Notes under the pieces: model-generated | The model's database searches: none | What the model was told of the DNA's origin: nothing | The model's input: the letters and a program-made list of their open reading frames with translations, nothing else | Part shown: in pieces, positions 1-44,467 of the stretch | How the letters are laid out: every line of letters begins with the position of its first letter | Numbering within the stretch: the first letter of the stretch is position 1 | Assembly (NCBI GenBank): GCA_003056285.1 | Contig: NDWU01000012.1 | Span: 1-44,467 of the forward strand | Source: Candidatus Terraquivivens tikiterensis | GTDB lineage: Archaea; Thermoproteota; Nitrososphaeria_A; Caldarchaeales; Wolframiiraptoraceae | Reading direction: 5' to 3' | Length of the DNA stretch: 44,467 nucleotides | Program-made: the position numbers and the translations under genes

Positions 1-159
1 GACTTAGTTAAGCCTCTTGAGGAAAGGAGGGAGCAGGTCGGGTTGATGGAGGATGCACATATAGCGGCTAGATATCTAGCGAGAGAGTATTCAAGGGAGG
101 AAGCAGAGGTTTTGGTGAATTTAGCGGAAAAGGTGTTAAGTTATGGAGAGATACCTTGA
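1..159 (+). CDS. HEPN-domain protein, C-terminal part (cut by window edge)
   Basis: Frame 1 is open from the window edge to TGA at 157-159 and gives 52 residues. The stretch MEDAHIAARYLAREYSREEA, followed by an amphipathic helix, resembles the end of PF05168-type HEPN domains. The next gene, a minimal nucleotidyltransferase, starts inside it (17-base overlap), the usual order in HEPN-MNT pairs. In characterised pairs HEPN is an RNase toxin and MNT neutralises it, in at least one system by AMPylating the toxin. The RX4-6H active-site motif would lie upstream and cannot be seen. The family call rests on a short tail plus the neighbour. Confidence 0.7.
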   Translation, partial: DLVKPLEERREQVGLMEDAHIAARYLAREYSREEAEVLVNLAEKVLSYGEIP

Positions 160-511
160 CATATTATTGGAAAGGGCCGCGATGGTCGAGAATTGGAGAA
201 GATACGTTATCAAGATTTATGACGCCGCTAAGAGTATTCTCCCTGATGCGTGCGTGTATGTGTTTGGTAGCGTGGTGATGGGTGAGGCAACTGGGGGAAG
301 CGATGTCGATATACTCGTGGTGTCAAAATCTATGCCGAGAAACGGCCTAGAGCGTATGAGGGTAAGGATTGAGATAGAGAAAGCAGCAAACCTTCCACTA
401 CACCATCCATTCGAATTCCACTTGGTTAACGAAGAAGAGGCAAAATGGTATTTTGAAAGGGTTTCTGAGCTCCAAGATGTTAGCAGCATCGTTAAATCAT
501 CTAACCAATAA
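143..511 (+). CDS. MNT-type minimal nucleotidyltransferase (HEPN partner, antitoxin-like)
   Basis: 122 residues, a usual length for stand-alone MNT proteins. The nucleotidyltransferase signature is clear: FGS at 41-43, then GGSDVDILVV with metal-binding Asp54 and Asp56 (GS-X10-DXD). A third acidic position may be in the FEFHLV segment near residue 90. The ATG overlaps the end of the HEPN gene by 17 bases, so the pair is co-transcribed and probably translationally coupled. From the family, the protein probably transfers a nucleotide to its HEPN partner to silence it; that is inferred. No DNA-binding domain is visible. Confidence 0.85.
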   Translation: MERYLDILLERAAMVENWRRYVIKIYDAAKSILPDACVYVFGSVVMGEATGGSDVDILVVSKSMPRNGLERMRVRIEIEKAANLPLHHPFEFHLVNEEEAKWYFERVSELQDVSSIVKSSNQ

Positions 512-749
512 GAGGTGCGCAGCTTATAAGCATGTTGAGAGTATGTTTTTCATGTTAGTAACGAAGGTTTCTCGTAAGTCTTACCTACTTCTTACGCTTC
601 TTCTGCTGCAGCTCTTTGTCCTAGCAAGCCTTAAGCCCTTCCTTATCGATCATCTCATCGAGGGCTTTTCGGCCGAACCCCGCATCCTTAGCTTACATTC
701 CGTTAGGGAATTGAAAGTCAATCGTTATGAGTACGCATACGGCCAGATT

Positions 750-2144
750 TCATATAAGAGATGTTATGATGGCCGCTGCGTTTAGCATACACATACAGAA
801 AAGCGTGTGACCTAAAGCCTGCGAGAAGAGGACTTTTTCTGAGAATTGAAGAGGGACAGCGTCTATCGATGAAATTATCGAGGAAACTAATGGGTACGGT
901 ATGGTTGCGGACATGACCAAGACGGCCAAGTTTAAGCTTATGGTGAAACCTACGTTAAAGAAGATGGCCCTAACGGCAGATGCCACGCCCCTGCGCTCTT
1001 CAGGCACCGAGCCCATGATATAGCTCATGTTCGGCGAGGAGAACATCCCTATTCCCGCTCCTAGGATGATCATCTGCGTTACAACGTAGTGAGAAGGTGT
1101 GTTAATACCTATGCTCGAAAGCAGAAACAAAGATATACTTGTCAACGTCAGGCCAAGAATCATGAACTTCCTCTGCCCAAATTTGTCGGATAGCCTGCCG
1201 CTTACCGGTCCAGCTATTAGGAACGCTAATTCAAACGGGAGGAGCCTTACCCCGGAATCGAAAACGTTTAGACCTTTAACTATTTGAAGGTAGAGGCTTA
1301 GTAGAAGCATCACCCCTCCAAAGGCTGTAGCGTTCAAAGCAAGAGATACTATGCCGCCAACGAACTTTCTTATTTTGAAAAGTTTTGGATCCAATATTGG
1401 ATGTTTAGTTCTTCTTTCATGTAGTATGAACAACACGAGAGTTGCGCTTGCTGATAGAACAAACCCAAACACCGCCGGGTATTCTGCGATGCCGTATGCG
1501 CTGAATGTTAATGCGAGGAGGAGGCTCGATAAGAAAACCGTGAAAATCGCGAAACCTAAAAAGTCGAAGGAGGCCCCTCTTTCTGCATGAGATATTTCCT
1601 TCAGCCTTCTATGGGCCCACCATGTTCCGAAGATCCCTATAGGTATGTTGATGTAAAAAAGGGCCCTCCAATCCAAAACAGAAAGCACTAAACCGCTAAG
1701 CGTCAACCCTGCCATCGCGCCGAATCTGAAGGCTATTTGGTTTATACCCAACGATAAGCCAAGCTCTTCTTTCGGCGTAGCATCCGTTATGATTGCCACG
1801 CTGTTCGTGATAAGGAATGCTGAGCCGAAACCCTGTATTGCCCTGAAGATTATGAGTTGCGTAGGGGATGTTGCCATGCTTGCAAGCGCTGAACCAACCG
1901 TGAAGATCGCAAAGCCTACGTTGTAAATTTTTACACGCCCGACCAAGTCGGTTAAGCGGCCGATTAGCAGAAGCGTTATGGTGCTGGCTAAAAGGTAAGC
2001 TTGGGTAAACCATACCGCCTGCTCCGCATCGGCTTTTAATGCGTAAGCCACCTGAGGTAAACCAACGATTAGTATCCTAGAATCAACGCCAGCCATTAAC
2101 ACGCCGACCGTTGTAACCGTCAAGACTACCCATTTATACTTCAT
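750..2144 (-). CDS. MFS transporter, DHA2/EmrB-QacA-like drug exporter
   Basis: Integral membrane protein of about 464 residues with many hydrophobic helices, consistent with the 14-helix DHA2 class. Seen: the motif A-like loop GRLTDLVGRVKIY after helix 2, RAIQGFGSAFLITNS (motif B/C region) and a second-half loop GRLSDKFGQRKF. Probably proton-driven export of small organic molecules; the substrate cannot be read. An upstream in-frame GTG at 2189 would add 15 residues, but a TATA box at 2191-2201 lies directly against it. The ATG at 2144 has AGAGGT at the right distance, so I chose it. It runs opposite to the HEPN-MNT pair. Confidence 0.88.
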   Translation of the reverse strand: MKYKWVVLTVTTVGVLMAGVDSRILIVGLPQVAYALKADAEQAVWFTQAYLLASTITLLLIGRLTDLVGRVKIYNVGFAIFTVGSALASMATSPTQLIIFRAIQGFGSAFLITNSVAIITDATPKEELGLSLGINQIAFRFGAMAGLTLSGLVLSVLDWRALFYINIPIGIFGTWWAHRRLKEISHAERGASFDFLGFAIFTVFLSSLLLALTFSAYGIAEYPAVFGFVLSASATLVLFILHERRTKHPILDPKLFKIRKFVGGIVSLALNATAFGGVMLLLSLYLQIVKGLNVFDSGVRLLPFELAFLIAGPVSGRLSDKFGQRKFMILGLTLTSISLFLLSSIGINTPSHYVVTQMIILGAGIGMFSSPNMSYIMGSVPEERRGVASAVRAIFFNVGFTISLNLAVLVMSATIPYPLVSSIISSIDAVPLQFSEKVLFSQALGHTLFCMCMLNAAAIITSLI

Positions 2145-2190
2145 GTTCCATACCTCTAAGGCGAGGTTTATCCCTTTGAAAATTTCCACA

Positions 2191-2201
2191 TATACTTATA
2201 T
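2191..2201 (-). promoter_or_regulatory. TATA box for the MFS gene
   Basis: On the minus strand this reads ATATAAGTATA. Initiation about 25 bases downstream falls near 2170. That leaves a roughly 25-base leader with a Shine-Dalgarno site before the ATG at 2144, and it excludes the upstream GTG start. Confidence 0.6.
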
Positions 2202-2296
2202 TCCGCGCTTCGAAGCGCAGAGATGTATCCACCCATAAAGCTTGGACGCGTACGTCGTAGAAGAATACGCGTCTTGATCGGATTGAAAGAATTGCT

Positions 2297-3040
2297 TTAG
2301 ACCTTTATCCTAAAGACCCTCAGCGCATTCTCGGTCGTGACCTCTTCGACCTTCCATAGCGGGATGCCCTTTATCCTGCTGACTGCCTCAGCCGAGATCT
2401 TTACGTTCGATGGTACGTTCACCTCCCCGGGCTTCGGCGGTAGCGCAGGAGCGTCCGATTCCAGCAGGATGTTCTCTAGCTGGACCCTCTCAACCAGCTT
2501 CTGCTTCTGGGCGCTCCTGACGACGGAGGGCGGTATGCTGAAGAAGTATCCGTTCCTAACGCCCGACATCGCATGGGATGCGGAGCCGTCGAACGCATGC
2601 ATTATCACGTCCTTCGCGCCGCACTCGCTAAGAACCTCCAGAGCATACTTTCCGGCACTCCTGGAGTGGACTATGATCGGAAGGTCCAAGTTTATGGATA
2701 GCGATATGAACTCCTTGAAGACCTTTCTCTGGAGTTCCCTGTCCGTCCTAGCGCCCAGGTAAAAGTCGAGGCCGACCTCGCCTATGGCAACTATCCTTCT
2801 CGAGTTCTTCTCTATTAGGTCGAGCACCATCTCGTACCCCTCTAGCTCGTAGGGCATGACACCGAACGACGGAAAAACCGTCCTGTAGTCAGATATCTTA
2901 AGGACCTCTAGGCAGTCTTCGTAACCAAGCCCCGACGTAACCATCGCAGAAACACCTGCGTTCCTTGCATCCCTTAGTATATCCGGGAGCCTCTCCTTGA
3001 GAACGCTATCGGTCAAATGGCAGTGCACGTCGACGAGCAT
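2297..3040 (-). CDS. tatD: TatD-family metal-dependent hydrolase (DNase)
   Basis: 247 residues, normal for TatD. Metal ligands appear in family order: HCH at 6-8, GEVGLDF with Glu88, a His in PIIVHSR, a His in VIMHAFDG and Asp in LLESDAPAL. TatD enzymes are cytosolic 3'-5' exonucleases or DNases; the substrate here is inferred from family. The frame extends to 3082, but a TATA element at 3082-3088 argues against that start. The ATG at 3040 places DVHCHL at the N-terminus, as in relatives. It shares its promoter region with the divergent radical SAM gene. Confidence 0.88.
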   Translation of the reverse strand: MLVDVHCHLTDSVLKERLPDILRDARNAGVSAMVTSGLGYEDCLEVLKISDYRTVFPSFGVMPYELEGYEMVLDLIEKNSRRIVAIGEVGLDFYLGARTDRELQRKVFKEFISLSINLDLPIIVHSRSAGKYALEVLSECGAKDVIMHAFDGSASHAMSGVRNGYFFSIPPSVVRSAQKQKLVERVQLENILLESDAPALPPKPGEVNVPSNVKISAEAVSRIKGIPLWKVEEVTTENALRVFRIKV

Positions 3041-3081
3041 ATCCTTAACCCTTCTGACAAAAGCTTCCTTCAAATATAACA

Positions 3082-3088
3082 TTTATAG
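3082..3088. promoter_or_regulatory. TATA element shared by two divergent genes
   Basis: TTTATAG on the plus strand is CTATAAA on the minus strand. Its centre is 26 bases from the GTG of the radical SAM gene (3111), a leaderless geometry, and 45 bases from the ATG of tatD (3040). One TATA-like element could serve both directions. Confidence 0.45.
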
Positions 3089-3110
3089 TGTCTGTACGGT
3101 TCATACGACC

Positions 3111-4172
3111 GTGAGCGGCCGACCGGAGTATCCGTTAGCAAGGTTCCAAGAGAGGATGGACTCGGCTATAAAGTGCACCGCCTGCATGAGATTCTGCAGA
3201 ATAAGGGAAGGGGGTAAAGGGATATGCGGAAACTACGCAAACCTCGGCGGGAAGCTCCTGAACGTTGGCTACGGCCTCTTGAGCTCCATCGAGAGCAGAC
3301 CCATAGAGATAAAGCCCTTCTTTCACTACTGGCCGGGCTCCTCTGCACTTACCTTCTCAAACTGGGGCTGTAACCTATACTGCCCATGGTGTCAAAACCA
3401 CGGCATCAGCTTCAGCAGGCCACCGTTAGATGAAGGCACAAGGTACGCTCCAAACGATTTGGTGAGAATGGCTAGGGCGCTCGGCGACGAGGGGCTTTGC
3501 GCCAGCTTCAACGAGCCGGCTACGCAGGTCGACTTCCTCCTCGACGTCTTCTCCCTCGGCAAGAAGGAGGGGCTCTACTCAACCGTGGTCACGAACGGGT
3601 ACTTCAGCCGCGCCTCGCTCGAGGCCCTAATCGAATCTGGGTGCGACGGCCTCTCCGTAGACGTCAAGGGCTGTCCAGAGGCCCACGCCAGGATTCTGAG
3701 GGGTGTAGACCCAAACGCCGTCTTGAGCAACGCAAAGTACGCGATCGACCTCGGCGCGCACGTTGAAGTCGTCTTCCTCGTAGTCCCTGGGTTCAACGAC
3801 GACGATTGTTGCATAAAGTGGATTGTAGAAAAGCACGTCTCTATGCTCGGCGAAGACGTCCCTCTGCACATTAACAGATACTACCCTGCGCACAAATATA
3901 CAGCGCCTCCTACACCCCTAGAGAAGCTTTTGGCCGCGAAGAAACTGGCTAAAGAACACGGCGCAAGGTTCGTATACGTGGGGAACGTCGGTCTATCCGA
4001 GCTCGAGAGCACATACTGTCCTAACTGCGGGAAGCTCCTGATAGCTAGGAGCGGTTATAACGTTTTAGCGTACGATCTGAGTAGCGACCATAAGTGTCCC
4101 AGATGCAACACGCCCATACCCTTGAGGGGGAGTAGGGTTAAGAAAGGGAGGAGGTGGCGTGTTTTATTCTAG
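3111..4172 (+). CDS. AmmeMemoRadiSam-type radical SAM enzyme (PflA-related)
   Basis: 353 residues. The radical SAM cluster motif is CNLYCPWC, following an N-terminal CTACMRFCRI...GKGICGNY segment and ending in a zinc-ribbon tail (CPNC...CPRC), the layout of the AmmeMemoRadiSam group. The group is named for co-occurrence with AMMECR1 and MEMO1; neither is in this window, and the physiological substrate is not known to me. The frame is open further upstream, but GTG at 3111 sits 26 bases from the TATA element and gives the family-like N-terminus. An internal ATG at 3156 is the alternative. Confidence 0.85.
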   Translation: MSGRPEYPLARFQERMDSAIKCTACMRFCRIREGGKGICGNYANLGGKLLNVGYGLLSSIESRPIEIKPFFHYWPGSSALTFSNWGCNLYCPWCQNHGISFSRPPLDEGTRYAPNDLVRMARALGDEGLCASFNEPATQVDFLLDVFSLGKKEGLYSTVVTNGYFSRASLEALIESGCDGLSVDVKGCPEAHARILRGVDPNAVLSNAKYAIDLGAHVEVVFLVVPGFNDDDCCIKWIVEKHVSMLGEDVPLHINRYYPAHKYTAPPTPLEKLLAAKKLAKEHGARFVYVGNVGLSELESTYCPNCGKLLIARSGYNVLAYDLSSDHKCPRCNTPIPLRGSRVKKGRRWRVLF

Positions 4173-4797
4173 ATACGTAAATTGCCGGACGGTGGCGTGC
4201 TTGCCCTCGCGAAGGTTGCTCCTCGTCCTTCCGGCTTATCCTATCTGGTTTGTAGTCTTCAGGACGGAATTTCTGAATTTCTGGGCCAGGATGATCTTTG
4301 CAGTATCGCTGCTCACCCTCATCGCCCTCGTAGGAAAGCCTGAGTTGCTTAGGTTTCCTAGGATCAGAATGTCCAATATATTAATCGGGTTAGTGTCGGG
4401 TTTCTTACTTTACTTTTTACTATATCTTGGGTACGCTATTTTTAAACCGTTTGTTGCTGAGAGTGCTGGAGAGGTCTATGCGTTAAGACGCGAGGCACCG
4501 CAAGGGCTTATCGCTCTATTCCTCATCTTCACGAGCTTTGGAGAAGAGATCTACTGGAGGGGCTTCATCCAGCATGAACTTCAAGGAATGTTGGGAAGCG
4601 TGAGGGGACTGCTCGCTGCCTCTGCAGCATACTCGACGGTACACGTTTGGACTATGAACGTGCCCCTTATGGTAATTGCATTCCTCATGGGCCTTTGCTG
4701 GGGTGCAACATACCTTAAAACGAGATCGTTACAAAGCATAATCATATCGCACACCGTATGGACTGAGTTGGTCTTTGTCTTTCTGCCGCTTCTGTAA
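4159..4797 (+). CDS. CPBP-family intramembrane metalloprotease
   Basis: 212 residues, strongly hydrophobic with several membrane helices. The three CPBP (Abi/Rce1-like) motifs are present: GEEIYWRGF (EExxxR), a His in YSTVHVW and a His in ISHTVW near the C-terminus. Relatives cleave within membranes, for example on prenylated or bacteriocin-like substrates; the target here is unknown. The GTG start overlaps the radical SAM gene by 14 bases and follows GGGAGGAGGTGG at a good distance, so the two genes are probably co-translated. The neighbouring prenyltransferase may be chance or a lipid-related hint. Confidence 0.82.
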   Translation: MFYSRYVNCRTVACLPSRRLLLVLPAYPIWFVVFRTEFLNFWARMIFAVSLLTLIALVGKPELLRFPRIRMSNILIGLVSGFLLYFLLYLGYAIFKPFVAESAGEVYALRREAPQGLIALFLIFTSFGEEIYWRGFIQHELQGMLGSVRGLLAASAAYSTVHVWTMNVPLMVIAFLMGLCWGATYLKTRSLQSIIISHTVWTELVFVFLPLL

Positions 4798-4835
4798 AAT
4801 TTATTAAAAGAAGTTTTTCATGGTTAGGTGGAAGC

Positions 4836-5759
4836 ATGAAGTTGAAGGTCTGGCTTTTAGCCACAAGGCCATGGTCTTTCGTAATGACCGGCGTATCCGT
4901 AGGTTTAGCGGGTTCGCTCGCCTGGAGGGCCGGCTCCTTCGAGCCCTTGAACTTCCTCCTCACGCTTCTTGGACTAATAGCGTTCCATGCGGCTAGCAAC
5001 ATGCTGAACGACTACTACGACGTGAAGCATTCAGTTGACAAGCACGGCGCGCCCACCACTAGGTACAGGCCGCACCCCTTGGTATCTGGCCAGATAGGCG
5101 TTAGACCATTTCAAGCTGCCGTCGCATTCCTGTATACGGTAGTGTTATGTGTCGCAACGTATCTCTCCACGGTAAGGGGGCCTATCGTTCTGGCGTTTAC
5201 TATGGCTGGTATGTTCTTCAGCTATTTCTACACGGCCGACCCAGTCCCGCTGAAGCATAGAGCCTTGGGTGAGGTTTCTGTCCTATTAACGTGGGGCCCC
5301 CTCATGGTGGGAGGGACCTATTTCGTGCTTACTGGAAGGGTAGAGGTTTTGCCGGTAATTGCATCGTTGCCCATAGGCATCCTGGTGATGGCTGTCCTAT
5401 TTGCGAACAACATGCGTGATGTAGACTACGACAAGGCGGTCAAAATTAAAACCCTTGCTATAATACTAGGGAAAGAGCGGTCCCTCAAGTTCTACCAGTA
5501 CTCCATCTTATCAGCCTACCTGATACTCTTTGCGCTAGTGGCCGCTGCCATGCTACCTCCGACGGTACTCCTCGCAATCTTAACCATGCCTAACGCCATC
5601 AAGCTTGTATCCACGTTTAGGCAGGGCGTGCCAGATGCCGCAGATCCGCTAACCGCGCAGCTTACCCTTCGCTTCGGCCTCCTCATGATAGTGGGCATAC
5701 TGATAGGATACGTTTTAGAGGCGTTCGGGTTCAAGCTCCCTGTCTTCTTTGTAGGTTAA
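4836..5759 (+). CDS. UbiA-family prenyltransferase, MenA-like
   Basis: 307 residues, polytopic. The two Asp-rich motifs of the UbiA superfamily are present: NDYYDVKHSVD at 58-68 (first magnesium-diphosphate site) and NNMRDVDYDKA about 130 residues later. The second motif and the following KTLAIILG resemble MenA, which prenylates dihydroxynaphthoate for menaquinone. Other archaeal UbiA members make ether lipids or haem O, so the acceptor is not certain. A TATA-like TTTATTAAA at about 4799 and GGTGG just before the ATG support this start. Confidence 0.82.
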   Translation: MKLKVWLLATRPWSFVMTGVSVGLAGSLAWRAGSFEPLNFLLTLLGLIAFHAASNMLNDYYDVKHSVDKHGAPTTRYRPHPLVSGQIGVRPFQAAVAFLYTVVLCVATYLSTVRGPIVLAFTMAGMFFSYFYTADPVPLKHRALGEVSVLLTWGPLMVGGTYFVLTGRVEVLPVIASLPIGILVMAVLFANNMRDVDYDKAVKIKTLAIILGKERSLKFYQYSILSAYLILFALVAAAMLPPTVLLAILTMPNAIKLVSTFRQGVPDAADPLTAQLTLRFGLLMIVGILIGYVLEAFGFKLPVFFVG

Positions 5760-6120
5760 ACATCCACAAACCTCCTGTACTACTCATATTTTTGTTTAAT
5801 TGTTTTTCTAAAAAGTAGAGAATTCTTGCGATACTTTTTATGGCTTTCCAGCTTTCAACGAAAGGAACAGATTCCATTTTTATCGCGGTAAGATACCCAG
5901 AAGCAGGGAGGGCCTCCGTAAACCTAACGTTACGGTATTGCCCTTAGAATTGCTTGTCATGGTCCAGAGACCGGGCATCCTAATCGGCCGAGACGAGTAA
6001 TAGTTTAAAAGAGTTCTCTTATTTTCGCCGTTGCGTAAGGCCGAGCCGACACCAATTTTCCGTTTTTACGTCGGCTCTGGATGTACTTTATGATCTTGCT
6101 TGTTAAAAGTTCGGAAAAAG
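5760..6120. other. Intergenic stretch with one inverted repeat and no convincing gene
   Basis: About 360 bases lie between the prenyltransferase and the ATPase. GAGCCGAC (6043-6050) and GTCGGCTC (6070-6077) form an 8-bp inverted repeat around a 19-base T-rich loop. A 35-codon frame from ATG at 5840 ends at 5947; I recognise nothing in it. GTAAAC and GTTAC half-sites near 5920 recall the palindromes at 6131-6160. No tRNA or CRISPR structure is evident. Confidence 0.4.
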
Positions 6121-6130
6121 CTTAATAAAG

Positions 6131-6160
6131 GTTACGTAGGTAACTAGTTACGTGGGTAAC
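6131..6160. repeat. Tandem palindromic operator-like repeats at the ATPase start
   Basis: Two 14-base palindromes, GTTACGTAGGTAAC (6131-6144) and GTTACGTGGGTAAC (6147-6160), follow each other with a 16-base period and end one base before the ATG. Each is GTTAC-N4-GTAAC. They lie between a TATA-like TTAATAAAG and the start codon, where a bound protein would block initiation. I infer autoregulation by the ATPase or a partner. Confidence 0.75.
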
Positions 6161-6161
6161 C

Positions 6162-7139
6162 ATGCTGTTCGACTTACACCCCAAAGAGAACCTTAAAGAC
6201 CTTTTTGACAGGGAAACGGAATACAATACGCTCTCAGAGCTGGTTAACTCAGGCCGATGGGTCGCGGTCTTGGGTAAAAGAATGACCGGTAAGACTAGCT
6301 TGGTTAAAACTTTCGCAAAGGAAAACGATGGTATATATGTCAATTTGCTCGGAGCTGGTGGAATCGAAGGTTTTGCTAGAAGGCTTGGGGCTACCGGGGG
6401 CTTCGGGCTCGAGGAGATCGGAATAGACCTAAAGGTGGTTCACCTCAAGTGGGGGAAACTTGCCGAGGGGCTTTTCGAGAAGTTCAGCAATAAGATAATC
6501 GTTTTGGATGAGGTTCAGGACATAGCTTCTCCACATTTATTGAAGTTGTTGAAGTACGTGTGGGATACTTATAGGGTTAGAATCATCTTCTCAGGCTCCT
6601 GCATAGGTTTGATGAGGAGAATCCTAGAGCCGTCATATACCTCGTCCCTCTATGGGAGAGAACCGGCTAAACTAGTCCTTAAGACGTTTACGCCTGAACT
6701 GTCCAGAAACTTCCTCTTAGAGGGGTTCAAACAGTATCGGGTGAGGCCTAATCCTGATGAAATCGAGGAGGCCGTCGAGAAGCTCAATGGGTATGTAGGC
6801 TGGCTCACCTACTACGGCAACTTTCGATGCGTCGAGAAAATGGATCATCAAAAAGCTCTTCAAGCGACAATACGCAGAGGAGTAGCCATAATTAAGGGGG
6901 AGTTGGAGAACTTCCTGAAAAACAGGCGTAGGGACCTATACGTCAAGGTTCTGAGGATGGCCGCGAGGGGAGTAAGATGGAGCGAGCTGAAAGACGAGCT
7001 AGACGTAAACAATAAAGTTCTCAGGGACGTTCTCCAAACGCTCTTAGACGTAATGATACTCGACGCGGAGAACGGATACTACCAAACAAGCGACCCTATA
7101 CTGCGTGAAACTGTAAGAAAGCTACCAATAAAACGATAA
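6162..7139 (+). CDS. Archaeal AAA+ ATPase (STAND-like, Pfam 'archaeal ATPase' family)
   Basis: 325 residues. Walker A is GKRMTGKTS (about 39-47) and Walker B is IIVLDEVQD (about 117); a sensor-like SGSCIGLM follows. The C-terminal third (DVNNKVLRDVLQTLLDVMIL) looks like a winged helix. This family is abundant in archaeal genomes, often next to mobile elements, and its cellular role is largely unknown. It sits alone, is headed by two palindromes and is followed by the relic of another ATPase. No C-terminal nuclease domain is visible in the intact protein. Confidence 0.85.
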   Translation: MLFDLHPKENLKDLFDRETEYNTLSELVNSGRWVAVLGKRMTGKTSLVKTFAKENDGIYVNLLGAGGIEGFARRLGATGGFGLEEIGIDLKVVHLKWGKLAEGLFEKFSNKIIVLDEVQDIASPHLLKLLKYVWDTYRVRIIFSGSCIGLMRRILEPSYTSSLYGREPAKLVLKTFTPELSRNFLLEGFKQYRVRPNPDEIEEAVEKLNGYVGWLTYYGNFRCVEKMDHQKALQATIRRGVAIIKGELENFLKNRRRDLYVKVLRMAARGVRWSELKDELDVNNKVLRDVLQTLLDVMILDAENGYYQTSDPILRETVRKLPIKR

Positions 7140-7159
7140 GAATATCCTCCACAATCCTC

Positions 7160-7480
7160 TTGGATGTGTTTAAAAATAGCTATCAAGCGGCGAAGTTGAG
7201 GAGTGTATCGAAGATTTATTTCGCGGATCAAGGCCTGAAACCTCATTTAGCTCGAGAATGATCGAACCCTCTTCTGTCAGCTATGGAGAAGGATGGGGTT
7301 ATCTCTCGGCGGTCCCCGCGACAGCCCGCCTCAAACTCTACGCGGATAGACTACGGAGTTAATATGCCCCTGCCTGACGATAACAGCATATTTCTGTTCG
7401 AAGTCAAAACGCCTCTAAAATATGATAAAAAGAGCGGACACGCCTTTCACGTAAGCATCAAAATTCAGATTGGGGTCGGC
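7160..7480 (+). pseudogene. Decayed ATPase C-terminal fragment (DUF4143/PD-(D/E)XK-like)
   Basis: No intact gene fits, but conserved pieces survive in two frames. At 7193-7261 the frame reads KLRSVSKIYFADQGLKPH, matching the 'K-I-Y-F-x-D-x-G-L' block typical of DUF4143 ATPase C-termini. At about 7340-7440 another frame reads RIDYGVNMPLPDD...FLFEVKTP, matching the PD-(D/E)XK-like 'D-x(n)-E-V-K' end of such proteins. The order and spacing fit one degraded gene. The 104-codon frame at 7283-7597 contains the second block but is not credible as a whole protein. Confidence 0.55.
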
Positions 7481-7571
7481 TCGGCTCTTCCGACATCACA
7501 CCTCAGTCTGGGACGGCAGCCTCATCCCCCGAAAAAACTAACACGTATCAGTATAAAAGCATGTAAACGGC

Positions 7572-7578
7572 TTTATAC
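7572..7578 (+). promoter_or_regulatory. TATA box for the HIT-family gene
   Basis: TTTATAC is centred 30 bases upstream of the TTG start at 7605. This points to a very short leader or a leaderless mRNA and supports the TTG choice. Confidence 0.55.
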
Positions 7579-7604
7579 CCTCCCTAACCGTAGATAGAGC
7601 AGCC

Positions 7605-8090
7605 TTGAAGTGGTTATGGGCCCCTTGGCGAATGGCCTACATAAGATCTGGCGGAACTAAGGAGTGCATATTTTGCACAAAAGGCGCTTCGTCGAACGAA
7701 AAGGAGGACCTGGTCCTGTTCAAGGGCAAGAGGTGCTTCGTGATGATGAACCTATATCCGTACAACACCGGCCACCTTATGGTTGCACCCTACAGGCACG
7801 TGGGTAACCTGACGGAGCTGGACGAGGATGAGCGAAAAGAGCTCATGGAGCTTATAACGAAATCCGTAGCCGTCTTGCAGAAGGTCCTGAACCCAGATGG
7901 TTTTAACGTCGGCATCAACCTGGGCAGGGTTGCGGGCGCCGGCGTCGAAGGCCACGTCCATTTTCACGTCGTCCCCCGCTGGTCCGGCGACACGAGCTTC
8001 ATGACCGTTATAGACGAAGTGAGGGTCATACCCGAGCTGCTGAGCGACACGTACGAAAGGCTAGTCGTCCATTTTTCTAAAGATAAATAG
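7605..8090 (+). CDS. HIT-family nucleotide hydrolase/transferase
   Basis: 161 residues. The histidine triad is HVHFHVV with His117, His119 and His121. An N-terminal CIFC (21-24) with His65 is the zinc site seen in longer HIT proteins related to Ap4A phosphorylase and Fhit. Such enzymes cleave adenylylated nucleotides such as ApnA; the substrate is inferred. The TTG start gives the usual WAPWRMAYI opening. A HAD-family gene follows 22 bases downstream on the same strand. Confidence 0.88.
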   Translation: MKWLWAPWRMAYIRSGGTKECIFCTKGASSNEKEDLVLFKGKRCFVMMNLYPYNTGHLMVAPYRHVGNLTELDEDERKELMELITKSVAVLQKVLNPDGFNVGINLGRVAGAGVEGHVHFHVVPRWSGDTSFMTVIDEVRVIPELLSDTYERLVVHFSKDK

Positions 8091-8112
8091 ATCAAAAACC
8101 AGGGTTTTACGT

Positions 8113-8763
8113 ATGGGGAAATTCAAGGCCATAATATTCGACATCGACGCGACGATATGCGACAACACGGAAAGGAAGAGGAGGGCAATCGAGCTAACGA
8201 TGAAAGTCCTAATTCCCGATGAGGTCTACTCTCGAATAAGACGGAGAGGCTTTCCGGATATCCTAAGGGCACTAGGGTTCGAGCCGAGTAAGGAGGTCGT
8301 GCAGAAGGTCGAGGGTAGGTTTCTCGAAGACGAGGAGCTTTACTCGTTGGATAGACCAGTAGAGGGTGCTGTCGAGACGTTAAACGCTTTAGCATCAAAT
8401 TACAGGATAGGTTACGTGACGGGCAGACCGAACGAACGGCTCGCCCTGAACTTCCTAAAGGGATACGGTTTCCCCTTGGGACCGGTGTTAGCGAAGAGGA
8501 TAGGGAGCGGCGAAGGTATGAAGAAGGCGGAGATGTTCAAGGAAATGCTCAAGAGGCTGGATGTGACGGCCTCGGAGTCTATCTCCGTTGGCGACATGCC
8601 AGAGGACGGTCTAGCCTCAAGAGCCTCGGGCATACTCTCCGTAGGGGTTGCAGAATTTTCAACAGTAGACGTGGAAGTCATGAAGAACCATTTTGACCAT
8701 GTGATCGAAAGGGTAGCGGACCTCCCTAGACTCCTTAGAGAGCTAGAGAGCCTCGATTCCTGA
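8113..8763 (+). CDS. HAD-superfamily phosphatase
   Basis: 216 residues. HAD motif I is FDIDAT with Asp10 nucleophile and Asp12; motif II is YVTGRP; a conserved Lys lies in GMKKAEM; motif IV is SVGDMPEDG. The helical insert between motif I and the core is a C1-type cap, as in phosphoglycolate phosphatase-like enzymes. The exact substrate is not readable. It lies just behind the HIT gene and probably shares its transcript. Its last 21 bases overlap the convergent taw1 gene. Confidence 0.83.
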   Translation: MGKFKAIIFDIDATICDNTERKRRAIELTMKVLIPDEVYSRIRRRGFPDILRALGFEPSKEVVQKVEGRFLEDEELYSLDRPVEGAVETLNALASNYRIGYVTGRPNERLALNFLKGYGFPLGPVLAKRIGSGEGMKKAEMFKEMLKRLDVTASESISVGDMPEDGLASRASGILSVGVAEFSTVDVEVMKNHFDHVIERVADLPRLLRELESLDS

Positions 8764-9714
8764 AAGCTCTACGTCGGGCTTTGCCAGCAGCACTACCCTG
8801 CTATCGGAATCCTCTGTGACCAGGGCATAATTCAAAAACTTTCTCAGGGCTTCAGCAAAAGCCACAACCTCGTCCATGCTTGGCATGGCATCCCTCGGCA
8901 GCCTTTTTTGCGACTCGCCCACGTGCATGTAGGCCTTACACTCGACGAACTCTGGCGTAGCGATCTTTATAAGCTCGGCATACTTCTCGGCCTCCTTCAT
9001 CGTGTAACCCTTTACCAAAGTCAACCTAACGACCCTTCTACAGCTGAGCGTACTCATGAGCTCTAGGCTTCTCAGCACCCTCTGCCAGCTCTCCGCTATG
9101 AGGGGTCTCGTCACCTGCTTATGCGTCGCCTCGTCTGGTCCGTAGAGGCTTATGTAAAGGTTGGTCGGAAGGACCTCTAGCTCTCTAAGCCTGTCGGGCA
9201 TCGTTCCGTTCGTAACGAGGAAGGTCGTCATGCCCCTAAGCTTAGCCTCCTTTATGAGGTCAGAAAGGTAAGGGTACAGCGTCGGCTCACCATCCAGGGA
9301 TATGGCTACATGCCTCGGCTCCATTGCCTCCCTAAACCTTTCCATCGTGACCTTAGGGTTTCCCTTGAAGCCCGAAAGAAGCTCCCTCTGCGCGGCTATG
9401 CAGCCCTCTAGTATGCTCCTAGGTTCGTCCCACTCTCCACTGTAGGGGCTAGCCCTGTTCACGCTATGAAAACGCCAGCAGAATATGCACATCATGTTGC
9501 AGTACTGTAGCGCCGGCGTCATCTGAACGCATCTGTGGCTCCTTATGCCGTACCACCTCTTGTAGCAGAGCTTGCCACCTTTCAGGGCAGTCTTCGTCCA
9601 GTGGCAGACCTTAACGGCGGAATGTCTTCCGACTATCCTATATCCTGCCTTCTTAAACCTCTCCAGGGCCTTAAGCTCATCCCTCGACCGGCCGTATACT
9701 GGGATCGTCGACAT
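8743..9714 (-). CDS. taw1: S-adenosylmethionine-dependent tRNA 4-demethylwyosine synthase
   Basis: 323 residues. Taw1/TYW1 condenses pyruvate with N1-methylguanosine-37 of tRNA-Phe to form the tricyclic 4-demethylwyosine, using two iron-sulfur clusters. Both cysteine sets are visible: Cys37, Cys50 and Cys62 for the auxiliary cluster, and CNMMCIFC (72, 76, 79) for the radical SAM cluster. The opening FKKAGYRIVGRHSAVKVCHW is strongly characteristic. A palindromic TATA box lies 27 bases before the ATG, so the transcript is probably leaderless. No other wyosine gene is in the window. Confidence 0.93.
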   Translation of the reverse strand: MSTIPVYGRSRDELKALERFKKAGYRIVGRHSAVKVCHWTKTALKGGKLCYKRWYGIRSHRCVQMTPALQYCNMMCIFCWRFHSVNRASPYSGEWDEPRSILEGCIAAQRELLSGFKGNPKVTMERFREAMEPRHVAISLDGEPTLYPYLSDLIKEAKLRGMTTFLVTNGTMPDRLRELEVLPTNLYISLYGPDEATHKQVTRPLIAESWQRVLRSLELMSTLSCRRVVRLTLVKGYTMKEAEKYAELIKIATPEFVECKAYMHVGESQKRLPRDAMPSMDEVVAFAEALRKFLNYALVTEDSDSRVVLLAKPDVELSGIEAL

Positions 9715-9736
9715 TCAAGCTAACGTTTACTTGGCA

Positions 9737-9746
9737 GCATATATGC
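9737..9746 (-). promoter_or_regulatory. TATA box for taw1
   Basis: GCATATATGC is a perfect 10-base palindrome centred 27 bases upstream of the taw1 ATG (9714). A separate plus-strand box, GTTTATAC at 9765-9772, would serve the enolase-type gene. Confidence 0.6.
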
Positions 9747-9813
9747 TTAACAACAGAGGGATAAGTTTATACGGAGAATATGGGCGATCAGGATGCTGAT
9801 GGTGGCATAGGCT

Positions 9814-10781
9814 TTGAGGATAACCGACGTAAGGCTCGTTCCGCTTTACTCGCCCTAAAAGAACCCATGAGGTTATCTGTTGGTATGCTCGAAAGGAGAC
9901 CTTTCGCGCTCATCGAGGTTCATACGGACGACGGCACGGTGGGTCTTGGAGAAACCTTTGTGAACTTCCCGCCATGGTCGCTCGAGGAAAGGAAAGTAAC
10001 GGTCGATAACGTGAAGAAGCTCCTGTTGGGCGAAGACCCTACGGACGTTGAGGCCCTTTGGAAGAAGATGTATGTTTCCTTGGTGAAAATGGGGCTTCAG
10101 GGTGGATGTAAAGGCGCCATCATCCAGACCATCAGCGGGATAGACATAGCGCTTTGGGACCTGCTCGGCAAGGTAAAGAACCAGCCCGTATGTAAGCTCA
10201 TATCCAACAACCCAAAGCGGAGGCTGAGGCTCTACGCCACAGGGCTTAGCGGAAGGGACCCGGCGGGACACGCGAGGAGGCTAGTCTCTGAAGGGTACGA
10301 TACGTTGAAGCTTAGGATAGGGTTCGACCCAGAGAAGGACGTGGAGTTAGTAAAGAGCGTAAGGGAGGCCGTGGGCAAAGACGTTAAGCTGATCGCCGAC
10401 GCTAACATGGCATGGGACTACGAAAGGGCGCTGGAGATGGCTAGGAGGCTAGAAAGGTACGAGCTCTTTTGGCTCGAGGAACCCATCCTGTGTGACGACT
10501 TAGACGGGATGTCAAGGCTGGCGGCTGAGCTCGATACTTGGATAGGTGCTGGGGAGAATGCATACAGCTTGGATGAGTTCGAGAGGGTAGTGAAAAAGAG
10601 AGCCGCTGATGTGCTCATGCCAGACGTGAGCAAGGCTGGCGGTATAACCGAGTGTGTCAAAATAGCAGGGCTCATAAATTCGAGCGGCCTGCCTTTCTCG
10701 CCCCACTTCTATGGCTCAGAGGTCGGGTTTGCTGCCACGTTACACTTCGTGGCAGCGACTGAGGGTTCTCAGCAGTTCTGA
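9814..10781 (+). pseudogene. Enolase-superfamily (mandelate racemase/muconate lactonizing) gene, 5' part, frameshifted and interrupted
   Basis: The natural start appears to be TTG at 9814, reading LRITDVRLVPLYSP, then TAA at 9856. One extra base before it would join this frame to the main frame, which continues KEPMRLSVGM. The long frame at 9780-10781 therefore has a wrong N-terminus. Downstream motifs are KLRIG, metal ligands in IADAN, WLEEPI and GAGEN, and a C-terminal SPHFYG. The frame stops soon after LHFVAAT because an IS607 element is inserted; the missing C-terminus resumes at 12630. The substrate is unknown. The gene looks dead, or the frameshift could be a sequencing error. Confidence 0.85.
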
Positions 10782-10823
10782 ATAGTTAACTTTATATAAC
10801 ACTTATTACCACTTGTTTACACA

Positions 10824-11462
10824 ATGACTGAGAGGTTGCTAACACTTAGCGAAGCCTGTAAGAGGTTGGGCATTCATCCGAATACGCTCAGGAAATGGGA
10901 TAAGCAAGGAAGGATCAGAGTCGTTAGAACCGTAGGCGGTAGAAGGAGAATACCTGAAACCGAAGTTGAACGTTTGATAGGTATCATCGAACCAGATATA
11001 TCCAAGAAGGCTGTTATCTATTGCAGGGTTTCCTCTAATGATCAGAAGCAGAAAGGAGGCTTGGAAAGACAGAAACAGAGCCTGTTGGAGTATGCCAAGC
11101 TTAGAGGTTATGAGGTCGTCTCGGTTCTAGAGGATGTCGCTAGCGGGCTTAACGAGGATAGGAAATCTTTGAACAAGCTCTTTGACATGGTTGAGAGACG
11201 GGAGATTGGAGTGGTTGTTGTCGGATTTAAGGATAGGCTTACGAGGTTCGGCTTTAGATATTTAGAGCGTTATTTCTCTTCTCACGGCGTAAGAATAGAA
11301 GTGGTTAATGGTGAGGAGCCTAAAGACGCTTACCAAGAGCTTGTAAAGGATCTAATAGCCTTAGTTTCAAGCTTTGCTGGAAAGCTCTATGGATTGAGGA
11401 GTCATAAATACGAGAAGGTGGTTGAGGGTGTCAAGCAGCTTATTGCTGAATGTGCTGAATGA
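10824..11462 (+). CDS. tnpA: IS607-family serine recombinase TnpA
   Basis: 212 residues. A MerR-like helix-turn-helix opens the protein (TLSEACKRLGIHPNTLRKWD), followed by a resolvase domain with YCRVSSNDQ; Ser70 is the likely nucleophile. Further resolvase blocks are GLERQKQSL, FKDRLTRFG and a C-terminal SSFAGKLYG. IS607 recombinases move the element by serine recombination with little target specificity beyond a GG core. A TATA box (TTTATATAAC at 10791) lies about 28 bases before the ATG. It appears intact and could still be active. Confidence 0.93.
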   Translation: MTERLLTLSEACKRLGIHPNTLRKWDKQGRIRVVRTVGGRRRIPETEVERLIGIIEPDISKKAVIYCRVSSNDQKQKGGLERQKQSLLEYAKLRGYEVVSVLEDVASGLNEDRKSLNKLFDMVERREIGVVVVGFKDRLTRFGFRYLERYFSSHGVRIEVVNGEEPKDAYQELVKDLIALVSSFAGKLYGLRSHKYEKVVEGVKQLIAECAE

Positions 11463-12684
11463 AACCTGCAAGTTCAGGCTCGAACCCGAAGAAAGGCAAG
11501 TAGCTATACTTGAGGAGCTTTTCAGGGCATACTCTGAAATGGTTAAGGCATGCTTGGATAAAGCTATGCATCTAGGTGTGACCTCTAGGAAGAGGCTTCA
11601 CGAAGCCGCTTACAAGGAGCTAAGAGCAAAATACCTCGAATACCCGTCACATTACATTTATACAGCCATAACGCAGGCTCTAGCAATATTCAAGTCCTAT
11701 AGGGGGCTTTTTAGGAAGAGAAATGTCATCAGTCCGCCAAGAGTTGAAAGCTTGAACACAATCCTCTTGGATGATACACATTTGTTCTGGTTCGGCTGGG
11801 GAAGCCTGAAGCTGGCTACGCATAGAGGGCATATTGTAATACCTTTTAAGGTTCATGAACATTCAAAAAAGTTTCTGAACTGGCAAGTTAAGGGCTCAAG
11901 GCTTGTGAGGAGGAAGGGTAACTTCTTCCTGCATGTGACCTTCAGAAAGATCGTTGAAGAAAAGAAGCCTGAAGGTGTGCTGGGCATAGACGTTAACGAG
12001 AAGAGCATAGACCTAGCCGTAGTTAAGCCCGATAGTGTTATGTTCATCAAGATAGATGTAAGCGAGGCGAAATACATCAGGGACAGGTACTTTAAGAAGA
12101 GGAAGAACATACAGAGTAAAACGTCAGGAGAGATGAAGGCTAAGCTACTGACGAAATACTCTGGAAGAGAGAGGAGTCGGGTAAGCGATATACTCCATAG
12201 AGCTTCAAAGATTGTAGCTTCTATAGTCGCCAAGGAGAATGTTAAACCTGTAATGGAGAAGCTCACGAACATCAGGGAGAGAATACAGTACGGCAGGAAA
12301 ATGAACAGGAGGCTTCACAGCATGCCCTTCAGGAAAGTCCAGTCATACATCGCATACAAATCAATGGAGCAAGGCTTTAAGCCAGAGCATGTCAAGGCCA
12401 GGAACACGTCTAGGACATGCCCGATATGTGGCGAGCTGAACAAGCCGAATGGGTATGTCTTCAAATGCAGAGCATGCGGCTTCCAGGCGGATAGGCACCT
12501 AGTAGCCGCTTGGAACATAGCCGCAAAACTTTCGATGTGGGGTGCTTTACCGTTGCCCCCGAAAGCCGCCCATGAGGCCTTTAAGGCCGAGGTGGAACGG
12601 ATAGTTATAAAGCTACTATCCGACAACGGTTGCCTCATAGCCCAAAGGACGTATCGGACGTGCCCCTCTTCAAGGATATGCTGA
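11452..12684 (+). CDS. tnpB: TnpB RNA-guided nuclease of IS607, reading past the element end
   Basis: About 410 residues from GTG 11452, which overlaps tnpA by 11 bases; the frame is open from 11422. RuvC residues are Asp in GVLGIDVNEKS (near 179), Glu in VMEKLTNIRER and Asp in QADRHLVAAWNIA, with a CPICG...CRACG zinc ribbon between the last two. TnpB uses an RNA made from the element's right end to cut at sites matching the flank. The element ends at 12629, but no stop occurs until 12684, so about 18 C-terminal residues come from the host gene. The related copy near 41050 has a TAA at the equivalent place. Confidence 0.9.
   Translation: MLNETCKFRLEPEERQVAILEELFRAYSEMVKACLDKAMHLGVTSRKRLHEAAYKELRAKYLEYPSHYIYTAITQALAIFKSYRGLFRKRNVISPPRVESLNTILLDDTHLFWFGWGSLKLATHRGHIVIPFKVHEHSKKFLNWQVKGSRLVRRKGNFFLHVTFRKIVEEKKPEGVLGIDVNEKSIDLAVVKPDSVMFIKIDVSEAKYIRDRYFKKRKNIQSKTSGEMKAKLLTKYSGRERSRVSDILHRASKIVASIVAKENVKPVMEKLTNIRERIQYGRKMNRRLHSMPFRKVQSYIAYKSMEQGFKPEHVKARNTSRTCPICGELNKPNGYVFKCRACGFQADRHLVAAWNIAAKLSMWGALPLPPKAAHEAFKAEVERIVIKLLSDNGCLIAQRTYRTCPSSRIC
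12600..12629 (+). ncRNA. Right-end stem-loop, likely scaffold of the TnpB guide RNA
   Basis: GGATAGT and ACTATCC form a perfect 7-bp stem around a 9-base loop, followed by GACAACGG at the element edge. In TnpB systems the guide RNA covers the tnpB 3' end and right end and extends into the flank. The guide would then begin at 12630 with TTGCCTCATAGCCCAAAG. That use is inferred; the stem and its conservation in the 41037 copy are seen. Confidence 0.5.
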
Positions 12685-12845
12685 AAGAGCCGATAAGGAT
12701 AGAGGACGGCTACGCAGAGGTACCAGACGGCCCTGGCCTAGGCATAGAGCTCAGTTGGGATAGGATAGAAAAAGTATCGAGTGTGTTAGCACTACCGATC
12801 CGTTTTCAAAATTTCTCAAAATTTAAAAAAAGAATAGTTTTTTAG
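12630..12845 (+). pseudogene. 3' fragment of the interrupted enolase-superfamily gene
   Basis: Immediately after the IS right end, one frame reads KDVSDVPLFKDMLKEPIRI and then DGYAEVPDGPGLGIEL, the standard C-terminus of mandelate racemase/MLE enzymes. It completes the protein broken near 10765. Joining the two sides at a GG dinucleotide leaves the frame one base off, so a base was lost at the junction or later. The frame runs on to TAG at 12843, but family similarity ends near 12775. The A/T-rich run at 12810-12845 may terminate transcription. Confidence 0.85.
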
Positions 12846-13646
12846 CTAACGCTCCTTCGTTTGCGTATCCAATATCTCCAAGAGCTCCCTCAAAAGCCTC
12901 TCGTTGGCAACAGCTATGTATCTCACGTCCCCTCTGTATAGGAGGTCCAAGCTATCCAATGGACCGTCTAAGCACTTCACGATCCCACCAGCTCGCATCA
13001 CTATGTATGCCGCGGCCGCCATGTCTACGACCCTTACGCCGTCTAGCGCAAGGAAACAGTCCAACCTCCCGCAGGCAACGTAGGCAGTCTCGAGGGCTGC
13101 GGATCCCATGAACCTCGCATACCTGGCCCTGGATGCAACGCGCTCGGCGAAGGCGGATAGCACTCCGCCATGCTTGAAAACCTTTAGGTCGAAAGAGATC
13201 ACGGCATCCCTCAAGGCGTCCACGCCAGACGGCGTGACTGCTTTGTCGTTAAAGCGCACGCCTCTTTCATCGGCCATGATAAGGTCGCCGCTGACTAGGT
13301 CGATTATGCCTGCTGCGATTATATCCGAAAACCTCTTCCCCTTCGATATAGCTATCGCCGCAGAGTAGAAGGGTAAACCCCGCTTCAGGTTTACAGTTCC
13401 GTCGACTGGGTCTACGATGGCCAAGTACTCGGGTTTGTCCACGTTTCCGAGAACCCCTGCCTCTTCGCTGACTATCGTCACCCCAGGTAGGCCGCCCATC
13501 AACACCTCCACTATCGCTCTTTCTGATGCCACGTCGGAAACGGTCGACACGTCACCGTAGGCGCCGACGCCCAAATCCTTCCCTTTTTCCTCTAAGCCAT
13601 TCACGGCTACTTTTGCTGCCTCGAGCGCCCTCTTTATTATCTCCAA
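12846..13646 (-). CDS. Inositol-monophosphatase-family phosphatase
   Basis: 266 residues. The magnesium-binding motifs are VSEEAG (Glu ligand), DPVDGTVN (the IMPase signature) and a later VVDMAAAAYIV block corresponding to the WDxAAG motif with its Trp replaced. Archaeal members often hydrolyse both inositol phosphate and fructose-1,6-bisphosphate; which applies here is unknown. The TTG start has GAGG upstream and lies 14 bases behind the 2-hydroxyacid dehydrogenase, so the two form an operon. It could serve compatible-solute, phospholipid or sugar phosphate metabolism. Confidence 0.87.
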   Translation of the reverse strand: MEIIKRALEAAKVAVNGLEEKGKDLGVGAYGDVSTVSDVASERAIVEVLMGGLPGVTIVSEEAGVLGNVDKPEYLAIVDPVDGTVNLKRGLPFYSAAIAISKGKRFSDIIAAGIIDLVSGDLIMADERGVRFNDKAVTPSGVDALRDAVISFDLKVFKHGGVLSAFAERVASRARYARFMGSAALETAYVACGRLDCFLALDGVRVVDMAAAAYIVMRAGGIVKCLDGPLDSLDLLYRGDVRYIAVANERLLRELLEILDTQTKER

Positions 13647-13660
13647 GCCGAGCCTCTTTC

Positions 13661-14671
13661 CTATATCACTTTGACCTTATCGAGGGGCCTGACCTTCATT
13701 ACATCAGGGTTGAACAACGAGATTGGCTGCTCGCCCTTAAGGACCTTAACGATGTTCAGCGCACCCGTCTCCGCCATCGCATACCTGGCCTCATATGTCG
13801 CGTTACCTATGTGCGGTGTTACTACGACGTTGGGGAGCTTTAGCAAGGGGCTATCCATCGGGAGCGGCTCAACCTCGAAGACGTCTAGGCCAGCGCCGGC
13901 TATCCACCCTTCCTTAAGAGCCTTGATGAGAGCCTTCTCGTCGACGACAGGTCCCCTCGACGTGTTTATGAGGATGGCGTTCTTCTTCATCATCCTCAGC
14001 CTCTCCTCGTTTATCATGTGGTAGGTATCCTTCGAGAGGAACGTATGTATGGATACGAAGTCTGAAGTCCTTAGGAGCTCCTCGAGGCTCACGAACTTTA
14101 CGCCCAGTTCCTGCTCCAGCTTCTGGTTCCGAACTATGTCGTAGTATATGACGTTCATGTCGAACGCTTTAGCCCTTTTAGCCATCGCGCCACCTATCCT
14201 GCCGAGCCCGATTATGCCGAGCGTCTTCCCCTTTAGCTCCCATCCCAACATCATGAAGGGCGTCCAGGCGATCTTCCACTTCCCTTCCCTGATGTATTTA
14301 TCACCCTCGACTATCCTCCTGGCAACGGCTAAGAGCAAACCCATGGCAACGTCCGCGACAGGCTCTGGGGCGACCGGTGAGTTGGTTACGTATATTCCCT
14401 TTGAGGTGGCGTACGCGACGTCGATATGGTCAGTGCCCGCTGTCATCGTGCTTATTACTCTTAGCTCTGGTGAGGCATCTATGATCTCTTTAGTTACTTT
14501 TGCCGTCAGGTGACAGAATATTGCATGCGGCTTCGTTTCGGCAACGCTCTTGAGGAACTCCTCGTGCGGTATGGGCTCGTCCTTCTCCCTGTAAATTACC
14601 TCGCACTCCTTCTTTAGAATCTCCATGCCTGACTCTGGCATCCTGTTCGTGACGAATACCCTTGGTTTCAT
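13661..14671 (-). CDS. D-isomer-specific 2-hydroxyacid dehydrogenase (glyoxylate/hydroxypyruvate reductase-like)
   Basis: 336 residues, typical length. The NAD(P) fold is GIIGLGRIGGAMA. The catalytic triad is visible as Arg in INTSRGPVVDE, Glu in DVFEVEPLP and His in VVTPHIGNAT. It resembles archaeal glyoxylate/hydroxypyruvate reductases rather than phosphoglycerate dehydrogenases, as it has no ACT domain. It reduces a 2-ketoacid with a nicotinamide cofactor; the exact substrate is inferred. It leads a two-gene operon with the IMPase-like gene. Confidence 0.88.
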   Translation of the reverse strand: MKPRVFVTNRMPESGMEILKKECEVIYREKDEPIPHEEFLKSVAETKPHAIFCHLTAKVTKEIIDASPELRVISTMTAGTDHIDVAYATSKGIYVTNSPVAPEPVADVAMGLLLAVARRIVEGDKYIREGKWKIAWTPFMMLGWELKGKTLGIIGLGRIGGAMAKRAKAFDMNVIYYDIVRNQKLEQELGVKFVSLEELLRTSDFVSIHTFLSKDTYHMINEERLRMMKKNAILINTSRGPVVDEKALIKALKEGWIAGAGLDVFEVEPLPMDSPLLKLPNVVVTPHIGNATYEARYAMAETGALNIVKVLKGEQPISLFNPDVMKVRPLDKVKVI

Positions 14672-14693
14672 GTATTTTTCGAGTTTTTAGCTA

Positions 14694-14704
14694 GATATAA
14701 ATAT
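14694..14704 (-). promoter_or_regulatory. TATA box for the hydroxyacid dehydrogenase operon
   Basis: The minus strand reads ATATTTATATC, centred 27 bases before the ATG at 14671, which implies a leaderless or near-leaderless mRNA. Confidence 0.6.
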
Positions 14705-14952
14705 CATCTTCTTTTTTTCAAAAGCTGCTCTGCGGCCTTCGAAAGCTCTGGCCATCTTCTTCGGACCTCTGCCTCCACCATCTTCGCTATTTCGTCGCTT
14801 ATGCTATAGCGGGGTAGGAGGTTTTTCCTGTAGTTGAAGACAGCGGCCGAGATGGGCGAGTAAAAGGTAAGCCTAGGTTGCTTCATGGCTTGCTTTATTG
14901 CCTCGGCCAAGAATTTCTTGTTCAATTTCTCTCCTTTTTTCTTCAACGTCAT
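14704..14952 (-). CDS. Small conserved-looking protein of unknown function (82 residues)
   Basis: Not recognised with confidence. The protein is basic (N-terminal KKKGEKLNKK, C-terminal KKRR) and largely helical. The segment RYSISDEIAKMVEAEV followed by RRRWPELSK resembles small archaeal proteins with a 'S-x-E-v-x-k-m-v-E ... yPEL' pattern of unknown role. A TATA box (CCTTATAAC, 14976-14984 on the minus strand) is 27 bases upstream of the ATG, directly beside an AAGGT-TT-ACCTT palindrome, so expression is probably regulated. It could be a DNA- or RNA-binding protein; that is speculation. Confidence 0.6.
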   Translation of the reverse strand: MTLKKKGEKLNKKFLAEAIKQAMKQPRLTFYSPISAAVFNYRKNLLPRYSISDEIAKMVEAEVRRRWPELSKAAEQLLKKRR

Positions 14953-14980
14953 TCATGTGAAAGAAAAATTTGAAAGTTAT

Positions 14981-15011
14981 AAGGTTTACCTTAAAACGTA
15001 GATGGTAAACC
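14981..15011. repeat. Palindrome AAGGT-TT-ACCTT with facing half-site, beside a promoter
   Basis: AAGGTTTACCTT (14981-14992) is a 5-2-5 inverted repeat touching the TATA box of the 82-residue gene. GGTAAACC at 15004-15011 is the reverse complement of its core GGTTTACC. The position upstream of the TATA box suits an operator or activator site. Confidence 0.65.
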
Positions 15012-15240
15012 ATGCTAATTCAAAGATTATTGCAAATCAGTGGCAGACGAATAATTCGAAGCATTTTAATTCAATCTATATTGAAATAATGTCCATGCTC
15101 CGCCCTTTCGGCGGGTAGGAACCCTAAAGAAAAGGCCTTTTTCGTGCCATAAGCCGGATTTTGGATGCGAATCGGTTGGGGAATCGTGCGGTTGTAAAAA
15201 TAATGCGGTTTTGAATGAATTAACTAAAAGTTCCTATTAT
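15012..15240. other. Gene-free stretch with short hairpins
   Basis: I see no open frame of note. CCGCC and GGCGG around CTTTC (about 15101-15115) form a GC-rich hairpin, and AAAAGGCCTTTT near 15130 is palindromic. CCATAAGCCGGATTTTGG recalls the reverse complement of the RNase P conserved 3' segment, but the rest of that RNA is missing. Confidence 0.35.
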
Positions 15241-15306
15241 GTTTACGTAACCAATATTTATTTTGTCAAAGGTTTACCTAAAAAGGTAAAAGGTTTACCT
15301 TATAAC
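15241..15306. repeat. Cluster of GGTTTACC palindromes ending in a TATA-like box
   Basis: GTTTACGTAAC (15241-15251), AGGTTTACCT (15270-15279) and AAGGTTTACCTT (15290-15301) are followed by CTTATAAC. The last block has the same operator-TATA order as the promoter at 14976-14992, but it points right, into the 3' end of purA. It may drive an antisense transcript or be the leftover promoter of a lost gene. Confidence 0.6.
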
Positions 15307-16575
15307 AGTTTCTTGTCTTTCAGCACCTATTGATAGGTACTTTATCGGACATGCCAGGAGACTTTCCAAAAAATCGACGTACTCTCTTAGCTGCTTTGGA
15401 AGGGCATCAAAGTTTCCCTTCAAAGCCGCGAGCTTTTCCTCCCTCGAAAGGGCCTCCCAACCATCCAGCTCAGCATAAACTGGCTTGCACCTTTCCAAGA
15501 CATACGGTGAGCTAGGGAAACTCTTAATTTCTTGACCATCGAGTTCGTAAGCCAAGCAGACCTTGACTGGGTCTATGCCAGCAAGGCAGTCTGCCTTCGT
15601 AAGGGCTACCGACGTAACGCCATTTAGCATTATGGAGTATCTTACGGCCACGGCGTCGAACCAGCCGACCCTTCTGGGCCTTCCAGTCGTCGTTCCGTAT
15701 TCCCTTCCCCTCTCCCTTACCGTAGAGGCGACGGGCTCCTCCATCTCCGTAGGGAACGGGCCCTTGCCAACCCTCGTTGCGTAGGCCTTAGCTACACCGA
15801 TCACCTCGTCTACCCTCTTCGGCCCTATGCCCACGCTATTGCACGCGGCGCCTGCTGTCGTGTTAGAGGATGTAACGAAAGGGTACGTGCCGTGGTCTAT
15901 ATCCAGCAAGGTTCCCTGCGCGCCCTCCAGTATGACGAACCCGCCCCTGTCTAGGGTCTCGTTAACGAGGAGCGACACGTCCCCAATGTACCCTCCCAGC
16001 CTTGAGGTAACCTCATGGAGAAATTGGGTTACGCGCTCGACGTCCAGCTCCGCATCCATGTTGTATACTCCAGATAAGAGAGCCCTTGCCATATCGATAG
16101 CCTTCTTAAGCCTGGGCTTGATCGATTCCGTATCGGCCAAATCGGAAAACCTTACGCCGACCCTCGCACATTTGTAGGTGTAGGCCGGCCCTATCCCTCT
16201 CTTCGTCGTTCCGACACCCTTGCCTGAAGACTCCTCTGCCTCGTCCAGCAACTTGTGGATGTCCAGCACTATATGGGCCCTGCCATCTATCGTTAACCTC
16301 GGCCGTATGCCCTCCCTGCTTAAGGACTCCAGCTCCTCGATGAGCTTCACTGGGTCTATTACCATGCCCGAGGCTAGACAGACGTGTTTTCCCCTGAGCG
16401 CAGCTACGGGCAGGTGGTGAAAACGGTACGTTCGTCCGTTCAGGACGACTGTGTGCCCTGCATTCGCACCTCCCTGGTACCTCACCGCCAGATCAGCTTT
16501 TTCCGATATGAAATCCACGATCTTACCCTTGCCCTCATCGCCCCACTGGAGGCCGACGACCACTACGGCAGGCAT
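15295..16575 (-). CDS. purA: Adenylosuccinate synthetase
   Basis: 426 residues. PurA makes adenylosuccinate from IMP, aspartate and GTP, the first step from IMP to AMP. Seen: the N-terminal GLQWGDEGKGK nucleotide loop, QGGANAGHTV, TTKRGIGPAY, EGAQGTLLDIDHGTYPFVTSS and the C-terminal TTGRPRRVGWFD. It is the long form, rather than the shorter form of about 340 residues found in several archaea. The stop codon lies within the GGTTTACC cluster. It is the last gene of the purine block, 3 bases behind guaB. Confidence 0.95.
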   Translation of the reverse strand: MPAVVVVGLQWGDEGKGKIVDFISEKADLAVRYQGGANAGHTVVLNGRTYRFHHLPVAALRGKHVCLASGMVIDPVKLIEELESLSREGIRPRLTIDGRAHIVLDIHKLLDEAEESSGKGVGTTKRGIGPAYTYKCARVGVRFSDLADTESIKPRLKKAIDMARALLSGVYNMDAELDVERVTQFLHEVTSRLGGYIGDVSLLVNETLDRGGFVILEGAQGTLLDIDHGTYPFVTSSNTTAGAACNSVGIGPKRVDEVIGVAKAYATRVGKGPFPTEMEEPVASTVRERGREYGTTTGRPRRVGWFDAVAVRYSIMLNGVTSVALTKADCLAGIDPVKVCLAYELDGQEIKSFPSSPYVLERCKPVYAELDGWEALSREEKLAALKGNFDALPKQLREYVDFLESLLACPIKYLSIGAERQETVIR

Positions 16576-16578
16576 GGC

Positions 16579-18033
16579 TCACTCTATTACCTCCACGTCG
16601 TGCGGGTAGCTTTCCTTTATTCCGGCCTCCGATATGCTGATGAACTTTGCTTTATCCCAGAGCTCCCTTATGTTCCTTGCGCCGCAGTAGCTCATGCCGG
16701 CCCTTAGCGCAGCCACGAGTTGCTTGAGGAGCTCGGAGGCGCTTCCCCTGTAGGGTACGTATGCCTCGACGCCCTCTGACGTGTAGGCATAGTCTGCGAC
16801 GGAATCTAGCTCTACCTGCTTACCTTCCTTGACCTCCCTAGCCAGCATGGCATAGAAAGATGCCATGCCCCTGTAGACCTTGTACTTCCTGCCGCCCCTC
16901 GATATGGTCGTACCGGGGCTTTCGTCCGTGCCCGCGAGGAGGCTGCCGAGCATTACGGTAGACGCTCCGGCGGCAAGCGCCTTGACCAGGTCACCGCTGT
17001 TCCTTATCCCGCCGTCGGCTATCATGGGAACTCCCAAATCGAAGGACTTCTCGGCACAGTTGAGTATGGCGGTCAGCTGCGGTACGCCAACGCCGGCTAC
17101 TATCCGCGTAGTGCATACGGCTCCAGGGCCTATTCCGACCTTGACGGCATCGGCACCGGCCGATGCCAAGTCCTCGAAACCTTCTGGCGTAGCCACGTTA
17201 CCGGCGACTACCTGGACATCGCCGAACGTTTCCTTAAGCTTTCTCACGACCCTTATCACCTCATCCGTATGACCATGGGCAACGTCGACGACCAAAGCGT
17301 CGGCACCTGCATCCAAGAGAGCCTTTGCCCTTTCAAGATAGCCCTCCTTTATCCCTATCGCGGCGGCCACCAAAAGCCTGCCCTTCCGGTCCCTTGCAGC
17401 GTTCGGGTACATGCTTTTGATCATGATGTCCTTCGCCGTGACGAGGCCGACGACCCTGTCCTCTTCGTCCACGAGCGGGAGCTTCTCGACCTTGTGCTTT
17501 TTGAATATCTCCCTTGCCTCCTCCAGCGTTATCCTGCCGCTAGAGACCACAAGCCTCTCCCTGGGCGTCATGACTTCTGTTATCGGCCTATCGTTATTTT
17601 CCTCGAAGAGTATGTCGCGTTTCGTAACTAAACCCCTAAGCTTCCCATCCTCGTCGACCACCAGTAGCCCTCCAACGCCATACTCCTCCATGAGCGCCCT
17701 TGCCCTTCCCACGGTGCTTTTAAGGGGCAGCGTGTAGGGCCTTTCTATTATGATGTTCTCGGCTCTCTTGACGCGTTGAACCTCCTGGGCCTGCTTTTCG
17801 ATGGGCATGAATCTGTGTACGACGCCTATCCCTCCGTGCCTAGCCATCGTGATGGCCATCTCTGCCTCTGTAACGGTGTCCATCGCCGAGGAGACTATAG
17901 GAATGTTCAGCTGGATCCCTTTCGTGAAGAAGGACTCTGTTGATACCTCCTTCCTAGAGTGTACAGAAGACCTTTGGGGCACGAGGAGAACATCGTCGAA
18001 AGTTAACCCTTTCTCTATGTTCTTTACGACCAC
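16579..18033 (-). CDS. guaB: Inosine-5'-monophosphate dehydrogenase
   Basis: 484 residues with both CBS domains (about residues 95-210) inserted in the barrel. The enzyme oxidises IMP to XMP with NAD, the committed step to GMP. The catalytic loop [15 protein letters not shown] contains the active-site Cys; the phosphate site is [15 protein letters not shown] and the flap region is [10 protein letters not shown]. The GTG start gives the normal opening [15 protein letters not shown]. It lies between purP and purA on one strand, so both branches from IMP are co-expressed with the upstream step. CBS domains commonly sense adenine or guanine nucleotides. Confidence 0.95.
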
Positions 18034-18078
18034 CTAATCCCTTAGCTCCCTTGCTCGTCAGCCCAATTTAAGGATTAA

Positions 18079-19098
18079 CTAAGTCGTGACTTTCTTTAGG
18101 TTAGATGTTTCGAAGGCCTCCCTTATCTCTCTGGCTATCCTCCTGCCCATGCTCATCCCATCGCCGTACAGTAGGTAGGCGTATGGCGAGCCATTGATGA
18201 ATAGGTTGGTGCCGGCGACTATCCTGGCCGAGAATTCAAAGACGACTACGTCGTCTGGAGACCTGCAGACTGCCTCTATGCAGAAAGGCCCTATCACGCC
18301 CGGAGGTACGAGCCTCTTCGTGGCATCGACGAACCTCTCGGCCATCTCGTAGAAGCCCTCCAGCATGGATTCCCTCAGGACGATTGGTATATTACCGACG
18401 ACCTCGTACGTTGGCTGCAGGCGGAGGCTCAGCTGGTCCGATGCCGGAATCCTTCCTAAGGAATCGACGTTGGTCTCGTACCTCCTGTCAACGCCGAGCA
18501 GCTCTACCTCCCCTTTGAGGGGGGAGTAGAAAAAGTGAGGGTAGACTGTAACGCCGACGACGTACTCCTGTAAGTAAAGCCCAGCCTTAGCCCGGACGCC
18601 CAGGCTTTCTAGCTTCTTCGATAGGTCCTCTCTCCCGCTTGCGAGGAAGTAGCCCCTTCCACCTTCTGCGCCTGGTAGCTTGACTATGACCGGGCAGTCT
18701 ACCTCATCCGGTGAGCTAAAGGTCCTCGGGACCCTTATACCCGCCTCCTTCAGCAGCCTCTCCTTAAGCTCCCTGTCAGCCTCCCAAACAAGAAGGTTCC
18801 TGTTCCCGAAGACCGGGACCCTGAAGCCCTTAACGAACCTTCCGATATCGACGTCAGCTATTATCGTCCCATGCGGCACGAGTATGCCGCTCATTTCCGT
18901 TAGTTTCTCCTGCACATCCTCCCTCAGCAGGTCCTCCACGCCCTCTACCAATAGCACCTCGTCCGCCAGCCTGAACCTATCGTAGAATCTAAGCCGGCTC
19001 CTAGGGCACAGGAGAACAGCCTTAAGCCCCTCGTCCTTAGCACCCTTCAGTATCTGAAGGGCAGAGTGGGAACCATAGGTCGCGACGGAAGCTTTCAA
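18079..19098 (-). CDS. purP: Formate-dependent FAICAR synthetase PurP (catalytic-looking paralogue)
   Basis: 339 residues. PurP is an archaeal ATP-grasp ligase that converts AICAR, formate and ATP to FAICAR, replacing the bacterial formyl-folate step. Seen: the N-terminal ATYGSHSALQILKGAKDEG, the glycine-rich ATP-grasp loop KLPGAEGGRGYF, PHFFYSPLKGEVELLGVDRR and the C-terminal RIVAGTNLFINGSPY. The TTG start overlaps the stop of the upstream paralogue in TTGA and has GGAGGTG before it, so the two are translationally coupled. It is the better candidate for the active enzyme of the pair. Confidence 0.92.
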   Translation of the reverse strand: MKASVATYGSHSALQILKGAKDEGLKAVLLCPRSRLRFYDRFRLADEVLLVEGVEDLLREDVQEKLTEMSGILVPHGTIIADVDIGRFVKGFRVPVFGNRNLLVWEADRELKERLLKEAGIRVPRTFSSPDEVDCPVIVKLPGAEGGRGYFLASGREDLSKKLESLGVRAKAGLYLQEYVVGVTVYPHFFYSPLKGEVELLGVDRRYETNVDSLGRIPASDQLSLRLQPTYEVVGNIPIVLRESMLEGFYEMAERFVDATKRLVPPGVIGPFCIEAVCRSPDDVVVFEFSARIVAGTNLFINGSPYAYLLYGDGMSMGRRIAREIREAFETSNLKKVTT

Positions 19099-20201
19099 GT
19101 AACCACCTCCTTTAACCTGTCCTGCTCCGCCGCCCTCCTTATCTCCATGGCTATCCTCCTGCCGACGCCTAAGACGAAGCCGTAGTGGTATTTTGAGTAT
19201 GGGCTCGTCGTGCCCAGCATGGGGCTTCCCGGAACCCTTAGCGAGACGTCGAAGACGACGAACTCTAAATCCTTGTTTATCGCGCCCTGGAGGGCGAAGG
19301 GCCCTATTACGCCCGGGGGGTACTCTTCCCTCACGGCCTCTACGAACCTCTCGCCAGCCTCTATAACCTTCTCCAAGAGCGACTCCCTCACGGATGCAGG
19401 CTGATGGCCCACCTCTATGTTCTGGATAAGGATGTCCGCTTCCAGCTGATCCTTAGCAGGGAGGTTGACGAAGTCGTAGAGGTTCGTCTGGAGCCTCCTG
19501 TCGGCACCGAGAAACTCTAGGCTTTCGTTAATGGGCGAGTAGAAGTAGTTAAAGTTGAAGAGCGTACCTACTACGAACTCCTCTATCACGGCCGAGGAAA
19601 GCTCCTCCTCGGATATCAGCCCTGCTTCCACCCTCTCCCGGGCCTTTCGCCTGTAATCCGATGGCGAGGATGCGACGAAAAAAGCCCTCTCTGCCCTCCT
19701 CTTAGCTTCTTGGACCTTCACTATCACCGGCCTGTCTATCTCGTCAGGCGAGCCGAACCTCAAGGGTGTCCTAATGCCAGCCTTGGATAGGAGGTAGTAC
19801 TGGTTTTTTTCAGCCCACCTCTCCTCAGCCTTTAAAAGAGCCCTGTTGCCGAATATGGGGACAAAGAACCTATTCTCTATGCCCTCGTATGGCACATAGG
19901 TTGTAAAGGACCTGTTGGGAACGAAGACGGAGCTCAACGCCCTCAGCCTTTCCATAACGTCCTCCCTCAGGACGTCGCTGAACCTATCGACCACGATTAT
20001 CCTATCGACTATCCTCTTGAAGTGTGTGTAGGCCCTCATCCTGTCCTTCTGACAGACGGCTACCGTCGAGAGCCCCTCGTCCTTAGCACCGTCAAAAACC
20101 TCCAAGGCTGAGTGGCTACCTATGCAACCAACGGACAGCGCTCCCCTGTCGTATCCCTCTATAAGTTCAAATACCTTAGACCTATCGATCAACCTTGGCA
20201 C
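19095..20201 (-). CDS. purP: PurP paralogue with altered ATP-grasp loop
   Basis: 368 residues. It is clearly a PurP homologue (IGSHSALEVFDGAKDEGL, FNYFYSPINESLEFLGADRR, SLRVPGSPMLGTTSPYS). At the place of the glycine-rich loop it has VQEAKRRAERAFF instead of PGAEGGRGYF. Several archaea carry two PurP paralogues, and not all are shown to be catalytic. It may have another substrate, regulate or form a complex with the next gene; that is inferred. It leads the purine block; the GTG at 20201 is preceded by a TTTATC box about 30 bases upstream. Confidence 0.9.
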   Translation of the reverse strand: MPRLIDRSKVFELIEGYDRGALSVGCIGSHSALEVFDGAKDEGLSTVAVCQKDRMRAYTHFKRIVDRIIVVDRFSDVLREDVMERLRALSSVFVPNRSFTTYVPYEGIENRFFVPIFGNRALLKAEERWAEKNQYYLLSKAGIRTPLRFGSPDEIDRPVIVKVQEAKRRAERAFFVASSPSDYRRKARERVEAGLISEEELSSAVIEEFVVGTLFNFNYFYSPINESLEFLGADRRLQTNLYDFVNLPAKDQLEADILIQNIEVGHQPASVRESLLEKVIEAGERFVEAVREEYPPGVIGPFALQGAINKDLEFVVFDVSLRVPGSPMLGTTSPYSKYHYGFVLGVGRRIAMEIRRAAEQDRLKEVVT

Positions 20202-20240
20202 CCGGACAGAGCCCTGAGGTATAGATCAAAAGATAAAGGT

Positions 20241-20666
20241 TTAGGTTTTTTCCCGGACGGTTACTGTCCTGAAGGTGACTGATGACCTGTCGGCGAAGTG
20301 CTTCGTGTACTCCCTCGGAGCCAACCCCTTGACTATGTGCTCGAATGCCTTCTCAGGCTGGCTTTCTTGGCCGCAAGTATAGACGTCGACTGTCGCGTAC
20401 TGGTAGTCGGGCCATGTATGGACGGCCACGTGACTCTCAGTGACCAGCGCTATAACAGATATCCCGCCCTTTTTGCTGGAGAACCTCCACGACTTGAGCT
20501 CTACCAGGTGCATTTTGGCTATGTCGACTGCCTCCCTCACCAACCTTCTTATATACTTCTCGTCCGCCATCAGCCGAGCGTCGCATCCGTATAGGTTTCC
20601 GTAAACGTGCTTACCTACTATGACGTCGTCCTTCTTGGATGCGGTCAACTTGTAGCTACTCAACAT
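20241..20666 (-). CDS. speD: Pyruvoyl-dependent S-adenosylmethionine/arginine decarboxylase
   Basis: 141 residues. A proenzyme of the SpeD family that cleaves itself at Glu77-Ser78 (ALVTESHVAVHTWP), turning the Ser into the pyruvoyl cofactor; YTCG holds the conserved Cys98. The segment GKHVYGNLY and the end with HFADRSS look most like crenarchaeal members, where one paralogue decarboxylates AdoMet and another arginine. I cannot tell which here, but both feed polyamine synthesis. The frame reaches a TTG at 20693, but the TATA box at 20695-20702 excludes that start. Confidence 0.9.
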   Translation of the reverse strand: MLSSYKLTASKKDDVIVGKHVYGNLYGCDARLMADEKYIRRLVREAVDIAKMHLVELKSWRFSSKKGGISVIALVTESHVAVHTWPDYQYATVDVYTCGQESQPEKAFEHIVKGLAPREYTKHFADRSSVTFRTVTVREKT

Positions 20667-20693
20667 TTTTTGTCTATTTGCTCTACAAACCAA

Positions 20694-20996
20694 ATTATAA
20701 ATATTAACTCACGCACGCTATCTCAGGACACCTTCGGACAATTTTTCAAATGCCTGTGAGCTTCAAGAGCTGTGCATACACGTTATCACAAATTGCCGAT
20801 TTTGTTGACGATCATGTTTGAAAACAGAATAAATTTTGCGCATCGTCCAGGCTTCGAGATAGAGGGGAGCGTGCTTGGGCGCATGCTGACCCGCTGGCTT
20901 GGCCATGAAAGGGCAGAGCGCTGAGCATCGCGTCCGCGGCTGAGGCTGTCAAGGTTTTTTAAGCGCGAGTGCGTAGCTAAGACGGGTCGTCCTGTT
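20694..20996. other. Intergenic stretch between speD and mrp
   Basis: It holds the speD TATA element (minus strand TTTATAAT, 20695-20702) and, near 20954-20962, a TTTTTTAAG box about 40 bases before the mrp start. A 36-codon frame from ATG 20814 to TGA 20924 (MFENRINFAHRPGFEIEG...) reads plausibly, but I recognise no family. No structured RNA is evident. Confidence 0.35.
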
Positions 20997-22058
20997 TTGC
21001 CGACGAAGGAGGAGGTCGTCCAGGCCCTTAAGAAAGTCATCGACCCCGAGCTTGGCATCGACATAGTCTCTTTGGGGATGGTCAAAGAAGTCGATACGAA
21101 AAACGGCTCGGTCGAGGTAACCCTGGAGCTGACGACACCGGCCTGCCCTTTTCGTGCCCAGCTGAAAGATCATGCCGAGAAGGTTTTAAAGGCATTGCCA
21201 GGCGTGTCCTCAGTAAAGGTGAGCGTTGTCGCCCGCGTACTGCCCTCTAGGGCCGGTGAGAAGATCCTTCCGGGCGTAAAGAACATAATCGCCATAGCTA
21301 GCGGCAAGGGCGGCGTCGGAAAATCTACAGTCGCCGTGAACGTGGGCCTGGCCCTAGCCGAGCTTGGCTCGAGCGTAGGCATACTCGACGCAGACATATA
21401 CGGGCCTACGGTACCCAGGATCTTAAACGTCAAGGTAGGGCTTGCCAACGCTGGCGATAAGATAGCTCCGGCGATAAGCTACAACGGCGTGAAGGTGATG
21501 TCCATAGGTTTCCTCCTTCAAGAGGACGAGCCCGTAATATGGCGCGGTCCGCTAGTGGCAAACGCCATCAGGCAGTTCTTAACGGATGTGGAGTGGGGCG
21601 ACCTGGACTACCTCATAGTGGACCTTCCGCCAGGCACGGGCGATGCATCGTTAACGCTGGCACAGAGCATCCCCCTTACCGGCGTCGTAATAGTAAGCAC
21701 CCCCCAGGATGCCGCCCTCAGGATAGCCACGAAGGCCTTGAACATGTTCAGGAAGCTTAACGTCGAGATAATAGGCATAGTCGAGAACATGAGCTACTTC
21801 GTCTGTCCCAACTGCGGTCATGTATTCGAGATATTCGGGAGGGGTGGCGTAAAGGCCGCTTGCGAGAGGCTTGGTACGAGGTTTCTTGGCGAGATACCGC
21901 TAAGCCCGGATATAAGGGCTAACGGCGACCTTGGAAAGCCTGTCGTGATCGCGGCACCAAGGTCGGAGTCGGCTGAGGCGTTCAGGAAGGTGGCCTACGA
22001 GATAGCCGGAAGCGTTTCAGTTATAGCCTACAAGAGGGGAAAGGATAGCAGGGGTTGA
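20997..22058 (+). CDS. mrp: Mrp/NBP35-family iron-sulfur cluster carrier ATPase (ApbC)
   Basis: 353 residues. An N-terminal MIP18/DUF59 domain (VIDPELGIDIVSLGMV) is fused to a ParA-like ATPase with the deviant Walker A GKGGVGKS, the DADIYGPTVPR switch and the bridging motif YFVCPNCGHVFEIFG, whose CxxC binds an Fe-S cluster at the dimer interface. Mrp proteins deliver clusters to apo-proteins in the cytosol. Many Fe-S enzymes are coded nearby (radical SAM enzymes, fumarase). The TTG start gives the normal opening PTKEEVVQALKKVIDPE; moaE follows after 3 bases. Confidence 0.93.
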   Translation: MPTKEEVVQALKKVIDPELGIDIVSLGMVKEVDTKNGSVEVTLELTTPACPFRAQLKDHAEKVLKALPGVSSVKVSVVARVLPSRAGEKILPGVKNIIAIASGKGGVGKSTVAVNVGLALAELGSSVGILDADIYGPTVPRILNVKVGLANAGDKIAPAISYNGVKVMSIGFLLQEDEPVIWRGPLVANAIRQFLTDVEWGDLDYLIVDLPPGTGDASLTLAQSIPLTGVVIVSTPQDAALRIATKALNMFRKLNVEIIGIVENMSYFVCPNCGHVFEIFGRGGVKAACERLGTRFLGEIPLSPDIRANGDLGKPVVIAAPRSESAEAFRKVAYEIAGSVSVIAYKRGKDSRG

Positions 22059-22061
22059 GGG

Positions 22062-22520
22062 ATGGCGGCAGGGCAGAAAGTCTTACCTCCGCCCGGAGTA
22101 TACGGAAGGGATGAAATCGACCTGTGGGAGATGCTATCAAGGATGCAGGGCATGTTCTCTGGCGGAAGCTCCGGAGCGCTCGTCAGCTTTTTAGGAATCG
22201 TCAAGTCCGTCGGCAGCAACGGCAAAAGGGTCGAGCACTTGGAGATAGAAGCTTACGAAAAGCAAGCGAACCCAACCATACAGAGGATATGCGAAGAAAC
22301 CAAGGAGAAGTTCGGCCTAGAGTTCGTGGGCATATGGCACCTAAAAGGCAGGTTCAGGGCTGGCGAGCCCCTCGTCCTAGTGGTCGTGGCAGGCAAGAGT
22401 AGGAAGGAGGTCTTTCCAGCCTTAGAGGAGGCCGTCGTTAGGTATAAGACCGAGCCGGCCCTTTTCAAGAAAGAGGCTTACGATGACGGTACGTACGCCT
22501 GGCTCCACGGTGAGCGTTAG
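22062..22520 (+). CDS. moaE: Molybdopterin synthase catalytic subunit MoaE
   Basis: 152 residues. MoaE with MoaD inserts dithiolene sulfur into cyclic pyranopterin monophosphate. Seen: SSGALVSFLGIVKSVG (MoaE usually has G-A-x-x-x-F-x-G-x-V-R), LEIEAYEKQA, the loop HLKGRFRAGEPLVLVVV and the C-terminal KTEPALFKKEAYDDGTYAW with the active-site Lys region. It starts 3 bases after mrp, so they form an operon. The other cofactor genes moaC and moaB are about 19 kb away. No moaD is visible in the window. Confidence 0.92.
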   Translation: MAAGQKVLPPPGVYGRDEIDLWEMLSRMQGMFSGGSSGALVSFLGIVKSVGSNGKRVEHLEIEAYEKQANPTIQRICEETKEKFGLEFVGIWHLKGRFRAGEPLVLVVVAGKSRKEVFPALEEAVVRYKTEPALFKKEAYDDGTYAWLHGER

Positions 22521-22564
22521 CGAACGTTATCCTAGAGCTAACCGAAAGCCGTCTTGCGATCCAT

Positions 22565-23065
22565 CTAGGACGAGCCTTCCTGCTTGGCTAGCTGAGGCAG
22601 AAGGACTTTGATGAGCCTCTCCTCGCCCGCCATGACGTGATAGCTAGGCGACCTGACCTTCTTATCCCCGACGAACACGTGGCCGTGAACTATCAGCTGC
22701 CTGGCGTGGTGTATCGAGGTAGCCATCCCGAGCTTGTAAACGACGCTCTGGAGCCTCCTTTCCAAAAAGTCCCTGACCGTTAGCCTTAGCACGTCATCCA
22801 GCGTTGCGGTCGGTGGTAAAACTCCGAGCCTGGCTAGCTTTCCTATCAGGCTCCTCTCCTTCTCCTTCCTTTCCTCGCCGCTAAGGACGAAGAGGGACCT
22901 AGCTATCGTCCTGTACTTCCTGAGGGTCGCTGCTACCCTCCAGAGCTCCCTCTTGTTCCTCAGCCCGTACTCGCCCAAGAGCTTCAGCTCCTCAGCTAGG
23001 ACCTCGGCCCTCCAAGGGTGCCTCGGCGTTTCGTACTTCTTACGATGCCTTTTAGGGTCTCCCAT
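22565..23065 (-). CDS. rps4: Small ribosomal subunit protein S4 (uS4)
   Basis: 166 residues. The opening MGDPKRHRKKYETPRHPW is the archaeal S4 signature and sets the start at 23065, although the frame extends to 23080. The S4 RNA-binding domain follows (LERRLQSVVYKLGMATSIHH, ARQLIVHGHVFVGDKKV). The protein nucleates assembly of the small-subunit body. In most archaea this gene lies between rps13 and rps11/rpoD. Here it stands alone between moaE and mazG on the opposite strand, which is unusual. Confidence 0.95.
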   Translation of the reverse strand: MGDPKRHRKKYETPRHPWRAEVLAEELKLLGEYGLRNKRELWRVAATLRKYRTIARSLFVLSGEERKEKERSLIGKLARLGVLPPTATLDDVLRLTVRDFLERRLQSVVYKLGMATSIHHARQLIVHGHVFVGDKKVRSPSYHVMAGEERLIKVLLPQLAKQEGSS

Positions 23066-23121
23066 ACCTAAAGGCTGCATTTTTCCGTCCTATTTTAGCT
23101 TTCGGGCCAAAAAGGAAGAAG

Positions 23122-23129
23122 TTTATACA
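23122..23129 (+). promoter_or_regulatory. TATA box for the MazG gene
   Basis: TTTATACA is centred 26 bases before the ATG at 23152, a leaderless geometry. Confidence 0.6.
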
Positions 23130-23151
23130 TCCTCGCTCCAAGCTACCTGCC

Positions 23152-23460
23152 ATGGACCGCGGCCCATCAAGGTCTCTCGCAAGCCTTCAGAACCTGTTCA
23201 GGGAGGTTTACATCTCTAGGGACTTGAGCAGGGGTGCGGACAGGACTTTGCTTTGGCTGGCGTCGGAGTTGGGCGAGCTGGCCGACGCCTACCTTAAGCG
23301 GGATACGAGGTCCATGAGGGAAGAGGCTGCCGACGTATTCGCATGGCTTTGTAGTTTCTGCAACGTGGTCGGAATAGACCTCGAAGAGGCTGTAATGCAG
23401 AAGTATGGTAACGGTTGCCCTCGATGCTCCTCCTCGCCGTGCAGGTGTCCCATGGTATAA
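23152..23460 (+). CDS. MazG-like nucleotide pyrophosphohydrolase with Cys-rich tail
   Basis: 102 residues. The all-alpha NTP-PPase signature is LWLASELGELADAYL followed by MREEAADVFAWL (ExxE...ExxD, magnesium site). Such enzymes hydrolyse (d)NTPs to monophosphates and clean the nucleotide pool. The C-terminus ends in CPRCSSSPCRCPMV, a compact Cys cluster that probably binds zinc; many short archaeal MazG proteins carry a similar tail. A TATA box at -26 suggests a leaderless transcript. The Nre gene begins 45 bases later from its own promoter. Confidence 0.87.
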   Translation: MDRGPSRSLASLQNLFREVYISRDLSRGADRTLLWLASELGELADAYLKRDTRSMREEAADVFAWLCSFCNVVGIDLEEAVMQKYGNGCPRCSSSPCRCPMV

Positions 23461-23472
23461 GGGTCCTTACAA

Positions 23473-23480
23473 TTTTATAT
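23473..23480 (+). promoter_or_regulatory. TATA box for the Nre gene
   Basis: TTTTATAT is centred 29 bases before the TTG start at 23506 and supports that start. Confidence 0.55.
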
Positions 23481-23505
23481 CGCCGTTCACCAAAAGCCTA
23501 CTGGC

Positions 23506-24744
23506 TTGGAGCAAGAGTACAGGTTTGGCGAGCTTGAGGCGATGGGAGAGCGGAGAGGTTTCTGTCCGGTCTGTAACGGCAGGCTCTCCGCCTGCAGACC
23601 GGCCGTATGCCCCTTCGTCAAGAGGCTCTCTGCTTGGATAAGCACGGAGAGGTTCCGTGACAGGACGGTTTTTGGCGCAAGCCCGCCAACAGTGTTCGTG
23701 GGCGAATGGGGGTACCCAAAGGTAAACATCGGTCCTGCCCTGTCCACGATGGGAAAGGAGGTCGCCGGGATACTGGACGCGCACGAGAGGTGGCTGGAAT
23801 TTTCAATGGGCGAGCTCCTCTTCATGAGGCTCAGCCTGCTCCACGGCAAGAAAAGGGCCTCCGTTGCTGAGGCAAGGATGCCGAGCAGGCTTGTAGAGTC
23901 TTTCCAAGAGCTGGCCATGTCGTCTAAGCCGGTGGATGCTGAGATGGAGCTGGAAAGCAGGCCTACGCTAAAGCCCTCCTTTCACGTAAGGGAGCCGCCC
24001 ATAGGCCCCTCCGCGCCGATCCTAAAGGTAAGGCTTGCGGAGAATCCAAGCGTACCAAGGCCTGTTGAGAAGGCAGTATCGGACAGCGACCTGAGAGCCA
24101 CGGATGCCATTTTGAGCATGTACCGTTCGGGTATAAAGCAGGAGCAGGTGACCAGGCTCCTATCGGCCGGCCTCCTCGGCATGAAGGGTGAAAGGAAGAT
24201 GGTTCCTACGGAGTGGAGCATAACCGCCGTTGACGACGTAATCGGGAGGGCTCTCAGGGGGGAGGTTTTGAGGTACCCTTTGATAGATTGCTACGAGGTT
24301 TACGGGTTTGAAGCCTTACACAACAGAGTCCATATCCTACTCCTTCCGTTCAGGTGGGCCTTCGAGGTCCTTGAGTACTGGCACAGCATGCCCACAGAGC
24401 TCCCTTACGCGGACCATGAGTACCCATCCTTCCCTGAGAGGTATCCAGAGAACATCGGCGGCGCGTACCATGCGGTAAGGCTTCCTGTTTTGGAGCACCT
24501 GTCGGCTAGGAGGAGGCAGGCGGCGGCCATCGTCTTCGTAGAGGTCTTCCCCGGCTGGTTGCCCCTTGGTGTCTGGAGGCTCAGGGAGATAAGCAGGAAG
24601 GCCCTCGGCATGCGGTGCCTTAAGGCGAGCACGCTAGGGGAGGCGCTTTCACTCCTATCATCGAAATCGAGTCTTCCCATCGAAAAGTGGACTTGTGCAA
24701 GCTGGTTGCTAGGGTTCCTGAAGGGCCAGTCCAGGCTTGGGTAG
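23506..24744 (+). CDS. nreA: Nre-family DNA repair protein
   Basis: 412 residues. The N-terminal zinc-binding region CPVCNGRLSAC...CPF and the block RTVFGASPPTVFVGEWGYPK are diagnostic of the archaeal Nre family. NreA acts in DNA damage tolerance, and many family members end in a PCNA-interacting motif. Here the protein ends FLKGQSRLG: the Q-x-x-L start of such a motif is visible, but the two aromatic residues are missing. The TTG start follows a TATA box at -29. It sits directly upstream of the Hjc resolvase gene, a recombination and repair context. Confidence 0.88.
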   Translation: MEQEYRFGELEAMGERRGFCPVCNGRLSACRPAVCPFVKRLSAWISTERFRDRTVFGASPPTVFVGEWGYPKVNIGPALSTMGKEVAGILDAHERWLEFSMGELLFMRLSLLHGKKRASVAEARMPSRLVESFQELAMSSKPVDAEMELESRPTLKPSFHVREPPIGPSAPILKVRLAENPSVPRPVEKAVSDSDLRATDAILSMYRSGIKQEQVTRLLSAGLLGMKGERKMVPTEWSITAVDDVIGRALRGEVLRYPLIDCYEVYGFEALHNRVHILLLPFRWAFEVLEYWHSMPTELPYADHEYPSFPERYPENIGGAYHAVRLPVLEHLSARRRQAAAIVFVEVFPGWLPLGVWRLREISRKALGMRCLKASTLGEALSLLSSKSSLPIEKWTCASWLLGFLKGQSRLG

Positions 24745-24810
24745 TCTTCTAGGCACCGGGGCTCCTCGTTTTACCCGGAGAGCATCCGACGGTAATGGGT
24801 GAGGAAGTTG

Positions 24811-24819
24811 CTTATATTC
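24811..24819 (+). promoter_or_regulatory. TATA box for hjc
   Basis: CTTATATTC is centred 34 bases upstream of ATG 24849. It lies inside the longer open frame that starts at 24795, so it argues for the shorter protein. Confidence 0.5.
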
Positions 24820-24848
24820 GCGCAAAAACAGCGAAGGCGGTGGACTGG

Positions 24849-25280
24849 ATGCCCAAGAAGCCTAAGGACGTGCTTTCTCCTCGATACAAGGCTAGGATCG
24901 GTTACGAGAGCGAGTACACCCTCGTAAAAAAGCTGGTGAGCAAGGGCTGGCCCGGATGGTATGCCGTAAGGACCCCAGGGAGCGGGAGCGGGAAGATGGC
25001 GAAGCCAGACATCATAGCCGTCGAGAACGGAGAGCTGTATGCGATAGAGGTCAAGTCCAGCAGGAAGCCATACGTCATGCTGAACAGGGAGCAGGTCAGG
25101 AGGCTCCTCGAATTCTGTAGAATGTTCCGCCTAAGGTGTCCGCACTGCGGAAGGGAGATCGCAGCAAAGCCTGTAGTGGCGGTTAGGTTCATGGGTCATG
25201 GATGGGAATTCGTCCAAGTTCCAGAAGAGGCCGACCGACCGATAATAGTAAAGAGAAAAGCTAAGGGCATAAGCTCCTAG
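24849..25280 (+). CDS. hjc: Holliday junction resolvase Hjc with an extra CPHC insert
   Basis: 143 residues. Archaeal Hjc cuts four-way DNA junctions. The nuclease core is visible: Glu in IGYESEYTLV, the basic loop RTPGSGSGKMA, Asp in KPDIIAV and the Glu-x-Lys in AIEVKSS. Between the core and the last strand there is RLRCPHCGREI, a CxxC segment that most Hjc proteins lack; it could hold zinc with other residues or a partner chain. ATG 24849 has GGTGG upstream and a TATA box in place; ATG 24795 would add 18 residues. It follows nreA after a 104-base gap. Confidence 0.9.
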   Translation: MPKKPKDVLSPRYKARIGYESEYTLVKKLVSKGWPGWYAVRTPGSGSGKMAKPDIIAVENGELYAIEVKSSRKPYVMLNREQVRRLLEFCRMFRLRCPHCGREIAAKPVVAVRFMGHGWEFVQVPEEADRPIIVKRKAKGISS

Positions 25281-25512
25281 ACGCTTTCTGATCGTTAACG
25301 CCCGTAACACCCCTTTCGCCTTTAGGCCTTCGGGCCCTAATCGATGGCTTTTTGGACCTGCCTTATACCGTCTGGCAGCGTTCGTGCATGGGGTTGCATC
25401 CGTAACGCCCCTTAGCCGTGCCCATTCGGCGCTAACCTTCTAAGGCATAACGGACAACGGGCTTGAAGCGTCCCTATCCTAGGCCGTGCTCTTAGGTTAA
25501 GAGAAAGCTTGG

Positions 25513-25908
25513 TTACCCATTTTTTCTCATTTTGCCTTGCTCTACCGGATTGAGCCTTATAACCCTCTCCTCGCGGGTTTGTCCAAAAACCCTCCTTTCA
25601 ACTTCGCCAAGCTCTATCAGCAAAGGGCTGAGAAAGTGGCTGAGCGACTGCGAATTCTTGAGCCATTTCCTCTCAGAAGGTTTTGAAAGGTATCCTATTT
25701 GGACGAGTGCTTGAAGCAGGTTCGATATGCTCCTTCTCTTTTTCTTATCCCTCGTGATCTCCGGTGGCAAAAGCTCGGCCACCTGCGTTAAAGTGAAGGG
25801 TTGGGCATGCATGTTTGCTATGGCTGCCAAGATCATCTCTATCTCCTCGGGCCTCAGCAACCTTGTTTTCCAGCTAAGCATCGTGACTATTGGATGGAAC
25901 CTACCCAT
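25513..25908 (-). CDS. Winged-helix-like protein of unknown function
   Basis: 131 residues, not recognised as a named family. Residues 18-90 look like a winged helix: RPEEIEMILAAIANM, a turn, FTLTQVAELLP, then SISNLLQALVQIGYLSK as a recognition-type helix with the following basic ERKWLKN. The tail is variable. It begins 9 bases after the coiled-coil gene on the same strand, so the two are co-transcribed and probably work together. It could bind DNA at a fixed site or mediate protein contacts as wHTH domains do in SMC kleisin partners. The function is unknown. Confidence 0.72.
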   Translation of the reverse strand: MGRFHPIVTMLSWKTRLLRPEEIEMILAAIANMHAQPFTLTQVAELLPPEITRDKKKRRSISNLLQALVQIGYLSKPSERKWLKNSQSLSHFLSPLLIELGEVERRVFGQTREERVIRLNPVEQGKMRKNG

Positions 25909-25917
25909 ATGCCATTC

Positions 25918-27387
25918 CTACCTCTGGTAGAGCTTTAGGATAACTTCCGGGTCTATGACGTTGTCCCTCTTGCAGGAAGAGCACACCATCTTCATAGACT
26001 CCCCGGCACCCTTAAGCCCGACCAACTCCTCAACGCTGGGCATCCAAACCAATGTTCCGGCCCTACAGTACCTGCATATTATCTTGACCCTCTTACCGCT
26101 GGGCGCTTTAGGAACCCTTTCCCCTGTCGTAGCCTTTACAAGAAAGGCCACCTGTTCAGCGTCCTTAGATGTCTCGGCGGATAGGTCAACCTGCATGGAC
26201 TTGAGGGAACTCTTTAAGGACTGCAACTCCTCCTCCAGCTTGGCCCTTTTCTCCACCAGGCTCTCGAACTGCCTCTCCAACCTTTCGAAGACCCACTTCG
26301 GGACAAACTCACCGGATAGGGCGGGCATGACCAGCTCCACCAGCCTTTTTCTAGTCTTCTCTAAAAGATGGCCCTCCAGAGGCTTCAGCATCGGAAGCTC
26401 ACCACGCTTTATCTTCAGTATGTTGTTCAGCTGTTGGATGAGAGCCTCGATATCCTCTGGCTGGGTAGTTTGAGGCTCTGATAGCAAAGCAAGGAGAGAC
26501 CTAGCGGCGTTCAGCTCATCCTCGAGCTCCTTGAGAGTCGTCTGCCTTTTCGAAACCTCCTCATCCAACCTCTTAAGCTCTTCTCTCTTATATTCCAGAG
26601 CCGAAAGCAGCTCCTTCACGGTCCCCTTCATCCCAAGTAGCGATGAGTACTCGGCGTATAGGGCCTCATGCAACCTCTTCAGCTCCTCAACCTCCTGCTT
26701 TAGAGCCTCGCGTTGGGCTCTTAGATCCTCCAAGGCGGATTTTATCATGCTTGCATCCGACTTGACGTTAAGGAGCTCAGCACACTCTTGAAGGAGAGAA
26801 TCGCGTTTCATGCTCGCATCGTTCACCGATGCCTCAACCTCTTTAAGTTTCTGCTCAAATTCCGTGATCTGCCTACTAAGATCGCCAGCTTTAATTATCT
26901 GCTCGACAACGTCCTTAGGGTCGCCCCGGATGCTCCTTATGGAGTTCAGCACAGCGACGAGCCTCTCGGCATCCTCCAGCCCTAGCCCGGATTGTTCCAG
27001 AACGGAGAGCAGGGAGTTAACTTTGCTCACGATTTCAAGAGTGAGCTTCCTTTGCTGCATGTAAATTTCCAAATCCTCCTCAAGCCTTACCCTCTTCTTC
27101 CTCAAGTCCTCTATCGCATACTCTATAGTTACGAGCTCCCTTGCCTTTTTCTCGTACTCTTTCAGCAGGGCTCCTATACTCTTCCCCGTCTCCTTTTCCA
27201 GCCTTCTCAACCTGGTCATGGCCCTCGCGTAATACCTGATCTTCGAGGGCTCTTTTCCGACGCTCTCGAGGGCGTCGAGGAAATCCTCAAGCTTCTGTAA
27301 CGGTACGCCTATTCCGTTCAGCCTGCGTACCAGCTCCTCTACCTTCTGGGCCGGCTCGCTTTCTTTAAAGACTCCTTCCTCTGTCAA
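25918..27387 (-). CDS. Long coiled-coil protein with C-terminal zinc ribbon, function unknown
   Basis: 489 residues. An N-terminal helical domain (about 1-75) is followed by long heptad-rich coiled coils (about 75-320 and 365-410) and a C-terminal CRYC...CSSC zinc ribbon (IICRYCRAG and MVCSSCKRD). No Walker A or signature motif is present, so it is not an SMC or Rad50 ATPase, though the body resembles one. A TATA box (minus strand TTTTTATATTC, near 27425) and the TTG at 27387 mark the start. It forms an operon with a winged-helix protein. A chromosome-organising, membrane-tethering or transcription role is possible; none can be claimed. Confidence 0.75.
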   Translation of the reverse strand: MTEEGVFKESEPAQKVEELVRRLNGIGVPLQKLEDFLDALESVGKEPSKIRYYARAMTRLRRLEKETGKSIGALLKEYEKKARELVTIEYAIEDLRKKRVRLEEDLEIYMQQRKLTLEIVSKVNSLLSVLEQSGLGLEDAERLVAVLNSIRSIRGDPKDVVEQIIKAGDLSRQITEFEQKLKEVEASVNDASMKRDSLLQECAELLNVKSDASMIKSALEDLRAQREALKQEVEELKRLHEALYAEYSSLLGMKGTVKELLSALEYKREELKRLDEEVSKRQTTLKELEDELNAARSLLALLSEPQTTQPEDIEALIQQLNNILKIKRGELPMLKPLEGHLLEKTRKRLVELVMPALSGEFVPKWVFERLERQFESLVEKRAKLEEELQSLKSSLKSMQVDLSAETSKDAEQVAFLVKATTGERVPKAPSGKRVKIICRYCRAGTLVWMPSVEELVGLKGAGESMKMVCSSCKRDNVIDPEVILKLYQR

Positions 27388-27463
27388 GGGCTTTTCTGCC
27401 GAATCTATTCGAATAATGAATATAAAAATATTGTTCGGAAGTTTGTGATGGACCCTCGGCCTA

Positions 27464-27475
27464 ATACCTAGGTAT
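27464..27475. repeat. 12-base perfect palindrome
   Basis: ATACCTAGGTAT lies in the 222-base gap between the coiled-coil operon and ssb, about 75 bases upstream of the coiled-coil start. It may be an operator. Nothing else stands out in this gap. Confidence 0.35.
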
Positions 27476-27609
27476 CAGTTCCTGCACGGATTCTTCATCG
27501 TTACATAGTAACTCTGTAATACCCGCTTTCATCATTCGTCATAACGTCGCATAGCGGTCACTAATTAGCGTTTTGGCTCAAGAAGCCAGTAGCCGCCTGG
27601 CCCTCTAGT

Positions 27610-28035
27610 TTACTTCTGCCTACCTCTCCTTCCTGTCTGGAACCTTCTTCCACGTGGCCTACCGTAACCTTCTTCAGGGGGTAAAGACCTCGTCGAAAGG
27701 TTGTTTTCTGTGTTGACGGACGGTATCTTCTCGTCAACGACCTCTATCGAGCCGTACCTTCCAAGGTTCAGCTGCATAAAGCCCTTGAATGGTTTTACGA
27801 AGGCATTAGTGATCTTAACGACGTCTCCCTCGTTTATCTTATCTACGTTTTCGTCCCAAAGGACCAAAGTTATAGCACCGGTCTCGTCGGCAATCAGGGT
27901 CTCAGTAAGCCTATGCTCCCTCTGGTCGAACTTCGAGGCTACAAACCTCTCCTCATCCTTTTTTACAACCTTCGCGAGAAGGTTTACGGAACGCGACCAC
28001 GGGTTCAGGTTTCCGATTTTTACTAACCCGCTCAA
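27610..28035 (-). CDS. ssb: Single-stranded DNA-binding protein, crenarchaeal OB-fold type
   Basis: 141 residues. One OB fold (IGNLNPWSRSVNLLAKVV, LIADETGAITLVLWDENV, INEGDVVKITNAFVKPFKG, FMQLNLGRYGSI) is followed by a flexible RG-rich tail (GYGRPRGRRFQTGRRGRQK). This matches the short SSB of Sulfolobus and relatives, which coats ssDNA and recruits repair proteins; euryarchaea use RPA instead. The TTG start is preceded by AAAAAAGG, and a TTAAATA box lies about 45 bases upstream. The tail is basic, unlike the acidic tail of some homologues. Confidence 0.9.
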   Translation of the reverse strand: MSGLVKIGNLNPWSRSVNLLAKVVKKDEERFVASKFDQREHRLTETLIADETGAITLVLWDENVDKINEGDVVKITNAFVKPFKGFMQLNLGRYGSIEVVDEKIPSVNTENNLSTRSLPPEEGYGRPRGRRFQTGRRGRQK

Positions 28036-28308
28036 ACCTTTTTTACCACGCTTTTTTTGTCAGTAGGTTCCTGGGGATGTATTTAAGGGTTTGCGGCGTA
28101 AGATGCTCTGGTTTACCAATATGGTGGATGGATCGCCGAAAATTTAAAACGCTGAATTTCTGAGCAAGCCGCCCGAGCGCCGTATGGTATGGAGATAAGG
28201 GTGTGTGCCACTTGCTCCTAGCGTGGAGGTGGGAGGGTAAAAAGCTTGACGGACGAGGCCGATGAAGGACTTAGAGGAAATGATGCCAAGGCTTAAGCCG
28301 TGGGAGTG
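28036..28308. other. Intergenic stretch between ssb and lysS
   Basis: It contains the ssb promoter region and, rightward, an AATTTAAAAC box (28140-28149). About 40 bases after that box is a short frame MEIRVCATCS ending in TAG. The same frame stays open afterwards (RGGGRVKSLTDEADEG...) to a TAA. This could be a small zinc-binding peptide, a relic or chance. Confidence 0.3.
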
Positions 28309-29901
28309 TCAAGTCGAGCGCAGGTAGGGCTCGAGTAGCCTAAGGGCCTCGTCCTTGCCGATGTCGAACAAATAAGGGCCTAACCTAGGCCCCCTGGGTA
28401 TTCCCAAAAATATTTCGTAAAGCTTCTTGAAGAATTGCTGGGGCTCTATCCCGTTGGAGCGGGCGAGCTCGAAGATGCTGTGCTGGAGCTCCTCGGGGCT
28501 TTTCACCTCGAGTATCTTGGATGCCAGCTGCCTGACTGCAGCCCTCTCGTTCTCGCTCAGCTCCACCAAACCCCTCTCCACCCTGCCAAACCTTTGCGCG
28601 TAGTTCATCGCCAGCTTAAGCCTCCTCAATACCTCATCGTCCACCTTGTAGCCGTACTTGAGGAGCCTAGAGATTACGAATTCCTCGGCTTTCCCCCTAG
28701 GGGCGAACATGGCCAGATCAACTAGCAGGTTGTAGGGTACGTGCGTCTTAGGCTGGCTCGGCGGCCTAAGATGGTGTATGTACTCGTACAGGCCTTTTAG
28801 GCGCATCTCGACAGTCTTCGTGACGCCTTTCTGCTTACCGAAGTAGACGTCCTCTATGTAGTCAACCTCGTCCATCAGCTTGGGTATGCTCTTATAAGAG
28901 AGCCTCCTACTCCCGACGTACCTTTTGTACACGAGAAGGAGCAGGCTCTCAGGTGTTCCGTACTTCAGCCACTCCTGCGGGGTAAGGATGTTGCCGGCGG
29001 ACTTTGATATCTTTCTCCCGTGCTCGTCAAGAAACATCTCGTACCTTATGTGGTATGGCGGCACGAATCCTAGGATGCGTTCGGCCACTAGGTCGTTAAC
29101 CCTGACGGAGTCTGCTATGTCCTTCCCGTAGGCCTCGAACCTTATGTCAAGCCTTGCCCACCTTGCCGCGAACTCAACCTTCCATGCCAGCTTCCCCTCG
29201 CCTTTTCTAATGTCCGCCTCGCCCTCGTATCCGCAACCCTCAAGCCTCCTTCCCTTTATCTCGACGCCCTCGCACCTGTACTTCACGGTGAACCTTTTTG
29301 GGTCATACTCGTAGGCGTTCGCGGTGTATATCCTGCCGCATCCTTTGCATACCGGGAAGTACGGAAGAACCTTCATGAATTTATCTTGTCCTACGGTTTC
29401 GTAGACTATCCGACCTACTGCGGACGAATTCCTTAGAATCTTGTCTATCTCGCCAACGAGCACGCCATCCTCGTAAACCCTCTTGGCAGAGAAGAACTTG
29501 TACTCTACGCCGATAGCATCTAAGGCATCCCTCAGCATGCCGCTCATGTGCTCGCCGTAAGAGTCGTGACAGCCAAAGGGGTCCGGTATGTATGACACGG
29601 GCCTCAGCAAATGTTCTTGGAGCCAAGATGGCATGCCGGAGGGCACCCTCCTCAAACCATCCATGTCGTCCGCGAAGGCCACGGTCTCGGAATCGTAACC
29701 CATATTCCTGAGGGCCAGCGTGACGCCGTAAGCCCTGACAGCATCGGCCAGGCTTCCAACATGCGGTATCCCGGAGGCGCCGAGGCCGCTCTCGGTCCTC
29801 ACCATGCTCGTATCTCTACCCAAAGATTTTTCGCGCTCGATTATCTTACTGGCAACAGAATCCAGCCATGTCCCTTTTCCGATTACCCTATTCTTTTCCA
29901 T
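28309..29901 (-). CDS. lysS: Lysyl-tRNA synthetase, class I
   Basis: 530 residues, full length for the class I enzyme, which charges tRNA-Lys with a Rossmann fold unlike the bacterial class II form. The HIGH-type motif is ASGIPHVGS near residue 45 and the KMSKS-type motif is KISKSAGNIL near 300. A zinc-binding region CKGCGRIYTANAYEYDP...CEGV...CGYEG lies in the middle. The C-terminal anticodon-binding helical domain ends with PRGPRLGPYLFDIG. The ATG at 29901 is the first plausible start. Confidence 0.95.
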   Translation of the reverse strand: MEKNRVIGKGTWLDSVASKIIEREKSLGRDTSMVRTESGLGASGIPHVGSLADAVRAYGVTLALRNMGYDSETVAFADDMDGLRRVPSGMPSWLQEHLLRPVSYIPDPFGCHDSYGEHMSGMLRDALDAIGVEYKFFSAKRVYEDGVLVGEIDKILRNSSAVGRIVYETVGQDKFMKVLPYFPVCKGCGRIYTANAYEYDPKRFTVKYRCEGVEIKGRRLEGCGYEGEADIRKGEGKLAWKVEFAARWARLDIRFEAYGKDIADSVRVNDLVAERILGFVPPYHIRYEMFLDEHGRKISKSAGNILTPQEWLKYGTPESLLLLVYKRYVGSRRLSYKSIPKLMDEVDYIEDVYFGKQKGVTKTVEMRLKGLYEYIHHLRPPSQPKTHVPYNLLVDLAMFAPRGKAEEFVISRLLKYGYKVDDEVLRRLKLAMNYAQRFGRVERGLVELSENERAAVRQLASKILEVKSPEELQHSIFELARSNGIEPQQFFKKLYEIFLGIPRGPRLGPYLFDIGKDEALRLLEPYLRST

Positions 29902-29954
29902 TCGGCAAAGCCTCGTGGTTAGACGACCCTAAAAAGTTTTAACCGTTGAGACGT

Positions 29955-29980
29955 AAGCGGAGCCGACCCTAGCTCCGCTT
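29955..29980. terminator. 9-bp stem-loop upstream of lysS
   Basis: AAGCGGAGC (29955-29963) and GCTCCGCTT (29972-29980) form a perfect stem around an 8-base loop. It may be part of a decayed insertion element, a transcript end or a structured RNA. No T-run follows, so the terminator role is only a suggestion. Confidence 0.35.
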
Positions 29981-30010
29981 TCCTTGTTACCATACTCGGC
30001 GAGAAAGCCA

Positions 30011-30038
30011 ACGTCCTTTAGGCGTGGGATGAATCGCC
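30011..30038 (+). repeat. Right-end-like sequence of an IS200/IS605 element
   Basis: ACGTCCTTTAGGCGT can fold as a short hairpin with a TTTA loop and is followed by GGGATGAATCGCC. This matches the general pattern I know for right ends and guide RNAs of IS200/IS605-type tnpB elements. No matching tnpB is recognisable next to it, so it would be a remnant. Confidence 0.4.
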
Positions 30039-30059
30039 GATACATGCTTTGCGATAAAA

Positions 30060-30243
30060 GTTTGAGCGAGTTCGCTCGTATGCGGCCTGGATGCCCAAAA
30101 GCCCGAATAAGGCTCCAGTGCCAGAAGCTCGGGCAATTACACGGGTGCCTGGCATGCGGCGGATAAGCCGAGTGGGCATGAGGTGCCCGGAAAGCCGGCA
30201 TGAAACCTTTAAGGCCGAGGGGCAGCCAATCATCCGGCGACGG
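30060..30243 (+). pseudogene. Decayed tnpB 3' end and right end of an IS607-like element
   Basis: Aligned by eye with the intact tnpB at 12420-12629. Seen: TGCCTGGCATGCGGC (zinc-ribbon CLACG), then in another frame PESRHETFKAEG, matching PKAAHEAFKAEV, then CATCCGGCGACGG at the edge, matching CTATCCGACAACGG. Frames are broken and about half of the tail is lost. The right end stops at 30243, directly against the stop codon of the methyltransferase gene on the other strand. Confidence 0.65.
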
Positions 30244-31104
30244 TCAGCGGCCGAGTGGACGTGCGACGACGCTCATTGAACGCTCATCAAAAAGAACAGA
30301 GAAGCCCGCCTCCCTGAGCCTCCTCATCACGCCCACTTGGATCCTTATTCCCCTTTTCATGCCCGGCTGGCCGACATAATGGACCAAAACGCCGCCCGGC
30401 TTCAAGACCGCAGCGAGCTTCTTGTAAAAATCCGCGCTGTATAGGTGTCCGGCAAGGGAAAAGCGCGGGGGGTCGTGTATTATAACGTCAAACTCCCTAT
30501 CAAAAGAGTCCACGACCTCGTATACGTCGCCGAGGATTACCTCAACGCCCTCTTCGGAAAGCCCCCTCGACCATGGGTTGATCCTAGCCAGCTCCAGCAC
30601 GTTCCTGTCGACCTCTACGGTTACGACCGAGGCGGCACCCCTAGAAATGGCACCTATCGCCGTGTAGCCCAGACCCATGCACGTGTCCAGAACCCTCTTT
30701 CCGCGAAAACTTCCCACGTTCCTAAGCTTAAGCTCCGTATCCTTGTCTGGCGTGATGCCCTTAACCCTATGCATATGTATTCCGTCGATCTCCAGCGTCG
30801 GCGGCCTCCTCCACTCTACCATAACGAGCTTGTAAAAGTGCTCGCCGACTATTGCCGCGGGCTCCGCTGCCCATTCCCTCAAAACGTATACGTCCCTTGG
30901 CCTTTTTGCCGATTTCTCTATTACCGCCCACTCCACGAACCTACCCCTGACCTCTACCCCCTCCCTCGTCAGCCTACAAACCTCCTCCGAGAGCGCAAGG
31001 TCGAAAGATAGCGTGGCCTCAGGAAGCTCGCGCTTTCTCGCCTCTAGCAGCATTTTCGCCACGGGCTCGGCGAGCAACGGTTCGTCGATGGGCTCGAACC
31101 TCAT
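30244..31104 (-). CDS. Archaeal SAM-dependent methyltransferase (COG2521-like)
   Basis: 286 residues. The SAM-binding motif is VLDTCMGLGYTAIGAI, motif II is VVTVEVDRNVLELA, and a catalytic-type motif DVIIHDPPRFS suggests a base or amino-group target. An N-terminal domain of about 130 residues precedes the Rossmann fold, as in the predicted archaeal methyltransferase family COG2521. The block LARINPWSRGL is characteristic of it. The substrate is unknown. Its TGA stop touches the right end of a decayed transposon, so its last residues may have been altered by the insertion. Confidence 0.83.
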   Translation of the reverse strand: MRFEPIDEPLLAEPVAKMLLEARKRELPEATLSFDLALSEEVCRLTREGVEVRGRFVEWAVIEKSAKRPRDVYVLREWAAEPAAIVGEHFYKLVMVEWRRPPTLEIDGIHMHRVKGITPDKDTELKLRNVGSFRGKRVLDTCMGLGYTAIGAISRGAASVVTVEVDRNVLELARINPWSRGLSEEGVEVILGDVYEVVDSFDREFDVIIHDPPRFSLAGHLYSADFYKKLAAVLKPGGVLVHYVGQPGMKRGIRIQVGVMRRLREAGFSVLFDERSMSVVARPLGR

Positions 31105-31144
31105 CTGAAAACGATTAAAAGCAGATGTTATTTAAGCAAACTCC

Positions 31145-31954
31145 GTGATAAAGGGAAAAGCCGCCATACTGACTTCTACGAAGGACGCTGCATCGATGCT
31201 GACAAGGAGCATTCTCATAGAGAACTTTGGGTTTAAGGAAAGCGATCGGCTCCTCGACGGCAACCCTGTCTTCTTAAAGAACGACATCCTCCTCGTGACG
31301 CTCGACGTGCCGTTAATACACGCGGAGGGCGTGGATGAGAAGCTGGACGTCTCCCTCATCGTTGCCGTATCGAGGCACGTATCCGAGAGGGGCATCAAGG
31401 CCTTGCTTACGCACCCCGTGGGGAACTGGGGATCCGATGCGAGCCAAGGAGGCAGGGCCTTTAAGGTTTCCAGAACTTCCTGCGCTGCGCTCACGGCGTC
31501 CCTAATGACGCTATACGAGGCATCGTTAAGCGGCTGGTCCGTCGGTCTCGAGGTAACGCACCACGGTCCTTACAGCATGAGGCCCTTGATATTCGTGGAG
31601 TTCGGGGGTTCGGAAAACGAGCTGAGCAACCCCGATGCCGCAGAGGCTGTGGCGGCTGCGGCGATGGCAGCGATCGAAAGGCCAAAGCTTTTGGAGCCAG
31701 CCGTGGGTTTTGGAGGCGGACACTACGCCCCACTCTTCACGAGGTTAGCGCTCTCGGGCGAGTACTCGTTTGGCCACATGATACCAAAGTACGCCTTCCC
31801 CATAAACAAGGACATGCTGGCCCAGGCGTTTGAGATGACGGTCGAAAAGCCCGAGGTTGCCGTGATAGATTGGAAAGGGCTCTCCGCTGCAGACCGCCAG
31901 GCGCTTCAATCGGCTCTAGAGACCTTAGAAAAGAGGGTCGTAAAGAGAAAGTAG
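31145..31954 (+). CDS. dtdA: D-aminoacyl-tRNA deacylase DtdA (GEK1-like)
   Basis: 269 residues. DtdA removes D-amino acids wrongly attached to tRNA and is the archaeal/plant type of this proofreading enzyme. Family blocks are present: LLTHPVGNWGSDASQGG, VGLEVTHHGPYS, FVEFGG and VGFGGGHYAPLFT, with conserved His residues for zinc. The GTG at 31145 follows a TTAAAA box about 30 bases upstream. It is transcribed away from the methyltransferase gene, with only 40 bases between them. Confidence 0.92.
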   Translation: MIKGKAAILTSTKDAASMLTRSILIENFGFKESDRLLDGNPVFLKNDILLVTLDVPLIHAEGVDEKLDVSLIVAVSRHVSERGIKALLTHPVGNWGSDASQGGRAFKVSRTSCAALTASLMTLYEASLSGWSVGLEVTHHGPYSMRPLIFVEFGGSENELSNPDAAEAVAAAAMAAIERPKLLEPAVGFGGGHYAPLFTRLALSGEYSFGHMIPKYAFPINKDMLAQAFEMTVEKPEVAVIDWKGLSAADRQALQSALETLEKRVVKRK

Positions 31955-32022
31955 TTTTCTGAATAGGCACAGCAAACTTTTATTATCGTATGCTCGTAAG
32001 GGCTGGACAAGTGCTCGCCGGT

Positions 32023-32574
32023 ATGAGCGAGGTTAGGAAAATAGTAAAGGAGTCCACGGTTGCCGAGATACTCTCCGTCAGCGGAGGGGTAGTGGCGGGC
32101 ATCATCTTATCCTCGATGACGGGCATTCTGGAGAGGGTTCCCGGTTTGCTAGCGGCGATACCAGCCTTCCTGAACATGAGGGGGGCCGTTTTTTCCTCTT
32201 TCGGCGCAAGAATCTCTACAAGGCTTCACATCGGCGAGCTGGAACCTAAGTACAGGCTGAGGGGTCTTGCCCTTGAGGAGGCCCTTGCAGCATTTACGCT
32301 GGGGATATCCCAATCCGTGCTCATAGGCATGCTTGCATACGTTGTATCGTTGTTCATGGGCACGAGCCCATCGTTGCTTCACTTGCTAGGAATTTTCGCG
32401 ATTGCTGGCATTTTATCCAACGTGATCATGATCGTGATCACATTCTATTCAGACGTATGGCTTTACCGACGTGGAATAGACCCAAACAACGTCATCGGCC
32501 CGTACATAACGACGATAGGCGACACGATAGGTCTTCTGACGATCATAATCTCAGTAGAGGCGATGGGTTTATGA
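32023..32574 (+). CDS. MgtE-type cation transporter half, first copy
   Basis: About 183 residues, consisting only of the MgtE (SLC41) membrane domain. Seen: the block IPAFLNMRGAVFSSFGARIST, RGIDPNNVIGPYITTIGDT (pore region with conserved Pro and Asp) and about five hydrophobic helices. Bacterial MgtE has N and CBS regulatory domains; here they are absent. Two such halves would make the pore. ATG 31990 or GTG 32011 could also be the start, but the TATA-like TTTTATTATC at 31978 is too close to 31990. The second half follows with an ATGA overlap. Confidence 0.85.
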   Translation: MSEVRKIVKESTVAEILSVSGGVVAGIILSSMTGILERVPGLLAAIPAFLNMRGAVFSSFGARISTRLHIGELEPKYRLRGLALEEALAAFTLGISQSVLIGMLAYVVSLFMGTSPSLLHLLGIFAIAGILSNVIMIVITFYSDVWLYRRGIDPNNVIGPYITTIGDTIGLLTIIISVEAMGL

Positions 32575-33137
32575 CAAGAGTTTTTTGGAAGGTGTTGAAG
32601 GAGGGGCGCGTGTCCCTAACCTTAGCTGCCGTGGTTGAGATCCTTTCGGGGGCCTTGCTGCAGAGCCGGTTAGAGGCCCTAATCTCCCTACCCATACTGC
32701 TGGCGATAGTCCCGCCGCTCAACGATATGGCGGGCGATCTGGGTACGATCGTCGTAGCGAGGCTTACGACGGCTTTCTACCTAGGTTCTATCGAGCCGAG
32801 GCTGCGCGAGAACAAAGGACTGCGCATGAACTTATCGTCGCTCATGGTGGTCTGCGTGCTCACAGTCCTTTACATAAGCATGCTCAGCACCCTATACTCC
32901 ACCCTCCACTTGGGTGTGTTCGATGCTGGAATCCTATTCAGGATTATAAGTATAATTATGCTCGCTGGAATGACTGGCGTCTTCTTTACCCTAGTATGCG
33001 GCACTTTGCTGTCCGTTGCGAGCTTCAAGAAGGGATACGACCCTGACACTATGGTGATGCCCGTTATAACGGTTATAGGGGATTTTTTGAGCATCGGGAG
33101 CGCCCTGCTCATCTCCAGGATGTTCGGCCTCGTTTAG
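32571..33137 (+). CDS. MgtE-type cation transporter half, second copy
   Basis: 188 residues, a paralogue of the preceding gene. Matching blocks are IVPPLNDMAGDLGTIVVARL (position of PAFLNMRG...) and KGYDPDTMVMPVITVIGDF near the end, with five hydrophobic stretches. ATG 32571 overlaps the previous stop as ATGA, so the two subunits are made together. They probably form a heterodimeric divalent-cation (Mg or Co) channel or transporter. The regulator downstream completes the set. The longer upstream reading of this frame is only a shadow of the first gene. Confidence 0.85.
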   Translation: MTRVFWKVLKEGRVSLTLAAVVEILSGALLQSRLEALISLPILLAIVPPLNDMAGDLGTIVVARLTTAFYLGSIEPRLRENKGLRMNLSSLMVVCVLTVLYISMLSTLYSTLHLGVFDAGILFRIISIIMLAGMTGVFFTLVCGTLLSVASFKKGYDPDTMVMPVITVIGDFLSIGSALLISRMFGLV

Positions 33138-33208
33138 TCTTTATAAACGGCGGCGTTAAATTATATATTCAGCTTCTGCTAGAAAGGTAGCGAGGTTAGG
33201 AGGTACAG

Positions 33209-34432
33209 TTGTCTAGGACCTCCAAACGGCGGGGGCTAAAGCCTGTAAATTTGAAGGATATAATAACACAGATGAAGGATACTTCGGAATTGATGCTAGA
33301 CCTCGCCTTCTCGACGATCCTCTTCGAGGAGGAGTACTTCGCAGAGGAAGTCCTTGAGCTGGAGAAAAAGATGACAGAGCTGTGCTTCAAAGCAAGAGAG
33401 GTTGTCATGCTTGCATCCAAGGGCATAAAAGAGGTTGAGAGCCTCTCAGCCGTCCTCCAGATAATCCAGGCTGCCGAAAAGGTAAGCAACGCAGCCGTTG
33501 ATATAGCGACGATAGAGCTCAGGGATATCGGCCTTCCAAAGGCCTTCTTCAAGACCATGCACCTCATCGAAGAAACGATAACGTCCTTGGTCGTGCCAGA
33601 AAACTCTGCGGGCATCGGAAAATCGCTGGATTATGTAGAGAAGGAAACGGGCATGCAGATAATTACGTTGAAGAGGGACGGCCAATGGTTGATAAAGCCC
33701 GACGGCAGGATAACGCTGAAGGCGGGTGACAAGCTGATAGCAAAAGGGCCGTTCGAGGCCCTTTCCAACTTCGAGGTTTTCATGCTAGGTAAACATGTGA
33801 TGGTCCCAAGCATATCCGAGCTGATGGAGCCCGAATCCCAGAGGAAGATAAGGGAGATGTTGGTAGAGATGATGAACCTTTCACAACTCGCCGTAGACCT
33901 GGCATACTCCTCAACGATATTCTACAATCGGGAAATAGCCGAGGAGGTATCAAAGGTTGAGGAAAACATGGACCGGATGCAAGAGGCCGTCGAACACGAG
34001 ATCTTGCTCTTTGCAAAGGTGACAGACAACGTAAAGCTTTTGAGGGGCCTGCTGAGGCTTGCGTGGGCACTGGAGACAATAACAGACGCTAGCGTCGAGA
34101 TGGCCAGCATCGTACAGAGCGGCGTAGCCCTTCACCCGATCTTCATATCGGCGATGGAGGAGAGTGATGAGGTAATAGGCAAGGTTGAGGTTAAGCCGGG
34201 TAGCAAGCTGGACGGTCTGACGGTTACGGAGTGCGGGCTCCAGTCAGACATGGGGATCCAGATAGTGACGATAAGGAAGGCTCGCACGGGTAAATGGGAG
34301 TACCATCCGAAGGGCGATACGAAGATAGAGGCGGGCGACGTCCTAATACTTAAGGGGAGGAAGGAGGCGATAGACTCCCTTACCAGTTTGACGGCGATGG
34401 AGAGCGCTCCCAATGAGCCCGGGCAGGTTTAA
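33209..34432 (+). CDS. Duplicated PhoU/TrkA-C regulator of the MgtE pair
   Basis: 407 residues built as two similar halves (about 1-200 and 205-395). Each half has a PhoU-like helical bundle (MKDTSELMLDLAFSTILFEE and MMNLSQLAVDLAYSSTIFYN) followed by a TrkA-C/RCK-C domain (GMQIITLKRDGQWLIKPDG and GIQIVTIRKARTGKWEYHP). Such proteins occur next to stand-alone MgtE membrane halves in archaea and probably gate transport after binding a small ligand or ion. The TTG start follows AGGAGGT at a good distance. The next gene begins 20 bases before its end. Confidence 0.87.
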   Translation: MSRTSKRRGLKPVNLKDIITQMKDTSELMLDLAFSTILFEEEYFAEEVLELEKKMTELCFKAREVVMLASKGIKEVESLSAVLQIIQAAEKVSNAAVDIATIELRDIGLPKAFFKTMHLIEETITSLVVPENSAGIGKSLDYVEKETGMQIITLKRDGQWLIKPDGRITLKAGDKLIAKGPFEALSNFEVFMLGKHVMVPSISELMEPESQRKIREMLVEMMNLSQLAVDLAYSSTIFYNREIAEEVSKVEENMDRMQEAVEHEILLFAKVTDNVKLLRGLLRLAWALETITDASVEMASIVQSGVALHPIFISAMEESDEVIGKVEVKPGSKLDGLTVTECGLQSDMGIQIVTIRKARTGKWEYHPKGDTKIEAGDVLILKGRKEAIDSLTSLTAMESAPNEPGQV

Positions 34433-34934
34433 CCTGATCGTCACGACGCTAAGGGGCATGGAGCCGCTTTCGGCATCGGAGCTCGCAGACATACTAAACA
34501 GAATGGGCGACCCATCCCCTAGGATCGAGCAGACCAGGATATCAGGTCTTTTAACTGCTAAAACCTCTTTGAACCCCGTCGAGGTAGTAGAGAGGTTGAA
34601 GGAGCTCGTCGAGAAAGAGCCATGGCTTCTCAGAAACATACAGAGGGTTATACCGGTCGAGGAGGTCGTCGAGACGAACGTCGAGAAGATAGCAGAGGTT
34701 GCCCATAGGCTTTCCCAAAGCATACCAGCAGACCACACGTTCAGGGTCACAGTCGAGAAGAGGCATACGCAGCTCTCGAGCAAGGAGATAATAGAGGCCG
34801 TTGCTACTAAGGTGAACAGGAAGGTCAATCTGGAGAAACCGGATTGGATAATCCTCGTCGAGGTCCTTGGCGGTTTAACGGGCATATCCGTAATCAGGCC
34901 AGACCAGGTATTCAGCGCGTCGAGGCACGGTTAA
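34413..34934 (+). CDS. THUMP-domain RNA-binding protein
   Basis: 173 residues. The THUMP core is visible: RNIQRVIPVEEVVETNVEKI, then HTFRVTVEKRHTQLSSKEI and VNLEKPDWIILVEVLGGLTG. THUMP domains bind the acceptor end of tRNA. A stand-alone protein of this size resembles Tan1, the partner for N4-acetylcytidine in tRNA, but other THUMP-only proteins exist. The ATG overlaps the regulator gene by 20 bases, so it shares that transcript, although the functions look unrelated. Confidence 0.85.
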   Translation: MSPGRFNLIVTTLRGMEPLSASELADILNRMGDPSPRIEQTRISGLLTAKTSLNPVEVVERLKELVEKEPWLLRNIQRVIPVEEVVETNVEKIAEVAHRLSQSIPADHTFRVTVEKRHTQLSSKEIIEAVATKVNRKVNLEKPDWIILVEVLGGLTGISVIRPDQVFSASRHG

Positions 34935-34952
34935 GTTTTAGGCCGGATCGGG

Positions 34953-35879
34953 CTAACCGATGTAACTCCTCGCTATCCTTAATGCTTTTCTGGCGACGTC
35001 CGTGGCCGATTTGCCGAAGACGTACGTCATGGGCTCCAACCCAACGCCTCCCCTGTCGAACACAACATCCAGCTCACCATGCTTCTTGAAAGCCGCGGCG
35101 ACAGCCTCTATCACGGCCTCTTCGTCGACTACGTTGCCCTTTTCCGTGTGGGCCACGTTCATGCCGACCCTTTTTGCTGCGCTCTCAACACCCTCATCGT
35201 ACTTCATGTTCATGACAGCCCTGATGTCGTCCCTAATCGCCCTAACCCGTAGGAGCACCCTTACCATGTGCCTCGAGGCGCCGAACTCGGGCTTACTCAT
35301 GGACTTCGGCCTATCCCTCAGGGCCACGATCCTTCCTGGTACGGCGGCCACGTCCATCTCTGAGGACGCATCCTTCAACGACATGGCGATGTTGACGGCA
35401 ACCTCAGGTATCAACCTTGCAAAGTAGCTTGAGCCCTCTAAAGCGTGGATTGCGTGCTCCAGATCCCTTAGGACCTCGGCGTGCTCGACTGACGGGTATG
35501 CCGGAGCCTTGAGACACACGTCGCAGTCGCCAAGCGAGGGATAAATTGTTCTATGGTACCCGCAGAGCAGGCCCCTCGAGAGCAGGCCTTTCCAGAATGC
35601 GTAGAAGGTCTCGTTCGCCTTTGCCGTACTGCTCAGTAAGTCGCTCGAGACCAGCTTCACGAGCTTCTCGACCTCTTCCAGCGGTATGCCTATGGACTGG
35701 AGCCTCCTCTTATAGTGGGCCGCATCCTTCGATAGGTATAGGCTGACGGCGGCCTGCGTTATGCCTAAGAGGGTAGCTATCCTTGATTGGCTCAGACCGC
35801 TCCTCCTTAGCTCAAGCGCGACTAGCCCCCTTATATTCGGTAGGAAATCCCTAACCATTATCTCGCAAGGAGGGAACAT
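34953..35879 (-). CDS. thiR: ThiR-like regulator: helix-turn-helix plus ThiN domain
   Basis: 308 residues. An XRE-type helix-turn-helix (ALELRRSGLSQSRIATLLGI, residues about 19-45) opens the protein. A linker with CGYHRTIYPSLGDCDVC follows, then a C-terminal ThiN domain (PEVAVNIAMSLKDA, VPGRIVAL, PEFGASRHMVRVLL, DRGGVGLEPMTYVFGKSA). ThiN domains make thiamine phosphate in ThiDN fusions; HTH-ThiN fusions (ThiR) instead sense thiamine phosphates and repress thiamine genes. No thiamine gene is in the window. TTATAAGAC near 35910 and AAAGGATAAG precede the ATG. Confidence 0.85.
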   Translation of the reverse strand: MFPPCEIMVRDFLPNIRGLVALELRRSGLSQSRIATLLGITQAAVSLYLSKDAAHYKRRLQSIGIPLEEVEKLVKLVSSDLLSSTAKANETFYAFWKGLLSRGLLCGYHRTIYPSLGDCDVCLKAPAYPSVEHAEVLRDLEHAIHALEGSSYFARLIPEVAVNIAMSLKDASSEMDVAAVPGRIVALRDRPKSMSKPEFGASRHMVRVLLRVRAIRDDIRAVMNMKYDEGVESAAKRVGMNVAHTEKGNVVDEEAVIEAVAAAFKKHGELDVVFDRGGVGLEPMTYVFGKSATDVARKALRIARSYIG

Positions 35880-35986
35880 CTTATCCTTTCATCGTTTGCT
35901 TAAGCGTCTTATAACTTTCCATCATGCCGATAACGGTAAACGTATTTGTCTGACCTCCTCTACGGATTCCTGCGGGGCTGAGTGAT

Positions 35987-37030
35987 TTGGCCCACGTCAT
36001 GGAGCTGCCCAACATAGTAATCATCGGAAGGGGCCTGATAGATAAGGTTGTGGAGGTTGCGCTTACGGCATCTGGGGGTCAGCCCATACTAATCGTCACA
36101 GGAAAGACATCTTACAGCATGTACGGACGCTCGGTTTCTGAAGCTATGTCAGAAAAGGCAAGCATCGAGGTGCATCAGGTCGAGGCTGATGCCTCTCAAG
36201 AGGTCGAGGTCATACGTAAAATCCTTTCTAAGAACAAGTTCGGCGCAATCGTAGGAATAGGTGGAGGTAAGGTAATAGATATATCTAAGGCATCCGCGCA
36301 CGAGGCAGGTATAAGGCTCGTGAGCGTTCCGACAGTAGCATCCCACGACGGCATAGCTAGCCCGATGGTCTCTATGGTAGACAGCGGCCAACCATACTCC
36401 AGGATGGCAAGCATGCCGTTTGCCGTGGTGGCAGACGTAGAAGTTATAGAAAAGGCTCCGCACAGATACCTGGCGAGCGGTTGTGGGGACCTCGTGGCAA
36501 AGTACACTGCCGTTAAGGACTGGAAGCTGAGCCACAAAATTACTGGGGAGTACTTCGGCGACTATTCAGCAAGCCTCGCCTACATGAGCGCCGAGATAAT
36601 CTTCAGGAATGCCAGAAAGATAGGTAAAAGGAAGGAAGACAGCATCAGGACTGTCGTGGAGGCTCTGATAAGCGCTGGCGTGGCTATGGGCATAGCCGGG
36701 AGCAGCAGGCCTTGCAGCGGCTCTGAGCACCTGATAAGCCATGCGCTGGGCCGTCTGATGGAGGACCCGCCTTTGCACGGTGAAAGGTGCGGTGTGGCTA
36801 CTGTATTGATGGCGCTCCTGCATAGGGCCGCATGGAGAAGGGTCAAGTCGGCACTATCGTCCATAGGTGCTCCCTCAGACCTATCAGGGCTGGGCGTTGA
36901 TGAGCAGACCTTTGTAAAGGCTGTAACGATGGCGCCTGAGATAAGGCCGGATAGGTACACGATCCTGCATAAGATAAGGCCGACGGAGTCGGATGTAAGA
37001 CGTATGATCAGGGAGGCCGAGCTTAGCTAA
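35987..37030 (+). CDS. egsA: sn-Glycerol-1-phosphate dehydrogenase
   Basis: 347 residues. The enzyme reduces dihydroxyacetone phosphate to sn-glycerol-1-phosphate and so sets the stereochemistry of archaeal membrane lipids. Seen: GIGGGKVIDISK (NAD-binding), VSVPTVASHDGIASP with a zinc ligand, SGCGDLVAKYTAVKDW, SGSEHLISHAL and LHGERCGVAT with zinc-binding His residues. The TTG at 35987 is the start; ATG 35999 is an alternative four codons later. The 3' end overlaps the convergent fumarase gene by 4 bases. Confidence 0.94.
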   Translation: MAHVMELPNIVIIGRGLIDKVVEVALTASGGQPILIVTGKTSYSMYGRSVSEAMSEKASIEVHQVEADASQEVEVIRKILSKNKFGAIVGIGGGKVIDISKASAHEAGIRLVSVPTVASHDGIASPMVSMVDSGQPYSRMASMPFAVVADVEVIEKAPHRYLASGCGDLVAKYTAVKDWKLSHKITGEYFGDYSASLAYMSAEIIFRNARKIGKRKEDSIRTVVEALISAGVAMGIAGSSRPCSGSEHLISHALGRLMEDPPLHGERCGVATVLMALLHRAAWRRVKSALSSIGAPSDLSGLGVDEQTFVKAVTMAPEIRPDRYTILHKIRPTESDVRRMIREAELS

Positions 37031-37626
37031 AGCCCTAGCTTTGCATACGCCTCTTTCAGGTTATTCCCGATTTTCTCCTTTACTTGCTCGTAGTAGTTGT
37101 TCCCCTTCGAATCTATGATAACGAACAGGGGCCCGAAGTCCTTTACCTCCATGACCCATATAGCCTCTGGAACGCCTAGGTCTAACCAATGAACGCCCGC
37201 AACCCTCTGGACGGCCTTTGCGCCCAAAGCCCCTGCACCCCCTGTGAACACAGTATAAACAGCGCCGAACTTCTTGCAGGCCTCCGCCGTACGCTTTCCC
37301 ATACCGCCCTTTCCGATGATTATCCTCACGCCTGACTTCTCCACGAAGTCGTACTCATACGCCTCTATCCTAGTGCTCGTCGTGGGGCCTGCGGAGACGA
37401 CCTCCCATTCGCCGTCCTTCTTTTTCACTATCGGACCCATATGGTATATAGCCATTCCCCTGAAATCTACCGGAGTTTTCTCTCCCCTCGCCATAAGCTC
37501 CAGCGCTCTCTTATGGCCCGCATCCCTCAGCGTGTAAACGGTTCCTGACAGGTAGACTATGTCTCCGACCGAAAGCTTTCTAACCTCCTCCTCACTGACC
37601 GGCGTCCTCAACCTGTATTCCGTCAT
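37027..37626 (-). CDS. fumB: Class I fumarate hydratase, beta subunit
   Basis: 199 residues, equal to the C-terminal domain of the one-chain class I fumarase. Seen: VGDIVYLSGTVYTLRDAGHKRA, IYHMGPIVKK, SAGPTTSTRIEAYEYDFVEK, IIIGKGGMGKRTAEACKKFG and WVMEVKDFGPLFVIIDSKGN. Together with the alpha subunit it interconverts fumarate and malate with a 4Fe-4S cluster. ATG 37626 overlaps the alpha stop as ATGA and lies behind AAGGAGGG, so I prefer it to the upstream ATG 37632. This two-subunit arrangement is usual in archaea. Confidence 0.93.
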   Translation of the reverse strand: MTEYRLRTPVSEEEVRKLSVGDIVYLSGTVYTLRDAGHKRALELMARGEKTPVDFRGMAIYHMGPIVKKKDGEWEVVSAGPTTSTRIEAYEYDFVEKSGVRIIIGKGGMGKRTAEACKKFGAVYTVFTGGAGALGAKAVQRVAGVHWLDLGVPEAIWVMEVKDFGPLFVIIDSKGNNYYEQVKEKIGNNLKEAYAKLGL

Positions 37627-38534
37627 ACCCATCCCTCCTTCTCGAGAAAGCTGTGACTTGGATAACTAACCTTCCCATCCGGGGCTATCCTCATCGTCGC
37701 CCTCCTAGCAGCCCAGCAGTAAACCATGACGGAGACGGCGAACGTAGCAGGGTGCCTCTCTGCTACCTCCACGTGCACATCCAACGCCGTGGGCCCGCCG
37801 CCTGTTCCGTGAACCCCCCATCCTATAGTGTTTACCGCCTCAAGAAGCCTCTCCTCGATCTCCGCGATCTTTGGGTCGGGATGCCTTTCGCCCACGGGTC
37901 TCAGTAGGCCCCTCTTAGCCATCTTGGCTGCTATCTCACCCGTGGCACCTATACCCAGGGATACGATGTTTGGTGGGCAAGTCCTAGGGCCGGCCTCGAA
38001 CATCGTGTCTAATACGGCCTTCAGCGCCCCATTCAAGCCCTCAGCCGGTGTAAGGACCTTCATCATGCTCACTGCCTCGCTACCGCCGCCCTTGAGCATC
38101 ACGGTTATTTCGGCAAAGTCAGCATCTGGGACTATCTCCCAATCTATCCACGGTAGGTATTTACCTACGTTGTTACCGGTGTTCTTGCCCGTGATGACGT
38201 CCACGACGTTAGGCCTAAGGGGTATAAGCTCCGTGGCCTCCGCGGTCGCCTCGCGCAGTACCTTCGGAAGCAAACCGATGTACGGGAAATTTTCGCCCAC
38301 TTTAACGTAAAAAATTATGGCACCAGTGTCTTGGCACAGAGGCCTCTTCTCCTTCTCGGCGATCTCGAGGTTCTCGAGGATCGAAAGGAGCATTTTCTTT
38401 TGTAGCTCGCCCTTCTCTCTCCTATATGCCTCCTCCAAAGCATCCTTAACGTCTTTCGGAAGGTATACGGCAGCAGCCATTAGGAGCTTAACCGTGCTTT
38501 TCTTTAATTTCTCTTCCAACCCTTGATGAGACAT
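37623..38534 (-). CDS. fumA: Class I fumarate hydratase, alpha subunit
   Basis: 303 residues. It holds the 4Fe-4S cluster cysteines: PLCQDTGAI, RTCPPNIVSLGIG and a Cys in VYCWAARRA near the end. The substrate segment is GVHGTGGGPTALDVHVE. It catalyses reversible hydration of fumarate to malate; tartrate dehydratase is a relative, but the beta partner fits fumarase. A palindromic box AACATATGTT (38559-38568) is centred 30 bases before the ATG. The beta gene follows with an ATGA overlap. Confidence 0.93.
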   Translation of the reverse strand: MSHQGLEEKLKKSTVKLLMAAAVYLPKDVKDALEEAYRREKGELQKKMLLSILENLEIAEKEKRPLCQDTGAIIFYVKVGENFPYIGLLPKVLREATAEATELIPLRPNVVDVITGKNTGNNVGKYLPWIDWEIVPDADFAEITVMLKGGGSEAVSMMKVLTPAEGLNGALKAVLDTMFEAGPRTCPPNIVSLGIGATGEIAAKMAKRGLLRPVGERHPDPKIAEIEERLLEAVNTIGWGVHGTGGGPTALDVHVEVAERHPATFAVSVMVYCWAARRATMRIAPDGKVSYPSHSFLEKEGWV

Positions 38535-38558
38535 ACCAGCCCTAACCGAAGCCTATCA

Positions 38559-38568
38559 AACATATGTT
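38559..38568 (-). promoter_or_regulatory. Palindromic AT-rich promoter box for the fumarase operon
   Basis: AACATATGTT is a 10-base palindrome centred about 30 bases before the alpha-subunit ATG. The plus-strand box CGTATATATTTATCG (38581-38595) for the divergent small gene is adjacent, so the two promoters nearly touch. Confidence 0.5.
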
Positions 38569-38620
38569 GAAAACTACTCACGTATATATTTATCGTGTCA
38601 AAAGGTTTCGCTGAGAAGCA

Positions 38621-38905
38621 TTGAGCAAAAATGAGCTGTCGGTGTACGCGACAACATCAGGCTTAATATACCGTGACTGTGTAAAGCGATGCGGTGGTGA
38701 GTTGATTGGGAGGCGTAAAAGTTTGGACTTTGAAAGCATAGGATACGAGGTTATAGCAAGGGTCGTAAACAAGATGCTGAGGGATAGAAGGAGCATCCGC
38801 GAGGCTTTGGTGGAAGAGCTCGGAACGAACCCCTCCGAGGTGTATCGTATTTTGGATTTTAACAGATTGACTAGGCCGGGAATCTTAAAGATCAATAAAA
38901 GGTAG
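38621..38905 (+). CDS. Small protein of unknown function (94 residues)
   Basis: Not recognised. The N-terminal half reads SVYATTSGLIYRDCVKRCGG. The C-terminal half is helical and resembles a short helix-turn-helix (RRSIREALVEELGTNPSEVY). The frame is credible because a strong TATA box (TATATATTTA) lies about 33 bases before the TTG and the next gene is convergent with only a 14-base overlap. It is transcribed opposite to the fumarase operon from a shared promoter region. It may be a small DNA-binding protein. Confidence 0.6.
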   Translation: MSKNELSVYATTSGLIYRDCVKRCGGELIGRRKSLDFESIGYEVIARVVNKMLRDRRSIREALVEELGTNPSEVYRILDFNRLTRPGILKINKR

Positions 38906-40106
38906 GCTCGGTCTCAAATGTCTGCAAGCTTGCTATCCTTTTAAGCTGTAGCAGGACCTTATCCCTTATCTCTCTAGCGGTGGGTAGGCTTGCGACGATC
39001 CTGCCCTGCTTTATCAAGGGCTTAAGCAACGGCTCCACCGGTCTGTTACATTTAGGACATGCTTTAAGCTCTTTCGTCCAAGGAACCACCGTATCGTGAA
39101 ACGCATCGCACCTATAGACCTGCTTCCTCCCTGGGAGCTTGCCCTTTTTCGACCTTGGCTGCCCGTTTACCTCGACCACGTCCAGGGCAATATCAACAGA
39201 CGGTGGAAAGGCTATAGACGTTCCGATACCGAAGCCGTCCACGACATCTGATAGCCCTTTGATGTCGGATTCGTCGATCCCGCCGCTGACGAATATCTTT
39301 ACTTTTTCGTGCCCTAAAAGCTTAAGCGTCCACCTCGTCTCCATTGCTATCTTCCTCATGTTCCCCCTCCTGGAGCTCGGTGTGTCGAGCCTGACACCTA
39401 ACAACCTATCGCCAAGGCTTTCCGCAGCGAGCGTAGCCTCTATCCTCTCGTCGAACCATGTGTCGCAAAGGGCAATCCTAGGAACGTCCGGTGGCATGAG
39501 CTCGTCGAAAGCCTTCCAAGCCCTTACCTGGTCGCCGAAAGCTATTACCATGGCATGCGGCATCGTTCCCACGGGCTTTTCGTTCATCATCTCAGCGCCG
39601 AGTATGCCAGAAACGGCATCGCAACCGCCTATGAACGCAGACCTGTCTACCATGGGTGCTATGGCTGGGTGGACGCACCTTATACCGAAGAACAGCAGCA
39701 TCCTGTCGCCCGCGGCTAGCCTGCACCTAGCCGCCTTAGTTACGATGCTAGTGCTATGACGTAGTATTCCGAGAACCGCCGACTCCATCTGGCCGAAAGA
39801 CGCATACTTCCCTTCCAGCCTCATAACGGGCTCCATAACCTTGAAGACCGTCCCCTCCTCCATGGCGTATACGTCGACAGGCTTGCCCTCGAGGATATAG
39901 GCTACCTCCTCTATGCCGCCCAAGACCGCCCATTCGTAACCCGCTGGCAACGAGTAGGAGTGCGCCTCCATGGCTACTGAGACGTCATCTAACTTAGATT
40001 TCCTTATGACCTCGGCAGCCCTTTGGAAGTATACGTCCGTAACCCTACCTTCCTTTATGTCTGACTCATGGGCAACGTAGAGCTTAAGCAAGCCCATCGC
40101 CCTCAT
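38892..40106 (-). CDS. pncB: Nicotinate phosphoribosyltransferase, archaeal type with zinc knuckle
   Basis: 404 residues. It joins nicotinate to PRPP to give nicotinate mononucleotide for NAD salvage. Seen: YVAHESDIKEGRVTDVYFQR, MRLEGKYASFGQMESAVLG, FGIRCVHPAIAPMVDRSAFI, VGTMPHAM, RLDTPSSRRGN and SGGIDESDIKGL. A C-terminal YRCDAFHD...CPKCNRP module corresponds to the zinc-knuckle domain described in the Thermoplasma enzyme. The frame extends to 40457, but ATG 40106 overlaps the pncA stop as ATGA, and the longer part is a shadow of pncA. Confidence 0.93.
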   Translation of the reverse strand: MRAMGLLKLYVAHESDIKEGRVTDVYFQRAAEVIRKSKLDDVSVAMEAHSYSLPAGYEWAVLGGIEEVAYILEGKPVDVYAMEEGTVFKVMEPVMRLEGKYASFGQMESAVLGILRHSTSIVTKAARCRLAAGDRMLLFFGIRCVHPAIAPMVDRSAFIGGCDAVSGILGAEMMNEKPVGTMPHAMVIAFGDQVRAWKAFDELMPPDVPRIALCDTWFDERIEATLAAESLGDRLLGVRLDTPSSRRGNMRKIAMETRWTLKLLGHEKVKIFVSGGIDESDIKGLSDVVDGFGIGTSIAFPPSVDIALDVVEVNGQPRSKKGKLPGRKQVYRCDAFHDTVVPWTKELKACPKCNRPVEPLLKPLIKQGRIVASLPTAREIRDKVLLQLKRIASLQTFETEPTFY

Positions 40107-40729
40107 GGCACGAACTCGAGAAGGTCTGAACGCGTCAGTATGCCCTTGTAGAGGAACGAAATTTGTCGGAGGGTTGCGAGCTGGTCGAACTCGGTGAGGG
40201 CGGACACGCAATCTACCGGTAAGTAAACCCGGTAGAGGTTGAGGGCGGCGGAGGCTGCCGTGTGCAGGACGCAGATGTTGGAAACAGTTCCTGTAACTAC
40301 AACGTTCCTTATCCCCTTTATCCTGAGTACGTGGTCTAGCGACGTGCCGAAGAACGCATCGTACCTCAGCTTCTTTATTATTATCTCGCCCTCTAAGGGC
40401 CTCAACTCCTCGATTATCTCCGAGCCCCAGGTATTGGCGACCGCGTGCTTCCCCCATATCGGGAACTCTGGGTCATCTTCTAGGTGCCAGTCTTGCGTGA
40501 ATACGACAGTAGCGCCGCTTCCCCTTGCCTTTTCCAGCAAGCGTTTTATGTTTGGAATAGTGCGTCTAGCGGCCTCGCCGACGTATAGCTGGCCTCTTTC
40601 GTTCACAAAATCGTTCTGCATGTCAACGATTATCAAGGCTGAGTGTTTTGCGTCTAAGCTTGCTTTCTGCGGCTCGGGTATGCTCGGTACCTCAACCATC
40701 CTCAAGGACCACCACCATCGTTCTTCCAT
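40103..40729 (-). CDS. pncA: Nicotinamidase
   Basis: 208 residues. It hydrolyses nicotinamide to nicotinate, the substrate of the next gene. The catalytic triad is Asp36 (IIVDMQNDF), Lys120 (IIKKLRYDAF) and Cys153 (VSNICVLHTA). The metal site is DWHLEDDPEF with a following GKH. A TATA box (TTTATAG reversed at 40759-40765) is about 33 bases before ATG 40729; an ATG ten codons later (40699) is the alternative. The ATGA junction with pncB shows a dedicated two-gene salvage operon. Confidence 0.93.
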   Translation of the reverse strand: MEERWWWSLRMVEVPSIPEPQKASLDAKHSALIIVDMQNDFVNERGQLYVGEAARRTIPNIKRLLEKARGSGATVVFTQDWHLEDDPEFPIWGKHAVANTWGSEIIEELRPLEGEIIIKKLRYDAFFGTSLDHVLRIKGIRNVVVTGTVSNICVLHTAASAALNLYRVYLPVDCVSALTEFDQLATLRQISFLYKGILTRSDLLEFVP

Positions 40730-40758
40730 ATACGGATATGGCCTATCTTTAATCGTTA

Positions 40759-40765
40759 TTTATAG
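40759..40765 (-). promoter_or_regulatory. TATA box for pncA-pncB
   Basis: The minus strand reads CTATAAA within CCTATAAATAA. Its centre is 33 bases before ATG 40729, which implies a leader of only a few bases. Confidence 0.55.
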
Positions 40766-40897
40766 GCAAAAAATTCCTTACCTCTTCACTTTCGTGCATG
40801 TTATGCTAAATCTCGAAAAAGGCCGGAGCTGGTCGTTAGGGATCTACAGCTGAAGAAAAGGATAAAGCCCATCCGTTTAAACGGGTATTGAAGCAAC

Positions 40898-41056
40898 GTG
40901 AGAAAAAAGATAGTTTACTATTGCCTTGATTGCAGGCGTTTCATAATGGAAAGAGAGCCAGAGGAGGAATTACCCGAGGAACTGCGCAAAACTTTCGATC
41001 CCCCCGAGCTCCACGAAGGTCATAAGCTCAGCAGGGTGCCGTTGTCGGATAGTTAG
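40898..41056 (+). CDS. Small cysteine-containing protein, 3' end replaced by transposon sequence
   Basis: 52 residues from GTG 40898 (RKKIVYYCLDCRRFIMERE...). A single CxxC in YYCLDC suggests half of a zinc-binding site, possibly in a dimer. The last six codons and the stop lie inside the right end of an IS607-like relic that begins near 41037, so the original C-terminus was probably different. The palindromic CCGTTTAAACGG at 40873-40884 may be its promoter box. The family is not recognised. It may be a truncated gene rather than a working one. Confidence 0.45.
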   Translation: MRKKIVYYCLDCRRFIMEREPEEELPEELRKTFDPPELHEGHKLSRVPLSDS

Positions 41057-41300
41057 CATTTCATAACTATCCGTTCCGCCTCTACCCCAAAGGCCTCATG
41101 GTCGGCTTTCGGCAACCTCATCCTGGGCATGCTCAAACTTGGCGTTCTCGTACCCGACCTACGCTCCAGAAGCCTACACCAATCCGGAGCTAATGCCTCT
41201 CCATGCATCGGGTATAGGCCTGAGGTTCCTCTTGGATTTACGTAGCCATATACCCGATATAGAACTGCAACCTTCCGAAGCCTCACGGGTGCAGCCTTCG
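41037..41300 (-). pseudogene. Decayed IS607/IS605-like tnpB 3' end with right end
   Basis: On the minus strand the sequence ends GCTAACTATCCGACAACGG, nearly the same as the right end at 12629. Before it, the frame reads RLPKADHEAFGVEAERIVMK, matching PKAAHEAFKAEVERIVIK of the intact TnpB. Further upstream, YVNPRGTSGLYPMHGEALAP resembles the zinc-ribbon region of another TnpB type. A TAA stop lies inside the stem-loop. The start and the catalytic domain are missing. The stem here is 9 bp (GGATAGTTA/TAACTATCC). Confidence 0.75.
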
Positions 41301-41437
41301 GTTTAGCGTTCTACCGTACTTTATCCGCCTTATAGTAGAGTATACTCTGGACTTTATATATGAAGTTAACTGTTCAGAAACTGCTGGCTGACCTTAAGCG
41401 CTTATTTAGCCCTAAGCATAGGAAAAGTCGATCGGCC
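41301..41437. other. Promoter region in front of moaC
   Basis: It holds TTTATATA at 41353-41360 and CTTATTTAG near 41400. The first lies on the upstream in-frame ATG 41360, so that codon is probably not translated. No other gene is visible. Confidence 0.4.
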
Positions 41438-41890
41438 ATGGAGATAAAGCAGGTTGATATCTCGGGGAAAGTTGCCGAGAGGAGGGTTGCCATCGCGGCG
41501 GGTCGCATAAGGCTTAGGCCAGAAACTGTGGAGCGGATAAGAAAGGGAGAGGTGGAGAAGGGCGACCCCCTCCAGGTTGCGAGGCTGGCCGGAATACAGG
41601 CCTCCAAGCTCACGCCCCTTCTCATGCCTTTATGCCATCAGCTCAAGCTGGAGCATGTCGAGCTGGAATTAAAGCTTACCGACTCAGGGGTAGAGGCAAA
41701 GGCAAAGGTAACGGCTACAGAGAAGACAGGCGTGGAGATGGAGGCGCTCACCGCCCTCACGGTTGCGCTCCTTAACATCTGGGACGTAGTCAAGGCGTAC
41801 GAGAAGGACGAGAACGGCCAATACCCGGTCACAGAGATAACCGGCATAAGGGTTCTTAGTAAGGTGAAGCAACCACTTGATGTCGCATGA
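41438..41890 (+). CDS. moaC: Cyclic pyranopterin monophosphate synthase MoaC
   Basis: 150 residues. MoaC converts the MoaA product to cyclic pyranopterin monophosphate, the first stable molybdopterin precursor. Seen: VDISGKVAERRVAIAAGRI, GDPLQVARLAGIQASKLTP, LMPLCHQLKLEHVELEL and GVEMEALTALTVALLNIWD followed by VKAYEKDE. The frame is open from ATG 41360, but the family begins at about VDISGK and TTTATATA lies over that codon, so I use ATG 41438. The end overlaps moaB by 11 bases. Confidence 0.93.
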   Translation: MEIKQVDISGKVAERRVAIAAGRIRLRPETVERIRKGEVEKGDPLQVARLAGIQASKLTPLLMPLCHQLKLEHVELELKLTDSGVEAKAKVTATEKTGVEMEALTALTVALLNIWDVVKAYEKDENGQYPVTEITGIRVLSKVKQPLDVA

Positions 41891-42401
41891 AGTTCATAGG
41901 AGAAGCGCTTCCAAGAGGGTCAGCGTGGCCATAGTGACCGTAAGCACCTCCAGGTACGAGCAGAAGGTAAGGGGTAAGGGGTACACGGACGAGTCTGGCG
42001 ACATACTTACGGAGGGTATGCTCGCCAAGGGCTACGAGGTAGCATCCCGCGAGCTGATTGGTGACGATGTTGGGCAGATAAGGTCGACGTTGATCGCCCT
42101 GCTCAACAGGGATGATGTGGATGCGATAATATTCTGCGGCGGAACTGGGATAACTGGCTCGGACGTAACGGTAGAGGCCGTCGAACCGTACTTAGAGAAG
42201 AGGCTTGACGGTTTTGCCGAAATATTTCAACTGCTAAGCTACCAGAGAGTTGGCCCCGCTGCCATGATCTCGAGGGCCGTTGCTGGTGTCGCAAGGAAGA
42301 AATTGGTCTTTTGCATACCCGGATCGACGGACGCTGCCAGAACCGCCCTCGAGCTAATCGCTGACGAACTACCGCATATAGTTTATATGGCAAAGAGTTG
42401 A
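41880..42401 (+). CDS. moaB: Molybdenum cofactor biosynthesis protein MoaB/Mog-type
   Basis: 173 residues. The MPT-binding fold is shown by VAIVTVSTSRYEQKVRGKGY, ESGDILTEGML, IIFCGGTGITGSDVTVEAV, FQLLSYQRVGPAAMISRAVA and FCIPGSTDAARTAL. In archaea this protein adenylates molybdopterin before molybdenum or tungsten is inserted. It overlaps moaC and probably forms an operon with it. TTG 41877, one codon upstream, is an equal alternative start. moaE is about 19 kb away. Confidence 0.93.
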   Translation: MSHEVHRRSASKRVSVAIVTVSTSRYEQKVRGKGYTDESGDILTEGMLAKGYEVASRELIGDDVGQIRSTLIALLNRDDVDAIIFCGGTGITGSDVTVEAVEPYLEKRLDGFAEIFQLLSYQRVGPAAMISRAVAGVARKKLVFCIPGSTDAARTALELIADELPHIVYMAKS

Positions 42402-42407
42402 TAAAAC

Positions 42408-43190
42408 GTGAAGCTCATATTCCTCGGTACTGGCTCGATAGTGCCGACGGCGTACAGGTTTTCCTCAGCAACGCTCATAGAAATAGGGGACGAGAAGCTC
42501 CTCTTCGACTGCGGCCCTGGAACCATAGAAAAGCTAAGGAAGGTTGGCGTAGACCCTAATACGATATCTAGGACGTTCTTAACCCATTATCATGTGGACC
42601 ACGTCTTAGACCTTATAGCGATGGTAAAGTTAAGGGCCTTCGACCGCTCCGGCCACCCATCACCAAACCCATCACGCCTTAAGGTCTACGGTCCGGTAGG
42701 CCTAAAAACTTTGGCAAGCTACCTCTTTGAAGAGATACCCCACTTCAGGTACATCTCGAGAAACCTTTCGTGCTACAAGTATCTTGAGTTGAAGGAGGTC
42801 ACGGAGGGCCTCGTGGAAGATGCAGGGGCGTGGCGCGTGATGTGCACACCAGTTAGGCATTACGATGGTGTGGCATACAAGGTCGAGGCTGAGGGTAGGA
42901 GCATAGTCTACTCTGGTGACACCATTCCGGATGAAGCCCTGGTAGAGCTTGCAAGGGGTGCTGACGTCCTGATACACGAGTGCTCGTTTCCAGAGGAGCA
43001 CCTTTTGGGGCTTCACACTTCGGAGAAAGGGCTGGCCGAAGTTGCCGTAAGGGCAAGGCCCAAGATCCTGATAGCCACTCATCTTTACCCGGCATGGGAG
43101 GGGAGGGAGGATGAGCTCGCGAGGTTTCTTAGCAAGGTTTTCGATGGACGGGTTTTTGTGCCAAAGGACTTTGAGAGCTACGAGGTTTAG
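42408..43190 (+). CDS. Metallo-beta-lactamase-fold hydrolase, RNase Z-like
   Basis: 260 residues. The MBL motifs are THYHVDHV (HxHxDH), a His in TPVRHYDG, Asp in IVYSGDTIP and a His in ATHLYPAWE; the opening KLIFLGTGSIVPT is typical of the RNase Z/ElaC side of the superfamily. The middle part (LDLIAMVKLRAF) lacks the exosite features I would expect in a true tRNase Z, so the substrate is open. GTG 42408 follows moaB by 6 bases, so they share a transcript. The stop touches the convergent PAC2 gene. Confidence 0.85.
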   Translation: MKLIFLGTGSIVPTAYRFSSATLIEIGDEKLLFDCGPGTIEKLRKVGVDPNTISRTFLTHYHVDHVLDLIAMVKLRAFDRSGHPSPNPSRLKVYGPVGLKTLASYLFEEIPHFRYISRNLSCYKYLELKEVTEGLVEDAGAWRVMCTPVRHYDGVAYKVEAEGRSIVYSGDTIPDEALVELARGADVLIHECSFPEEHLLGLHTSEKGLAEVAVRARPKILIATHLYPAWEGREDELARFLSKVFDGRVFVPKDFESYEV

Positions 43191-43916
43191 TTAACCATAC
43201 ATAGGCTTTCTCTCTGCTGCCTGCGCGACCTCCCTTAATGAGCGGAGCCTGTCCTGTATTGCCTTCGCTTCTCGGTAGAGCGGTTCCAGGTCTATTTTTA
43301 TTCTAGGCACGAGCTTGGTCAGGGCCTCTAGCAGCATCGCGGCCGCTGCGAAGAGCGGCGTATCCTCGCTCGCCTCTACCAACAAAACTACGACGTCAAA
43401 GTTGTTCCACCTTCCCTCACAAAGCAAGACTCCTGGCACGCCGGGCACCACGCCTATAGCCAGCTGCTCTATGCCTGCCTTCGATATCATTTCCCTTGAT
43501 CTTTCTGTACTGCCTATACCATAGATCACAGCATCGCCAGACTCCTTGGGAACGCTCAGAGTCGATATTACCATTTCGCAGCCGTTCTTCAAAGACCAAT
43601 CTAGGAGCGAGTTGGCTACTGCTCTTGATAGCCCCAGCGGTATGTTGAACTCCGACACGAACGCCGCCAGCTTTAGCTCCTCCTCGACGTAGACCCTGGC
43701 AGGGTATCTTGGTTTGCCCCCATAAACGAAGGCAACTGGAGGGAAATGCGCAGACTCTACGAAGGCAACCTGGTCCATTTTCAAGTGAGCTACGAGGTAG
43801 CTGGCTACGAGTGACGTTACGAGGCTGGAGGACGGGAAGCCGTCTATCACGATGCCTCCCCTTACGTCAGGCCTCTTATACTCCTTGATTCTTACGTCAA
43901 AAACCCCGTCTGTCAT
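43191..43916 (-). CDS. PAC2-family protein (proteasome assembly chaperone-like)
   Basis: 241 residues. Family blocks are GGIVIDGFPSSSLVTSLVAS, KMDQVAFVESAHFPPVAFVY, GIGSTERSREMISKAG and GVPGVLLCEGRWNNFDVVVL. Archaeal PAC2 proteins (COG1938/COG2047-like) resemble the eukaryotic proteasome assembly chaperone 2, and some help assemble the 20S proteasome; activity here is inferred. No proteasome gene is in the window. A TTATAAG box at 43940-43946 is centred 27 bases before ATG 43916, so I prefer this start to ATG 43928. Confidence 0.87.
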   Translation of the reverse strand: MTDGVFDVRIKEYKRPDVRGGIVIDGFPSSSLVTSLVASYLVAHLKMDQVAFVESAHFPPVAFVYGGKPRYPARVYVEEELKLAAFVSEFNIPLGLSRAVANSLLDWSLKNGCEMVISTLSVPKESGDAVIYGIGSTERSREMISKAGIEQLAIGVVPGVPGVLLCEGRWNNFDVVVLLVEASEDTPLFAAAAMLLEALTKLVPRIKIDLEPLYREAKAIQDRLRSLREVAQAAERKPMYG

Positions 43917-43939
43917 GGAATATCTCATACATCGTTTAC

Positions 43940-43946
43940 TTATAAG
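43940..43946. promoter_or_regulatory. TATA element for PAC2, nearly symmetrical
   Basis: TTATAAG within CTTATAAG lies 27 bases from the PAC2 ATG. As the box is palindromic it may also fire rightward toward the open frame at 43968-44245. Confidence 0.5.
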
Positions 43947-43967
43947 AGTTGTTCGTGGTGTTCTGTT

Positions 43968-44245
43968 AACTTACCGTCGATGCCAACGATAAACAACTCC
44001 TCCCTCTTTCGCTCAACCAGCCTACCCACACCCCTACACAGGATGTTGACGTTCTACATAAACGACCACGGCGTTATCCGTATCAGAAACGTAGCTTAGC
44101 CCAGAAGGCACTCGATGCTTCCTTGGATGTTCCTTCATACGCTAGGATAAAAAGGCAGAAGGATCCCTGCCCATGCGCTCAAGGTAAACCGATAAGCGCA
44201 TCCGAGGGGCTAGGCCACGAAAACCCTTATAGGTATTGGATATAA
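43968..44245 (+). pseudogene. Start-less open frame, possible gene relic
   Basis: One frame is open for about 90 codons after a TAA near 43967 up to TAA at 44243-44245, with no ATG or GTG and only a late TTG. Its second half looks coding: QKALDASLDVPSYARIKRQK, then DPCPCAQGKPISASEGLG and ENPYRYWI. I recognise no family; the CPC pair could be a metal site. Either the 5' part has decayed, or the protein starts at the late TTG (about 40 residues). Low certainty. Confidence 0.35.
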
Positions 44246-44400
44246 TGGTGAGGGACATGCCTGCCGAGGCGGAGCCCCTGATGGCTTATACACCGGCAAC
44301 AGCAGCCGAGCAGGGAGATCACTGGCTTATAGCCATGGACGGCTCGCAAAGAAATTTTCATGAAAAACTCCGGTCGGAGGAGGTTGTATGGCGATACTGA
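44245..44400 (+). CDS. Possible small ORF in front of dcd
   Basis: 51 residues from ATG 44245 (or GTG 44248), ending at a TGA that overlaps the dcd start by 13 bases. It follows a TATA-like CTTATAGG at 44226-44233. I recognise no family (MVRDMPAEAEPLMAYTP...). The overlap suggests coupling to dcd, as a leader peptide or a small partner; it could equally be untranslated leader. Confidence 0.35.
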   Translation: MVRDMPAEAEPLMAYTPATAAEQGDHWLIAMDGSQRNFHEKLRSEEVVWRY

Positions 44401-44467
44401 GTGACCTGGACCTACTGAACTACATTAGGAGTAAAAGGCTATTGATAGAGCCCTTCGAGGAGAGCAC
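44388..44467 (+). CDS. dcd: dCTP deaminase, N-terminal part (cut by window edge)
   Basis: 26 residues are visible: MAILSDLDLLNYIRSKRLLI then EPFEES. This is the standard opening of dCTP deaminase, which converts dCTP to dUTP for dTTP synthesis and limits dCTP. CGGAGGAGG lies at a good distance before the ATG. The catalytic residues are beyond the edge, so the call rests on the N-terminal signature alone. The related deaminase/dUTPase bifunctional form cannot be excluded. Confidence 0.8.
   Translation, partial: MAILSDLDLLNYIRSKRLLIEPFEES

Follow-up and report, generated by a model that had tools for sequence, protein, structure and literature searches.

A lineage-specific pair of coiled-coil and winged-helix genes in the archaeal order Caldarchaeales

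Can a long coiled-coil protein without ATPase motifs and a small winged-helix protein, encoded side by side among genes of DNA metabolism, be parts of a system that has not been described, and if so what could they do? The question is raised by one locus in the window (the whole stretch of DNA that was analysed, 44,467 nucleotides of contig NDWU01000012.1 from Candidatus Terraquivivens tikiterensis), for which a reading made from the sequence alone had proposed an undescribed two-gene unit. The coiled-coil protein, with its C-terminal zinc ribbon, is referred to here as CC and the basic winged-helix protein as wHTH. Our answer is that the two form a real, undescribed and lineage-specific pair, the novelty of which lies in unassigned protein families and not in a demonstrated new system.

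The two genes and their proteins

The CC gene (25918-27387, minus strand) encodes 489 amino acids from a TTG start that is kept in the alignment of five Terraquivivens loci, and the wHTH gene (25513-25908, minus strand) encodes 131 amino acids with a pI of about 10.5, against 6.0 for CC. The two ORFs lie where the sequence-only reading had placed them, 9 bp apart, and share a frame. Both genes are real and evolve under purifying selection. Within genus, dN/dS is 0.09-0.18 for wHTH and about 0.07 for CC (the closest pair; the other CC comparison was saturated at synonymous sites), and these low ratios, together with conservation across 44 genomes, argue that the ORFs are not there by chance. 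A TATA-box-like element (27419-27435, minus strand), conserved in a five-genome alignment, precedes the CC TTG, so that CC and wHTH probably have a promoter of their own, separate from the SSB gene upstream. A candidate C/D-box sRNA (window 27473-27539, minus strand; ATGATGA ... CGATGAA ... CTGA) is also kept between SSB and CC in five Terraquivivens loci; its top Rfam match, sR2, scores 16.3 bits, under the family cut-off of 42.

CC is rich in leucine (15%) and glutamate (14%), and heptad periodicity, with a period near 3.5 residues, is significant at residues 50-135 and 157-303. Internal repeats of about 45 residues were suspected as well and were set aside, as they mostly did not rise above block-shuffled controls. 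In an AlphaFold2 model of CC fused to wHTH, CC is predicted to form helices of 62, 49, 42 and 47 residues with short breaks between them, followed by a helical segment containing the motif VPKWVFERLE (residues 362-371; 26275-26304, minus strand) and then by the zinc ribbon. The only cysteines of the window protein are 202, 438, 441, 469 and 472; the last four make up the C-terminal ribbon (25963-26085, minus strand), which holds the sole CxxC pairs, and Cys202 stands alone in the coil. Of the 18 aligned full-length homologues, 16 have both CxxC spacings. An N-terminal block at residues 53-130 (26998-27231, minus strand), in which the full-length homologues share many invariant residues, is absent from the short homologues of the family Calditenuaceae. 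Because these short proteins align with full-length CC over the VPxWVFxxLE-helix-ribbon segment, this segment is, on the alignment, the conserved core of the CC family.

The winged-helix call for the smaller protein was borne out by AlphaFold2, with a mean pLDDT of 84 for the model and values of 93-96 over residues 21-100. The model shows a winged helix with an additional helix at the N-terminus and one of 21 residues at the C-terminus, in the order helix-strand-helix-helix-strand-strand-helix (DSSP). Basic residues in the recognition helix and wing are invariant or near-invariant across the alignment; R59 is invariant in the predicted recognition helix (residues 55-70; 25699-25746, minus strand), and S78, R80 and K81 in the predicted wing (residues 74-84; 25657-25689, minus strand). 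A protein so modelled probably binds nucleic acid.

Sequence searches of Pfam, NCBIfam, PADLOC, PHROGs and the PDB returned nothing beyond coiled-coil noise and generic HTH or zinc-ribbon noise; for CC, those of Pfam, NCBIfam, PADLOC and the PDB gave coiled-coil or ribbon noise only. Foldseek gave no PDB match at E <0.001, whether wHTH was queried by itself or in fusion with CC; the nearest structures to wHTH were many MarR/IclR-type and DpnI winged-helix domains, all weak and with low TM-scores, the best at E 0.016. On its predicted structure, wHTH is a winged helix of no identifiable family. Neither protein has a confident match to a known family, and the proposal of an undescribed, conserved two-gene unit is supported.

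The sequence-only reading had also seen in CC the arms of an SMC or Rad50 protein and had drawn an analogy with kleisin-type complexes. If this were so, CC would be an SMC/Rad50-type protein reduced to its arm and wHTH its kite- or kleisin-type partner, together making an ATPase-less loop organiser. A coiled coil does stand beside a winged helix, and NCBIfam models for ASRP, Rad50 and SMC match CC weakly; these matches reach at most 38 bits against cut-offs of 300-1087 (ASRP 38.2 against 300; Rad50 26.9-30 against 700-1087), and the resemblance to SMC or Rad50 arms holds for composition only. SMC, Rad50 and ASRP have, besides a hinge or hook, Walker motifs at either end (PMC9389158). As had been noted from the sequence, CC has a terminal zinc ribbon and no ATPase motifs: Walker A (G-x4-GK[ST]) occurs in none of the 18 full-length sequences, LSGG is absent from the window protein, the 18 homologues have no zinc hook, and no SMC_hinge match falls at the CC locus. 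The helices of CC, none longer than 62 residues, are predicted to break every 40-60 residues and would not give two long arms. In kite proteins the wHTH domains come in tandem (PMC7055376). The kleisin analogy fails on similar grounds, since wHTH has a single such domain in only 131 amino acids, is neither a tandem kite nor a kleisin, and gives no match to the ScpA model PF02616 at its locus, and since SMC and ScpB are encoded elsewhere. On another contig of the same genome (contig C10 of G000, L173:4884-9837) an SMC-type protein of 1,154 amino acids is followed after about 0.9 kb by the start of ScpB, which is found in 43 of the 44 genomes of the order. This reading was rejected, and it would be very surprising if it proved correct. 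PF02616 found no ScpA in this genome; a 180-residue ORF between SMC and ScpB, which that model does not recognise, is a candidate for a divergent ScpA.

Distribution and gene order

wHTH is found in single copy in 44 of 44 genomes of the order Caldarchaeales (Aigarchaeota), whose members live in hot springs. When 398 Thermoproteota genomes were searched with its profile, these 44 were recovered together with six short, weak matches (best E 2e-5), and there was no convincing homologue in the other 354 genomes. A profile scan of named genomes found 35 loci, titled with Caldarchaeales/Aigarchaeota genera or with older, broader labels, the nearest relatives being Ca. Terraquivivens species. Judged by these searches, wHTH is an order-specific core gene. 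Full-length CC occurs in 30 genomes belonging to two of the four families, namely Wolframiiraptoraceae (Terraquivivens, Wolframiiraptor, Benthortus and Geocrenenecus; 22/22) and Caldarchaeaceae (Caldarchaeum/Pelearchaeum/HR01; 8/8, with one gene split over two contigs). In Calditenuaceae/HR02 only the C-terminal 190 or so residues of CC are matched, in ORFs of about 210-340 amino acids in 10 of 12 genomes, and in the further Caldarchaeales family, f3, CC was not found (0/2 genomes, both at least 97% complete). A search of the same 398 genomes with a C-terminal CC profile gave no credible homologue outside the order. The two best outside matches were dismissed; one is an unrelated short coiled coil (genome G237) and the other a TIR-like protein of Thermoproteota genome G327 (L126:4885-5622) that ends in a zinc ribbon like that of CC. 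Within the genomes searched both proteins appear to be confined to Caldarchaeales, and the co-occurrence across archaea for which a search had been proposed does not hold.

A part in anti-phage defence or in mobile elements was considered and rejected, as PADLOC gave coiled-coil noise only, wHTH is universal in the order, and a scan of viral contigs, which depends on short peptide patterns, detected neither CC nor wHTH at the sensitivity used. Single copy, order-wide presence, purifying selection and absence from the viral contigs scanned suggest that wHTH is a housekeeping rather than a mobile gene.

In 30 of 30 genomes with a full-length CC, wHTH follows it directly; on named contigs, every pair that was measured lies on one strand, with a gap between -8 and +37 bp. 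The condition by which the sequence-only reading would have been refuted, homologues that are never adjacent, does not hold in these 30 genomes, but the pairing is absent in Calditenuaceae and no CC was found in f3. The pair is not obligate, since 14 of the 44 genomes have wHTH without a neighbouring CC, and in f3 without any detectable CC. Because wHTH is unpaired in Calditenuaceae and no CC was found in f3, wHTH would appear to have a role that does not need CC alongside.

Pfam confirmed Hjc, Nre and SSB as neighbours in the window, where a MazG-domain gene is also present. The gene for the Holliday junction resolvase Hjc (24795-25280, plus strand) adjoins wHTH, and that for SSB, with a single OB-fold (27610-28035, minus strand), lies upstream of CC. 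Adjacency of wHTH and hjc, seen in 32 of 44 genomes, is as wide as the link between CC and wHTH (30 of 44). The two genes are convergent in Wolframiiraptoraceae and in f3, where wHTH adjoins hjc with no detectable CC, and co-directional in Caldarchaeaceae, where CC, wHTH and hjc all run one way with hjc downstream; in Ca. Caldiarchaeum 6 bp separate CC from wHTH, which overlaps the following hjc by 1 bp. The C-terminal half of the window Hjc contains a CPHCG (CxxC) stretch, also read in the f3 and Caldiarchaeum homologues, which is possibly a metal site shared across a dimer. CC lies downstream of SSB in Wolframiiraptoraceae and Caldarchaeaceae; in the latter family and in some Calditenuaceae genomes the two are separated by a pair of NfeD and SPFH genes in divergent orientation. 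This NfeD and SPFH (Band 7) pair (L034, L035, L037, L038, L055, L056, L165, L166) adjoins SSB in Caldarchaeaceae and several Calditenuaceae and is divergent from CC where present.

The arrangement in Calditenuaceae is of a different kind. There wHTH directly follows rpoD (Rpb3)-rpl18e-rpl13 (L048:8098-9965, L045:8138-10101, L050:7737-9647; rpl18e assigned solely from its position and the look of its sequence), far away from the genes for CC, Hjc and SSB. In archaea it is often rps9 that comes next after rpl13. These RNA polymerase and ribosomal neighbours point to a general housekeeping or transcriptional function, and wHTH could be a sequence-specific, MarR/IclR-like regulator of housekeeping genes, with CC as a co-regulated or co-regulating partner. 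Its closest folds are of the bacterial MarR and IclR types, and Pfam HTH_IclR matches 5 of 19 members weakly (13.3 bits in the window, cut-off 22). However, wHTH has no effector domain, the fold matches have E >0.01 and low TM-scores, and inspection by eye of five congeneric genomes showed no conserved operator palindrome next to the TATA-like sequence upstream of CC. We consider such a regulator unlikely.

Two Calditenuaceae genera have CC near SSB, NfeD and SPFH without wHTH. Calditenuaceae genome G034 carries, within a few kb of its short CC gene, another hjc-like sequence that contains a stop and falls into two pieces (contig C42:32149-32552). A small tree of wHTH, Hjc and SSB placed Calditenuaceae apart under midpoint rooting, but because its deep nodes are weak (44-60) and Wolframiiraptoraceae are not monophyletic under that root, the tree does not tell gain of the pairing from loss. 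It might be supposed that CC and wHTH are unrelated genes, their adjacency having arisen once before the split of Wolframiiraptoraceae and Caldarchaeaceae and been kept in compact genomes. Few events would suffice, as the order SSB...CC-wHTH-hjc is common to these two families and absent in Calditenuaceae, and CC keeps its place by SSB, NfeD and SPFH without wHTH in the two genera mentioned. Against this, the nearly overlapping ORFs have stayed together in 30 of 30 genomes although the orientation of hjc and the interval between SSB and CC have changed, which makes mere proximity improbable.

Possible functions of the pair

What can most safely be inferred for wHTH is binding to double-stranded DNA and, throughout the order, a role for which CC need not be a neighbour. 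Beyond this, the fact that CC, wherever it is full length, is paired with wHTH suggests that in two families the proteins work together, and the hjc and SSB neighbourhood points to recombination or replication. The reading that we tentatively prefer, at less than even confidence, is that wHTH is a core, order-specific protein whose recognition helix and wing, both basic and conserved, bind double-stranded DNA, and that in Wolframiiraptoraceae and Caldarchaeaceae it is made together with CC. CC, an ATPase-less coiled-coil protein, would be a rod-like and probably dimeric scaffold, holding wHTH-bound DNA or bringing partners to it, and the two might act near the recombination or replication intermediates served by the adjacent Hjc and SSB. 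The invariable pairing, the hjc link, the fold and conserved basic residues of wHTH and the contrast in pI between the proteins speak for this scaffold model; the unpaired wHTH genes, and their position in Calditenuaceae, speak against it. We infer DNA binding, contact between CC and wHTH, dimerisation of CC and any role in recombination from evidence of this kind. The fused, read-through alignment of CC and wHTH folded with a pTM of 0.26 and gave no confident arrangement of the two in AlphaFold2, and the proximity of CC, wHTH and hjc does not prove that they function jointly.

It is also possible, if somewhat unlikely, that wHTH is a small chromatin protein like Sso10a, dimerising through its C-terminal helix and bending or bridging DNA, with CC as an optional organiser in two families. 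The topology of Sso10a is a1-b1-a2-a3-b2-b3-a4 (PMC4941522), which the order predicted for wHTH matches, including the 21-residue C-terminal helix, and a small, basic, single-copy protein universal in the order would suit such a role. Yet no chromatin wHTH family of Pfam or NCBIfam was matched, Sso10a having no match among 19 wHTH members, and no PDB fold match was significant; it would also be left unexplained why wHTH is so strictly paired with CC and linked to hjc. A more specific proposal, which we regard as improbable, is that CC, wHTH and Hjc make up a complex, specific to the order, that captures and processes Holliday junctions or stalled forks; in it wHTH would bind the DNA arms, CC bridge or space them, and Hjc cut. 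If true, the three would be an archaeal accessory set directing a resolvase, without known relative.

On the scaffold model, CC would be a lineage-specific partner of a core wHTH beside Hjc and SSB. Should the pair act on DNA, it would supply a concrete recombination or chromatin component in Aigarchaeota, the DNA machinery of which is little studied. The separation of the genes in Calditenuaceae, and f3 with no CC found, offer natural experiments on the need for CC, and the pair is a fair candidate for bench work.

Comparison with known systems

Several known systems resemble the pair in part. SMC-ScpA-ScpB likewise brings coiled coils and wHTH domains together in one unit; CC and wHTH differ in lacking an ATPase and a hinge, in having a single rather than a tandem wHTH, and in lying at another locus from SMC and ScpB. 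The coalescin ClsN (ASRP) and Rad50 have weak coiled-coil similarity to CC, whereas their Walker A and mid-coil zinc hook (PMC9389158) are missing from it. Unlike the kite proteins (ScpB/MukE/Nse1/3), wHTH has one winged helix and one C-terminal helix, and unlike the kleisin ScpA it does not join an N-terminal helical domain to a C-terminal wHTH in one chain. With MarR and IclR regulators wHTH shares the general fold, without a significant match in sequence or fold and without their effector domain. Sso10a of Crenarchaeota is similar in being small and basic and in having the same topology with a C-terminal helix (DSSP of the AlphaFold2 model); wHTH is distinguished from it by an extra N-terminal helix, by its restriction to one order and by being encoded, in two families, with a separate coiled-coil protein.
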